A stretch of 42,456 nucleotides of DNA, taken from IMG/VR virus record IMGVR_UViG_3300028269_000007, positions 1 to 42,456 of that record. One strand, written 5' to 3'. Shown one piece after another: positions 1 to 42,456 of the stretch. Positions within the stretch are counted from its first letter, which is position 1, and every line of letters starts with the position of its first letter. Under the pieces are notes generated by a model. The model did not search any database and was not told where the DNA came from. It was given only the letters and a program-made list of their open reading frames with translations. Position numbers and translations under genes: made by a program. This DNA comes from a virus.

Positions 1-144
1 CCGCTGCGCTCAAGGATGTTGAAGGTGCGCGTGACCAGCTTGGAGAACAACTCCGTCTGTGCGCGGACGAGCATGGGAGACAGGGCGCGATTGCGCTCGT
101 CCACTTCCTGTAGAACCTGCGTCGCCGTCTTGACCGGGCTGTCC
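1..144. repeat. Terminal overlap of a circular or circularly permuted genome (copy 1)
   Basis: Positions 1-144 are the same as 42313-42456 except for one base: G at 18, A at 42330. The difference is silent, falling in an Asn codon of the portal gene on the minus strand. The portal reading frame continues through the junction. This is what assembly of a circular or circularly permuted genome produces, and it implies a unit length near 42,312 bp. A short true terminal repeat is less likely, because it would lie inside a structural gene. Confidence 0.9.
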
Positions 145-1259
145 GGGGTGACGAACAGCGGCGTGAAGAAGGCTTCCTTGATGGCCTGCTGGCGGGCGAC
201 CAGAAGTTCGTTGCCCGTCTCGATACGCGACGTGCCGGGCGGGATCAGCGTCTTGATTTCGGCGTTGCCTTCCACGAAGGTCATACCGCCCGCGTGCAGG
301 CGCACCGGAGAAACCAGCGAACCATCGGGGATGACCAGCGGCGGGTCCACGATCTTTTCCGCACCGCGAAGGATCGTGTCGGACATGCGGTTCACCATGC
401 GGATATCCGGCATGGCGGTCATGGCCTGGCTGCGCCCGTAAATCTCGCCGCGGGACTTGTACCAGCGGGGGCAGAAGTACGGGAACTCCTCGTAGGAGCC
501 GTATTCCAAAACCTTCTTTTCCTCGCCGTCCAAAATCCAGCAAGAGTAGAAAGCCGCGCCCTTCATCAACTGACGCTTGGGCAGCTTTTCGGCCAGAGGG
601 TCGGTAGCGGGGAAAACAGCATGGAAGTAGCGATCTTCCTTGCCGAGGTTTTCGTCAGACAGGTTCTCGAAAGACCGGCCCAGCTTTTCCTTGCTGAAGC
701 GCTGGATCGCCGCGCGCTTCGTCTGCATACGACGGCGGATCATGCTGTCGATCGTCTCGTCTTCGCCCTCGTCGATCACGCAATCGTCAAGGTGATAGAC
801 GCGGCAACGAAGCTGGCCCTTCACCACGTCCTCGAAAAGGACCGCGGTGCCGAACGCGCCCAGGTCGAGATAGACCTGGTGAAGCTGCGAATAGATATCG
901 GCGGACGGCGAGGTAAGCGCGTTCATGATGCGCTTCTGGCAAAACTCAAGGTACGCGCGCACCGTGGCCGAAAGGTTAAGCTCCGGCTCGCCTTCCACGC
1001 CCAGGCGTACCCATTCCGACGCCGGGTTGTTCAACAGCGTATGCAGGAAGGATGCGAACATTTCCAGTGAGCGCGGCGCCGTGCTGTCCAAAATCCAGCG
1101 CATGCGCTCCTGGCCGGGCGTCACCTGCTCCATGAAGGATGCAGAATTGGGCAGGCAGTACCGCGCGATCGACTGCCAAAGGGCTTCCCACGTCGCACGC
1201 TTGGCCCGGCGGTCCTTCTCCCGCGAGATAATCGTTTCAGCGATTACGTCTTTGGCCAA
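1..1259 (-). CDS. Portal (head-tail connector) protein, N-terminal part; continues at 42456
   Basis: This is the N-terminal 419 codons of a T7 gp8-like portal. The dodecameric ring occupies one capsid vertex, docks the terminase during packaging and holds the tail. The start is a TTG at 1259 (reading M-A-K-D-V-I-A-E), preceded by AGGGA five bases upstream; no earlier start fits after an in-frame TAA. The frame runs off the left edge and resumes at the right edge (41934-42456), giving about 545 aa, close to the 536 aa of T7 gp8. The text around residues 20-60 (W-x-x-x-x-x-x-I-A-R-Y-C-L-P) is typical of the head-tail connecting protein family. The gene lies 10 bp downstream of the beta-helix gene in the leftward late operon and is followed by the Bbp19-like and scaffold genes across the junction. 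Confidence 0.88.
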   Translation of the reverse strand, partial: MAKDVIAETIISREKDRRAKRATWEALWQSIARYCLPNSASFMEQVTPGQERMRWILDSTAPRSLEMFASFLHTLLNNPASEWVRLGVEGEPELNLSATVRAYLEFCQKRIMNALTSPSADIYSQLHQVYLDLGAFGTAVLFEDVVKGQLRCRVYHLDDCVIDEGEDETIDSMIRRRMQTKRAAIQRFSKEKLGRSFENLSDENLGKEDRYFHAVFPATDPLAEKLPKRQLMKGAAFYSCWILDGEEKKVLEYGSYEEFPYFCPRWYKSRGEIYGRSQAMTAMPDIRMVNRMSDTILRGAEKIVDPPLVIPDGSLVSPVRLHAGGMTFVEGNAEIKTLIPPGTSRIETGNELLVARQQAIKEAFFTPLFVTPDSPVKTATQVLQEVDERNRALSPMLVRAQTELFSKLVTRTFNILERS

Positions 1260-1269
1260 GGTGTTCCCT

Positions 1270-2514
1270 TTAACTGGTCGCGTTCACGGGCGTACCCGCG
1301 TCGTCGTACATTACCCGGCCGTAGCGCGTTACCGTATGAAGCGTCGTGTTGCCCATGGCGATGCCGGCGGTGGTCGTAAGGTCGGCACCCGCCGCGGTGA
1401 TTACGCCGTTATCGGCCACATTGAAGCCAACGACACCGGCCGAAATCCATGCGTCATCGTCCAAGGCGATATTGGAGCTATCCCCGGATCGCGCGTTCGT
1501 AGTGTTCCCCGCGAATACCGCGTTAGTACCAGTGAACAAGCTACCGCTGAACATGGCGCACCCGACATTGGACCCGGAAGCCGTCGCGTAAAAACACTTG
1601 AACACGGCTCCAAACTGTCCGTAGAAAGCGTTGTTGGCGTTGAAACACGCGGCAAAGTCGTTGGCGTACATTTCACCGCCCTCGTTGCTGACGCCGTAGT
1701 CCCACCCGTAAGAGCCTACGTGGTCCAGCGCGCGGAAAAAGGCGTTCTCGCGGATGACAACACCCGCGGTGTCCGCCACGCCATCCGCCGTGGGGCCGCC
1801 TGTAGACGGCGTTCCGGTGTCAGTCTTGCCACCGTACAGACACATGCCGCTCAACTGGATGCCGCTATGAACGTCAAACAACCCTTGGCGGGTCGCGTTG
1901 TAGGTGAAAGACCCTTGCAGTACCGTGCGGATAACGCGGATATTGGTTAGCGCAATGGTGATCGTGTCCAGCGCGTCCAAGTCCTTGACCAGGTTTACGC
2001 GGATCGTGACGAGTTTGGACGCGCTATTGACGACAGTAATCGGCCAGATACCGGACAGGTCGCGCACGCGAAGGGCGCCGCTTCCGGTCGTACTGGCGGC
2101 GTAAGCCCTGATCTTGATGAAGTTACCGACGATGACGCCGGAAGTCAGGCCCGAAGTGAACCATTGCAGGACAACATCGTACTTCAGAGTGGCGATCTTG
2201 GTAATGCTGGCCACCTGAACGGCGCCGCCGGACGAGGCCATGGTGATCGACGTGCCCGCGAGGATGATATGCGAGGCGTTGTCCTGATCCACGACGATGG
2301 GGGACGTTTCCGTAAACTGGCCTTCAAGCCCGTTGATGGTCAGCGACGAGCCGCGCGCAAACACCCAATGGCGGGCGCGGTCCAGTGCGTCGCGGATGCC
2401 GGCCGGGTCGCTGCTACCGTTCGCTCGTGCGGTGAAGGTGATCGCCTCGCCCGGATTAACAATGCGTTGGATCGAGGGGATGATGGCCGGGGCGAGTACG
2501 TTGTTATCCGTCAT
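1270..2514 (-). CDS. Right-handed beta-helix-like virion protein
   Basis: The product is 414 aa. After a short N-terminus it has a stretch like phage pectate-lyase-fold proteins (residues about 30-75: a D-x-x-G-I-x-x-A-L-D-x-A segment, then a Gly-rich turn). The remainder is rich in Gly, Ala, Thr, Val and Asn, as in a parallel beta-helix fibre or spike. No catalytic motif can be named. The ATG at 2514 is chosen because it overlaps the upstream stop (TAATG) with GAGGG ahead; a start 18 bp upstream would intrude into the preceding gene. It may be a head fibre or second receptor-binding protein, since it sits between small structural genes and the portal, away from the tailspike genes at 25-28 kb. 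Confidence 0.6.
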   Translation of the reverse strand: MTDNNVLAPAIIPSIQRIVNPGEAITFTARANGSSDPAGIRDALDRARHWVFARGSSLTINGLEGQFTETSPIVVDQDNASHIILAGTSITMASSGGAVQVASITKIATLKYDVVLQWFTSGLTSGVIVGNFIKIRAYAASTTGSGALRVRDLSGIWPITVVNSASKLVTIRVNLVKDLDALDTITIALTNIRVIRTVLQGSFTYNATRQGLFDVHSGIQLSGMCLYGGKTDTGTPSTGGPTADGVADTAGVVIRENAFFRALDHVGSYGWDYGVSNEGGEMYANDFAACFNANNAFYGQFGAVFKCFYATASGSNVGCAMFSGSLFTGTNAVFAGNTTNARSGDSSNIALDDDAWISAGVVGFNVADNGVITAAGADLTTTAGIAMGNTTLHTVTRYGRVMYDDAGTPVNATS

Positions 2515-3137
2515 TACACTGCCCTCAGCCACGCAACCGGCAAGGCCGCTGCCGCTATTTCAGTGAAAGTTTCCGAGCCGTCAAAAGTGGGGAAGGCAGT
2601 AGCATAAGCCTGATCGTAATAAATTCCGGTCAGGGCGCCCGACCCGGTTGCGCTGGCCGGCATGGTGCGGCCGACATACGGCTCCGCGTCGCGCGAAGTC
2701 GTAAGCGTGCTTACGCATGTCGGGAGCGTTCCGCCGGTCGTAAACTTGAGGCCGTACCAGTAAAGCGTCCACGGGCGCAGGCCAACGGACACTACGCAGT
2801 CGGCATTGGCGTTGCTGGTCGTCGTGGCGACCCCCGTGTTATCCGCGCCCAGCGGGGCGCTCAGGGGGCGGTACAATCCCGTGTTGGTGCGCCCGGTGCC
2901 GTAGACCGCGCCTTTGACCGCCGACGTAGCCTGCCCCGTCGTAACACGGGCGGCCAGGCGGTCCGCCGTAATGGCACTGGCCAGGATGAAGGGCCGGAAG
3001 TAAATACGGTCCACCGCCGCGATGATGGTAGCGGTAGACGAACCGCCGAACAGGCCGTAGTATTGACCGGACGAAAACGGCAACCCATCGACCGGGTAGC
3101 CGAACGGCGGGCTCAAGACATTGGACTGAAGGGCCAT
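2514..3137 (-). CDS. Hypothetical virion-associated protein, 207 aa
   Basis: I do not recognise the family. The protein is Ala/Thr/Gly/Ser-rich with regular aromatic residues and no signal peptide or membrane segment, which looks like a beta-rich phage surface protein. The ATG at 3137 follows GGTAGGGCA, and the stop overlaps the next start as TAATG. It lies in a tight cluster of five small genes between terminase and portal (4.4-1.3 kb), where decoration or fibre proteins are often encoded. The structural role is inferred from position and composition only. Confidence 0.6.
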   Translation of the reverse strand: MALQSNVLSPPFGYPVDGLPFSSGQYYGLFGGSSTATIIAAVDRIYFRPFILASAITADRLAARVTTGQATSAVKGAVYGTGRTNTGLYRPLSAPLGADNTGVATTTSNANADCVVSVGLRPWTLYWYGLKFTTGGTLPTCVSTLTTSRDAEPYVGRTMPASATGSGALTGIYYDQAYATAFPTFDGSETFTEIAAAALPVAWLRAV

Positions 3138-3141
3138 TGCC

Positions 3142-3483
3142 CTACCAGCTAATCGCGGCTACGCCGGTCCCGGCCGTATACCCGCCGGTCTTGACACCTA
3201 CGCGGAATTCCCACGTACCGGCGTACTGCGCCGTCTGCATACCGCCGTTGGACGCCCCCGGGGACGTATAAATGTCCATGGTGTTGCCGGCCGTGCCATC
3301 CGACTTGATGCGGCGGGCCTGCACCACCCAAACCACGGAAAGCGTGGTGCTGTCGTCGGCCAGGGAGGCGGTAAAGGCGTTTACCTTGTTGTGCGCGCTA
3401 AGGCGCACCCATTCGGTAAAGGTGTTCTGCGCCGAGACGGCGACTTCAACGGTGTTGACGTTGCCTGCTACTGCGTAAGCCAT
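3142..3483 (-). CDS. Hypothetical small beta-rich structural protein, 113 aa
   Basis: The product is a 113-aa soluble protein with alternating polar and hydrophobic residues and many Thr, Val and Ala. Its centre reads like a beta-sandwich (E-W-V-R-L-S ... W-V-V-Q-A-R-R-I-K). The ATG overlaps the stop of the upstream gene as TAATGG and is preceded by GGGGGC. Its N-terminal style (M-A-Y-A-V-A) resembles the small structural genes at 38.9-39.6 kb. A decoration protein is possible, but no family is recognised. Confidence 0.6.
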   Translation of the reverse strand: MAYAVAGNVNTVEVAVSAQNTFTEWVRLSAHNKVNAFTASLADDSTTLSVVWVVQARRIKSDGTAGNTMDIYTSPGASNGGMQTAQYAGTWEFRVGVKTGGYTAGTGVAAISW

Positions 3484-3746
3484 TATGCGCCCCCAAGGAG
3501 AGTTTTGCGGGTCTTGAGGCCGCCGAAGTCGGAGCCGCTATCCGCGGCGGTGATGAGCGAGGAGGCGGCGCCGGTGCGGTTGGCGCTATCGGCCAGGCTC
3601 TTGCGCTTGGCCTCGTCGGCCGCCTGAAGTTCCTTGGCGCGCGTATCCGCAGCCGAGGGGCCGGTGTTGAAATATTGCGGCGAGGACTTTTCGCCGCCGC
3701 CAAACAAACGGATGATAGGAGAAATTACGTCGTAGTGCGCCCGCAT
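3483..3746 (-). CDS. Hypothetical protein with MxxxYD N-terminus, 87 aa
   Basis: The start at 3746 gives M-R-A-H-Y-D-V-I-S-P-I-I, which matches the N-terminal motif seen on six other late proteins of this genome. After a glycine-rich turn the protein is charged and helical (residues about 30-55, Ala/Lys/Glu-rich) and ends near K-T-R-K-T-L-L-G-G-A. An upstream in-frame start at 3812 exists, but it would translate a promoter-like stretch and overlap the previous gene. No Shine-Dalgarno is evident. The function is unknown; neighbours suggest a minor virion or head-tail protein. Confidence 0.55.
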   Translation of the reverse strand: MRAHYDVISPIIRLFGGGEKSSPQYFNTGPSAADTRAKELQAADEAKRKSLADSANRTGAASSLITAADSGSDFGGLKTRKTLLGGA

Positions 3747-3752
3747 GGCTGA

Positions 3753-3781
3753 ACCATAGCACGGCGGGGAAAGTAGTTCAA
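3753..3781 (-). promoter_or_regulatory. Weak candidate sigma-70-like promoter
   Basis: On the minus strand, TTGAAC (3781-3776) is separated by 17 bp from TATGGT (3758-3753). Each hexamer matches consensus at 4 of 6 positions. The predicted transcription start falls at or beside the ATG at 3746, so any transcript would be nearly leaderless, in keeping with the missing Shine-Dalgarno there. It could be chance. Confidence 0.25.
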
Positions 3782-4129
3782 CTACGACAGGGGCTTGATA
3801 TCCCTTACCCATTCCTTGCGCCGGCCATTCTTTCCGCTATCTCCCGGAAGCGCCTTTTCGCCCTTGGGATTTTCGTCGCTAATGTACCACTTATCGCGGA
3901 CCCCGTTTATCTCCCGGCGGCCCTGTTCGTCTATGTCTGCGTGGGGGTAGCCCTTGAACTTAGCTGGGTTGGGCGAGTGAACATACCCTCCGCTTTCGCG
4001 CTCCGTCCCGTCCGCCCCGCGCCAGGTGTCTCCGGCCTCCGCTAACCGCTGGCCTTTCGTACTGGCGCGCGTGCCATCGTCCATGCGAAAGACATTGGAC
4101 ACGGTTTTAGGGTCGTACAAGATGTTCAT
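3782..4129 (-). CDS. Hypothetical protein with MxxxYD N-terminus, 115 aa
   Basis: It begins M-N-I-L-Y-D-P-K-T-V, another case of the recurrent late-protein N-terminal motif. The rest is very polar (Gly, Asp, Glu, Lys, Arg) with aromatic residues near Y-V-H-S-P-N-P-A-K-F-K-G-Y and W-Y-I-S-D-E-N. There is no membrane segment or signal peptide. There is no convincing Shine-Dalgarno before the ATG, so translation may be coupled to the gene ending 19 bp upstream. The function is unknown. Confidence 0.6.
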   Translation of the reverse strand: MNILYDPKTVSNVFRMDDGTRASTKGQRLAEAGDTWRGADGTERESGGYVHSPNPAKFKGYPHADIDEQGRREINGVRDKWYISDENPKGEKALPGDSGKNGRRKEWVRDIKPLS

Positions 4130-4147
4130 AGGGGGATACTACCCGGA

Positions 4148-4363
4148 TTACCCGTCGAATTCAACGGTATCCCGGCGGGCAAACTTCTTGCCGTGCAAGG
4201 CCCACCAGCGCGCCTTGCCCCGCTCCCCGCGATCGTCCGGGGATATGAAGTTCTGCGACAGAGGGTTGTCGGTATCGTCCCTGAAGCTGGCCCCGGCGCC
4301 CTTCTGCGTCGAGGAGTGGTACTTGATGCGACGCGGCTTTACCTTAACCTCTGGCGATGGCAT
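4148..4363 (-). CDS. Small basic hypothetical protein, 71 aa
   Basis: This is a polar, basic protein with no recognised domain. Its start overlaps the last 20 bp of the metalloprotease-like gene and follows GGAG with a 7-base gap, so the pair is probably translationally coupled. The two small genes after it run in the same direction with short gaps. It could be a substrate or partner of the neighbouring HExxH protein, but nothing in the sequence proves that. Confidence 0.5.
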   Translation of the reverse strand: MPSPEVKVKPRRIKYHSSTQKGAGASFRDDTDNPLSQNFISPDDRGERGKARWWALHGKKFARRDTVEFDG

Positions 4364-4865
4364 CCATTTGCTCCTTCAGCGGCAGTCTACGCAGGGAGAA
4401 GGCCCAGCGCAAGGCGCGTTCGTATCCGGGGTTGTTGCGGCACGCGCGGATATGCGTATTGAAGGACGCCCGCTCGTCCGGTTCTAGCGTTCTCCATCGG
4501 CCAGCGTTCACGTCAGCCAGGAGGGCGAAGGCTTCGCACTGTTCGTGCCCCCATTCCCGGCTGGCGGGGTATAGTCGATCATGAACCGCGTGCCCGATTT
4601 CATGTACGATTTGAGCCACGCCCGCGCTTCCCGGACAGAAAATGAACCCGTGCGCAGATGCGGGATCGGAAACAAAAGCCGGTCTTCCGGAATGAACAGG
4701 TCCAGTTGGACGGGCAAAACCGTATTGTTCGACAAGCTCATCTACATACTCCTGGCCAAAGTAATCGTCTACTATACGAACATTCTTCAGGGCAATCCAC
4801 AGATTGTTGGCCCACAGGCAATGCGCTACAAGCAACTCGGAACCACTGGCGTCACGGAACTTCAT
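4344..4865 (-). CDS. Putative zinc metalloprotease-like protein (HEIGH motif)
   Basis: With the ATG at 4865 the product is 173 aa. Residues 87-96 read V-H-E-I-G-H-A-V-H-D, a textbook HExxH zinc-binding site in a helix; acidic residues about 18-25 positions downstream (a C-E-A-F-A segment) could supply the third ligand. The protein is otherwise soluble with no signal peptide. A TTG 33 bp upstream (4898) is an alternative start; neither has a strong Shine-Dalgarno. It lies directly after terminase in the late operon. By family logic it could process a virion protein or act in host takeover. A second HExxH protein is encoded at 35052-35846. Confidence 0.6.
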   Translation of the reverse strand: MKFRDASGSELLVAHCLWANNLWIALKNVRIVDDYFGQEYVDELVEQYGFARPTGPVHSGRPAFVSDPASAHGFIFCPGSAGVAQIVHEIGHAVHDRLYPASREWGHEQCEAFALLADVNAGRWRTLEPDERASFNTHIRACRNNPGYERALRWAFSLRRLPLKEQMDAIARG

Positions 4866-4962
4866 TGAGGCCAGTAGCGGTTGCAAATGATGTTCCAAGT
4901 AAACTCAAAATGAGTAAGCGACGGAATTTTATCCGCTTCCGCCCCTAACCAAAAATATAAAC

Positions 4963-6420
4963 TCATAATTCCGCGGTCCTCCTGTTGGAAAAATCGTCGC
5001 CGGCTTCCGGGGCAAAGCGCTTCAGCCCCATGGCCAGGGTTCTCAGTGCATCAGCACTGTGCGAAGTCCAGTCATGCTTGGGCTTTTGTCTGAAGATTTG
5101 CTGTCGTTCATCATATTCGCGATGATATAGAGCCACACGGTCAAGGCCATCCTGCGTTGCGCTGGCGTCAAAGACGCATCGCGGCAATAGCGTTCGTACC
5201 GCTGCAATGCCGTCCTCCACGTTGGCGCGCGGAACAGTGACGCCGCGAACGCCAAGGGCACGGAGGATCGAGGATCGGGACTTGCCGCTTCCGAGTTCGG
5301 TGACTTCGACGTCGTGGGGGAGGTAGTGCCGTCCATAACCGTAGCCCTTCTTTTCCAATACGTCCGCGTAGTGGGCCAGGTCCGCGCCACTGGCCTCGTA
5401 ATAGTCGATCACCCGGACTTCGTTCGCAACGCATTGGACGAACCATATAGCGGTACAGTCATCAAAGCCCAAATCCCACCCGGTATGGACAGGAAGGAGA
5501 GGGTTATAACCGACGCTAGTAATTCTTCCGCGATCACGAAGTTCCGCCAATTGCTTTGCGTAGATGGCACCCTTGACGGCGGCGTCCCAACTGCACTCGT
5601 ACTCTTGCTCATATGCGTCGTCATCGTTCATGTCCATCTTGGCAAGGCGAAGCTCGTTCGCGTTCAGCACACCCGTCTGACTGGCCTTCCACAACTCGGC
5701 CGCCCAATCGTCGCGGAATACAAGATCGTCGTCACCGCCGGCCGCGTCAATGTCGGAACCGCCCATCTTGGCGCCCAGGCCCTTGGCCCACAGTTCCGCC
5801 CGCGCGTGCATGTGGTAGGCATGGTTGCGTCCGAAGGGCGTGGTCATGAAGATCGCCCACTGGTTCTCCTCCATCAACTCGTCGTATCCGTTGCGGTTTA
5901 CGTCCGACAACATCGGGCGAACCTGCTGTGTCCACACATGCGGCGGTATCTGCGCCCACTCGTCAAACACCACGCCGTCGAGATACATACCACGGAGGCG
6001 CTGTTTGGGGGTATCGGTCCCATACAGCGATATCTGCGCTCTGCCGCCAAGCCTCGTCGGAAGCTCGATTGTTAGCTTGCTCTCCATCTTCTCCGCAGTC
6101 GGGATCGTATCGGCAAAATCTTTCAGGTAGGTCCAGGCAATGTTCCTCGCCATATCGTAGGTGGGCGCCAGGTACGCATAACGACCGTTTGGAAAGGGAC
6201 ATTCAATCGCCTTTTCTCCAAGAGTGTTGACGGCCAGGACCGATTTACCGAAACGGCGATGCACTACCCATGAGTTAAAACGCTTCATCCGGCGGCGCAT
6301 GTCGCGTTGCAGCGGGCGCGGAATGAAGCGCGACAACTCGCGGATATCGTCGGGTAGTTCTACTCTACGATTGTGCTGGCTCGCCTTGACGATCGCCTGC
6401 ACCTTGGCAATGATCGACAC
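4963..6420 (-). CDS. terL: Terminase large subunit
   Basis: This is the 485-aa packaging motor: an N-terminal ATPase drives DNA into the prohead and a C-terminal RNase H-fold nuclease cuts it. A deviant Walker A lies at residues 54-60 (R-R-F-G-K-S) and Walker B at about 149-154 (G-V-V-F-D-E). The nuclease begins near T-G-W-D-L-G-F-D-D-C, which has the expected first Asp. The start is GTG at 6420 (M-S-I-I-A-K), overlapping the upstream TAG as TAGTG. Codon use is GC-ending except in two patches near 5.05-5.2 and 5.4-5.57 kb, where out-of-frame reading frames lie. No classical small subunit is recognised nearby; the two small genes just upstream are candidates by position only. Confidence 0.92.
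   Translation of the reverse strand: MSIIAKVQAIVKASQHNRRVELPDDIRELSRFIPRPLQRDMRRRMKRFNSWVVHRRFGKSVLAVNTLGEKAIECPFPNGRYAYLAPTYDMARNIAWTYLKDFADTIPTAEKMESKLTIELPTRLGGRAQISLYGTDTPKQRLRGMYLDGVVFDEWAQIPPHVWTQQVRPMLSDVNRNGYDELMEENQWAIFMTTPFGRNHAYHMHARAELWAKGLGAKMGGSDIDAAGGDDDLVFRDDWAAELWKASQTGVLNANELRLAKMDMNDDDAYEQEYECSWDAAVKGAIYAKQLAELRDRGRITSVGYNPLLPVHTGWDLGFDDCTAIWFVQCVANEVRVIDYYEASGADLAHYADVLEKKGYGYGRHYLPHDVEVTELGSGKSRSSILRALGVRGVTVPRANVEDGIAAVRTLLPRCVFDASATQDGLDRVALYHREYDERQQIFRQKPKHDWTSHSADALRTLAMGLKRFAPEAGDDFSNRRTAEL
5043..5207 (-). CDS. Nested +1-frame gene inside terL, 54 aa
   Basis: A TTG at 5207 lies exactly six bases after a perfect GGAGG (5218-5214). It opens a 54-codon frame, shifted +1 from terL, that ends at 5043. 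The peptide looks like a real helical protein (S-L-T-P-A-Q-R-R-M-A-L-T-V-W-L-Y-I-I-A-N), with a short hydrophobic segment at about 20-31. In the same interval terL uses GTA, CGA, CTA, AGA and other codons it mostly avoids, while the nested frame has G/C-ending codons (GAC, AGC, ATC, GCG, GTG). TTG starts are used elsewhere in this genome. The function is unknown. Expression is inferred, not shown. Confidence 0.5.
   Translation of the reverse strand: MQRYERYCRDASLTPAQRRMALTVWLYIIANMMNDSKSSDKSPSMTGLRTVLMH
5409..5624 (-). CDS. Possible second nested +1-frame ORF inside terL, with membrane segment
   Basis: This frame, shifted +1 from terL, encodes up to 71 aa. The first 18 residues look like shadow sequence. 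The rest, from a GTG at 5570, reads N-F-V-I-A-E-E-L-L-A-S-V-I-T-L-S-F-L-S-I and then a second hydrophobic stretch, resembling a membrane protein. The overlapped part of terL has unusual T- and A-ending codons (GGA, AGA, ATT, ACT, CCT, CTT). No clear Shine-Dalgarno precedes any of the candidate starts, so this is weaker than the other nested frames. Confidence 0.25.
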   Translation of the reverse strand: MTTHMSKSTSAVGTPPSRVPSTQSNWRNFVIAEELLASVITLSFLSIPGGIWALMTVPLYGSSNALRTKSG

Positions 6421-6575
6421 TAGGCGTTGCGACCCGTCTCATATTCGCCGAGTTGCTTCCATTCGTGCGCCGTCTCGCACCATACCCAGCCGTTTGGAAG
6501 GGGGACAGGCTTGGCCGCGAGCTTTTCCAGCGCGACCGCGATGCGGGTCAGAAGGTCTTTCGCGTCCTGGTCCAC
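6420..6575 (-). CDS. Small hypothetical protein before terL, 51 aa
   Basis: The GTG at 6575 overlaps the upstream stop (TAGTG) and the gene's own stop overlaps the terL start in the same way. The 51-aa product has an N-terminal helix (D-L-L-T-R-I-A-V-A-L-E-K-L-A-A-K), then a short domain with W-V-W-C and H-E-W-K. It is too small for a typical small terminase, but position and tight coupling suggest a role in packaging or late expression. No family is recognised. Confidence 0.65.
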   Translation of the reverse strand: MDQDAKDLLTRIAVALEKLAAKPVPLPNGWVWCETAHEWKQLGEYETGRNA

Positions 6576-6838
6576 TATTTCAACTCCTCGATTTCCACGA
6601 TATACGTCTTGGGAATGGTAACGTCGCCGCCCGATGATCCCTCGTCCTCGCAGATGGAGGCCACCAGCACGATATACTTCTCCGTCTCCTTGGCCACGAA
6701 GCCGATCGACTGGATCATGGTCGGGGCGGATTTCTGCACCTTGTTCCACGAAATCCAACCGCCCTCGTCGTAGCTGGCCGCGTCTTCCCAACGGATACGC
6801 ACGATACGGGTAGGCATTTCGAAAGCAACCTTGGGCAT
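6575..6838 (-). CDS. Conserved phage hypothetical protein upstream of terL, 87 aa
   Basis: This is the first gene of the late operon, after an AT-rich promoter-like region. The 87-aa protein has short beta-strand-like segments around R-I-V-R-I-R-W-E-D, G-F-V-A-K-E-T-E-K-Y-I-V-L-V-A-S-I and I-P-K-T-Y-I-V-E-I-E-E-L. That pattern is seen in small phage proteins next to terminase that read W-x-D-A ... G-x-x-x-x-E-x-x-x-Y-I-x-L ... I-P. Its function is not established. The rival reading of the region in the other frame is arginine-rich shadow sequence. Confidence 0.65.
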   Translation of the reverse strand: MPKVAFEMPTRIVRIRWEDAASYDEGGWISWNKVQKSAPTMIQSIGFVAKETEKYIVLVASICEDEGSSGGDVTIPKTYIVEIEELK

Positions 6839-6905
6839 TCATCCATTGTAGCATGGCGCGGCGCCCAAGGGGAAGCACGGGGCCGGTTTTGGCGTTCTGC
6901 GAAAT

Positions 6906-6933
6906 TTTATAATATTAAAAATATTTCTGACAG
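6906..6933 (-). promoter_or_regulatory. Candidate late-operon promoter
   Basis: On the minus strand, CTGTCA (6933-6928) and TATAAA (6911-6906) are spaced by 16 bp. They match the sigma-70 hexamers at 4/6 and 5/6 positions and are embedded in an AT-rich stretch. It lies about 70 bp upstream of the first late gene and downstream of a terminator, so it could drive the whole leftward structural operon. This is an inference from consensus matching. Confidence 0.45.
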
Positions 6934-7085
6934 TTGGTTCATTACCGGAAACCATTTTCTGAATTCAAAATCACACCAAATATTTGCCGTCGGCTTAGGG
7001 CGCCCGCCGGGGACCCATTGTGGCGCGGGGGTATGGGGGTCTCGAACGGCCAAATTCAGGAGGGGGCGCCCAGCCCTGCCCGTGG

Positions 7086-7099
7086 TACGTTATAACGTA
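7086..7099. promoter_or_regulatory. Perfect 14-bp palindrome, possible operator
   Basis: TACGTTATAACGTA is a perfect inverted repeat with no spacer, in the non-coding region between the small-gene block and the late promoter. A 14-bp dyad in a control region is a plausible binding site for a dimeric regulator. Which protein binds is unknown. Confidence 0.35.
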
Positions 7100-7195
7100 T
7101 CAATGCGTTGCCCAACCTAACCCCCTAAGGGGGCAGATGTTCCATAATACATGTTATACGATGTTGAGCCGGCCAGGGCGTAAGCTGTTGGCAGG

Positions 7196-7224
7196 CAAAG
7201 AAAAAGCCCGGAAAACCGGGCTTT
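7196..7224 (-). terminator. Rho-independent terminator of the small-gene block
   Basis: On the minus strand, a perfect 9-bp stem (AAAGCCCGG / CCGGGCTTT) with a TTTT loop runs into TTTTTCTTTG. It lies 26 bp after the stop of the gene at 7250-7432 and insulates the late promoter downstream. Confidence 0.85.
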
Positions 7225-7249
7225 GACTGTATTGCGGGGGCTTGAGGGG

Positions 7250-7432
7250 CTATCGAGACTGGTCGTCCAGGTAATTCAACCAGTCTATCTCTGCCTGTTG
7301 ATAGTTTGCCTCAAGCTCAATCGCTTCGATCAATTCGTGGAACGGGCCTTTGGACCCCATGACCAAGCCAACCAGGGGGCTTGAACCATCCCGTTGCTGG
7401 GCTTTCACGTCGTCATGTCCTGTGTTGCTCAT
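7250..7432 (-). CDS. Hypothetical protein, 60 aa
   Basis: This small acidic protein has an amphipathic, Glu-rich C-terminal half (H-E-L-I-E-A-I-E-L-E-A-N-Y-Q-Q-A-E-I-D-W-L), suggesting a coiled helix. AAGGA lies nine bases before the ATG. It is the last gene of the leftward small-gene block, followed by a strong terminator. It belongs to no family I recognise. Confidence 0.6.
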   Translation of the reverse strand: MSNTGHDDVKAQQRDGSSPLVGLVMGSKGPFHELIEAIELEANYQQAEIDWLNYLDDQSR

Positions 7433-7478
7433 ATAAAGATATCCTTATGTTGTCTCAATCAAACTGAACATTGTTAAC

Positions 7479-7778
7479 CTAAGCGTCCAAGCTCACAACA
7501 ACCAGGAAGCCAGAAGTGTCAACGCTCACGCCAGCGGGCAAACGATCCATGCGGATAGTGTTACCATACTGCCCAACCAACCTATCCTTACGAATGCGGC
7601 TCAAAATGCCGGGGAACAGGTCGCTGTTAGCGTATGGCCCATATTTGGGATGCTGGCGAAAGGCATGCATGTCGCAATGCCTACGCTCTAGAACCGGGAC
7701 ACGAATGACCTGGTAGGCCAGCGTTTCATCCGCGTTGTAAACCGGCTCGATCTTCGCCTTGAAGCTGATACGCGCCAT
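7479..7778 (-). CDS. Hypothetical protein, 99 aa
   Basis: The ATG at 7778 (M-A-R-I-S-F-K-A-K) is preferred over one 18 bp upstream because it follows GGGAG with good spacing and nearly abuts the previous gene. The protein is soluble with a beta-rich N-terminus, a His/Arg-rich middle (R-R-H-C-D-M-H-A-F-R-Q-H) and a hydrophobic C-terminal strand (G-F-L-V-V-V-S-L). No domain is recognised. Confidence 0.6.
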   Translation of the reverse strand: MARISFKAKIEPVYNADETLAYQVIRVPVLERRHCDMHAFRQHPKYGPYANSDLFPGILSRIRKDRLVGQYGNTIRMDRLPAGVSVDTSGFLVVVSLDA

Positions 7779-7792
7779 TGTCACTCTCCCAT

Positions 7793-8215
7793 TCACTCGC
7801 AGTATAATTGCCCGTCGTCGCCGCGATACAAGCCCACCGGGCTATAGCGGCACGCGGCGGACAATAGCTTGCCCAAATCGTCAGTCGTCAGTGCGTCACG
7901 GTCCCAAAAACCGACGCCGTGGCCATTGCGCGTGAGCCAATAATCTCGGCCGGCTTGTTCTGCGTCGTAATCCCGCTCATACGCTCGCGCCAGCAGCGCC
8001 GCGTTATCCGCTTGCCATGCCTCACAATCGCGGACAATTGCCGCCATGGCGATATCCGCAAGCTCTGCGACCGTGGCATTCTCCAAGTCGCCGTCGTCGC
8101 CCGTTCCTGTCTCTGTGAAGAACATGGCTTCAATATATCCCTGTGTGAAGCTATCGAGCTTGGCGAACCTTACGGCCGCTTCCCGCGTGCCGTGATCCAA
8201 TACAAATTCAGGCAT
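7793..8215 (-). CDS. Conserved phage hypothetical protein (NGHGxGFWDR motif), 140 aa
   Basis: The start M-P-E-F-V-L-D-H-G at 8215 is chosen for its GAGGGA Shine-Dalgarno; in-frame sequence upstream is non-coding. The segment Y-W-L-T-R-N-G-H-G-V-G-F-W-D-R (residues about 100-114) and L-D-S-F-T-Q-G-Y-I-E-A-M-F-F-T near residue 20 are hallmarks of a common phage accessory protein family of unknown function. The leader sequence GTTTCCCTCTGTTG (plus-strand reading) is shared with the next gene upstream. Confidence 0.75.
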   Translation of the reverse strand: MPEFVLDHGTREAAVRFAKLDSFTQGYIEAMFFTETGTGDDGDLENATVAELADIAMAAIVRDCEAWQADNAALLARAYERDYDAEQAGRDYWLTRNGHGVGFWDRDALTTDDLGKLLSAACRYSPVGLYRGDDGQLYCE

Positions 8216-8285
8216 TGCTGTGTTTCCCTCTGTTGTTACGCTGGCACTCAATTCTAGGCGCACCGCAGCGCGCCTAGTCAGAATG

Positions 8286-8417
8286 TCAGATAAGGCTAAC
8301 GCCACACCACTCCGCGACGCGACGCGCCATCAAGCCCCGTTCATACGCCGCAAAGTCAATGCCGTGGTTAGCAATGCCGCCCGTGTAGGCATATTCATAA
8401 ATAATGCGGTAGGTCAT
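8286..8417 (-). CDS. Small hypothetical protein, 43 aa
   Basis: The ATG at 8417 lies behind a GAGGGA Shine-Dalgarno whose surrounding 14 bp are identical to the leader of the downstream gene at 8215. The peptide (M-T-Y-R-I-I-Y-E-Y-A-Y-T-G-G-I-A-N-H-G-I ...) has a well-behaved amphipathic C-terminal helix. Codon use looks normal. No family is recognised. Confidence 0.55.
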   Translation of the reverse strand: MTYRIIYEYAYTGGIANHGIDFAAYERGLMARRVAEWCGVSLI

Positions 8418-8458
8418 AGCGCGTTTCCCTCTGTTGATTTGGTGATGTTAGGCAAAAG

Positions 8459-8467
8459 TTATCCACA
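8459..8467 (+). promoter_or_regulatory. Perfect DnaA box
   Basis: TTATCCACA matches the strong bacterial DnaA-binding consensus at all nine positions and lies in a non-coding gap between a terminator and a small gene. A second perfect copy is at 10016-10024. Together they mark a candidate origin region. Confidence 0.45.
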
Positions 8468-8472
8468 CCGCA

Positions 8473-8501
8473 AGCAAAAAGAAAGGCCGGATAAACCGGC
8501 C
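8473..8501 (-). terminator. Rho-independent terminator
   Basis: On the minus strand GGCCGG-TTTAT-CCGGCC is followed by TTTCTTTTTG. It sits just after the 49-aa gene ending at 8527 and before the DnaA box, splitting the small-gene block into two units. Confidence 0.75.
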
Positions 8502-8522
8502 CCTCTGTTTCACATGATCCAG
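8502..8522. repeat. 21-bp direct repeat, copy 1
   Basis: The sequence beginning CCTCTGTTTCACATGATC occurs identically here and at 8686-8706, flanking the 49-aa gene. Copy 2 includes the stop codon and last codons of the small membrane-protein gene; copy 1 looks like its vestige, which suggests a local duplication. Confidence 0.8.
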
Positions 8523-8526
8523 ATAT

Positions 8527-8676
8527 TTAGCGGTTCTTATCCGCGCAATAACGTGCGGCGCCGCGCCTAGTGTTGAAGCTGACGACAAATTGTTTCCTAT
8601 CTCCGGTCAATTTGGAGTACAGCCAAACCTGATAGTCGCCGGCGCTCTCACGGTGATATTTGTATGCGTAATACAT
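8527..8676 (-). CDS. Small hypothetical protein, 49 aa
   Basis: The ATG at 8676 follows GAGGAGACAGG, a strong Shine-Dalgarno. The peptide starts M-Y-Y-A-Y-K-Y-H-R-E and has a V-W-L-Y-S-K-L-T-G-D turn, then V-V-S-F-N-T-R-R-G-A-A-R-Y. It looks like a compact strand-strand-helix domain. It is bounded by two identical 21-bp repeats and followed by a terminator. The function is unknown. Confidence 0.6.
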   Translation of the reverse strand: MYYAYKYHRESAGDYQVWLYSKLTGDRKQFVVSFNTRRGAARYCADKNR

Positions 8677-8685
8677 AACCTGTCT

Positions 8686-8706
8686 CCTCTGTTTCACATG
8701 ATCCAG
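8686..8706. repeat. 21-bp direct repeat, copy 2
   Basis: Identical to 8502-8522. On the minus strand this copy covers the final codons and stop of the 30-aa membrane-protein gene and the start of the ribosome-binding region of the next gene. Confidence 0.8.
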
Positions 8707-8786
8707 CCTAAAAGCATGACGCCTAAGGCTATGGCTGCGATCGTGGCCAGGGCTTCCCGGCCTTCAATGACATGCCGGGGCTTCAT
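8694..8786 (-). CDS. Small single-pass membrane protein, 30 aa
   Basis: M-K-P-R-H-V-I-E-G-R-E is followed by a hydrophobic helix (A-T-I-A-A-I-A-L-G-V-M-L-L-G-W-I-M) that runs to the C-terminus. Positive residues precede the helix, so the N-terminus is probably cytoplasmic. The start at 8786 lies just after the upstream stop (TAGAATG); an in-frame ATG at 8798 would overlap it. Its function is unknown; tiny early phage membrane proteins often target host envelope functions. Confidence 0.55.
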   Translation of the reverse strand: MKPRHVIEGREALATIAAIALGVMLLGWIM

Positions 8787-8787
8787 T

Positions 8788-9012
8788 CTACTCGTCATTG
8801 ATCACTAACGGGCCGGTTAGCACCGTCATGTTCTTTTTATAGTGACGTGTAGCCATATTGCGACCGGCAACGCGCGCTCGATACGCTTGGCTCGCCGTCC
8901 AAAACGTTCGCGTTACCCCTACGCTACGATAACTCAATCCGTCGATCTTATCGACAAGCGCGAACGTGCCCTTACCATTCTTTGTCTTAACGTTGGTCAC
9001 TCGATATTGCAT
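8788..9012 (-). CDS. Basic hypothetical protein, 74 aa
   Basis: This protein is soluble and Lys/Arg-rich (M-Q-Y-R-V-T-N-V-K-T-K-N-G-K-G ... A-Y-R-A-R-V-A-G-R-N). It could bind nucleic acid, but no domain is recognised. The start is a few bases past the preceding gene's stop with only a weak ribosome-binding site, so coupling is likely. Confidence 0.55.
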   Translation of the reverse strand: MQYRVTNVKTKNGKGTFALVDKIDGLSYRSVGVTRTFWTASQAYRARVAGRNMATRHYKKNMTVLTGPLVINDE

Positions 9013-9015
9013 GAT

Positions 9016-9180
9016 CTATTCTGCCTCATCCTGGTCAGCGCGCGGCGTCAATATGCCGGGGCGACGTTGGTTAGCATCTTGCAAGGCAATTGCCACGTCA
9101 ACCGGCATGGCGCCCATCGGCGAGTATCGCGCCAGAAACTTGGCCATCGGTTCAGCATCAAAATCTTCAATCGCAACCAT
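9016..9180 (-). CDS. Acidic hypothetical protein, 54 aa
   Basis: Start M-V-A-I-E-D-F-D-A-E-P-M and end D-Q-D-E-A-E with a TAG stop. The peptide is proline- and acid-rich with no membrane segment. Codon use and tight spacing between neighbours support it as a real gene in the leftward block. No function is assigned. Confidence 0.5.
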   Translation of the reverse strand: MVAIEDFDAEPMAKFLARYSPMGAMPVDVAIALQDANQRRPGILTPRADQDEAE

Positions 9181-9183
9181 GGT

Positions 9184-9471
9184 CTAGTCCTCTCCGTATG
9201 CCGATGGGATACGCTCGCCGGAATGGCAGCAACGCAAGTCCTCGTCTTCCCAATTGGCATCCACGCCAATAACGCGCCAGCCGCTGCTATACGGGCGCCC
9301 GCGTTCGTCTTCATCGCGGATAGCCTCAAGTATCAAGCGGCAATTCTCGCGTGCCGCGTCAAAGCTCATTGCCTCGCCATCGGACATGACGAAATAACAC
9401 GGGTAGCCTCCCGGCCATGCCCACGGGCCGTTGCGCATGTCGCGGCGAAAGTCTGATATCGTGTATGCCAT
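9184..9471 (-). CDS. Conserved phage hypothetical protein (WPGGYPxYF motif), 95 aa
   Basis: With the start M-A-Y-T-I-S-D-F-R-R-D-M at 9471 (GGGGGA upstream), the protein shows R-N-G-P-W-A-W-P-G-G-Y-P-C-Y-F-V at about 13-28, then D-G-E-A-M-S-F-D-A-A, and near the end V-D-A-N-W-E-D-E-D-L. This signature is shared by a widespread small phage protein of unknown function. An in-frame start 60 bp upstream is non-coding in character. Confidence 0.75.
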   Translation of the reverse strand: MAYTISDFRRDMRNGPWAWPGGYPCYFVMSDGEAMSFDAARENCRLILEAIRDEDERGRPYSSGWRVIGVDANWEDEDLRCCHSGERIPSAYGED

Positions 9472-9473
9472 AC

Positions 9474-9896
9474 TCAATCCCCCATCTTGGCTACTTGATC
9501 TTGCAAACGCTCCAATTCCTGCGTCAACCATCCCTTCTGTTCCGCGATAGCGGCCAGTGTAACCGCCCTGGCGTCAATCTCTCCCAGTTTGGCCCACATA
9601 GCTTTTTCAGCGGCTTTGCGAGTGCGGAAGCTATCGTCAATGTCCGGCCGGGCAATACACTTGCCAAACACGTTGAAGATGACATAGCGGAAACCGCGCT
9701 TGGTATTCTGGTAATCCATGGCATCACTGGTGATAATCGCCAGCAATAGCCCGTTGTCTACGATCTTGCACTCCAATACGCGGCTTTTGTGAAACCGCAG
9801 CGTATCGTCGTCTACGTAGTGGCTGCGTCCGGCCAGGTTCTGTTGTGCGTTGCATTTGGGGCGCGAGCTTTCCTCGCGATAAAGGCGGGTGATCAT
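9474..9896 (-). CDS. Conserved phage hypothetical protein, 140 aa
   Basis: A good AAAGGA Shine-Dalgarno precedes the ATG. The protein has a central globular stretch (V-D-N-G-L-L-L-A-I-I-T-S-D-A-M ... R-Y-V-I-F-N-V-F-G-K-C) and a C-terminal helical region rich in Ala, Glu and Lys that could form a coiled coil. Homologues are common among small accessory genes of phages, but I cannot name a function. Confidence 0.65.
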   Translation of the reverse strand: MITRLYREESSRPKCNAQQNLAGRSHYVDDDTLRFHKSRVLECKIVDNGLLLAIITSDAMDYQNTKRGFRYVIFNVFGKCIARPDIDDSFRTRKAAEKAMWAKLGEIDARAVTLAAIAEQKGWLTQELERLQDQVAKMGD

Positions 9897-10015
9897 TGTT
9901 CAAGGTCCTTTCAATCGTGCTATACTAGAAGGCTTGTTTTTCTGGCGGGAAAGCCCCGCTTGCCAACCTTCCGAGACGCATAGGACCACGCCCCGTTAAG
10001 GGACGCAACAACTAT

Positions 10016-10024
10016 TTATCCACA
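10016..10024 (+). promoter_or_regulatory. Perfect DnaA box in a non-coding gap
   Basis: TTATCCACA again matches the DnaA consensus exactly. It lies in the gene-free interval 9897-10070, 13 bp from the GAGCTC palindrome. No gene is visible in this interval. Confidence 0.5.
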
Positions 10025-10036
10025 AGCTGACGATTT

Positions 10037-10070
10037 CTCGAGGTCGAGCTCGAGCTCGAGCTCGAGGTCG
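10037..10070. repeat. GAGCTC tandem palindrome, 34 bp
   Basis: The core 10044-10065 is a perfect 22-bp palindrome made of overlapping CTCGAG and GAGCTC units, flanked by CGAGGTCG-like arms. It can fold into a cruciform or RNA hairpin. It begins right after the stop of the gene at 10071-10505 (leftward), so it may also protect or end that transcript, but there is no T-run. Its closeness to a DnaA box makes an origin role possible. Confidence 0.6.
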
Positions 10071-10505
10071 CTAAAACTCGCCTTCCATGTCGTCAGCGAC
10101 CTCAGCCAGGTCCCGGCCGTCCGATGCGGCGCCCTCCTCGACGACGCGATACTCGTCAACCGGCGTCCCTCTGGCCCCGGTGCCCTTCTTGAAGCTCCTG
10201 GTGCGCGTGACGTGGCTGCGGGGGGTAAGCTCCGGCATGCCGCCGTTATCGCCAAGGGCGTGGTTGGCTTCCTCGATATCCATTCCCGCGGCCATGAGCG
10301 TCTTTTCCGCCACGAAAATCTCGGCCATGGCTTTGACCGACTGCGCCATCGCCACCACGTCCCGCATAGGACGCTGCCCCTCATACGCCTCTATCGTCGT
10401 TTGCTCCAAAAGGCGCCTCATTGCCCGCAGGCTGGAAAACACCTTGCGATACCTGCCGGCCCTGAGATCGTCACGCACCTTCTCGATCGAAACCACATTG
10501 CTCAT
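10071..10505 (-). CDS. Hypothetical protein, 144 aa
   Basis: The ATG at 10505 (M-S-N-V-V-S-I-E-K-V-R-D-D-L) is preferred over a GTG 18 bp upstream. The first 90 residues are helical (R-A-M-R-R-L-L-E-Q-T-T-I-E-A-Y ... A-M-A-Q-S-V-K-A-M-A-E-I-F-V-A-E-K-T-L); the C-terminal part is polar and basic, then acidic. There is no membrane segment. It heads the small-gene block after the promoter-containing region 10506-10770. A DNA-binding or small-terminase-like role is conceivable but unsupported by motifs. Confidence 0.55.
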   Translation of the reverse strand: MSNVVSIEKVRDDLRAGRYRKVFSSLRAMRRLLEQTTIEAYEGQRPMRDVVAMAQSVKAMAEIFVAEKTLMAAGMDIEEANHALGDNGGMPELTPRSHVTRTRSFKKGTGARGTPVDEYRVVEEGAASDGRDLAEVADDMEGEF

Positions 10506-10770
10506 GAACCGACTATAGGCCACCGCCCCCGCAAACGCAATAAACCCCCATAACCGTTTACGGCCAGTGCATACGGGTTATCTGTGTTCCGCTGATCTTC
10601 TCTTCGAACATCTATATCTTACTCTCTACCCCTATACCCTTAACACACCCCCTTCTATAGAAGGGGGGTGGTATAAGGGAGTATAGGGTATTACGGATTT
10701 TTCCCATTATATATCAAGCACTTAACTCCGAATTCCAAATTGAGGCACTTTTTGCCTTATTCTTCAGGGC
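10506..10770. other. Non-coding AT-rich region with promoter-like and dyad elements
   Basis: No gene is supported in this interval. It holds a long imperfect inverted repeat (10627-10690), a perfect TATAAT on the minus strand at 10711-10706 without a good -35, and AT-rich DNA at 10690-10760, between the primase terminator and the 144-aa gene. It could contain the promoter of the small-gene block, an origin, or both. Confidence 0.5.
10627..10690. repeat. Nested inverted repeat with perfect 20-bp palindromic core
   Basis: The core CCCCCTTCTATAGAAGGGGG (10648-10667) is a perfect palindrome. Flanking arms, TACCCCTATACCC (from 10627) and GGGAGTATAGGGTA (to 10690), pair with two single-base bulges and extend the stem over 64 nt. 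As RNA it would be a strong hairpin in either direction; as DNA a cruciform. No T-run follows on the minus strand. Confidence 0.7.
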
Positions 10771-10800
10771 AAAGAAAAACCCGTTGTATTTCAACGGGTT
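10771..10800 (-). terminator. Rho-independent terminator after primase/helicase
   Basis: On the minus strand AACCCGTTG-AAATA-CAACGGGTT is followed by TTTCTTTG; the whole structure lies 35 bp after the primase stop. The 9-bp stem is perfect. Confidence 0.85.
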
Positions 10801-10834
10801 AGTCTCCAAATCGGCCGCCTTCGCCAACCCTGTT

Positions 10835-12793
10835 TTAGCCCTCAACCCGTCTAAAGGTTAAGGGCTTGAAACTACACACAAATTTCGCCAGGGGGTGATC
10901 GGCCTGAACCTCCCCTTTTCGGACCACCGAACGCAGCCACTCACTCGTGGCCGAACGATTTGCCTTGGGATTTCCGGCCTGCATCTGGTTCAGCAATTCG
11001 CCATAGCCGATTTCGTACTCCGGCGCCGTGGCCTCAAGGATGGCCGTGGCGATTTCGGCCCGCAGTTCGTTCACGCTGATATCCCGCATGCGCGCCTGGT
11101 TCTCGATCCGCACCGCTTCTGCATTTGCCGTGCTATCCGTCTTGGTGGCCGGTTCGATATGCTCCACCACCAGCGACGTTTCCGCCTCGCCGTCGATCGC
11201 CTTGCCGGTTTCCACCCCCTTGAGCGCGATCTTCCATGCCTTGCCCTCCGGCCCGTCCTTGGTGCGCGACAGCCGCAGGGTGGCGTGGTTGGTGCCCTTC
11301 TTGCGCACCTCCAAACCCACGTCCAGCGCGTTCCACACGGCCGACGAACCGCGCCACTCGTTACTCGCCTTCGGGGTGTGGTGGACCAACAGGATACAGG
11401 TGTTTGCCCACGCCTTGAGCGCGTCTACCTTCTGGACGAACAGCCCCATGTCCTTGGCCGAGTTCTCGTCCTGGCCGGGCGCTGCCCTCGCCAGCGTATC
11501 GAAACCGATAATCGCCGGCCCGCGGCCCCACAGCTTGTGCAGGCTTTCCAGGTCATCCCGGAAACCCGCCAATTGCCCATCGTCCATGATATCGAGGCCA
11601 TGGTATGTGACAAAATTGTCACCGACATTCCCGCTCAAGCCACGCACGGTTTCCCATGCCCGGATACGCGGTGCCGCGCTGCCCTCGCCGGCCACGTAGA
11701 CCACCGGGGCGCCGGGGTCGCTGATCTTCTGGCCACCCCACTCCGAGGCCCCGGACGCGATCGCCAGGAGCATATCCAGCCCGATAAACGACTTGTAGTG
11801 CCCACCGGGAGCGTACATGCCCGCCAGCGCCACCTTGGGCAGGATACCGCGGATCAGCCAGGGCGGCGGCGGGCGGTCCCGCTCTTCGGCCCAGCGCGTA
11901 AAGCGGCGTCGATTGCCTGCAACGCCTCGCGACGCATCCTGTCCTTCTGCCTCCGCAACGTGGAAGCCTTCGGCGGCCTTGTTGCGCTCTTCTTCGTCAA
12001 TGGCGTGGATGCCGGGCTGCAACTGGCCGTTCTTGTAGGCCGACCGAACGGTAGCATTGAATTCCTCCACATTCTCTTCGCACAAGGGGGGCGTACCCGT
12101 GACGGACGGGTGATCCTCCAATATCTCGAATACCTTGGCCATGGACAGGCCAAGGTCCTTCATCGTGCAAACCGTCTTGAACACGGTATGGTTACGCTCG
12201 CCTTCCCCCGGCGAGGGCAGGTTGCGCACGAAACTGAGCGCGCGCTCTATATTGGCCGGCTGGTCGAGTTCTACCCGCGGCGTTTCGCGTTCTTCTGAAA
12301 TTCTGCGGTCTGTTTTTTCCAGTAATCGGCGGAAACTTTCGGGTCCGGGTGGACAAGAAACTGCGTCGCAGGGTGGATCATCGCCATAGGCATAGATAAA
12401 TCCAAGCCCTCCTGCGCTAGTTCCTCCTCTGGTATCCAGACCTTCACCGAACAGACTTTGAACGGATGAGGGTGCTTCCCCCCGTAGAAATAGATGGCGC
12501 CCGCCCGAAGGCGTTTCTTGCTGCGGGTAGTTCCACGCTTCGAAGTCATGTTCTGCCTCCAATCTGGCCAGGGATGCTTCCCCGTCCTTGCCGTTTTTCA
12601 CGTCCACGTCGATCACGAAACAACCGGCCAGGCCGGGTACGCATGCCACTCTACCGTCCCAAAACCATCCCCTGATCTTGTCGGGGTCTGTGGTAGCCTC
12701 CTGTTGCCAGCCCTTTACGGCCGGCGTGCCATCTTCATTACAAGGGAAGACGGGCCAACCCTGGGCGGCCCAAGCCAATGCGCGTTCAAGCAC
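10835..12793 (-). CDS. Bifunctional primase-polymerase / RecA-like helicase
   Basis: This 652-aa replication protein combines an N-terminal Prim-Pol domain, which makes primers, and a C-terminal RepA/DnaB-like ATPase, which unwinds DNA. The Prim-Pol metal site is visible as D-V-D-V at 62-65 and the S-G-G-R-H motif at 96-100. The ATPase has a Walker A-like A-P-G-G-H-Y-K-S at about 328-335, Walker B A-I-I-G-F-D-T at 427-433 and a downstream H-H-T-P-K sensor. The GTG start at 12793 overlaps the upstream HTH gene by 8 bp. A codon-usage anomaly spans residues about 82-170, exactly where a nested +1 frame (12271-12549) runs. A strong terminator follows. Confidence 0.88.
   Translation of the reverse strand: MLERALAWAAQGWPVFPCNEDGTPAVKGWQQEATTDPDKIRGWFWDGRVACVPGLAGCFVIDVDVKNGKDGEASLARLEAEHDFEAWNYPQQETPSGGRHLFLRGEAPSSVQSLFGEGLDTRGGTSAGGLGFIYAYGDDPPCDAVSCPPGPESFRRLLEKTDRRISEERETPRVELDQPANIERALSFVRNLPSPGEGERNHTVFKTVCTMKDLGLSMAKVFEILEDHPSVTGTPPLCEENVEEFNATVRSAYKNGQLQPGIHAIDEEERNKAAEGFHVAEAEGQDASRGVAGNRRRFTRWAEERDRPPPPWLIRGILPKVALAGMYAPGGHYKSFIGLDMLLAIASGASEWGGQKISDPGAPVVYVAGEGSAAPRIRAWETVRGLSGNVGDNFVTYHGLDIMDDGQLAGFRDDLESLHKLWGRGPAIIGFDTLARAAPGQDENSAKDMGLFVQKVDALKAWANTCILLVHHTPKASNEWRGSSAVWNALDVGLEVRKKGTNHATLRLSRTKDGPEGKAWKIALKGVETGKAIDGEAETSLVVEHIEPATKTDSTANAEAVRIENQARMRDISVNELRAEIATAILEATAPEYEIGYGELLNQMQAGNPKANRSATSEWLRSVVRKGEVQADHPLAKFVCSFKPLTFRRVEG
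12271..12549 (-). CDS. Nested +1-frame gene inside the primase, 92 aa
   Basis: The ATG at 12549 lies exactly six bases after a perfect GGAGG (12560-12556). The 92-codon frame is +1 to the primase. The product is a convincing soluble protein: basic N-terminus (T-S-K-R-G-T-T-R-S-K-K-R-L-R), G-A-I-Y-F-Y-G-G-K-H-P-H-P-F, then V-K-V-W-I-P-E-E-E-L and an aromatic, basic C-terminus. In this stretch the primase uses AGA, GGA, ACT, GCA, CGA, TTA and ACA, which it otherwise avoids, while the nested frame uses AAG, GTC, GAG, GCG, ATC and CAC. Its position at the Prim-Pol domain means both products come from one message. The function is unknown. Confidence 0.6.
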   Translation of the reverse strand: MTSKRGTTRSKKRLRAGAIYFYGGKHPHPFKVCSVKVWIPEEELAQEGLDLSMPMAMIHPATQFLVHPDPKVSADYWKKQTAEFQKNAKRRG

Positions 12794-13160
12794 TTAGTTT
12801 GCGTCTCCGTTTTTCGCGTTCGTATTCACGCTGATAAGTTCTTTGCCAGGCGAGGCGCTTTTCCCGCTCTTCCGGGGTTTCGAGAAGGCGACGGAAACGG
12901 GTACGATCGATCTGGCGAACATACCATACCCTGTCTTGAGGGCATTTAAGGCGCCTAGACCGGGTTTTCGCCCATCGGCCCGCCATACAATCCCGCACTT
13001 CGGAGAGTAAAACTCTGTCACCACGTTCGCGCCCCCATTTCGGCAGAATATAAAGATGCCCGCTGGCGATCCAGCGCTTGATGGTACTGTAATCGACGCC
13101 TGCAACCCTGGCCGCCTGACGCAACGTCAGGGCGCGATCGAGTTCCTTGCCCTCAAGCAT
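12786..13160 (-). CDS. HTH DNA-binding protein, putative early regulator
   Basis: This is a 124-aa protein. Residues 11-33 (L-T-L-R-Q-A-A-R-V-A-G-V-D-Y-S-T-I-K-R-W-I-A) form an excisionase/MerR-like helix-turn-helix. The rest is very basic, ending in a long Arg/Glu/Lys helix (Y-Q-R-E-Y-E-R-E-K-R-R-R-K). It is the first gene leftward from the divergent control region, and two CTTGA...TCAAG-like dyads flank its promoter, so autoregulation and control of the rightward operon are plausible. No Shine-Dalgarno precedes the ATG. It could equally be an origin-binding initiator feeding the adjacent primase/helicase. Confidence 0.65.
   Translation of the reverse strand: MLEGKELDRALTLRQAARVAGVDYSTIKRWIASGHLYILPKWGRERGDRVLLSEVRDCMAGRWAKTRSRRLKCPQDRVWYVRQIDRTRFRRLLETPEEREKRLAWQRTYQREYEREKRRRKLSA
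13146..13157. promoter_or_regulatory. Operator-like dyad CTTG-CCCT-CAAG
   Basis: This is a 4-bp-arm inverted repeat just inside the HTH gene; on the minus strand it reads CTTGAGGGCAAG. It resembles the larger dyad at 13204-13219 (CTTGAGGGGTCAAG), suggesting two sites for one regulator. It lies within coding sequence, so chance is possible. Confidence 0.3.
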
Positions 13161-13176
13161 AGCAGAAAGATACCCC

Positions 13177-13206
13177 TTGCGGCCACTAGAGATAACGGCT
13201 TATACT
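13177..13206 (+). promoter_or_regulatory. Candidate rightward early promoter
   Basis: TTGCGG (13177-13182) and TATACT (13201-13206) are spaced by 18 bp; the -10 matches consensus at 5/6 and the -35 at 3/6. It would drive the replication operon starting at 13237. The -10 and start site overlap the 16-bp dyad. Confidence 0.45.
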
Positions 13207-13218
13207 TGAGGGGTCAAG
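13183..13218 (-). promoter_or_regulatory. Candidate leftward early promoter
   Basis: Minus-strand TTGACC (about 13215-13210) is 17 bp from TATCTC further left, matching consensus at 5/6 and 3/6. The -35 lies inside the dyad at 13204-13219, so a protein bound there would block it. Confidence 0.4.
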
Positions 13219-13219
13219 T
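13204..13219. promoter_or_regulatory. Operator-like dyad ACTTGA-GGGG-TCAAGT
   Basis: A perfect inverted repeat with 6-bp arms and a 4-bp spacer sits between the divergent early promoters, overlapping elements of both. It is the best operator candidate in the genome, presumably for the adjacent HTH protein. Confidence 0.55.
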
Positions 13220-13236
13220 TTCATAGGTGGAGGTCA

Positions 13237-13590
13237 ATGATGTTGGACTTCAGCAAGCCCCTTCGTCTTGTTGGGAAGATTGTGTGCGGGGTCGAAACGC
13301 TCAAGGAGGGATTGACGCTCGTTCGTGACGAGGATGGCAGCATCTTCGTTGTCGATGAAATGGGCGTAGTCCAGAAGACCGATAGCTGGAAGGGCGACGG
13401 CGGTTTGCGGATCGAGAACGTGCCCGAACCGAAGGATACGCTCGTCCTTCTGAATACAGGCGACAATTGCGGTTGGTTCGTTTCTTACCATAACGGCCAG
13501 CAGCCGGATACGGAGGCAGAACAGCGCCGCCTTCACAGACACTACGACGGCCCGAAGTGGAAAGTTGTCTACGTCAAGGTGCCTGTCTAG
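13237..13590 (+). CDS. Small phage protein, paralogue A, 117 aa
   Basis: This is the first gene of the rightward operon, with a strong GGTGGAGG site before the ATG. It begins M-M-L-D-F-S-K-P-L-R, contains I-E-N-V-P-E-P near residue 67 and ends V-Y-V-K-V-P-V. The same landmarks occur in the gene ending at 14243, so the two are paralogues. The D-F/W-S-K-P-L/I-R start is shared by a broad family of small phage accessory proteins of unknown role. There is no membrane or catalytic motif. Confidence 0.7.
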   Translation: MMLDFSKPLRLVGKIVCGVETLKEGLTLVRDEDGSIFVVDEMGVVQKTDSWKGDGGLRIENVPEPKDTLVLLNTGDNCGWFVSYHNGQQPDTEAEQRRLHRHYDGPKWKVVYVKVPV

Positions 13591-13770
13591 ATGACGTATG
13601 ACTTCAAGCTCGAACTGGTCGTGACGCGCTCGCACGTACCTTCGGCCAGCTTCGATGATGCCTTGGCCAAGCTGCGGGAAGTGGAGGAATTCGCTTCCGC
13701 CCGCGGCCTGGTGGTCCACTTCGCTATCGCGATCGGCAACCAACGCCCTGAAAAGGGAGAGACGCAATAA
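13591..13770 (+). CDS. Small hypothetical protein, 59 aa
   Basis: It starts directly after the previous stop (TAGATG) and ends TAATG at the next possible start. The protein (M-T-Y-D-F-K-L-E-L-V-V-T-R-S-H ... L-V-V-H-F-A-I-A-I-G) looks like a small strand-helix-strand domain with GC-ending codons, supporting real coding. No family is recognised. Confidence 0.65.
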   Translation: MTYDFKLELVVTRSHVPSASFDDALAKLREVEEFASARGLVVHFAIAIGNQRPEKGETQ

Positions 13771-13856
13771 TGGTGTCGATTAATGGTTACGGTCTAATAG
13801 ACCACTACGCTGTCGAGTGGCCTATGGAATATCCCTGTGTTTGGAAGGAGAAGACA

Positions 13857-14243
13857 ATGAGCAAGATCGACTGGCATAAGCCCATCCGCGCCATGGATGG
13901 CACCGCGGCCAAGCCCTACAATTCGCACGGTACGCGGGTGGTGTGGATCGGCGATTACGTCTACCCGGTGGACGAGAACGGCCGCGCCACGGCCAGCGTC
14001 TATTACCCGAAGGCTACCGGGCGTAGCTGCTCGGTTGGCGAACGCCTGGTGGAGAACGTGCCCGAAGAACTGTATCTGCGCCTTTGCAATAGCGGCGGCC
14101 AGTGGCGCTTGGACGGCGCGGGATCGGGGCCGTATTGGGGCGCTTACGAGGAGAAGAACGCGCTGCCGTTGCAGATGTGGAAGGACTACTACGGCGCCGC
14201 CCTCGAAAGCGATAGGTGCATTCTGGTCAAGGTTCCCGTCTAG
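13857..14243 (+). CDS. Small phage protein, paralogue B, 128 aa
   Basis: The start at 13857 (M-S-K-I-D-W-H-K-P-I-R) has a GGAAGGAG Shine-Dalgarno and aligns with the start of paralogue A. An in-frame ATG at 13770, coupled to the previous stop as TAATG, would add 29 residues and cannot be excluded. Shared with paralogue A are D-W/F-x-K-P-I/L-R, V-E-N-V-P-E at about residue 66 and the final I-L-V-K-V-P-V. It is rich in Gly, Tyr and Trp. A role specific to the early phase is inferred from position only. Confidence 0.65.
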   Translation: MSKIDWHKPIRAMDGTAAKPYNSHGTRVVWIGDYVYPVDENGRATASVYYPKATGRSCSVGERLVENVPEELYLRLCNSGGQWRLDGAGSGPYWGAYEEKNALPLQMWKDYYGAALESDRCILVKVPV

Positions 14244-15872
14244 GTGCTTCTGACGCGGCAACAGGACGTATTTCTGTGGGGCGGCCGGGAAGCGGAAGTC
14301 GAGACACTGGCCAAAGAAGCGGGGCTAACCCTCTCTACCACCGCCTCCCGGCAGAAGGGCCATCCGGTGTATTTCACGCCGGAGTCGCACGCCGTCCTGC
14401 ACCTGTGGAACCACGCCGATGGGGCGGCCAGGGATAACCTTGGCCCCCTCCGTGCGGAGTGGGAGCGATCTAATTTGAACGTGGCGCCGGCCGGGTTTAC
14501 CGTGCCGGTCCCCGAATTTTGCGAGTTGATGCCGTTTCAGGTTGCGGGCGTACATTATGCTAGAGACAGAAGTAACTGCCTTATTGGGGACGCACCGGGT
14601 CTTGGTAAGACGATCCAAGCCATTGCCCTGGCTAATCTGCGAGGATGCAAAAGGGTCCTTGTGGTTTGTCCAGCCAACGTCCGGCCCCAATGGGCACGCC
14701 AAATTAAAATTTGGTCTACGTTGCCGAAAGTCGTCGTCTATCCGGTGTTCAAGTCTTCAGACGGGGTACACCCGACCGCGAACTACGTCATCACGAGCTT
14801 CGAAGTAGCCCGTGACGGACTATGGGACACGCTGCGCTCTTACAATTGGGACCTGTTGGTGATTGATGAAGGACACTATCTCAAGACCCCTGACGCCGCA
14901 CGAACGCGTGCGCTATTTGGAGCTTCTAGGCAAAGTAAGTGTCGATACGCGGGTACTGGAGGTATTGCTGAAAAAGCGGAGCAGATCGTCGCGCTCACCG
15001 GAACTCCTCTCCCTAATCGTCCTAGAGAGTGTTTCACTCTCGCTAACGCACTTGATCCGTCGTCGATAGACTGGATGAATTTCAACACCTTCAAGGATCG
15101 TTTCAATCCTGGGGGCAGTGATCGTGAGACGGGCGCGACGTGGGAGTACGTGGCCCGGCTACCCGAGTTGAACGCCCGCCTGCGCTGCAACTTCATGGTG
15201 CGTCGCCTCAAGGAAGACGTGCTGAAGGACCTTCCGGCCAAGCGCTACGAGATCGTGCCGGTGGAAATGACGGGTCAGATTGCGATGGCCCTGCACGCCG
15301 AGAAGATGCTGGATTTTGACGAAGAGGAAATGCTTCGTCGCAGTGGAGGGAAGATAGATGGAGCGATTAGCACAGTTAGACGCCAAATGGGGGAGGCAAT
15401 GGCGCCTGCCGTTCTCGAACATCTACTTACGCTACTTGAAGGGGGTGTGGACAAGCTCGTGGTCTTTGCGCATCATCACTCTGTCCTATCGGTCATCCAA
15501 GGGGGACTGGCAAGATATGGTGTCTTGCGCGTGGACGGATCGACCTCCGCGAAAGGGAAGAACCAAGCGGTCGAGAAGTTTAAGTTTGACCCTCGGCTGA
15601 AGGTATTCCTCGGCCAGATGCAGTCCATCGCCACGGGCACGGACGGCTTGCAGGACGTAGCGACGCACTGCGTGCTGGCGGAAGCCTCGTGGGTGCATGG
15701 CGACAACGAACAGGCCGTCGATCGCCTTCACCGCATGGGGCAGAAAGGTTCGGTCCTGGCGCAAATCATGGTCGCGCCGGGGTCTATTTCGGAGCGCATC
15801 TTGGGGCGTAGCATTTCCAAGGGGCGTACAGTGCAGCGGGTACTTGACGGCGCCCCCGTTGCCGCGCGATAA
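14244..15872 (+). CDS. SNF2-family DNA helicase/translocase
   Basis: This 542-aa superfamily 2 ATPase carries Walker A G-D-A-P-G-L-G-K-T (115-123), the DEAH-box variant D-E-G-H (208-211), motif III A-L-T-G-T-P-L (about 251-257) and the SNF2 motif VI-like A-V-D-R-L-H-R-M-G-Q near residue 493. Such proteins remodel DNA or replication forks and occur next to DUF2800, DUF2815 and family A polymerase genes in many phages. The GTG start follows the previous TAG immediately. Codon use is atypical in patches (about 14.55-14.80, 14.87-15.07 and 15.35-15.60 kb) that coincide with +1-frame open stretches. Confidence 0.87.
   Translation: MLLTRQQDVFLWGGREAEVETLAKEAGLTLSTTASRQKGHPVYFTPESHAVLHLWNHADGAARDNLGPLRAEWERSNLNVAPAGFTVPVPEFCELMPFQVAGVHYARDRSNCLIGDAPGLGKTIQAIALANLRGCKRVLVVCPANVRPQWARQIKIWSTLPKVVVYPVFKSSDGVHPTANYVITSFEVARDGLWDTLRSYNWDLLVIDEGHYLKTPDAARTRALFGASRQSKCRYAGTGGIAEKAEQIVALTGTPLPNRPRECFTLANALDPSSIDWMNFNTFKDRFNPGGSDRETGATWEYVARLPELNARLRCNFMVRRLKEDVLKDLPAKRYEIVPVEMTGQIAMALHAEKMLDFDEEEMLRRSGGKIDGAISTVRRQMGEAMAPAVLEHLLTLLEGGVDKLVVFAHHHSVLSVIQGGLARYGVLRVDGSTSAKGKNQAVEKFKFDPRLKVFLGQMQSIATGTDGLQDVATHCVLAEASWVHGDNEQAVDRLHRMGQKGSVLAQIMVAPGSISERILGRSISKGRTVQRVLDGAPVAAR
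14866..15069 (+). CDS. Possible nested +1-frame ORF inside the SNF2 gene, 67 aa
   Basis: From the ATG at 14866 the +1 frame encodes M-K-D-T-I-S-R-P-L-T-P-H-E-R-V-R-Y-L-E-L and then leucine-rich helices with basic patches, ending L-I-R-R-R. Composition is like a small helical protein, and the SNF2 frame here has many T-ending codons (ACT, CCT, GCT, TCT, AGT) that supply the leucines and valines of the nested frame. No Shine-Dalgarno is evident, so support is weaker than for 15358-15600. Confidence 0.35.
   Translation: MKDTISRPLTPHERVRYLELLGKVSVDTRVLEVLLKKRSRSSRSPELLSLIVLESVSLSLTHLIRRR
15358..15600 (+). CDS. Nested +1-frame gene inside the SNF2 gene, 80 aa
   Basis: The ATG at 15358 lies seven bases after GGAGGG (15345-15350). 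The 80-aa product starts M-E-R-L-A-Q-L-D-A-K-W-G-R-Q-W-R-L-P-F-S, has a Trp/Tyr-rich centre and a very basic C-terminus (P-P-R-K-G-R-T-K-R-S-R-S), suggesting nucleic-acid binding. The SNF2 frame shows rare codons (ATA, GGA, AGA, ACA) where the nested gene begins, while nested codons such as CGC, CTG, CCG, TTC, AAC and ATC look typical of this phage. The function is unknown. Confidence 0.45.
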   Translation: MERLAQLDAKWGRQWRLPFSNIYLRYLKGVWTSSWSLRIITLSYRSSKGDWQDMVSCAWTDRPPRKGRTKRSRSLSLTLG

Positions 15873-15908
15873 TAAATAGCTGAATTTCCCAACAAGAGGA
15901 CTACCACA

Positions 15909-16472
15909 TTGGCCGAAGTACCCTTCGTTATCTCCGCGTCCTTTTCCAAGACCGTCCAGACGGCACCCTACGAGAGTGAGAAAGCCGAGATTTCGGCACA
16001 GTGCCAGGTAGCCGAGGGCGCCGATGCCCCGTCCGCTATCGAGGGCACCATGTCCATGGTGAAGCGCCAGGTCTTGATTGCGCTGGGCAAGGAAGTGGGC
16101 GAGTTGAAGGCGGTTTCGACCGACCCGCAGAAGCGCGGTCCGGGCCGCCCGAAGAAGGAAGTTACCGCCGCAGAACAGGAGAAGACCGCTGACAAGGCGG
16201 CCCCGCAGGCGGAAACCCCCAAGGAAGAGCCGAAGGTCGAGGATGACGAATTTGGCGACCCGGAAGACAAGCCGATCGAGGCCATTTCCGACAAGGAGCT
16301 TCAGGACGCTTGCGGCGCCGCGGCCAAGGTCATTACCGCCCCGACCGTCAAGGACCTGTTTCAGCGCAAGTACGGCGCCCAGCGTGTATCATTGGTGAAG
16401 CCGGAAGAGCGTAAGGCTTTCTTAATGGACCTTGAGGGGCTGGTTTCGGCCAAGAAGGCAGAGGGCAAGTAA
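15909..16472 (+). CDS. AT-hook-containing protein, 187 aa
   Basis: The TTG start at 15909 follows AAGAGGA. The N-terminal 70 residues (F-V-I-S-A-S-F-S-K-T-V-Q-T ...) resemble small beta-rich domains of phage replication-module proteins. An AT-hook-like motif K-R-G-P-G-R-P-K-K-E lies at about 75-84, followed by an acidic, Ala/Pro/Glu-rich linker (90-130) and a short helical C-terminal domain ending A-K-K-A-E-G-K. Minor-groove DNA binding is inferred from the motif. It sits between the helicase and the lysis genes and overlaps the next start by one base. Confidence 0.6.
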   Translation: MAEVPFVISASFSKTVQTAPYESEKAEISAQCQVAEGADAPSAIEGTMSMVKRQVLIALGKEVGELKAVSTDPQKRGPGRPKKEVTAAEQEKTADKAAPQAETPKEEPKVEDDEFGDPEDKPIEAISDKELQDACGAAAKVITAPTVKDLFQRKYGAQRVSLVKPEERKAFLMDLEGLVSAKKAEGK

Positions 16473-17230
16473 TGACCCTGGCCGAGAAGAACAAGAACCC
16501 GCTAAATCTCCGCCCCTTGCCGGGCGGGGAGAAGTGGCAGGGCCAGGTTGGCGTTGACCGCAACTCCGTGACGGGCGCTTTCTGCGTGTTTGAAAGCAAC
16601 GTCATGGGCGTGCGCGCCGCGGTCGTCAACATGCGTACCTACGTCCGCCTGCTAGGCGTCAAGACCCTGAAGGACGTGATTTACCGCTGGGCGCCCCCGC
16701 CCGCTGGCGGCATTACGGGTACGGCCGGATCGGCGGTGGACGGCGTGGACCAGAACCACACCGAAGCCTACCTGGCCTCTGTGTGCCGTCAGACGGGCCT
16801 CCCGGCCAATTTCGATGTGACCGGCATTACCTCGCCGGAGAGTTCCGCGTACTTCCGGGGCCGCCTGGCGTCGATCGTGCGCGCCATGAACGTGGTGGAA
16901 GCCGGCAAGTCCACCATCACGATCGAGGAGGCCCGCGAGGGTGTGGACCTGGCCCTGAACGTTCCGAAGGGCTACGTGCGCCAGGACGATGGCAACCTGA
17001 TCCGCGAGGACATGAAGAAGTCGGAAACCATCAAGATCACCACGCAGGGCCAGCTTGCCAATGTCGCGGCCACGGGTACGGCGGCGGTGACGGCCTTCTC
17101 GTCCATTTCGGATTGGAAAGTGGCGCTGATCGTCGCGGGCTTCGTGCTGGTGGCCGGCTGCGTGGCCGCGTACTTCCTGTACCGCCTGCGCAAGGACCGC
17201 AAGGACATGAACGAGGCCGGCATTGCCTAG
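16472..17230 (+). CDS. Putative peptidoglycan hydrolase with C-terminal membrane anchor
   Basis: This is a 252-aa protein. The N-terminal region shows N-P-L-N-L-R-P at 9-15, W-Q-G-Q near 22, F-C-V-F-E-S at 37-42, G-V-R-A at 46-49 and a W-A-P-P at 73-76. These are the landmarks of phage muramidase-like (P5-type) proteins, which usually read N-N-P-G-N-I-R ... F ... G-x-R-A ... W-A-P-P. A transmembrane helix lies at about 216-237, followed by a basic tail, so the enzyme would be anchored with its C-terminus in the cytoplasm. The next genes are spanins, which supports a lysis role. A virion-associated lysin is the alternative. Confidence 0.6.
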   Translation: MTLAEKNKNPLNLRPLPGGEKWQGQVGVDRNSVTGAFCVFESNVMGVRAAVVNMRTYVRLLGVKTLKDVIYRWAPPPAGGITGTAGSAVDGVDQNHTEAYLASVCRQTGLPANFDVTGITSPESSAYFRGRLASIVRAMNVVEAGKSTITIEEAREGVDLALNVPKGYVRQDDGNLIREDMKKSETIKITTQGQLANVAATGTAAVTAFSSISDWKVALIVAGFVLVAGCVAAYFLYRLRKDRKDMNEAGIA

Positions 17231-17387
17231 CAAGCGCGAGGTTATTCCGGAGCTAGAGCGCGCCGATTTCTCGTTTGAGGTTCCGGGCATGGATGGCTTG
17301 GAACTGAAAATGCCGTACGCCAAATGGGAAGAGTTCCACGCGGCGCTTGGAAATGAGCTTGCTAAGCGCATGAGGCTTGAAGCATAA
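17223..17387 (+). CDS. Small hypothetical protein in the lysis cassette, 54 aa
   Basis: The TTG start at 17223 overlaps the previous gene's end; GAGG lies seven bases upstream. The stop overlaps the i-spanin start as TAATG. The soluble product (P-S-K-R-E-V-I-P-E-L-E-R-A-D-F-S ... A-K-W-E-E-F-H-A-A-L) has no membrane segment. Coupling on both sides suggests co-regulation with lysis genes. No family is recognised. Confidence 0.6.
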   Translation: MPSKREVIPELERADFSFEVPGMDGLELKMPYAKWEEFHAALGNELAKRMRLEA

Positions 17388-17632
17388 TGATTAACTGGTT
17401 GGCCGGCACCGTCTACGGGCGCTGGCTTTTGGGGGCCGCGGCTCTTGCTGTCGTAATCGGCGCGCTTCTCCTACGCGCATGGTGGGGCGGCAAGGCCGCG
17501 GCCGGAGCGGAAGCCACCGCACAAGTCTTGAAACGAGCATTGGAGGGGGCGCATGCCCGCGAGCAAGAGAAGCGCAATCCGACTGATCCTGCGTATGACG
17601 AGTATAACCGCGATCGCTGGGGTCCTCGCTAG
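17387..17632 (+). CDS. Rz: i-spanin (Rz-like)
   Basis: This 81-aa inner-membrane spanin subunit has an N-terminal transmembrane helix (about residues 12-31, L-L-G-A-A-A-L-A-V-V-I-G-A-L-L-L) followed by a periplasmic helical domain with Ala, Glu and Arg. Together with Rz1 it disrupts the outer membrane in the last step of lysis of Gram-negative hosts. It is shorter than lambda Rz. The Rz1-like gene starts within it in the +1 frame and extends past its end, a classic overlapping arrangement. Confidence 0.75.
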   Translation: MINWLAGTVYGRWLLGAAALAVVIGALLLRAWWGGKAAAGAEATAQVLKRALEGAHAREQEKRNPTDPAYDEYNRDRWGPR

Positions 17633-17768
17633 TTGCACGTCTTACGTGCCGGTATCTAGCGACTGCCTGAACTACCAGCCAGTAACGTATTCCGCCAGCC
17701 AGGATACGCCGGAAACCATACGTCAAATCCAGGCCAATAACGCCGTGTGGAAGAAGTTGTGCAAGTGA
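17553..17768 (+). CDS. Rz1: o-spanin (Rz1-like lipoprotein)
   Basis: This is a 71-aa prolipoprotein with a basic start (K-R-S-A-I-R), a hydrophobic stretch and the lipobox L-A-S-C, giving Cys28 as the lipidated first residue of a 44-aa mature protein. It is encoded +1 to Rz and overlaps its last 80 bp. It shows that the host has an outer membrane. The stop overlaps the GTG of the next gene (GTGA). Confidence 0.8.
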   Translation: MPASKRSAIRLILRMTSITAIAGVLASCTSYVPVSSDCLNYQPVTYSASQDTPETIRQIQANNAVWKKLCK

Positions 17769-18925
17769 CGGAGCTTCCCGCCCATTCCAAGCTAGGCGCG
17801 TCGAGTACCCATCGCTGGTTTCATTGCCCCGGCTCCGTGGCCGCGATCGAAGCCATGGGCGACGGCGCCCGCAAGTCCAGTAGCTTCGCGGACGATGGCA
17901 CCCTGGCGCACGACATTGCGGCGCGCTGCCTGAAGTCCGGCGAGGACGCCAAGGTCTATATCGGGGAAGCCGACTTCGCCACGGACGCGGAGTTCAAGGA
18001 AGACGACGCTTGGGCGGTGCAGGTCTACCTTGATGCGATCCGCAAGGAAATCGATGGGCTGGGCTTGCGCGGCAATAAGCTGGGCAAGGGCGTTCTGATC
18101 GAAGAGCGCTTCCACCTGGCCGAAGTGCATCCCGACTTCTTCGGGACCACGGACTGCACCCTGATCGGCAAGTCGCAGGCCCAGGTGTGGGACTACAAGC
18201 ACGGCGCCGGTATCCTGGTGTCCGTCGAGAAGAACACGCAGCTTATGCAGTACGCCGTTGGGGCGCTGTACGGTACGGAGGCTTGGAATGACGACACTTT
18301 CCCCGTAGAACTCAACATCTGCCAGCCTAGAGTATATGGGGTCGATCCGGTCCGCTCTTGGTGGACCAGTGTGGGCGACCTTAAGTCATGGCTGCGCGAT
18401 GGTTGGCTTGCCGCCGCCAAGAGAACGGAGCAATCTCCGCTGCTACAGCCGGGACCGTGGTGCAGTTCAACTTTTTGTCCTAAGCGATTGACGTGCCCGG
18501 CCATCAAGGAAATCCGCAAGCGCGTAATCGAAATCAAGCCGGAGGAATTTCGGAACATGGATGATTGGGAACTGTCCCTCACCGCCCAGGAAATTGCGAT
18601 CGTGAAGGGCCTCGCCAAGGTGGCGGACGAGGAAATCTATAACCGCCTGTCCAAGGGCGCCAAGATCAGCGGCTTCAAGCTGGTCAAGAAGAAGGCCGAC
18701 CGAGTGTTCAAGGAAGACGCCCCGTTGGAAGAGGAGTTTGGCGACGCGGCTTTCGAGCGCAAGCGCAAGACGCCCCCGGCCATCGAAAAGCTGGACGGCG
18801 GCAAGGCGTTCGTAGCCAAGTGGGCCTACAAGCCCGATACCGGGATGACCGTGGCCGCGGATACGGACATGCGGCCAGGGCAGGCGGTGCGCAACCGTGA
18901 CGACGTATTCAGGGGCGCGCTATGA
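17765..18925 (+). CDS. DUF2800-like (PD-(D/E)XK, Cas4-type) nuclease
   Basis: This 386-aa protein begins V-T-E-L-P-A-H-S-K-L-G-A-S-S-T-H-R-W with P-G-S soon after, the characteristic DUF2800 opening. Nuclease-fold landmarks are G-T-T-D-C and then W-D-Y-K-H-G (the D ... x-x-K part of the catalytic core), and four cysteines in the C-terminal third (C-S-S-T-F-C-P-K-R-L-T-C-P is the clearest cluster), as in RecB/Cas4-like Fe-S nucleases. The GTG at 17765 overlaps the Rz1 stop; an ATG 18 bp upstream is possible. It is found with DUF2815 and family A polymerase in phage replication modules. A recombination or end-processing role is inferred. Confidence 0.8.
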   Translation: MTELPAHSKLGASSTHRWFHCPGSVAAIEAMGDGARKSSSFADDGTLAHDIAARCLKSGEDAKVYIGEADFATDAEFKEDDAWAVQVYLDAIRKEIDGLGLRGNKLGKGVLIEERFHLAEVHPDFFGTTDCTLIGKSQAQVWDYKHGAGILVSVEKNTQLMQYAVGALYGTEAWNDDTFPVELNICQPRVYGVDPVRSWWTSVGDLKSWLRDGWLAAAKRTEQSPLLQPGPWCSSTFCPKRLTCPAIKEIRKRVIEIKPEEFRNMDDWELSLTAQEIAIVKGLAKVADEEIYNRLSKGAKISGFKLVKKKADRVFKEDAPLEEEFGDAAFERKRKTPPAIEKLDGGKAFVAKWAYKPDTGMTVAADTDMRPGQAVRNRDDVFRGAL

Positions 18926-19080
18926 CCCATAAAGCGGAAGCCTTCGAATTGCGGGAGATAATTCGGACGTATATACCGCTTGGCACCTGGGACTGCCATC
19001 GCGCGCAGGAGATTGCGCTTTGGATGGAAAATGAGATAGACCGTCTTTTGCAGGAGGAAGTACGCCGCTTGGGAACTTGA
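18922..19080 (+). CDS. Small hypothetical protein, 52 aa
   Basis: It overlaps the previous stop as ATGA. The protein (M-T-H-K-A-E-A-F-E-L-R-E-I-I ... W-M-E-N-E-I-D-R-L-L-Q-E-E-V-R-R-L) is mostly amphipathic helix and acidic. The promoter for the ssDNA-binding gene starts inside its stop codon. The function is unknown. Confidence 0.6.
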   Translation: MTHKAEAFELREIIRTYIPLGTWDCHRAQEIALWMENEIDRLLQEEVRRLGT

Positions 19081-19105
19081 TCTTGGTTGCGTAGCGTGGC
19101 ATAAT
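19077..19105 (+). promoter_or_regulatory. Sigma-70-like promoter for the ssDNA-binding gene
   Basis: TTGATC (19077-19082), a 17-bp spacer and CATAAT (19100-19105) match consensus at 4/6 and 5/6. It lies about 40 bp before the DUF2815-like gene and would give extra transcription of an abundant ssDNA-binding protein, the tRNA and downstream genes. Confidence 0.55.
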
Positions 19106-19147
19106 ATTTGGGCTAAGTTGAACAACTATTGAAAGGTACCAGACCAC

Positions 19148-19819
19148 ATGGCCAAGGCCAATCGCGTTCTTACTCCCGTCGCCCGGCTCCTCGCGTTTCA
19201 GCCGCTTAACGTCAAGACGGAATTCGACAACAAGACCAAGAAGTTCATCGTCAGCCCCGCCGGTAGCACGGTTGGGCGCTACAACGCCACCTTCCTGATC
19301 CCCATGACGGAGGACGTTACCGCGATCCAGGCCGCCATGAAGGAAGCGGCGCGGGACTGCAACCCCAACGTCGAGTTCAAGCACTTCCAGCACAAGTTCC
19401 GCAAGGGCAATGCGCTGATCGAAAAGGCGCTCAAGAAGAACCCGGAGAAGAACGCCGATCGCATGTCCTACTACAAGGATATGTGGGTGCTTGAGGCCAA
19501 GTCGGTCCACCTTCCCGACCTGTCCAAGGCTGTCAACGGCAAGCCTACGGAAGTCGCCAACGAAATGGTTTCGCGGGAGTTCTACTCCGGCTGTTTCGTG
19601 AAGGCGGAAATCAACTTCTCCGCTACCGAGGTTGACGACGGCGAGGACGAGAACGGCGACGCGCGGTTCAAGCGCTACGTGACCGCCTACCACAACTTCG
19701 TCATCAAGGTTAAGGACGGCGAACGGCTGGGCCGCAAGTCCCGCGAGGAGGTGTTCAAGGGCGCCCTTGGCGGTACGTCGGACAAGCCGATCGAGGTTGA
19801 CGACGACGTAGAATTCTAA
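19148..19819 (+). CDS. DUF2815-like single-stranded DNA-binding protein
   Basis: This 223-aa protein shows the pattern of the DUF2815 family, typical phage ssDNA-binding proteins found beside DUF2800 and family A polymerase: an N-terminal T-P-V-A-R-L and F-L-I-P segment, aromatic and basic residues through the middle, a G-C-F-V-K-A-x-I-N-F strand and an acidic tail ending V-D-D-D-V-E-F. The acidic C-terminus is like the partner-recruiting tails of SSB and T7 gp2.5. Third positions are strongly G/C and there is no rival frame. It is preceded by its own candidate promoter and followed by tRNA-His. Confidence 0.75.
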   Translation: MAKANRVLTPVARLLAFQPLNVKTEFDNKTKKFIVSPAGSTVGRYNATFLIPMTEDVTAIQAAMKEAARDCNPNVEFKHFQHKFRKGNALIEKALKKNPEKNADRMSYYKDMWVLEAKSVHLPDLSKAVNGKPTEVANEMVSREFYSGCFVKAEINFSATEVDDGEDENGDARFKRYVTAYHNFVIKVKDGERLGRKSREEVFKGALGGTSDKPIEVDDDVEF

Positions 19820-19824
19820 ACTGA

Positions 19825-19899
19825 GTGGGCATGGTGTAATTGGTAGCACATCAGCTTGTGACGCTGGCAGTTTAGGTTCGAACCCTAAGGCTCACCCCA
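19825..19899 (+). tRNA. tRNA-His (anticodon GTG)
   Basis: A complete cloverleaf can be drawn: acceptor GTGGGCA with GGCTCAC (one wobble, one mismatch at the base), U8, D-stem GTGT/GCAC with A14, G18-G19 and A21, anticodon stem TCAGC/GCTGG with loop TTGTGAC (anticodon GTG), T-stem TTAGG/CCTAA with loop TTCGAAC, discriminator C and encoded CCA. The base before position 1 is A, not the G(-1) that bacterial tRNA-His genes normally encode opposite C73. It lies between the ssDNA-binding gene and the methyltransferase gene. Confidence 0.85.
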
Positions 19900-19959
19900 C
19901 TAATACCGCGGCACGCAGGTCAAGGCGGCCCCGTTTCGAGGCACACGGTAACGCGCTGC

Positions 19960-19987
19960 GACAGGTGGAAGCCCTGTCATTCTTTTT
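19960..19987 (+). terminator. Weak terminator or attenuator before the methyltransferase
   Basis: GACAGG-TGGAAGC-CCTGTC forms a 6-bp stem followed by ATTCTTTTT. It lies between the tRNA and the methyltransferase ribosome-binding site and could partly end the ssDNA-binding/tRNA transcript. Confidence 0.4.
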
Positions 19988-19999
19988 GAGAGGGGTCGC

Positions 20000-20884
20000 A
20001 TGACAGTCTGGTACAACGAGTTCGACCCCTACGCGGCGGACTGGCTGGAAAATCTCATCGCTTTTGACATGATCCCGGCCGGCGTCGTGGACCGTCGCAG
20101 TATCGTGGACGTTCGCCCGGAAGACCTGAAAGGATTTACGCATTGCCATTTCTTTGCCGGTATCGGCGGATGGGCGCACGCCCTCAACCTCGCGCGGTGG
20201 CCCCTTGATCGCCCTGTATGGACCGGAAGCTGCCCCTGTCAACCCTTCAGCGCCGCCGGAAAGCGCAAAGGCGTCGCAGACGAGCGCCACCTGTGGCCAG
20301 AGTTCCGTCGCCTCATCGCGGAGTGCGCTCCTGCAACAGTCTTTGGAGAACAGGTTGCGAGCACGGATGGCCGCACATGGCTCGCCGGAGTATCGTCTGA
20401 CTTGGAAGCATTGGGATATGCAGTCGGGGCCGCCGATCTGTGCGCTGCGGGCGTCGGGGCGCCGCATATCCGACAGCGGCTCTGGTGGCTGGCCGACGCC
20501 GAACGCATCCGACGAGAAGTGGCGGTACAGCAATGCGGCGGCGGCCGAGCGTCGGTTGTCGTCGGGAAAACAAATGAGCCTAGAGGCGGTGGCACAACTG
20601 GCCGGCTGGGCGACACCCACGACACGCGATCACAAGGACGGTTCGACGGACCTGGAGAAAGCTGGCGTACCGATCAACGGCCTGTTGGGCCGACAGGTCA
20701 GCCTGGCTTCTGGTCCGGATATGGCATCGTCCAATGCACAGACGGGAAAGCGCGCCGCTTTGAACCCGGCTCATTCCCGCTGGCTTATGGGGTACCCAAC
20801 CGAGTGGGACGCCTACGCGGCTACGGCAACGCGATCGTCCCGCAAGTCGCGGCGGAATTCGTAAGCGCGTATCTGGATATCTAG
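20000..20884 (+). CDS. Cytosine-5 DNA methyltransferase
   Basis: This is a 294-aa DNA cytosine C5-methyltransferase. Motif I F-F-A-G-I-G-G is at about 51-57, the catalytic P-C-Q in G-S-C-P-C-Q-P-F-S at 75-83 (nucleophile Cys), motif VI as G-E-Q-V near 115 (instead of E-N-V), motif VIII I-R-Q-R-L-W-W near 156 and motif X G-Y-G-N-A-I near 277. It probably protects phage DNA from host restriction. The segment at about 170-245 is unusually Gly/Arg-rich; that is where a second frame (+1) encodes another phage protein. The ATG follows GAGAGGGG. Confidence 0.88.
   Translation: MTVWYNEFDPYAADWLENLIAFDMIPAGVVDRRSIVDVRPEDLKGFTHCHFFAGIGGWAHALNLARWPLDRPVWTGSCPCQPFSAAGKRKGVADERHLWPEFRRLIAECAPATVFGEQVASTDGRTWLAGVSSDLEALGYAVGAADLCAAGVGAPHIRQRLWWLADAERIRREVAVQQCGGGRASVVVGKTNEPRGGGTTGRLGDTHDTRSQGRFDGPGESWRTDQRPVGPTGQPGFWSGYGIVQCTDGKARRFEPGSFPLAYGVPNRVGRLRGYGNAIVPQVAAEFVSAYLDI
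20154..20864 (+). CDS. Overlapping +1-frame gene in the methyltransferase (phage WPTP/NPAHSRWLMG family)
   Basis: The frame is open for 236 codons, +1 to the methyltransferase. Its product has strong landmarks of a phage protein family usually seen as a separate ORF: S-P-E-Y-R-L-T-W-K-H-W-D, S-G-P-P-I-C-A-L-R-A-S, G-W-P-T-P-N-A, T-R-D-H-K-D-G, N-G-L-L-G-R-Q-V, and L-N-P-A-H-S-R-W-L-M-G-Y-P near the end. These match that family in order, so the frame is unlikely to be chance. A TTG at 20154 is the first in-frame start; another TTG near 20205 fits the family start (L-I-A-L-Y-G-P-E-A-A-P) better. Methylation-related function is often assumed for the family. Confidence 0.65.
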   Translation: MPVSADGRTPSTSRGGPLIALYGPEAAPVNPSAPPESAKASQTSATCGQSSVASSRSALLQQSLENRLRARMAAHGSPEYRLTWKHWDMQSGPPICALRASGRRISDSGSGGWPTPNASDEKWRYSNAAAAERRLSSGKQMSLEAVAQLAGWATPTTRDHKDGSTDLEKAGVPINGLLGRQVSLASGPDMASSNAQTGKRAALNPAHSRWLMGYPTEWDAYAATATRSSRKSRRNS

Positions 20885-22884
20885 TGCATATCACGATCGA
20901 CTTTGAGACGTACTCGGAAGCCGAACTGAAGAAGTGCGGCGCGTGGAAGTACGCCGAACACCCGTCCACGGAAATCCTGTGCCTGGCCTACTCCATCAAT
21001 GGCGCGGAGCCGGACTTGTGGCACCCCGCATACGGGTATCCCGCTGGGCCGGCCGATTGCCTGCGAAAGGGGGCGATCGTGGACGCCCACAACGTCGGCT
21101 TTGAGCGCGCCATATGGGAGAAGGTTTGCGTACCGCGGCTGGGCTGGCCGGCGATCGAGGCGCACCAGTGGGACTGCACGATGGCCCGCGCCGCGTCCCG
21201 CGCCCTGCCGCTGGGCCTGGACGAATTGACCCGCGCCCTAGGACTGGACCAGAAGAAGGACAAGCGCGGCAAGGAGCTTCTGAACCTGCTGTCCAAGCCG
21301 CGCAAGCCGACGAAGAAGGACCCCCGGACCCGCATCCAAGACCCTGAATTACTGGCCGAACTGTACGAATACTGTAAGCAAGACGTTCGTGCGGAGTTGG
21401 CCGTGCGGAAAGCACTCGGAAACCTGCCCGCCCCGGAACGCCAGGTATTCCTTCTGAACGAGAAGATGAATAGCCGCGGCGTGACGATCGACGTGGAAAG
21501 CGTGCATAACGCCATGGCGATCGTGACGGAAGTGGAGGGCAGGCTTACCGAGGAATTGACGGACATTACGAGCGGGCTGGTTACGACGCATAATCAGGGC
21601 GCCCGTATTCTGGAATGGCTGCATGGGGAGGGGGTACACCTTGACGACCTTACAGCGGATACAGTTGCAGCGGCGCTACCTGGCGCGGAGGGGGAAGCCC
21701 GGCGCGTCCTCGAAATCCGCGCATCCCTGGCTAAGGCCAGCACCAAGAAGCTGGCTTCCCTCTTGGCTGCTGTTGGTTCTGATGGGCGTGTTCGTGGCCT
21801 TAGCCAGTATCACGGTGCTTTTACTGGTAGGAATGCTGGTAGGCTGGTTCAGCCGCTAAACCTGCCCCGCCCCAAGCTGACGATCTTCGATGGTAAGAAG
21901 GACGTATCCGTACCGCCGGAAGACCTGATCGAGGCTATCAGCCATCGTTCGGCCAGTTGGCTTGAGGCTATGTACGGCGACCCCATGCAATGCGTAGCCG
22001 ACGCCCTGCGCCCCATGTTCATGGCCGGGGAGGGCAAGAACCTTTGTTCGGTCGATCTATCGGCCATTGAAGCGGTGGGCATCGCCGCCCTTGCAGGAGA
22101 GGAGAGTAAGCTAAATGTTTTTCGAAGGGGTGATGATCCTTATTGTGTGTTCGCCAGCTTTGCTTTGGCTCGCCCTGTTACCAAGGAAACCGACCCGAAA
22201 GCTCGCCAGAATGTCGGCAAAGTGGGGGAGCTCGCATTTGGATTTGGCGGTGGTGTTGGGGCTTGGCGTAATTTTGATGATAGCGATCGCTTTACCGACG
22301 TAGAAGTAGACAACTTCAAGAAAGCCTGGCGCCTTCAGCACCCCCGCATTTCCACCCCACCGTGGTCCAAGGACGAGGAAATCGGCCTGTGGTACGGCCT
22401 ACAGGCGGCGGCGATCAAGGCCATGCTGAAGGGCGAGGGAACGTTCCGCGAGATTAAATACTACCGCCGTGGCATGTACCTCGTCTGCGTCCTGCCCTCG
22501 TCGCGCGCCATCTGCTACTACGATCCGCGTTTGGAAGAGCGGGAAAACCCGTGGACCGAACGGCCGGAAGTCGTGCTTACCTACATGAGCCAAAAGGAAG
22601 GCCGCTGGCAAAGGGTCGATACGTGGGGCGGGAAGCTGGCCGAAAACGTGACGCAGGCCACTTGCCGGGACGTGCTGGTGTGGGGGCAAAGGCGCTGCGA
22701 TGCGGAAATGCCCGTCTTGATGACGGTCTACGACGAAATCATTACGGAGGTGGACGAGGATTTAGGGCATGACAGGCCGGTGGAAAGACTGATAGAATAT
22801 ATGACCACCGATCTTCCGCCATGGTGTTCGTGGTGGCCGATCAAGGCAAGTGGCTGGTGCGAGAAGCGCTACAGAAAGGATTAA
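20884..22884 (+). CDS. DNA polymerase, family A, with 3'-5' exonuclease
   Basis: This is a 666-aa replicative polymerase. The exonuclease domain shows I-D-F-E-T (residues 5-9, metal-binding D6 and E8), an H-N-V-G-F-E-R segment near 62-68 and Y-C-K-Q-D-V-R-A near 163. Polymerase motif A is C-S-V-D-L-S-A-I-E at about 387-395; motif B-like G-K-V-G-E-L-A-F-G-F-G-G follows near 443; motif C is V-Y-D-E near 614 in place of the usual V-H-D-E. The GTG start overlaps the methyltransferase stop (TAGTG). Two codon-usage patches (about 21.72-21.86 and 22.09-22.30 kb) coincide with nested +1 membrane-protein frames. Confidence 0.88.
   Translation: MHITIDFETYSEAELKKCGAWKYAEHPSTEILCLAYSINGAEPDLWHPAYGYPAGPADCLRKGAIVDAHNVGFERAIWEKVCVPRLGWPAIEAHQWDCTMARAASRALPLGLDELTRALGLDQKKDKRGKELLNLLSKPRKPTKKDPRTRIQDPELLAELYEYCKQDVRAELAVRKALGNLPAPERQVFLLNEKMNSRGVTIDVESVHNAMAIVTEVEGRLTEELTDITSGLVTTHNQGARILEWLHGEGVHLDDLTADTVAAALPGAEGEARRVLEIRASLAKASTKKLASLLAAVGSDGRVRGLSQYHGAFTGRNAGRLVQPLNLPRPKLTIFDGKKDVSVPPEDLIEAISHRSASWLEAMYGDPMQCVADALRPMFMAGEGKNLCSVDLSAIEAVGIAALAGEESKLNVFRRGDDPYCVFASFALARPVTKETDPKARQNVGKVGELAFGFGGGVGAWRNFDDSDRFTDVEVDNFKKAWRLQHPRISTPPWSKDEEIGLWYGLQAAAIKAMLKGEGTFREIKYYRRGMYLVCVLPSSRAICYYDPRLEERENPWTERPEVVLTYMSQKEGRWQRVDTWGGKLAENVTQATCRDVLVWGQRRCDAEMPVLMTVYDEIITEVDEDLGHDRPVERLIEYMTTDLPPWCSWWPIKASGWCEKRYRKD
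21641..21859 (+). CDS. Nested +1-frame membrane protein inside DNA polymerase, 72 aa
   Basis: The TTG at 21641 lies six bases after GGGGAGGGGG, one of the strongest Shine-Dalgarno runs in the genome. The product has an Arg/Lys-rich N-terminal half (Q-R-R-Y-L-A-R-R-G-K-P) and a single hydrophobic helix (W-L-L-L-V-L-M-G-V-F-V-A-L-A-S-I-T-V-L-L) running almost to the C-terminal R. Topology N-in/C-out is predicted by the positive-inside rule. The polymerase frame here reads GCT GTT GGT TCT GAT ... GCT TTT ACT GGT, quite unlike its normal codons. A single-pass holin or antiholin is possible. Confidence 0.5.
   Translation: MTTLQRIQLQRRYLARRGKPGASSKSAHPWLRPAPRSWLPSWLLLVLMGVFVALASITVLLLVGMLVGWFSR
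22115..22303 (+). CDS. Nested +1-frame two-helix membrane protein inside DNA polymerase, 62 aa
   Basis: The ATG at 22115 follows GGAGAGGAGAG. Helix 1 (V-M-I-L-I-V-C-S-P-A-L-L-W-L-A-L-L) and helix 2 (L-D-L-A-V-V-L-G-L-G-V-I-L-M-I-A-I-A) are joined by a strongly basic loop (R-K-P-T-R-K-L-A-R). The loop should be cytoplasmic with both termini outside. The polymerase frame switches to AAT GTT TTT CGA AGG GGT GAT GAT CCT TAT at the nested start and returns to G/C-ending codons just after the nested stop. It is a holin candidate. Expression is inferred. Confidence 0.5.
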   Translation: MFFEGVMILIVCSPALLWLALLPRKPTRKLARMSAKWGSSHLDLAVVLGLGVILMIAIALPT

Positions 22885-23202
22885 ATGGGGAAGCTAAGTC
22901 GTGACAAGGGCAAGGTGGGGGAACGCGAAGTGGCCGCGCTTCTTCGTGAATTTGGCTTCGATGGCAAGCGCGGCGTACAGTATCAGGGCGGCCGGGATAG
23001 CGCGGACGTTACAGGCTTGCCGGGATTTCATATCGAGGTCAAGCGCACCGAGAAGCTGAACCTTGAGGCGGCCATGGCCCAGGCGCGGGAGGACTGCGGC
23101 GGCAATATCCCGATTGTATTCCACCGCAAGAGCAAGAACGATTGGGTAGTCATCATGGACGCCCGCACATTTCTGAAACAGGCTCAAGAGGTTACGTTCT
23201 AA
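22885..23202 (+). CDS. Holliday-junction-resolvase-like nuclease
   Basis: This 105-aa protein begins G-K-L-S-R-D-K-G-K-V-G-E-R-E-V-A-A-L-L-R, then R-G-V-Q-Y-Q-G-G-R-D-S-A-D-V and H-I-E-V-K-R. The E in G-E-R-E, the D of A-D-V and E-x-K of I-E-V-K form the PD-(D/E)XK catalytic core seen in archaeal-type Hjc/VRR-like phage resolvases. It probably resolves branched DNA before packaging. It starts one base after the polymerase stop and is followed by a coupled small gene. Confidence 0.75.
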   Translation: MGKLSRDKGKVGEREVAALLREFGFDGKRGVQYQGGRDSADVTGLPGFHIEVKRTEKLNLEAAMAQAREDCGGNIPIVFHRKSKNDWVVIMDARTFLKQAQEVTF

Positions 23203-23393
23203 TGGGTAAACTGGACGGAGTGAGCCGCGAGCTTTATCCCGGCGAGACGAAGATCATGCGCGAGAAGCTGGCCCGCCACCAGGCGAGGGACAACTTCACC
23301 ATCCGAGAAACCCGGATCGTGGAACGCAAGACGGCCAGCGGCCATAAGGTACTCTACAAGATGCGGGGGTATTTCAATGCTGAAAGTCGGTGA
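23202..23393 (+). CDS. Small basic hypothetical protein, 63 aa
   Basis: The start overlaps the resolvase stop as TAATG. The 63-aa product is basic and soluble (R-E-L-Y-P-G-E-T-K-I-M-R-E-K-L-A-R-H-Q) with a C-terminal strand (H-K-V-L-Y-K-M-R-G-Y-F). An in-frame start 60 bp upstream lies inside the resolvase and is not used. Its stop overlaps the next GTG. No function is assigned. Confidence 0.6.
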   Translation: MGKLDGVSRELYPGETKIMREKLARHQARDNFTIRETRIVERKTASGHKVLYKMRGYFNAESR

Positions 23394-24796
23394 GGTGCTT
23401 TTTGGTTAAGCGCTACCTCTTCTCCTCCGCGCAGAACGATACCCCGCTCCACGGACCTACGTGGACCAACCTGCAAGCGCTGGCCAAGCACTACGGAGCC
23501 GAGATTATCCTATCGCGGTTCGTCTATGACCTGTCCGTACACAACGAAAGCGCCAAGCCCGGCAACAAGTCGTCGCGTAAAGAACGATCCTGGCCTGAAG
23601 CAATCGCCCCCTATATCAGGGATCGGCGGTGGGCCGTAACGAAAGGTTTGGAGTGGTGCGGCGAACTGCAAATCCTGCCCACGGCCAGGCGCCCGATCAG
23701 CGGTTTCGAGAGTTACACCGGGCGCAATAGCTGCATCATCCCACACCCCAAAATTGCGATGGAGAGTGTGGCGTCGGGGAAACACGAGGGTACGAAACTG
23801 ATCTATACGACAGGTTGCGTCACCCGCAAAAACTATATCCAGAAGAAGGCGGGTCAGGTCGCACAATTTCACCATGCCTATGGCGCCCTTCTGGTGGAAG
23901 TCTCGGATACCGGGTGGTTCTGCCGCCAGGTCACGGCGGGCAATGACGGCACCATGTACGACATGGACGTTCGCGTCAAAGGCGGCGAGGTAACTACTGG
24001 CCACCGCGTCGAGGCGATCGTGTGGGGCGACGCCCATGTACGGCAGGCCGATCCGCTGGTGGCGCGACTGGCTTGGGACAAGGGCGGCATCCTCGATACA
24101 CTGCGTCCCCGGCACCAGGTCTTCCATGACCTTCTGGACTTCTATGCGCGTAACCACCACGATATCGGGAACGGGCGCCTTAGATTTCGGCGGTACGTGG
24201 GGGCGCCGGAAGACGATAGTGTTGGCGCGGAACTGGACGAAGTGGCAGTTGCCCTCGCCAAGCGTAGCCGGACGTGGTGCAAGTCGGTTGTCGTCGCTTC
24301 TAACCATGATGGCGCCCTTGCGAAGTGGTTGGATACGGCTGATTACCGTAGTGATCCACGCAATGCGCTTACGTTCCTTGAGTTGCAGAAGGAACTGTAT
24401 AAATCGGAGGCCGAGAAAAACTCTCGCTTCTCCGTGTTCGAATATGCTATGCTACAGCGTGGCGTAAGGAACGTGAATTTCCTACGGGAGGACGACAGTT
24501 ATGTCATCTGCAAAGACGCGAACGGCGGTATCGAGCTTGGTATGCACGGCCATCTGGGCGTTAACGGGGGTCGCGGCTCTATGCTTGGTTTCGCCCGAAT
24601 GGGCCGCAAGAGTTTCATCGGGCATGGGCACCGGGCCGGCATTGTGGATGGCGTGTGGATGGTTGGCACTAGCAGCCGCATGGACCTTGGTTACAATCGT
24701 GGCCCTGGTGCGTGGTCCCATACGTTCGGAGTAGCCTACAAGAACGGCAAGCGTGCCCTTATCACAATCTATAACGGAGAATGGCGTGGAAAATAA
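23390..24796 (+). CDS. T5 A1-like metallophosphoesterase (host-takeover protein)
   Basis: This is a 468-aa protein with calcineurin-like metallophosphoesterase motifs: G-D-A-H at 213-216, D250 with N-H-H-D at 255-258, S-N-H-D-G at 304-308, G-M-H-G-H at 384-388 and G-H-G-H-R-A-G at 411-417. The N-terminus (R-Y-L-F-S-S-A-Q-N-D-T) is like phage A1 proteins, which in T5 are required for early host DNA degradation. Nuclease or phosphatase action on host DNA is inferred from that family. The GTG at 23390 overlaps the previous stop; a TTG at 23402 with GAGG upstream is the alternative. A nested two-helix frame lies over its end. Confidence 0.72.
   Translation: MRCFLVKRYLFSSAQNDTPLHGPTWTNLQALAKHYGAEIILSRFVYDLSVHNESAKPGNKSSRKERSWPEAIAPYIRDRRWAVTKGLEWCGELQILPTARRPISGFESYTGRNSCIIPHPKIAMESVASGKHEGTKLIYTTGCVTRKNYIQKKAGQVAQFHHAYGALLVEVSDTGWFCRQVTAGNDGTMYDMDVRVKGGEVTTGHRVEAIVWGDAHVRQADPLVARLAWDKGGILDTLRPRHQVFHDLLDFYARNHHDIGNGRLRFRRYVGAPEDDSVGAELDEVAVALAKRSRTWCKSVVVASNHDGALAKWLDTADYRSDPRNALTFLELQKELYKSEAEKNSRFSVFEYAMLQRGVRNVNFLREDDSYVICKDANGGIELGMHGHLGVNGGRGSMLGFARMGRKSFIGHGHRAGIVDGVWMVGTSSRMDLGYNRGPGAWSHTFGVAYKNGKRALITIYNGEWRGK
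24501..24734 (+). CDS. Nested +1-frame class II holin-like protein, 77 aa
   Basis: The ATG at 24501 lies nine bases after GGGAGG (24486-24491). The product has two hydrophobic helices, V-S-S-L-V-C-T-A-I-W-A-L-T-G-V-A-A-L-C and A-L-W-M-A-C-G-W-L-A-L-A-A-A-W-T-L-V-T-I, with a basic N-terminus (S-S-A-K-T-R-T) and a C-terminus ending V-R-G-P-I-R-S-E. N-in/C-in topology and length match class II (S21-type) holins. The ORF stops 62 bp before the end of the A1-like gene. No other clear holin is coded in the rightward operon beside endolysin and spanins, which adds interest. Confidence 0.5.
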   Translation: MSSAKTRTAVSSLVCTAIWALTGVAALCLVSPEWAARVSSGMGTGPALWMACGWLALAAAWTLVTIVALVRGPIRSE

Positions 24797-25079
24797 TCAA
24801 TACCCTCATACCCCACGGCTACTGGACGCCGGAGAAAAGCCATGGCAGAAGCCTTCGTACACTTACGGGGCCAGCGACCCGGTAAACCCGCAGCACTACA
24901 AGCGCCACAAGATCGAGCCGTGGGACTACGTTGCGGCCAATGAGCTTGGCTATTTCGAGGGCAGCGCCATCAAGTATATCACCCGCTGGCGCTACAAGAA
25001 CGGTGTCACGGACCTGAAGAAGGCGGTGGCCTTCATCAATAAGCTGATCGACTTGGAAGAGAAGAAGGGGACGTTCTAA
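24786..25079 (+). CDS. DUF3310 protein
   Basis: This 97-aa protein shows the DUF3310 signature: V-N-P-Q-H-Y-K ... P-W-D-Y-V, then G-S-A-I-K-Y-I-T-R-W-R-Y-K and D-L-K-K-A-V-A-F-I-N-K-L-I. The family is common in phage replication regions and often near nucleotide-metabolism genes; its biochemical role is uncertain. The GTG at 24786 (GGAG seven bases upstream) is preferred over a GTG at 24753 inside the A1 gene. It is the last gene of the rightward operon and its stop overlaps the stop of the convergent holin-like gene. Confidence 0.78.
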   Translation: MENNQYPHTPRLLDAGEKPWQKPSYTYGASDPVNPQHYKRHKIEPWDYVAANELGYFEGSAIKYITRWRYKNGVTDLKKAVAFINKLIDLEEKKGTF

Positions 25080-25324
25080 ACGATCCCGACGATCTTCTTG
25101 GCGGCCCACGCCAGGATAGCGGCCACGGCTCCGGAGATAGCCGATATACCGATCAGAACCCCCTTGGCCTTGGCATGCTCCTGTTCCAAGGCCGCCATGC
25201 GGGTTAGCCCGGTGTCGTACTTGGTGGCGTTGTCCGATACTATCTTCTTGATATCGAGCAACGTGTTCTCAAGCCCCTCAAAGCGCCCTTCCAACCGTCC
25301 TATTGCGCGGGTAGTCTCATCCAT
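25076..25324 (-). CDS. Coiled-coil membrane protein, holin-like (XhlA-type), 82 aa
   Basis: The ATG at 25324 overlaps the previous stop (TAATG). The first 50 residues form a heptad-like helix (R-L-E-G-R-F-E-G-L-E-N-T-L-L-D-I-K-K-I-V), and residues about 56-74 are a membrane helix (V-L-I-G-I-S-A-I-S-G-A-V-A-A-I-L-A-W-A-A) followed by K-K-I-V-G-I-V. This layout is typical of XhlA/hemolysin-type phage holin accessory proteins, commonly encoded after tail genes. It is the last gene of the leftward late operon. Confidence 0.65.
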   Translation of the reverse strand: MDETTRAIGRLEGRFEGLENTLLDIKKIVSDNATKYDTGLTRMAALEQEHAKAKGVLIGISAISGAVAAILAWAAKKIVGIV

Positions 25325-26019
25325 TAGCCCGGAACCGTTAGAGCGCGAAGCTGGGTAAGGCCCATGGCAAAGGGCCAGTAGGTGAAGCGTTCCACCACGC
25401 CGTCCATGACCGCCCCGGAAATGCCGGTGATCGGGGAGCCAATGGCCACGGACGCGAGCGAGACGGGCACACCATCGGCCGACGTACTGGTGGCCTGGAT
25501 TTGATCGTTGATGACAGTGCGGAAGGTGGTTCCCGACCACGACGTAGCGATCATGTATCGCGTATCCACGGCGATCGGGTTCATTACGTCCGACGTGAAC
25601 TGCACCACCGTGGCTACGGAAGCCATGAGGCGCAGGCGCCCGGCAGTCGCGCTGTCGATGCGCATGCGGATATAGTTGCTGTTGGCTACGCCGTCCGTAA
25701 TACCCCACAGGATAGACGTGGTGGCGACACTGTTCAGGGCGCCGACCCACAGGACCGTGCCGGCCGTGGTGCTCAGCCATGACACGTCATTAAGGGAGGC
25801 CACTTCGCCCGTGCCCAGCACCAGCCCTTGCGGCAGGTTGGCGTTGCTGTTGTGCTTGCCAAGGCGGGGCGTGTTGGCCGGCGCCGTGATCGTGGCCCCG
25901 ATCTCGTCCTTGTAGTCTGCCGTGCCGGAGCGCGTGAAGCTAACCCGCGGCGGCAGGATCAAGGACTTGCGGAAATTGAAGTTCAGCGACGGCCGAACGA
26001 TATCGTACATGCTGGCCAT
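25324..26019 (-). CDS. Tail-associated lectin-like (LamG/jelly-roll) protein, 231 aa
   Basis: It starts M-A-S-M-Y-D-I-V-R-P-S-L and continues with beta-rich repeats of the kind seen in concanavalin-like phage proteins (D-V-S-W-L-S-T-T-A-G-T-V-L-W-V-G-A-L; Y-I-R-M-R-I-D; Y-M-I-A-T-S-W-S-G-T). This fold often binds host glycans, so it may be a second receptor-binding or spike-associated protein. It follows the tailspike with TAATGG coupling. I assign the fold from pattern only. Confidence 0.55.
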   Translation of the reverse strand: MASMYDIVRPSLNFNFRKSLILPPRVSFTRSGTADYKDEIGATITAPANTPRLGKHNSNANLPQGLVLGTGEVASLNDVSWLSTTAGTVLWVGALNSVATTSILWGITDGVANSNYIRMRIDSATAGRLRLMASVATVVQFTSDVMNPIAVDTRYMIATSWSGTTFRTVINDQIQATSTSADGVPVSLASVAIGSPITGISGAVMDGVVERFTYWPFAMGLTQLRALTVPG

Positions 26020-28079
26020 TAGAACGCCTCGAAAGCGGTGGAAGACGAGCGCCGGATTTTCCAGCCGACCGCGCCGTCCGTAAGCGACAAGCTGGTTCCG
26101 CCGTTGATGGTATCCGACCCGGCCCTAGATACGGTGCCAGTGGCGCCGCGGGCCTTCACTTCAATGAAGAAGTCCGGGGCGCAACTGGCCGCGGCTGGGA
26201 GGGTAAGCGCGTCGGTGGTGGTCAGGACGAACGCCTTGCCATGCTCGTTGGGGGTTACGGTGCGCGTACCGGACAGGGAGACGACGGTATCCCCGATGAT
26301 ATCCCGGCGGTCCTGAAATGCCGCGGTGCCAAGCTCCTGGTACTTGGCGTAGGCCGGATCGTCCGGGGTGCGGGCGCCCTTGTAAATATCGTAAGCCCGC
26401 CACATGAACGTCTTGGCCGACGTGAGGGACAATTCGTCGTAGGAGAAGAGGAGCGTGGCGCCGCTCAAAGGGTCATAGACGCGCGAGCAATAGCTGTCCG
26501 TGGTGTATGTCGCGTCAAACGCCCACGTATGCGAGTGGCCCATCTTCCACCCGTTCACGCCGGAAAGAGCGTCGCTCAATTTGCAGTACCAGATGCCTAC
26601 ACCGGGGCCGGGGTACGGTTCGTCTTCCGACCCCGCAGCCGAGGGACGGCGGTGGCCCATGAGAAGGTGGACATACGGCTCGCTGCCGATATTCTGCACC
26701 CACGCTTCCTGGGGGAGCCACCCGCCACTCACGGGGATATTCATGTCGCCCACGTTGGTCCACGTCGCGCCAGCATCGGCGGACCGGAAGATCGTGGGGG
26801 AGGCGGTCCCGTTGCGCCGGACGAACGCCAGGCGATCGTTTACGGTAGCGGCGACGTGCGCCGTCTCGTTGTACGCCGGGGGATCGGCGGACGACGCAAT
26901 CTGTACGAGCGAAGCCGTAGCGCCACTGGCCGCGAAGGTCACGTAATAAATGCGGAAATTGCCCAGCCCGTCAAGCCAGTAGCCCCCGCCGACCATGCCT
27001 TCGCCCTTGGGGTTGGGTTCGAACTTGCCCCAAAAGCGGAAGTAGGCCAGGCCGTAGTCAGCCGGGAAGTTGCCGCCCGTCACGTCCGCGGAGGTGATCG
27101 TATCGACATCGCTGAACGTAACCCAATCGCGCGTGGTGCGGTGCAGCTTGTTTCCGCTGTTGCGCTCGCGGCACCAGAAGTGGATCACGCCAAAGCGATC
27201 GACGCCCACCGCATTGGTGTAGCAGTCAAGCCCCACGCCGCCGAAGATCGTAACGGGCGTGGACCACGTAGCGCCGCTGTCGTCGGAGTAGGAAACCTTG
27301 ATGCTGGCCAGGTTATCGGAGCCGGTATGGTCGATCGTGGAATTGATCGTCGTGCCGATACGGCGCTGCCCCGGAACGCGGATGGCCTTGGGGAAGCCAT
27401 CGTACCGCTCGTTCATGATGACGATTTCGCCGTCCGTGGCGTTCGGTCCCGTCAGCGGGTAGGGCGGCGGGTTGCGCACGTTGCGCCAGGCCGCAGCGCT
27501 GGCATCGTATTCCAGAAGGTCGCCGTCGTTTTGCGTCCCCAGGACAACCGGGATTTCGGCCACGTCAAGGTCGGCCAGCGTGGCATTTTCCCAGCCGGAA
27601 GCGTCTGCCTTGCCAACCAGTACGTTGCCGTCCACGGGGAGGGGCACGGTGAGCGCGGCGCTGGCGTCGGGGTCGTAGGTGTCCACCATCTTGGGGGACT
27701 GCTGGGCGCGGCGGTAAGCCTGCTGGGCCAGCATGGTAGTCCGGTCCAGACCCTCCTCGTTCACCTCCGCGGGGAAGCCGTCGTTCTGCTGGTAGTCGAT
27801 ATTTTGCGTGAACGGGATATCCCGCTCGATCACCAGATTGTAGCCAGTGGCCGGAGCCACCAGCATGGTAAGCGTGCCGGTGGTCCCGTCGCCGCCCGCT
27901 ACCGTGTAGTTCGTGGTCAGGGCCTGTGCGGTGCGGGCGTCGGTGGTCGTATTGACCAGAAAAACCGTAAGGTCCGTGTTGTCAAAGAACGCAAAAGGTA
28001 CGGAAAATACCGTGGTAGAACCGTTGCCGACGTAGGCAGCGCGCGACGTTTCGTTCGGAACAGTATAACGTACCTTCAT
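26019..28079 (-). CDS. Sialidase-like tailspike/tail fibre protein
   Basis: This is a 686-aa protein. Residues 1-160 look like the virion-anchoring N-terminal part of podovirus tail fibres (G-N-G-S-T-T-V-F-S-V-P-F-A-F-F, Y-T-V-A-G-G-D, I-E-R-D-I-P-F-T-Q, D-R-T-T-M-L-A-Q-Q-A-Y). Two Asp-box repeats typical of sialidases/BNR propellers follow: S-D-D-S-G-A-T-W at 265-272 and S-A-D-A-G-A-T-W at 433-440. It probably binds or cleaves surface sugar chains of the host. The start M-K-V-R-Y-T carries the recurrent late N-terminal motif. It sits between the ejection proteins and the lectin-like gene. Confidence 0.78.
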   Translation of the reverse strand: MKVRYTVPNETSRAAYVGNGSTTVFSVPFAFFDNTDLTVFLVNTTTDARTAQALTTNYTVAGGDGTTGTLTMLVAPATGYNLVIERDIPFTQNIDYQQNDGFPAEVNEEGLDRTTMLAQQAYRRAQQSPKMVDTYDPDASAALTVPLPVDGNVLVGKADASGWENATLADLDVAEIPVVLGTQNDGDLLEYDASAAAWRNVRNPPPYPLTGPNATDGEIVIMNERYDGFPKAIRVPGQRRIGTTINSTIDHTGSDNLASIKVSYSDDSGATWSTPVTIFGGVGLDCYTNAVGVDRFGVIHFWCRERNSGNKLHRTTRDWVTFSDVDTITSADVTGGNFPADYGLAYFRFWGKFEPNPKGEGMVGGGYWLDGLGNFRIYYVTFAASGATASLVQIASSADPPAYNETAHVAATVNDRLAFVRRNGTASPTIFRSADAGATWTNVGDMNIPVSGGWLPQEAWVQNIGSEPYVHLLMGHRRPSAAGSEDEPYPGPGVGIWYCKLSDALSGVNGWKMGHSHTWAFDATYTTDSYCSRVYDPLSGATLLFSYDELSLTSAKTFMWRAYDIYKGARTPDDPAYAKYQELGTAAFQDRRDIIGDTVVSLSGTRTVTPNEHGKAFVLTTTDALTLPAAASCAPDFFIEVKARGATGTVSRAGSDTINGGTSLSLTDGAVGWKIRRSSSTAFEAF

Positions 28080-28096
28080 GTCCCGAATACTACCAT

Positions 28097-31000
28097 TTAT
28101 CGACGGACGGGTCTAGGCTCCAAACCCCAGCTATTTACTAGGTTTTCTTCCGCCTGATCCAAAATACCCTTGAAAAGGATGAAGTTCTGTAGGGGCATTA
28201 CGCGCCGCATGTTGTGCACGTCCGTCCCCGACAGGGAGCCGTCGGCCACGCCCCGGATTGCCTTGGCGGTATCGTCCACCAGCCCCGCCGTGGAGCCTAG
28301 AGCCTGGCCGACAAAGCCGCGCGAGGCCGTGCGTTCCGTCTGCCCACCGGACAGGGCCGTAACCGGGCTGGTGCCGATCGCCTTCTTGACCATGGCGTCC
28401 GTTTCCATGAACCGCGAGGCGGCGCCGGAACGGTCGAAACCCTCGCGTATCCAGCCCCGCACGTCGCGCTTCTGGTCCACCTGTCCGTCGCGCACGATAT
28501 CCCGCATGGCCGTGGAAACCATGCCCAAACCGATCATCACGGCCACGGAGGTAAGGGCCTGTGCGTCGCGCTCCTGAAGGCCGGCGATAAGGATACGCTG
28601 GTGCGAGGCCCAGCCGAAACCCTGAAACTGCGTGACCGCTTTGCCTACTTCCGTCTGCGTCCACAGGGGACGATCACCCGCAGTCGGGGTGATAATCATA
28701 TCGTCAATATGCCGCAGAAGCGCGTCGCTGAAACGGTTGGCCGCAGCTTGGTCCTTCCACTTCTCCGTATTGGCGACCCAAAACCCGCGCGAGGCTTCTT
28801 CCCAATTCGGCTGTTCCTTGTAAATGGCCAGTGCCGTTTCCTTGTCGATACCAAGCTGGGCCAGGCGGGTGCGCCACTTGTCGCTCAACTCCTGCCCCTT
28901 GCCGACCTTCTCGATCTGGCGAAGCATATCGTCCGTGCCGAGATAGGAGATACGGGCCTTCTGGTAGACGGTCCACGGGGACACGCCGAACAGCGTAAGC
29001 GCCTTGTGGGCCGCGATGCCAGTCACCATTTCCGTCTTGGACTGGCGCGTGACCTGTTCCGACAGGTCCGCGATCTGGCCGGCGCGTCCGCCCAGCACCA
29101 TATCCGTGGCCGTGCCCAGGCGCTGCGCTTCCGCCTTGCCCAGCTTGACCATCTTGAAGCCGTCCGTCAGGTCCCCGATCATGGAGCCGAACACCTTGGC
29201 GAAACCGTGGACCACCATGGGGCGGGCCAGGTCGGGAAGCTGCGACAGGACGGCCGACCCCATGACGCGGACCACGTTGAAGTCGCGCATGATCTTGCCC
29301 GCGGAGCGGAGGCCATGGTAGCGCGGATCGATCGGGGTAGGATCGGTGCCGCGGACGCGGTGGATAAGCTCGGTAATGACCCGGCTTTCCCGCTCGAAAT
29401 CCTGCATGATCTTCTTGGCTTCCGGGCTTTCCTTCTTGCCCGGCCCAAGATCATCCACGGCGTTGTCCGCCTCGCGCTTCAGGGCGTCGATCATGTCGGC
29501 CACGCCCTTGTCGCCGTCCAGTATCTTCTTGTACCCGATATCCGAGGACATGGTGCGGACGTACTGCGCCATGACGTTGACCACGTTGCGGTCCACAAAG
29601 TCCTTGGTCGAGTAGCGCCCGTCCGAGGTAACGAAGTCGTCGGGGATTTTGAACGTGCGCTCCTTGGCCGAACCGCGCCCTTCCGCGATTTTGATTTCGG
29701 GCACCAGCCGGCCTTCCGGCGAGCCGAGGATTTTGTGCATTACCTCGCTGGCCGCTTCCGCCGCATCGTCCGGATTGGCGCCGCCACGGATGAAGTAGTC
29801 CTGCGCCAGCGCCCGGAAGCCGGACGGGTTGGTGCGGATTTTCTCTGCCTGCCACGCGCGGTAAAGATGGGTATTGCCGGTGCCCGTCGTGGGATTGCCG
29901 TCCTTGAACACGCCCACCTTGTAGAGCGTGGCCAGGTCCTTCAGCTTGTCGTCAATGACGCGGTACGCCTTGGCCGTGTCGCTGATAATCTGGTGCGCCC
30001 CTACGTCGCCCTTGGTCATGGCCTCGCCTACCGCCTGGTTGAATTCGAGGCGGTTCATGGGCGGGACCAGCCCGGCCTTGCTCTGCACCTTGTAGGCGTC
30101 GTAGCCCTTGGACGCGATGCTTTCGACCTGAAGCATGAGCGGGTTGCCGATACGGGCAATCTCCGTATGCAGGTCCGGCGGGGCCGCAATGCCCGCGAAG
30201 TGTCCTTCGGTGGACATGCCGGTATAGACGATGCGCTGGATCGCATCGCGCGAAGTCTCAAACCGCGACATGGACAATTCCACGGACGGCGCGGCCATGC
30301 CGATCTTCTTTAGCCATGCACTGATTTCCGCCGCCTTGAAAGACGAGCGCATGCGGTTCATTTCACTGGCCACGCCCGTATAAGCGGGGCCGTTGGTGGA
30401 CGCCGCAGCCGACAGGCTTTCCGGGGCAGGCGCTTCGCCTTCCTTGACCGGGGGCTTGGGCGACTCCGCGCCCTTGATCTTTTTGCCGCTGATAAAGGAA
30501 ACCGTCTTTGCCTTGCCCTCCCCGGGGAACCGGGCGAAGCCTTCCAGCCAGGCCATAGGGTCCTTGGGCTTCAGGGCCAGAGGGTCCTTTCCCTCTGCAA
30601 GGGCCTTCTTCATGGCCTCATACATAGAGTTAATCTCGGCCGCGATCTTCGCCTGTTCCGGCTTGCCGATCCGGGAGCCTACTTCGTCCAGCGTATCGCG
30701 GGTGTCCTTGATGGCCTTGGCCAGCGCGGCTTCCGCCTTCTCCCACTTGGCCGTCGCCTCGTCCATCTGGTCTAGCAGGCGGTTCAGGGTAACGGCGGGC
30801 TGGGCGCCCTCGCGGATTTGAGCCGCGCGAGCCTTGGCCGCGGGCGTGCCTTCCTTGTCCAGCGATGCCAGCAAGTCAAGCGTGGGCTTGTCGCGGATAT
30901 CGGGCGCGCGGGAGAACAGCGTGGGATCGGCGGACAGGCGATCGATGCGGTCCTGTAGGATTTCCACTTCCCGCATGGACTTGGTAACGTCATCCATGAG

Positions 31001-31879
31001 CTTGGGGCGCTGTTCGGAAACGTGGTTCAGGATATCGCGGTCCGCAAGGCCATTGTTGTGGACGCGGTTTAGCTTGAAGTTGGGGCTGTTGTCCGCGTCG
31101 AGAAACCGGGCAACCGCCGTCGTATCGTAGAAGTTCGTGCGCGGGGGCGGGAAATCGCCCAACCCGGCCGCCCGGATCACGGTCGTAATCTCCGTCTCGA
31201 TCTTGGGGCGGGCATCGCCCAGGAACCGCCCAAGCGCCGCAGCCTCCGGGCGCGAGAGGGAGCCGGCCGCCGAACCAAGGACGCCGCCTAGCAGGAACGC
31301 GCCCACGATACTGGCCGCGCTCTCTTCCATGGTGCGCGTGCGTTGCGTCGATTGCAGCACGGTTTCCTGCACGCCAGCACCAACCGCCGCGGAACCGCCG
31401 ACACGGGCCAGCGAGCCGAACGCGCGAACGGCAGTACCGCCCTTGACCAGTGGCCCGGCGATCGGGATAAGGGTCGAGAGGGACGCCGCGCCGCCGGCCA
31501 TGCTCGCCAGCCACTCCGGCAAGGGGCCATCGGCCAGGGCCGCCTTCATGGTCTTTTCACGCTCGATCTGCCGGCGAACGTGGTCCAAGCCGGCGTCGCT
31601 GTAAACGCCAATGAAGCGGTCCGAATAGCCCTTCTCTTCCGGCGTCAGCTTGTCATCGATCGTGAAGGCGTAGTTGCGCGCGGCCTCCGGATCGGAGTAC
31701 GGAAGATCGAAGTCCGGCGGGGGCTGCGCTGCGGCGGTAGAGCCGATATCGCTTTCCAGCGTCCACGCCGCGCCAAGCTGTTTGATGAGGCGTTCGTCTA
31801 CCGGGGCTTGCGGGGAGGGCGGCGCCAACCGGCGCGTAACCTCCGGAGAAAGGACTACGTTCTCGTCATCCAACGGCAC
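28097..31879 (-). CDS. Large internal virion (ejection) protein, gp16-like
   Basis: At 1260 aa this is the largest gene, in the position of T7 gp16: last of three internal proteins and just before the tail fibre. The GTG start overlaps the upstream TAG. The N-terminus is acidic and Pro-rich. A long Ala/Lys/Glu-rich helical region occupies about 320-470, and Gly/Ala-rich hydrophobic stretches around 125-210 could insert into membranes. No lytic transglycosylase motif is recognised, unlike T7 gp16. It probably forms part of the trans-envelope DNA channel during infection. Confidence 0.75.
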   Translation of the reverse strand: MPLDDENVVLSPEVTRRLAPPSPQAPVDERLIKQLGAAWTLESDIGSTAAAQPPPDFDLPYSDPEAARNYAFTIDDKLTPEEKGYSDRFIGVYSDAGLDHVRRQIEREKTMKAALADGPLPEWLASMAGGAASLSTLIPIAGPLVKGGTAVRAFGSLARVGGSAAVGAGVQETVLQSTQRTRTMEESAASIVGAFLLGGVLGSAAGSLSRPEAAALGRFLGDARPKIETEITTVIRAAGLGDFPPPRTNFYDTTAVARFLDADNSPNFKLNRVHNNGLADRDILNHVSEQRPKLMDDVTKSMREVEILQDRIDRLSADPTLFSRAPDIRDKPTLDLLASLDKEGTPAAKARAAQIREGAQPAVTLNRLLDQMDEATAKWEKAEAALAKAIKDTRDTLDEVGSRIGKPEQAKIAAEINSMYEAMKKALAEGKDPLALKPKDPMAWLEGFARFPGEGKAKTVSFISGKKIKGAESPKPPVKEGEAPAPESLSAAASTNGPAYTGVASEMNRMRSSFKAAEISAWLKKIGMAAPSVELSMSRFETSRDAIQRIVYTGMSTEGHFAGIAAPPDLHTEIARIGNPLMLQVESIASKGYDAYKVQSKAGLVPPMNRLEFNQAVGEAMTKGDVGAHQIISDTAKAYRVIDDKLKDLATLYKVGVFKDGNPTTGTGNTHLYRAWQAEKIRTNPSGFRALAQDYFIRGGANPDDAAEAASEVMHKILGSPEGRLVPEIKIAEGRGSAKERTFKIPDDFVTSDGRYSTKDFVDRNVVNVMAQYVRTMSSDIGYKKILDGDKGVADMIDALKREADNAVDDLGPGKKESPEAKKIMQDFERESRVITELIHRVRGTDPTPIDPRYHGLRSAGKIMRDFNVVRVMGSAVLSQLPDLARPMVVHGFAKVFGSMIGDLTDGFKMVKLGKAEAQRLGTATDMVLGGRAGQIADLSEQVTRQSKTEMVTGIAAHKALTLFGVSPWTVYQKARISYLGTDDMLRQIEKVGKGQELSDKWRTRLAQLGIDKETALAIYKEQPNWEEASRGFWVANTEKWKDQAAANRFSDALLRHIDDMIITPTAGDRPLWTQTEVGKAVTQFQGFGWASHQRILIAGLQERDAQALTSVAVMIGLGMVSTAMRDIVRDGQVDQKRDVRGWIREGFDRSGAASRFMETDAMVKKAIGTSPVTALSGGQTERTASRGFVGQALGSTAGLVDDTAKAIRGVADGSLSGTDVHNMRRVMPLQNFILFKGILDQAEENLVNSWGLEPRPVRR

Positions 31880-34116
31880 TAGCGGTTCCCCTTGGCCTTG
31901 CGGCCCTCTTCCCTCATGCGCCTGGCGCGCTCGTCGGCCACCGGGTCCGGCACCGCCTTCTTCAACTCGATATCCGTGGCCTTAGCCTTCTCGTCCCGCA
32001 TCTGGCGGTCGCGTTCGGCGCCCATCCATACCGGGTTGTCCTTCACTTCATCGGGGGACGGCAGACGGTAACGCAGCGGGCCTTTATTCGTAGAAATCGG
32101 CTCCGGCAAATCGCCCCTCAAAACGAAAATAGCGTAGGTCGGCTTGCGGCCATTACGCAGGTCCGCTTCCGTGGTCGCGTCCGCCCGCAACTCCACCACC
32201 GGGGCGCCAGTCAGGTCCGGGCTGGGCGACGGGCCGATGCCGCGCTCGCGGAAAATCTTATCTAGGTCGGCCATGATTAGCTTCGCCCGCTGATCCTGGT
32301 TCAGCATGGGGAAGTCTGTCATGTATTTTTCCGGAGGATGCTTCTGAACAATTCCCGTGCCCTGGCCTTTCATGCCCGTGTAATTGGGGGCCACGCCGAA
32401 CTCATCGAAGCCGGGACCTTGTTCGGCCTGCCGGGCGTCCAGCATGCCAACCTTGGTTTGCCCGTAGTTATCCGCGATCTTCTTGTTGGCGAGTGCCTTG
32501 GAGCGCTCTACGTTATCCCGCGTGGCGATCATGGCGTCTTCAAACACGCGCTGCCATTCGCCCTTCATACGCCCCGCCACTTCCGGAGAGGATACGAACA
32601 GAGATAGGTTACGCTGGTCCCACGACTTGACTGCCCCCGCAAGCTCCTGGTCTATATTGATCTTCTTCATGGCTTCTTTTGCCACGATGCGACTGTCATT
32701 CTCCTGTTGCGCGGTAAGACGATCCTTCGGCATTTCTGTTTGTGCCGCCTGAAGATATGCCTCTTTGGCCGGCATGTCCTGCATCAATACTCTTGCACGA
32801 GCGCGCACACGGTTCACGACGCCGGTATCCGACAGGCTTACGCCCGCGATCTTTCCTGGCGCCTTGGCCTCGATTTCGTCTACCGCTTCCGCCGCGAAGG
32901 CTACCGTCTGCGCCTGTTGCGGGTTGGTGATATTGTCGGAATTGGAGATAAGGTCCTTCATCTGCGTAGGCAGATAGCCCGACCCCCCGGCCATGGAGGT
33001 AGCCAGTTGAATGGCCGCGGCCTTTTGCTCCGGCGTCCCCTGCATGGCGATGCGCCCGAAGGGCAGGTTTCCGAATTGGTTGGCGAACCCGCGGTCCGCG
33101 TTCTCCTGGCTGGAAAGCGTGCCCGTGGCCAACTGTTCCGCCGCCTTGGCGTTCTTCTGCGCTTCCTTGTTGTAGCGCGCGCTCTGGTTATTGAGAAAGC
33201 GCACGGACGCCAAATGCTGTTCCGGGCTCATGCGCCCAGACTTCAGGTCCGCGTCCAGCTTCTCGCGCATGCCGGGGTCGATCGGCTTGGCGCCGTTATA
33301 CTGGTCCTCGATATCCAGCATACGCGACGCGGTGTTGGCCGTCTTGGCGCGTTCGCCGTCCGCCCGCAGCTTGCTTTCCCGGCCATCGATGTACGACGAC
33401 AGGCCCGTGACCGTCTCGCCCTTTAGGTACTGCGCCTGTTCCTTCAGGGTGGCGCGGGCCGCCCCGATGTTTCCTTTCTCCGCGTAGCCGATCACCTGGT
33501 TCTTGGCGAAGATATCGGCTGCCGCAGCCGCGAACGCCGGGACGCGCGCCGGGTCCATGCCGATCTTCAGGCGTTCCATGTTGCCCTGGAACTCGGTCAT
33601 GTAGGCGTTGGCGTTGGCCGGGTCGGTACGCACCTTGGCCGCCACCATGTCCACGCTTTCGAAGGCGACGCGCTCCGTCTCCTTGGACACGGCGTCCTTG
33701 CGAATACGCTGCGACGTGATTTGGGCGGCGGCGCCGGAACGGTCCATGCGGCGGGACAAATCGTCCTTCACCGCGGAATTGGAAATGCCGGCCTTCTCAA
33801 GCGTCTCGCGCTTGTTGTCCTCCACGATCGCCTTCACGCGGTCGTTATAGTCCGCGGCCAGGGGATCGAGGGCGGCGATCGCTGCGTCCTGTTTAATCAG
33901 GCCATCCGTTTCCGCCTTGACCGCGGCGACGCTATCGCGCTCGAAACTGATACGCTGCGACGCTTCCGCGAGCGCGGCAAAGCCGGCCCCAAGATCGGAC
34001 GCAGCCGTGTTGTTGAAGCCCGCGCTTCCCGGCCCGCTGCCGCCTACGGAACGCGCCCGGTTGCCGGAACTCTCGATTGCATTGTAGTCCGGTACGACGA
34101 GATTACGCTTTGCCAT
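31879..34116 (-). CDS. Internal virion (ejection) protein, gp15-like
   Basis: This 745-aa, almost wholly helical protein is rich in Ala, Lys, Glu and Gln with few aromatics. Its beginning (V-V-P-D-Y-N-A-I-E-S-S-G-N-R-A-R ... L-A-E-A-S-Q-R-I-S-F-E) is typical of podovirus internal virion protein C. The position between the gp14-like and gp16-like genes matches T7 gp15. It would be ejected with gp14- and gp16-like proteins to form the periplasmic tube. It has no enzyme motif. Confidence 0.75.
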   Translation of the reverse strand: MAKRNLVVPDYNAIESSGNRARSVGGSGPGSAGFNNTAASDLGAGFAALAEASQRISFERDSVAAVKAETDGLIKQDAAIAALDPLAADYNDRVKAIVEDNKRETLEKAGISNSAVKDDLSRRMDRSGAAAQITSQRIRKDAVSKETERVAFESVDMVAAKVRTDPANANAYMTEFQGNMERLKIGMDPARVPAFAAAAADIFAKNQVIGYAEKGNIGAARATLKEQAQYLKGETVTGLSSYIDGRESKLRADGERAKTANTASRMLDIEDQYNGAKPIDPGMREKLDADLKSGRMSPEQHLASVRFLNNQSARYNKEAQKNAKAAEQLATGTLSSQENADRGFANQFGNLPFGRIAMQGTPEQKAAAIQLATSMAGGSGYLPTQMKDLISNSDNITNPQQAQTVAFAAEAVDEIEAKAPGKIAGVSLSDTGVVNRVRARARVLMQDMPAKEAYLQAAQTEMPKDRLTAQQENDSRIVAKEAMKKINIDQELAGAVKSWDQRNLSLFVSSPEVAGRMKGEWQRVFEDAMIATRDNVERSKALANKKIADNYGQTKVGMLDARQAEQGPGFDEFGVAPNYTGMKGQGTGIVQKHPPEKYMTDFPMLNQDQRAKLIMADLDKIFRERGIGPSPSPDLTGAPVVELRADATTEADLRNGRKPTYAIFVLRGDLPEPISTNKGPLRYRLPSPDEVKDNPVWMGAERDRQMRDEKAKATDIELKKAVPDPVADERARRMREEGRKAKGNR

Positions 34117-34661
34117 TACTTAAGGTGGCCCTGTGCCTTGCCGCGCTCTACGGACTGAAACCATTTTTCTTGCGCAGTTGACTTGGAAACAGATACACTA
34201 TCAAACATGCCCGCGCCCTCCTTGTAGAGGGTGGCGCCGCCGGATATCGCGCCCGTAAGACCCTTGATAAGCGCCTGGTCCGCCGCCTGCTGGCCCGCCT
34301 TCATGGACATGCCGGCCTTGGTGCGAAGGACCATCTGGCGGGCCTCGCTGTCCGCGATCAGGGAGAATTCATTGGCGCCAAACATGCCCGCCGTGGCCGC
34401 CAGGTAATCCGGGTCCATGCCGCCGCCCTGCCCGGCCATGACCGCCCGCGACCGCGAAAGGGTCGCATTACGCTCGCGGGTGTTGGCGTCAAGGTCACGG
34501 TTCAGGCCGATCTTCTCCTGTTCCGCCTGGAAATTGAAGAAGTCGCGGTTATAGACGCCTTGGTCGTAAGCCTGGTTGGACTGCATGAGGCCGCCAGCGA
34601 TCGACCCTACGGCGCTCACGCCCGCCGCTACGGCGGTCATGGGGTCATACCTTACTTGCAT
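34116..34661 (-). CDS. Internal virion protein, gp14-like
   Basis: This 181-aa protein begins M-Q-V-R-Y-D-P-M-T-A-V-A-A-G-V-S-A-V-G. The D-P-M-T-A-x-x-A-G-x-S-A-x-G part is the usual start of podovirus core proteins, here preceded by the M-Q-V-R-Y extension. A central N-x-x-L-x-R-x-R-A-x-x-A-G-Q-G-G segment and a Gly/Ala-rich helix follow. The T7 counterpart inserts into the outer membrane. Order gp13-, gp14-, gp15-, gp16-like is preserved. Confidence 0.75.
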   Translation of the reverse strand: MQVRYDPMTAVAAGVSAVGSIAGGLMQSNQAYDQGVYNRDFFNFQAEQEKIGLNRDLDANTRERNATLSRSRAVMAGQGGGMDPDYLAATAGMFGANEFSLIADSEARQMVLRTKAGMSMKAGQQAADQALIKGLTGAISGGATLYKEGAGMFDSVSVSKSTAQEKWFQSVERGKAQGHLK

Positions 34662-35055
34662 AATGCCATACGTCCAGAGTGCCTTTCTCCGCGATTTTAA
34701 CCTTTCTCATGCCGAGTAGCAATGCCCACTTGACGGCGGCCGGATTGGTCCTATCCACGTCCGCCCAAAGCGGCGCCTGGTACATATCCATCATGGCCCG
34801 CGTGTAGCGCGTAAGGCGCACGAAGTGGCGTACCAAATCATCACCCAAAAGCGCCCATAGCTTGTGATCGGGCAACACTCCAAGGCTGGCTTTCGGCTTC
34901 CCGTCCACCGTCATGGTGAAGGAAAACGGGCTATCGACCAGCGATTGCAGGAGAAGGGGGTTGGCCCGCAGGAGCGGAACGACGTGCGCGTGGCGGGGCT
35001 GCGCTTCGATTTCGTAGAAGTCGGAAACCCGTAGCCCCCTGAACCTAGCCCTCAT
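34645..35055 (-). CDS. gp13-like protein (GNAT-like, DUF2833)
   Basis: This 136-aa protein has a stretch G-K-P-K-A-S-L-G-V-L-P-D-H-K-L-W-A-L-L-G (about 52-71) and R-Y-T-R-A-M-M-D-M-Y, then A-A-V-K-W-A-L-L-L-G-M-R. That is the acetyltransferase-like pattern of the T7 gp13 family, needed for virion assembly though not stably part of the T7 particle. It overlaps its neighbours by 4 and 17 bp, indicating coupled translation. Catalytic acetyltransferase activity is not implied. Confidence 0.65.
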   Translation of the reverse strand: MRARFRGLRVSDFYEIEAQPRHAHVVPLLRANPLLLQSLVDSPFSFTMTVDGKPKASLGVLPDHKLWALLGDDLVRHFVRLTRYTRAMMDMYQAPLWADVDRTNPAAVKWALLLGMRKVKIAEKGTLDVWHYASKV

Positions 35056-35846
35056 TCACCTTTACCGGCTTTAACAGCGTTCGGAATATCTAAAACAATA
35101 TCCGGGTACTTCTTTATATTTTCCTCCGCTATGGCATACGATGCTTGGCGCTCCAATTCATTCATAATGCGGATGAAGTCAGGATTTTTTGCCAGCTTCC
35201 TGGCCTCATCAATTTGCGGGTGCTTCCCGCCGCCTTCTTCGGTTTCCTCTACGTCCCCGAATTTACGCAGCAAAATAGCACGAGTTACCAACTCCTCTTT
35301 CATTCCGGACAACTCTTTAGCTTCTTTCACCCCCCGCTCTTTCAGCACGGCGATGCCGCGGTGGATGCTTTCATGGACGGGGGTAGACGCTCCGCCCGCC
35401 ATGGCAACCCACGTATTTTTCCCACGCATGAACCCGGCCGAGCTAAACCGACCTTCTTCGCGGCCGGTTATGGTAATGTTACGCTCGTCAAAACCGAGTG
35501 AAGCCAAAGCTATTTTTTGCGCGGCCATTTTAGCCGCGTACAATTGGTCCGCCTCGTTCCCGGTCATTGGCTTATCCGGGCTTGGGCGCGCGGCTATCGC
35601 CTTGTCCATAAGCGTTCTGTTTGTACTGGACAGCACTTCCTCACGGCTAAGCCGCGCTACCGCGTCTCCCGCTGTCGGACCGGGGGTTCCATATTTACGT
35701 TCGTCTACAACATCTTGTGGGGACGGCCATGCATTTGGCAAGGGCGTGTTTTCCCACGATTTAGTCGGGTCTTGCGGCGGGTACGGGTGCCCAGCCGCAA
35801 TACCAAGCGTCCGCAGAATGGTATTGGTGTCGTATCTAACCTTCAT
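35052..35846 (-). CDS. Putative zinc metalloprotease-like protein (HESIH motif)
   Basis: This 264-aa protein contains V-H-E-S-I-H-R-G at 157-164, an HExxH zinc-binding signature with His158, Glu159 and His162. A K-E-E-L-V-T-R-A segment about 28 residues later could hold a third ligand. The N-terminus M-K-V-R-Y-D-T-N-T-I carries the late-protein motif. It is encoded between tail tubular protein B and the gp13-like gene, so it may be a virion-associated peptidase or processing enzyme. No signal peptide is seen. The family beyond the motif is not recognised. Confidence 0.55.
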   Translation of the reverse strand: MKVRYDTNTILRTLGIAAGHPYPPQDPTKSWENTPLPNAWPSPQDVVDERKYGTPGPTAGDAVARLSREEVLSSTNRTLMDKAIAARPSPDKPMTGNEADQLYAAKMAAQKIALASLGFDERNITITGREEGRFSSAGFMRGKNTWVAMAGGASTPVHESIHRGIAVLKERGVKEAKELSGMKEELVTRAILLRKFGDVEETEEGGGKHPQIDEARKLAKNPDFIRIMNELERQASYAIAEENIKKYPDIVLDIPNAVKAGKGE

Positions 35847-38193
35847 TCACCTGTTCCCGCGGGCATACGGCCAGCACGGTCATAGGCAACGGCTGTTCGT
35901 TCTCGAAATACACGGTCGCGTCAATGTCCCATCCACCGTCTACAGCTATATCGGTTTTCGTGCCCGTGAACAAGGGCGGCGACTGGTCCATGTGATCGCT
36001 GCCGTCGCGGTACTGCAACGCCTCCAATTCACGATCGATCCCGTTGCCAACCCCGACTTTCCCGCCCAGGGAGTTATGCAGGATAATGGCCACATGGTCG
36101 ATATTGATGGGCCGCCCCTGACTGGTGCCCAGCTTGGCCCCGCCGGAGAAGCGCTGCGTCTCACCGCGATAGGAATAGGGCAGTCCCACGGCCACGATGG
36201 AGGCGCGACGGGACAACTCGATTTCGCCGCCGGAAACCGTGCGCCGCTCATGCACCATGCCGTCCGCCAAGATATCGACTTCCAGTCCTTCAAGGTGATC
36301 CAGCCCGGTAATGGTGGTCACTTCCGCGCGCACCAGCGGGGAATTGTAGTTCGTCGTGGACGGGTCGATCACTTCGCCCAGGTCGGCCCAATCCGTGCCG
36401 TCTACCCCGCTCAATTCAAAGGTATTCGCCGTCACGTTGGCCACGACGGCGGACAGGCGGTCCATTTCCTCCGGACCTTGGGGAGCGCGTAGCTTGACGC
36501 GCTGGCCATTTGAAAAGCCGTGCGATGCGGACGTGACCACCACGGGGTCGGCCTTGGTAATGGCCGTAATCAGTTTGGGCACGTCGTACTTCAGGCCAAG
36601 GTCCACGAAGTAGGCTTCGTCCAGCGCGCGCACCCGCTCGTCCGCCGTGGCCCGCTCATAGGCCAGTGCCGGGCGGAATTGCTTGTCCATGTAGCAGACG
36701 TATTGTTCCGTCGTGCCATCAACGTCCAGCGTGTAAAGAAACCACAATTCCTGCGCCGTGGCATCGGGGTTGGTAATGACGGCGATATCGTTCACGCGGC
36801 CGTAGTTGTTGGCAATCTGCTGTGGGGCCACCGCCGTAACCTTCTGGTCCGGCTCATACGTCAACGAGATAAGGGAGCCGTCGCCGTGGACCATCCAGAT
36901 TACGCTATCGGGCGACGCCTGGTAGGTCATGCGCTTGATCCCGCCCAGGCCGTTCTTGTCGCTGTCCGGCACGTCTTCCGCCAGCAACATGAGGTTGCGC
37001 GAAGAGAAGTTGTCCTTCACGACTTCGTACTTCAACTCGTACATTTCGCGCTGGTTTTGCTGCACGAACATGACCTGGTTGTCCACCTGTACGGGCGGAA
37101 TGTACGCGGAGCCGCGGTAGGTGGAAGATCGCACCACGGCGTTCTTGGGCGTAATGACGCCGCCGCCTTCCGAGGAGAAGATGCGGAACTCGCCGCCCGT
37201 GGACCCTACAATCAAGTATTCGGCCTGGCTGGCAAACCACATGATCGTCTGAAGGCGCTTACCCTGGATACGACGCACGATGGCCATGTCATCGTTGCCG
37301 ATCGTAGGCGTCGTGCCGTAGCTGATACCGCGGTCGAAATTGTCGTAGTCGTCGGACTTCGAAGCGACCACCACGTCCGGCGCCGTCCGCGAACCGCCGT
37401 ACCACAGGCGTCCGTCGTGGAAGATAACGCCGCGCGGGCCGTCCGTATCGGAGAAGAGGCCCAAGGCCCAATCCAGCGTGGCCGTGCCGGACGAGGCGGA
37501 CGGATCGCTGCCGGCGTGCAGAACCGTAAGCTCCGCTGTCGTCGTGCTGGTAACGGTCGTAATCTCGTACACGCCGTCAAACCAGCGGATCGCGCGGCCA
37601 ACGTCATCCGAGGTAAGGCCGCCCGGCTTGGGCACCGCGGAGAACACCACGGCCAGGGGCGGGCCGTTATTGATCGTGCAGGTTACGGTCGTGATATTGG
37701 ACGGCTGCATGGGCGCATGGCCGTCCTTCCACGCCACCTTGGCCCAGGTGAAGCTGGTAAGGCTGGTGCGTGATAGCTTGTACGGGTGGCCGTTCGGGTG
37801 GACGAGATACATTACGTCCACCTGCTGCGCCCAGCGCAAGTCCTGCTGTTCGTCGTTTCCGTAGGTCGTCACTGTTTCCAGCGGCGTACCGGGCGAACTT
37901 TCCACTTGGCCATGGTTGGCGTAGTAGCGGATATAGTTGTGCCCTACCTCCATGACGTACTGCTGGTCTACCGCCACGTCGAAGGGGATCAGGGCATTGT
38001 TGCCCGTCTGGTTCTTTACCTCGTTGACGAACACCGTTCCGGGGCGCCGCATGAAACCGCCGTGCGGGAGGATCAGCCCGTTAAGGGCCTGCCTCATTCC
38101 CTGGCCGTACGCCTCGATATCGTCGCGCCCGCGGAGACGGCGGGAGAGGAGGCCCGCGGTGAAGTTGGTTTGTACGGGCGCGTAGCGAGACAT
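35836..38193 (-). CDS. Tail tubular protein B (gp12-like nozzle)
   Basis: This is a 785-aa protein. The opening Q-T-N-F-T-A-G-L-L-S-R-R-L-R-G-R-D-D (residues about 8-25) and G-L-I-L-P-H-G-G-F-M-R-R-P-G-T (about 39-53) are diagnostic of the T7 gp12 family, which forms the tail nozzle and attaches fibres. The rest is beta-propeller-like with regular aromatic repeats, including W-F-A-S-Q-A-E-Y-L-I-V-G-S-T. It directly follows the gp11-like gene, as in T7, and overlaps the metalloprotease-like gene by 11 bp. Confidence 0.88.
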   Translation of the reverse strand: MSRYAPVQTNFTAGLLSRRLRGRDDIEAYGQGMRQALNGLILPHGGFMRRPGTVFVNEVKNQTGNNALIPFDVAVDQQYVMEVGHNYIRYYANHGQVESSPGTPLETVTTYGNDEQQDLRWAQQVDVMYLVHPNGHPYKLSRTSLTSFTWAKVAWKDGHAPMQPSNITTVTCTINNGPPLAVVFSAVPKPGGLTSDDVGRAIRWFDGVYEITTVTSTTTAELTVLHAGSDPSASSGTATLDWALGLFSDTDGPRGVIFHDGRLWYGGSRTAPDVVVASKSDDYDNFDRGISYGTTPTIGNDDMAIVRRIQGKRLQTIMWFASQAEYLIVGSTGGEFRIFSSEGGGVITPKNAVVRSSTYRGSAYIPPVQVDNQVMFVQQNQREMYELKYEVVKDNFSSRNLMLLAEDVPDSDKNGLGGIKRMTYQASPDSVIWMVHGDGSLISLTYEPDQKVTAVAPQQIANNYGRVNDIAVITNPDATAQELWFLYTLDVDGTTEQYVCYMDKQFRPALAYERATADERVRALDEAYFVDLGLKYDVPKLITAITKADPVVVTSASHGFSNGQRVKLRAPQGPEEMDRLSAVVANVTANTFELSGVDGTDWADLGEVIDPSTTNYNSPLVRAEVTTITGLDHLEGLEVDILADGMVHERRTVSGGEIELSRRASIVAVGLPYSYRGETQRFSGGAKLGTSQGRPINIDHVAIILHNSLGGKVGVGNGIDRELEALQYRDGSDHMDQSPPLFTGTKTDIAVDGGWDIDATVYFENEQPLPMTVLAVCPREQVNEG

Positions 38194-38822
38194 TAGGTGT
38201 AGACCGGCCCAATGCGGTAGTAGGAACCATTGGAGAAGCGGCTATCGATCCAGTCCGACGCCTGAATAATCTCCGGAGTATTCTGGATCGCGTTGGAGAA
38301 CTTCGCTTCCTTGACCGCCTTCTCGCGCTCCTGCACCAGCGCGGAATAGCGATCGGCGCCCTTGGTCAGGTCGTAGAAAATCTTGGTGGCGAGGTAGTAT
38401 TCCAGCACGGCCACGAAGGCGGGATCGTACTGCGACGTGTCGGTAATGTTGGCGGTGTAGAAAATCTTAGCCGGCGTGGTATCGCAGAGGACGTACCCGC
38501 CTTCCAGCTTGAAAATGGTATCCGTGTCCGTGTAATTGCGCTGGCTCCCGATCGTGTCGTACAGGCCGATCAGTTGCAGGAAGTCGGACGGTACGCGATG
38601 GCGGTAGGCGAAACCGAACTCCGGGGCGGTAGGGTCCGCGGCCAGTTCAGCGCGCCGGGTCGCGAAATTCCAACGGTACTTGGTCAGCACCCGTTTCAGG
38701 ACGAGGGCGTAATTGCGCTTGAGAAGGCGGGCCGCCTTGCCGTCCTGGTCCAGCGATGTAATGGAAGGCTCCCCGCAATGGGTAAGCGCACCGTTGGCAA
38801 TCTCTACCTGACTAAAGCTCAT
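38193..38822 (-). CDS. Tail tubular protein A (gp11-like adaptor)
   Basis: With the ATG at 38822 (M-S-F-S-Q-V-E-I-A-N-G-A-L) the product is 209 aa, near T7 gp11's 196. The landmarks I-A-N-G-A-L-x-H-C-G, R-L-L-K-R-N-Y, Y-R-W-N-F-A-T-R-R and Y-R-H-R-V-P-S-D-F-L belong to the gp11/adaptor family that seals the portal and joins the nozzle. A start 33 bp upstream would be translated from the T-tract of a terminator and is rejected. The stop overlaps the gp12-like start. Confidence 0.85.
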   Translation of the reverse strand: MSFSQVEIANGALTHCGEPSITSLDQDGKAARLLKRNYALVLKRVLTKYRWNFATRRAELAADPTAPEFGFAYRHRVPSDFLQLIGLYDTIGSQRNYTDTDTIFKLEGGYVLCDTTPAKIFYTANITDTSQYDPAFVAVLEYYLATKIFYDLTKGADRYSALVQEREKAVKEAKFSNAIQNTPEIIQASDWIDSRFSNGSYYRIGPVYT

Positions 38823-38838
38823 GGCGGGAGTGTAACAG

Positions 38839-38869
38839 AAAAACCCCCTAGCCAAAAGAGGCTAGGGGG
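38839..38869 (-). terminator. Strong rho-independent terminator between head and tail genes
   Basis: On the minus strand a perfect 10-bp stem, CCCCCTAGCC and GGCTAGGGGG around TCTTTT, is followed by TTTTT. It lies in the 93-bp gap before the gp11-like gene, so tail transcription depends on read-through or an unrecognised promoter. A second hairpin (38872-38908) is right beside it. Confidence 0.85.
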
Positions 38870-38871
38870 CT

Positions 38872-38908
38872 GCACCGGGGGAGGAGGTTGGAGGGAAAAC
38901 CCCGGTGC
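38872..38908 (-). other. Second hairpin next to the terminator
   Basis: GCACCGGGG (38872-38880) and CCCCGGTGC (38900-38908) can pair over nine bases around a 19-nt loop. It lies two bases upstream of the terminator stem on the minus strand and has no T-run of its own. It may stabilise the capsid transcript's 3' end or compete with the terminator for folding. Confidence 0.5.
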
Positions 38909-38915
38909 GGGAGGT

Positions 38916-39143
38916 CTACTCTACGGTGTCGCCGGAAGTGGCGATGCTGGATACCGTGCTGGCCTTGGACTTCTGGCGGCGCCAGGAGCGCAAGATGCCC
39001 GCGATCAGCTTGTCCGCGTCCATGTCCCCGATCGTGTTATCCACGAGGAGGGCCACGGAGCCGGTAAGCGACCCGCCCGTCCCGTAGGTTACTGTGATCT
39101 GACGGGACGGGGTAATCGAGGCGTTAAGGGTTAGGGTAGCCAT
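38916..39143 (-). CDS. Small hypothetical structural protein, 75 aa
   Basis: M-A-T-L-T-L-N-A-S-I-T-P-S-R-Q-I-T-V-T is followed by a Gly/Ser turn and a short helical tail with K-L-I-A-G-I-L-R-S-W-R-R-Q-K. GGAG stands eight bases before the ATG. It lies between the putative decoration gene and the gp11-like gene, so a minor head or head-tail role is likely. The family is unknown. Confidence 0.6.
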   Translation of the reverse strand: MATLTLNASITPSRQITVTYGTGGSLTGSVALLVDNTIGDMDADKLIAGILRSWRRQKSKASTVSSIATSGDTVE

Positions 39144-39148
39144 GTTGG

Positions 39149-39577
39149 CTACTCCACCGTGTACCAGATGTAGCCGTAGAGCGAACCGGAGCCGGGGTTG
39201 CCGCCTTCCAGCTTGGCCGTAAGGGTGATCGCGGTCGAAAGGCGTTCGCGACCGACGCCGTACAGGGCGTAGGTGTTGGCGAAGGCCGACGTGCCCGCAG
39301 CCGTGGCGATATCGAGCGCCGACAGGTACTTGTTCTCCGTGGTGCCGTCACCGATATCGAGCGTGATAGACGTACCGAAATCGGTAAAGTCCACGAAGCC
39401 CGTCATGATGCGCGCGCCAACCGGGAGGCGGCACAGTTCGACAAGATCGTTCTGCGCTGCGTCGCCAGTCCACGAGAATACCTCGCACCGCAGCTTGCCG
39501 TTGGAAACGGTGCTGTCCGGCTTGGACTGCGGGGTCGCCCGCAGGCCCGTGATCTGGTCAGAGTAAAGAGTGGCCAT
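39149..39577 (-). CDS. Putative head decoration protein, 142 aa
   Basis: It is the next gene after the capsid, separated by 23 bp with a strong AAGGAAAGG site. The 142-aa protein is beta-rich (G-K-L-R-C-E-V-F-S-W; L-C-R-L-P-V-G-A-R-I; S-I-T-L-D-I-G-D-G; S-G-S-L-Y-G-Y-I-W-Y-T-V-E), in the style of phage proteins that read L-P-x-G-A-R-I and L-D-I-G-D, often encoded beside the capsid. A decoration or cement role is inferred. Confidence 0.65.
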   Translation of the reverse strand: MATLYSDQITGLRATPQSKPDSTVSNGKLRCEVFSWTGDAAQNDLVELCRLPVGARIMTGFVDFTDFGTSITLDIGDGTTENKYLSALDIATAAGTSAFANTYALYGVGRERLSTAITLTAKLEGGNPGSGSLYGYIWYTVE

Positions 39578-39600
39578 GTGTTAAGTCCTTTCCTTGACTA

Positions 39601-40479
39601 TTAGGCTTCGCTGCACAGGACCGACACAACCATCGCATCTTCCGTGCGAAGCGCCGTCCACGAACCGCAGGTGTAAATCTGCTGGGCGTAGCGCTTGTCC
39701 GGACGGGGCGAGGCCGTGGTATTCGGGGCCATGCCGTTGATGAAGCGGATCGCCGGCTGCGCCCAGGCGAAGCAATTGCGAACCGAAGAGGTCGAAATAA
39801 GGCGCTCCGTGCGGATGAACTTGAAGCCCAGGAAGGTGTCAATCTGGCCGTTGACCAGCGCCTTCACGGTATTGAAGTCCTGCGACGTAACCTTGTCGTC
39901 TTCCAGAAGCTCGCGCATCTGGCGCGACGTGGCTGCGAAGAAGCGCGGGTAGAACTCGTCAACCTCGTTGTGGTCGAGGATTTCCTTGGCGCGGTTCAGC
40001 TTGTCGATCGTGAGGCCGGTCGAACCGGAGGCAAGCTGCTGCGTGGAAGTCGGGAAGGCCGTAGTGCCGGAGCCGGTGTGCCCGGTAACGGCGGTGCGAT
40101 ACAGCGCGTCGATGATCGCGTCATCCATGCCGCGGCCCATCGTGCCGGCGTGGCGCATGGTGTAGATGCTATCAAGCTGGATCAGCAACTTGACGCGATC
40201 CTGCTTATCGATCAGGTCGGCCACGTCGTAATCCTTCATGAACCACCAGCGCCGGGTCTGCGGCGTGCTGTTCAGCGGGGTATCGCCGTGGCGCTCGTTA
40301 ATCTCGTTCGGAGCATCGATACCGCCCGTGATTTCGATGGCGCCGCTCTCGCCCGGGCCGTCCTCGCGCATAACGGCGGGGAGCAGGCGCGAGAAGCGCT
40401 GTTCAGCGAGAAGATGGACGTTGGTCGAAAACTGCGTAACATACGCAACAGGAATATCGACAGAGTAAAGAATACGCAT
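39601..40479 (-). CDS. Major capsid protein
   Basis: This 292-aa protein is encoded just after the scaffold in the standard head order. It resembles the HK97-fold phage capsid family of podoviruses (F-S-R-L-L-P-A-V-M-R-E-D; R-R-W-W-F-M-K-D-Y-D-V-A-D-L-I-D; D-A-I-I-D-A-L-Y; L-A-S-G-S-T-G-L-T-I-D-K-L-N-R-A-K; F-L-G-F-K-F-I-R). The ATG at 40479 gives M-R-I-L-Y-S-V-D, a member of the recurrent late N-terminal motif. A large hairpin sits upstream in the 133-bp leader, and a Shine-Dalgarno (AGGTAA) is about 10 bases from the start. Confidence 0.85.
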   Translation of the reverse strand: MRILYSVDIPVAYVTQFSTNVHLLAEQRFSRLLPAVMREDGPGESGAIEITGGIDAPNEINERHGDTPLNSTPQTRRWWFMKDYDVADLIDKQDRVKLLIQLDSIYTMRHAGTMGRGMDDAIIDALYRTAVTGHTGSGTTAFPTSTQQLASGSTGLTIDKLNRAKEILDHNEVDEFYPRFFAATSRQMRELLEDDKVTSQDFNTVKALVNGQIDTFLGFKFIRTERLISTSSVRNCFAWAQPAIRFINGMAPNTTASPRPDKRYAQQIYTCGSWTALRTEDAMVVSVLCSEA

Positions 40480-40561
40480 TAGCTACGTTACCTATTGACT
40501 AGGGATTGAGGGGATCGGTTGAGCCGTTCCGGGTGTCCCTGATCGCGGTAAGCGTAGAGGG

Positions 40562-40603
40562 GCCGTAGGGTTCGTGATTGGTACGCTGCCATAACCCTAC
40601 GGC
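40562..40603. other. 11-bp inverted repeat in the capsid leader
   Basis: GCCGTAGGGTT and AACCCTACGGC pair perfectly over 11 bp around a 20-nt loop. No T-run follows on either strand, so it is not a typical terminator. Located between the small membrane-protein gene and the capsid gene, it could stabilise or be a processing site in the capsid mRNA. Confidence 0.65.
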
Positions 40604-40612
40604 TTTGTCAAG

Positions 40613-40705
40613 TTACCAGCCGAAATGAAACGCGGCCCGGACGAACAGGTAGACGGCGAGGACGCCCAGGAGGAAACCACCGAGGATGGAAAGAGCAATC
40701 GTCAT
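40613..40705 (-). CDS. Tiny membrane protein between scaffold and capsid, 30 aa
   Basis: The ATG at 40705 overlaps the scaffold stop (ATGA). The peptide M-T-I-A-L-S-I-L-G-G-F-L-L-G-V-L-A-V-Y-L is almost entirely one hydrophobic helix, ending R-A-A-F-H-F-G-W. Coupled start, proper stop and consistent codon use support it. The role is unknown; a membrane protein in the head-gene cluster is unusual. Confidence 0.55.
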   Translation of the reverse strand: MTIALSILGGFLLGVLAVYLFVRAAFHFGW

Positions 40706-41661
40706 CGCTTGGCCGCCTTTGCAAAGAACTCCTGCGCCTGGCGGTTCAACTCGCGGGCCTTGATCGGGTCCGTCGTGTTGATGGCCTCCTGAAGAAGGCG
40801 AGTGCCCTCGTCCTTGGCCGCGTCCGGGGTCATGGCGCGGGAAATGCCCGTACCCTTGTCGCCGCCGCCCTCGTCTTCGGCCAGCATTTCACCGACCTTG
40901 GCGAGCGCTTCAAGGAGCGGGCCGTCCGTACCCAATCCTGCCCGATTGATGCTTTCCCGCAGGGCGTCCGTACCGGCCTTGTCGCCGCCCAGCTTGCTCA
41001 CGGCCAGGTTGGCGGAAGCCACCTTGGCGTCGAAAGCCTCGCCCCATTTGGACTTGAGCGCCGTCACGTTGTCCGCGTTACGCTGGATTTCCGCTTCAGC
41101 CATTTGCTTTTGCCCGGCAACCAACTGACCGCCGAACGTGTCCACAATGCCCTGAAACTGCGCCGGGAGGATGCCCAGCTTATGCGCGGTTTCCGCCAGC
41201 GCCTTGAAGTTGGGGCTGTCGATCTTCAGGGCGTCTTCTGCGCCCTTCGGCGCGTTTACCTTGTAGTCGTCAAGGTTCTTAGGCAGGCCGATCTTTTCGA
41301 GGACCGCACGTCGGCCGGCGTCGTCAATGTCCGGCGGGATTTCCACCAGTCGATCCGCGGGCTTGCCGATAAACTGCTGGGCGTTATCGAAGCCCCGCAC
41401 AAGCTCCGCGATCGTCGCGTACTTCTTGGCCGAAGGGCTTTCCTTCAGTTCCGGGGGCAGTGACGTGCGATAATCCCATCCGTCAGGTAGCGTAAAAACG
41501 CTTCCTTGTTCGCTTCCGCCTGTTCCAGAATTGCCCTGGCCGCCGTCTCCGTTGCCAGTGCCGCCACCCCCGCCTCCTCCATTGAGAAGGGAGCCGCCGT
41601 TGCTTCCACCGTCGCCACTGCCTGTTCCGCCATTTCCCTCTCCATCGTAACGAATAATCAT
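40702..41661 (-). CDS. Scaffolding protein
   Basis: This 319-aa acidic protein has a low-complexity Gly/Ser/Asn N-terminus (residues 6-55) followed by helices rich in Ala, Glu, Lys and Leu, and a helical C-terminus ending R-E-L-N-R-Q-A-Q-E-F-F-A-K-A-A-K-R. Position between Bbp19-like protein and capsid and the composition are typical of podovirus scaffolds, which guide capsid assembly and exit. The ATG at 41661 gives M-I-I-R-Y-D-G-E-G, matching the late N-terminal motif; an in-frame start 21 bp upstream would overlap the previous gene. Confidence 0.8.
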   Translation of the reverse strand: MIIRYDGEGNGGTGSGDGGSNGGSLLNGGGGGGGTGNGDGGQGNSGTGGSEQGSVFTLPDGWDYRTSLPPELKESPSAKKYATIAELVRGFDNAQQFIGKPADRLVEIPPDIDDAGRRAVLEKIGLPKNLDDYKVNAPKGAEDALKIDSPNFKALAETAHKLGILPAQFQGIVDTFGGQLVAGQKQMAEAEIQRNADNVTALKSKWGEAFDAKVASANLAVSKLGGDKAGTDALRESINRAGLGTDGPLLEALAKVGEMLAEDEGGGDKGTGISRAMTPDAAKDEGTRLLQEAINTTDPIKARELNRQAQEFFAKAAKR

Positions 41662-41665
41662 ACCA

Positions 41666-41944
41666 CTAGAACTCGCCATCATTTGCCTTTTCCTCCGTCT
41701 CTGCCCGCTTGGGCTGTTTCAGGTCGTCGGGTGTCATGGCCATCATTCGCCCGATATAGACCATAACCCCACGATGGCCTTCGTTGATGTGCGTGCCGTA
41801 GGGGTCGCCCGGTACGTTTGTCGATTTGCTAATGAAGCCGAACTTGGCGATCAGGTGGTTAAGGACGATCCGCCCCGCAGGCGAAGTGCCCCACTCCTGA
41901 TACGCCGCAACCAACTCCTCCTGCGTAATTTCCCTAAGCTGCAT
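41666..41944 (-). CDS. Bbp19-like phage protein, 92 aa
   Basis: The sequence A-G-R-I-V-L-N-H-L-I-A-K-F-G-F (residues about 23-37), F-V/N-V-P-G-D-P-Y-G-T and E-G-H-R-G-V-M-V-Y-I-G-R follows the pattern of the Bbp19 family, first seen in Bordetella phage BPP-1 between portal and scaffold. Order and size are conserved here. It starts 11 bp inside the portal gene. The function is unknown but probably concerns head assembly. Confidence 0.7.
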   Translation of the reverse strand: MQLREITQEELVAAYQEWGTSPAGRIVLNHLIAKFGFISKSTNVPGDPYGTHINEGHRGVMVYIGRMMAMTPDDLKQPKRAETEEKANDGEF

Positions 41945-42456
41945 TATTCGCCTGTGTTACCTTCGCTCCTGCTGTCATGACTGCCGCCGCCGCGCTCGCC
42001 GCTTCCGGCATGAGGGCTGCCTGTTGCGCCGCGGCTTCCTGCTGCTGGCGGGCCTTGCGGACTTCCGTAACCTGCGTCTGCGACTTCACAAGGTCCGCCC
42101 CAGCGCCGTTGGCCATGGGGATGCGCTGGGCGACCTTATCGGTATCGATCCAGTCGAAGATGCCCTTATCGACCTGCGCCCACAGGGCCATTTGCTCGAA
42201 CGTCCGCATGATGGAAAGACCTTCCATTTGCTTCTGCGACGCGATCAGCGGGGAAACGTATTCCAGCTTTAGCTTCTTACCGGCCAGTTCGCTGGGGGGC
42301 TTGGGCAGCTTGCCGCTGCGCTCAAGGATATTGAAGGTGCGCGTGACCAGCTTGGAGAACAACTCCGTCTGTGCGCGGACGAGCATGGGAGACAGGGCGC
42401 GATTGCGCTCGTCCACTTCCTGTAGAACCTGCGTCGCCGTCTTGACCGGGCTGTCC
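41934..42456 (-). CDS. Portal protein, C-terminal part; continues from position 1
   Basis: This holds the C-terminal end of the portal whose N-terminus is at 1-1259; the frame is continuous across the circular junction. It includes D-E-R-N-R-A-L-S-P-M-L, L-E-Y-V-S-P-L-I-A-S-Q-K, and an Ala/Gln-rich helical tail (R-K-A-R-Q-Q-Q-E-A-A-A-Q-Q-A-A) such as forms the portal barrel. The stop lies inside the start of the Bbp19-like gene. Confidence 0.88.
   Translation of the reverse strand, partial: DSPVKTATQVLQEVDERNRALSPMLVRAQTELFSKLVTRTFNILERSGKLPKPPSELAGKKLKLEYVSPLIASQKQMEGLSIMRTFEQMALWAQVDKGIFDWIDTDKVAQRIPMANGAGADLVKSQTQVTEVRKARQQQEAAAQQAALMPEAASAAAAVMTAGAKVTQANNAA
42313..42456. repeat. Terminal overlap (copy 2)
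   Basis: Copy of positions 1-144, differing only at 42330 (A instead of G at 18). It indicates the contig ends overlap. Confidence 0.9.

Follow-up and report, generated by a model that had tools for sequence, protein, structure and literature searches.

C5-cytosine methyltransferases have been reconstituted from 2 polypeptides in the cases of M.AquI, M.EcoHK31I, split M.HhaI, and M.SssI. M.AquI (CYCGRG) consists of 2 polypeptides, the second of which contains the distal variable region, motif IX, and motif X. The multispecific C5 methyltransferases of the Bacillus phages SPbeta, phi3T, rho11, and H2, associated with the work of Trautner, Lange, and Wilke, contain several small exchangeable target-recognition domains (TRDs) in tandem. 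Lee, Kam, and Shaw are said to have reported in 1995 that the gene for the alpha subunit of M.EcoHK31I also encodes the beta subunit, in an alternative frame. M.EcoHK31I from E. coli (YGGCCR) is a natural two-polypeptide C5 methyltransferase, in which the large subunit has motifs I–VIII and X and the small subunit has motif IX; its TRD was reported in the large subunit, and it has one specificity (PMC3404938).

The window that we analysed is a DNA stretch of 42,456 bases from an IMG/VR virus record, which has a podovirus-like gene set. An ORF on the plus strand (20000–20884), located between the tRNA-His/ssDNA-binding gene and the family A DNA polymerase, encodes the catalytic subunit of a C5-cytosine methyltransferase, and a second frame, +1 relative to the first, is open on the same strand over 20130–20864. 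We designate the 2 products alpha and beta, respectively. The tRNA-His (gtg) gene is located at 19825–19899, directly 5′ of the methyltransferase genes. The 2 frames, which share a strand of this DNA, very probably encode the subunits of a split C5-cytosine DNA methyltransferase, in which alpha is responsible for catalysis, beta provides motif IX and the target-recognition cassettes, and the 2 chains are translated separately and then assembled. In its motif layout, the locus is similar to M.EcoHK31I: alpha carries motifs I–VIII and X, motif IX is in the small subunit, and beta is nested in the +1 frame inside alpha, with both under selection. The locus differs from M.EcoHK31I in that (i) a cassette array is located in the small subunit and (ii) the region of alpha over the cassettes is predicted to be disordered and is poorly conserved. 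It differs from M.AquI in that motif X of the window is located in alpha. By contrast, the Bacillus phage enzymes, which are likened here by description, are single chains encoded in a single frame.

Alpha, beta, and their motifs

The alpha ORF encodes 294 residues, and its ATG is preceded by the SD-like sequence GAGAGGGG. Alpha matches PF00145 (E = 2.8e-15) and, by profile, phrog_363 (E = 2.7e-79). It includes motif I (FAGIGG, 20153–20170), motif IV with the catalytic cysteine (PCQPFS, 20234–20251), a variant of motif VI (GEQV, 20345–20356), motif VIII (RQRLWW, 20471–20488, assigned by sequence and profile alignment), and motif X (GYGNAI, 20819–20836, assigned by alignment). In an alignment of 66 homologues, Cys80 is invariant, as are the adjacent P79 and Q81, and G116, E117, Q118, and V119 of motif VI are invariant as well. 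Throughout the alpha subfamily, GEQV replaces the ENV of ordinary C5 methyltransferases as motif VI. The AlphaFold2 model of alpha, which matches M.HaeIII/M.HhaI in Foldseek (E about 5e-9), is confident for the catalytic domain and for the C-terminal helix (residues 281–292) that follows motif X; residues 181–276 are mostly of low confidence, with pLDDT values mostly below 55 over residues ~181–233 and below 50 over residues 262–276.

Profile comparison with the ordinary C5 methyltransferases of the same bacteria aligned alpha over motifs I–VIII only (E = 5.3e-17), and the alignment with M.HhaI spans residues 71–175. Alpha has motifs I, IV, VI (as GEQV), and VIII and the class I MTase fold of the PF00145 enzymes; as judged from these comparisons, it lacks the motif IX and TRD that such enzymes have in the same polypeptide. 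The original prediction had described the frame 0 product as a complete C5 methyltransferase. The elements it cited (FAGIGG, PCQ, QRLWW, and GYGNAI) are all present, but the product is not complete because motif IX and the TRD are absent from it. The Gly/Arg-rich part of frame 0, which had been taken for the target-recognition region, instead belongs to a predicted disordered filler (20495–20809) lying over the beta cassettes and beta motif IX, and the target-recognition part would be the +1 product. Alpha has been retained, and its insert between motifs VIII and X is long and varies in length, which could suggest that alpha is active as a methyltransferase by itself, with a novel TRD, and that beta only modulates its specificity. 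We regard this as highly improbable, since the insert is predicted to be disordered and evolves as filler, and motif IX is found in beta and not in alpha.

The beta frame opens after a TGA at 20127–20129 and is closed by a TAA at 20862–20864. Counted from a TTG, the +1 ORF spans 20154–20864 as predicted, and each of its proposed landmarks (WKHWD, GWPTP, RDHKDG, NGLLGRQV, and NPAHSRWLMG) is present exactly as claimed. The conserved core of beta, the putative specificity subunit (20313–20861, 183 residues), begins at alpha codon 105, from which conservation exceeds that imposed by alpha. The core includes (i) an N-terminal module (20331–20459) composed of a helix (LQQSLENRLRARM) and a hairpin (YRLTWKHWD/ICALRASG), delimited by conservation and by AlphaFold2 blocks with pLDDT values of 74–89; (ii) an array of 2 cassettes, of which cassette 1 (WPTPNASDEKWRYSNAAAAERRLSSGKQMSLEAVAQLAG, 20490–20606) belongs to family T38, also found in loci L017 and L076 in other combinations, and cassette 2 (WATPTTRDHKDGSTDLEKAGVPINGLLGRQVSLAS, 20607–20711) belongs to family T1, found in 36 loci at array positions 1 to 5; and (iii) motif IX (LNPAHSRWLMGYPTEW, 20760–20807), which was aligned to motif IX of ordinary enzymes and of single-chain/split relatives. 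Beta matches phrog_1008 (E = 9.3e-27) and also phrog_31772, and these 2 families are matched by 79 of 79 members of the beta family. The central claim of the original prediction, that 2 conserved phage protein families share this DNA in different frames, is thus borne out by phrog_363 and phrog_1008 and by the homologue tests described below.

Selection on both frames and the translation of beta

Loci found with an alpha query and with a beta query yielded a set of 96 non-redundant alphas (<80% identity). In the null model, alpha codons were replaced synonymously without phylogeny, for which the differences between frames and between parts of the gene serve as the control. For the window alone, the +1 frame was open over codons 44–286 in 0.5% of the alpha-synonymous randomisations, so that its openness is only a mild surprise, and the motif LNPxxxxWLMGxP was recovered in 0 of 20,000. 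Across the 96 homologues, only 2 +1 stops occur over alpha codons 44–270, compared with about 327 expected from alpha-synonymous randomisation, and stops in the +2 frame are not depleted over the same codons. A long open +1 frame is kept in nearly all homologues; in the +2 frame, open stretches of more than about 100 codons are rare. The similarity of beta residues exceeds the randomised expectation with z values of 2–12 over codons 1–104, which also reflect shared ancestry since they are equal in the +2 frame, and of 23–45 over codons 106–165, and it peaks at 84 over codons 256–270, where beta reads PAHSRWLMGYPTEWD (NPAHSRWLMGYPTEW). The per-codon rise in beta conservation starts at codon 105 (nt 20313). 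In the reverse test, in which beta codons were randomised synonymously, alpha was also constrained beyond beta, including over motif X; the alpha stop count of zero is partly conditioned because alpha ORFs were picked for being open. Both frames are under purifying selection, and their overlap is conserved.

In a sequence as GC-rich as this one, the chance that the +1 frame is open over codons 105–270 is by itself 3.6%, which is compatible with a frame that is open only through high GC content and codon bias, the beta family then being a spurious methyltransferase translation. This explanation is hardly credible and is already refuted by the depletion of stops in 96 sequences and by conservation far beyond codon bias, together with the wobble pattern in the beta frame and the in-frame homologues described below. 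The possibility foreseen with the original prediction, that the +1 frame might match nothing other than spurious methyltransferase translations, is contradicted by in-frame and non-overlapping homologues in related enzymes.

The translation of beta is the weakest point of the split-enzyme reading. In most homologues, stop avoidance in the +1 frame begins near codon 37–44; among the 96 homologues, stops over codons 37–43 amount to about a third of the expected number, and most have ATG codons in the beta frame enriched near alpha codons 31, 37, and 41. The beta-frame TGA of the window at 20127–20129 (alpha codon 43) is the sole stop there among the 96 homologues, and the first ATG in the beta frame of the window does not occur before 20367. 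The beta start in the window is uncertain because of these 2 features, and the TGA implies that it is located downstream of 20127–20129 or is unusual. Candidate starts are a TTG at 20154–20156, which is not preceded by a clear SD sequence, and an internal TTG at 20355, which follows a GGAG (20345–20348) with a spacing of 6 nt (20345–20357). The internal TTG was rejected as the main beta start of the family, since beta is conserved upstream of it and avoids stops from about codon 37–44.

The +1 frame avoids stops upstream of the core (1 stop over codons 44–104, compared with ~47 expected) while its residues there are barely conserved. This pattern, together with the lack of an ATG before 20367 in the window, might point to programmed ribosomal frameshifting, by which the N-terminus of alpha would be joined to beta as a hybrid and the +1 frame would not be self-initiated. 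Such a hybrid had been proposed, along with a search for a slippery site. The search found no XXXYYYZ heptamer in the alpha frame, so that the hybrid is unsupported; the only 2 heptamers in any frame (20564 and 20744) are located inside the cassette/motif IX region. Moreover, a 0 to +1 hybrid would miss motif X, which is in frame 0, separate starts have been called by several phage annotators, and the enrichment of ATG codons near codons 31, 37, and 41 argues for initiation in the beta frame. We therefore consider frameshifting quite unlikely, and favor separate translation of alpha and beta from one message.

Homology of beta and the layouts of its relatives

Searches of beta against Pfam, NCBIfam, and, by sequence and by profile, the PDB gave no match. 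The AlphaFold2 model of beta is poor (pLDDT 69, pTM 0.28), and Foldseek found nothing below E = 2 among solved structures. Across the family, beta contains motif IX (LNPAHSRWLMGYP) and 1–6 swappable WPTPxxxD cassettes. In ordinary enzymes, motif IX is RRLTPRECARLMGFPD and motif X follows about 17 residues further on. The beta segment LNPAHSRWLMGYPTEWD aligns to the ordinary motif IX stretch LTPRECARLMGFPDTF, a direct match that is weak (E = 0.027 over 18 columns). The link becomes firm because single-chain/split intermediates connect nested beta to ordinary motifs IX–X: (i) beta motif IX aligns to FSEWMMGWPEGW of these relatives, which themselves align to motifs IX–X; (ii) the profiles of nested beta and of the single-chain/split relatives match along the entire core, motif IX included (E = 1.1e-11); and (iii) the single-chain/split profile matches ordinary methyltransferases exactly at IX–X (E = 6.1e-5). 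These profile alignments establish, at the level of sequence, the homology between beta and the TRD-IX region that in-frame C5 methyltransferases contain.

The absence of a Pfam or PDB match and a predicted structure unlike that of a TRD would also be compatible with overprinting, in which beta is a separate protein with a function of its own (for example, a regulator or an anti-restriction factor) that overlaps the methyltransferase by chance. This is very unlikely, since single-chain C5 methyltransferases contain the same cassettes, along with motif IX, in frame, alpha misses exactly these parts, and beta accompanies alpha in all 80 of the best bacterial loci. In the split enzyme favored here, alpha would bind AdoMet and carry the catalytic cysteine through motifs I–VIII and X, beta would add the motif IX and target-recognition cassette array that alpha is without, and we infer that the 2 chains assemble into an active heterodimer.

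The protein gp6 of the Mycobacterium prophage prophiFSIL01-1 contains all parts in one chain and one frame, namely motifs I–VIII, 4 PTPxAxD cassettes, LNPRFSEWMMGWP, and then motif X (CGNGVVPQQA), and its relatives include further single chains. The enzyme of the window is similar to gp6 and related Mycobacterium prophage methyltransferases in having such cassettes and motif IX, and differs in that the Mycobacterium enzymes either have every part in a single chain and frame or are split such that beta includes motif X. In 23 loci (L310–L332), which have the layout of M.AquI, the cassettes and motifs IX and X occur together in a second, +1 ORF that overlaps the end of the catalytic ORF. A second nested subfamily (26 loci, within L336–L366) has a +1 beta and motif X in alpha; it has its own beta N-terminus, and only one WPTP cassette is present in its example L336. 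When a tree was built from the catalytic region, these forms were separated from 3 ordinary enzymes (100/98), and their nested, tail-overlapping, and single-chain layouts were interleaved; the direction of change between single-chain and split forms is not resolved by this tree.

Several other layouts were observed. Loci L305 (2841–4944) and L308 (3350–4750) contain very long arrays of at least 8 PTP cassettes broken over 2 frames; in L308, a cassette is duplicated in near-identical form, and there is no overlap between the catalytic ORF and the main ORF for the cassettes. In Mycobacterium phage Llama, these parts are arranged in yet another way, with the methyltransferase encoded by 2 short consecutive ORFs (gp74/gp75, L285:1384–2143). 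Only a remnant of the methyltransferase seems to be retained in Latretium (L294).

The nested arrangement is general. GTDB genomes, one per species, were searched with the beta profile; in all 80 of the best loci, which come from Proteobacteria, Verrucomicrobia, Planctomycetes, and others, beta lies over alpha in the same +1 register, and phage records show the same overlap. The view that the +1 family is a stand-alone ORF in many prophages was not confirmed: stand-alone betas were sought in this search, and all 80 of these best loci overlap alpha. Both frames are annotated in K1ind1, PhiXhv-28, Jacopo, and Lily, and in Lily the second frame carries the annotation “g62 internal gene”; beta alone is annotated in PhiXhv-2, and alpha alone in E. 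coli ETEC H10407, though the core of its beta frame is uninterrupted. Apparent stand-alone beta ORFs arise because annotators keep one frame, and the stand-alone view most likely reflects such single-frame annotation. The same nested or overlapping arrangement is found in the Kagunavirus “C-specific methylase” and “Mte8-like protein”, in Paenibacillus phage Lily gp62/gp63, and in Jacopo gp56/gp57; in these records, annotators noticed the overlap and gave the internal gene no function beyond a methyltransferase label. Our literature search found no paper describing the nested phage methyltransferase family. The nested split C5 methyltransferase is widespread across many phages and prophages and is usually annotated in one frame.

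The cassette array and its implications

Between the N-terminal module and motif IX, beta is composed of 1–6 segments that start with W-x-T-P and have a median length of 35 residues (~35–45 residues). From 190 betas, 497 usable cassettes were grouped by average linkage at 45% identity into 155 families, 53 of which have at least 3 members. Combinations are distinct in 165 of the 166 multi-cassette betas. Cassette families change position, with 21 pairs of families seen in either order, and a single beta never contains the same family twice. The cassettes, as compared across these betas, are shuffled among loci, as would be expected of exchangeable target-recognition modules from the analogy with multispecific Bacillus phage methyltransferases.

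Inside the cassettes, the working frame is beta. Cassette pairs of the same family (n = 2,165) are 62% identical in the beta frame, compared with 34% in the alpha frame, and the nucleotide identities at the 3 beta codon positions (0.68, 0.74, and 0.47) correspond to normal wobble for beta; judged by these values, alpha is filler there.

Each cassette probably reads one short target, in which case the array would make the enzyme multispecific. The enzyme may methylate the phage DNA at several short sites and thereby shield it from host restriction, and by reshuffling cassettes phages could change which restriction sites are protected. On balance, we lean towards the broader view that a very large family of phage enzymes stores its DNA specificity as a shuffleable library of TRD cassettes in a second frame, where the catalytic subunit consists of disordered filler. 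Every cassette would then have to be open in both frames, and combined cassettes would give multispecific methyltransferases, the targets of which could be worked out one cassette at a time.

The family is a clean example from nature of extended dual coding on a single strand, over about 200–300 codons and in many sequences, in which one frame turns from functional to filler along the same gene. The single-chain, tail-overlapping, and nested relatives show how an enzyme can move between layouts. Because gene callers usually report one frame, many annotations lack half of this widespread phage enzyme, the specificity of which is not predictable from them. If the cassette reading holds, there is a code to crack: at least 155 families of cassettes are recombined into sets that are almost all unique, and each family would be expected to specify a methylation target.
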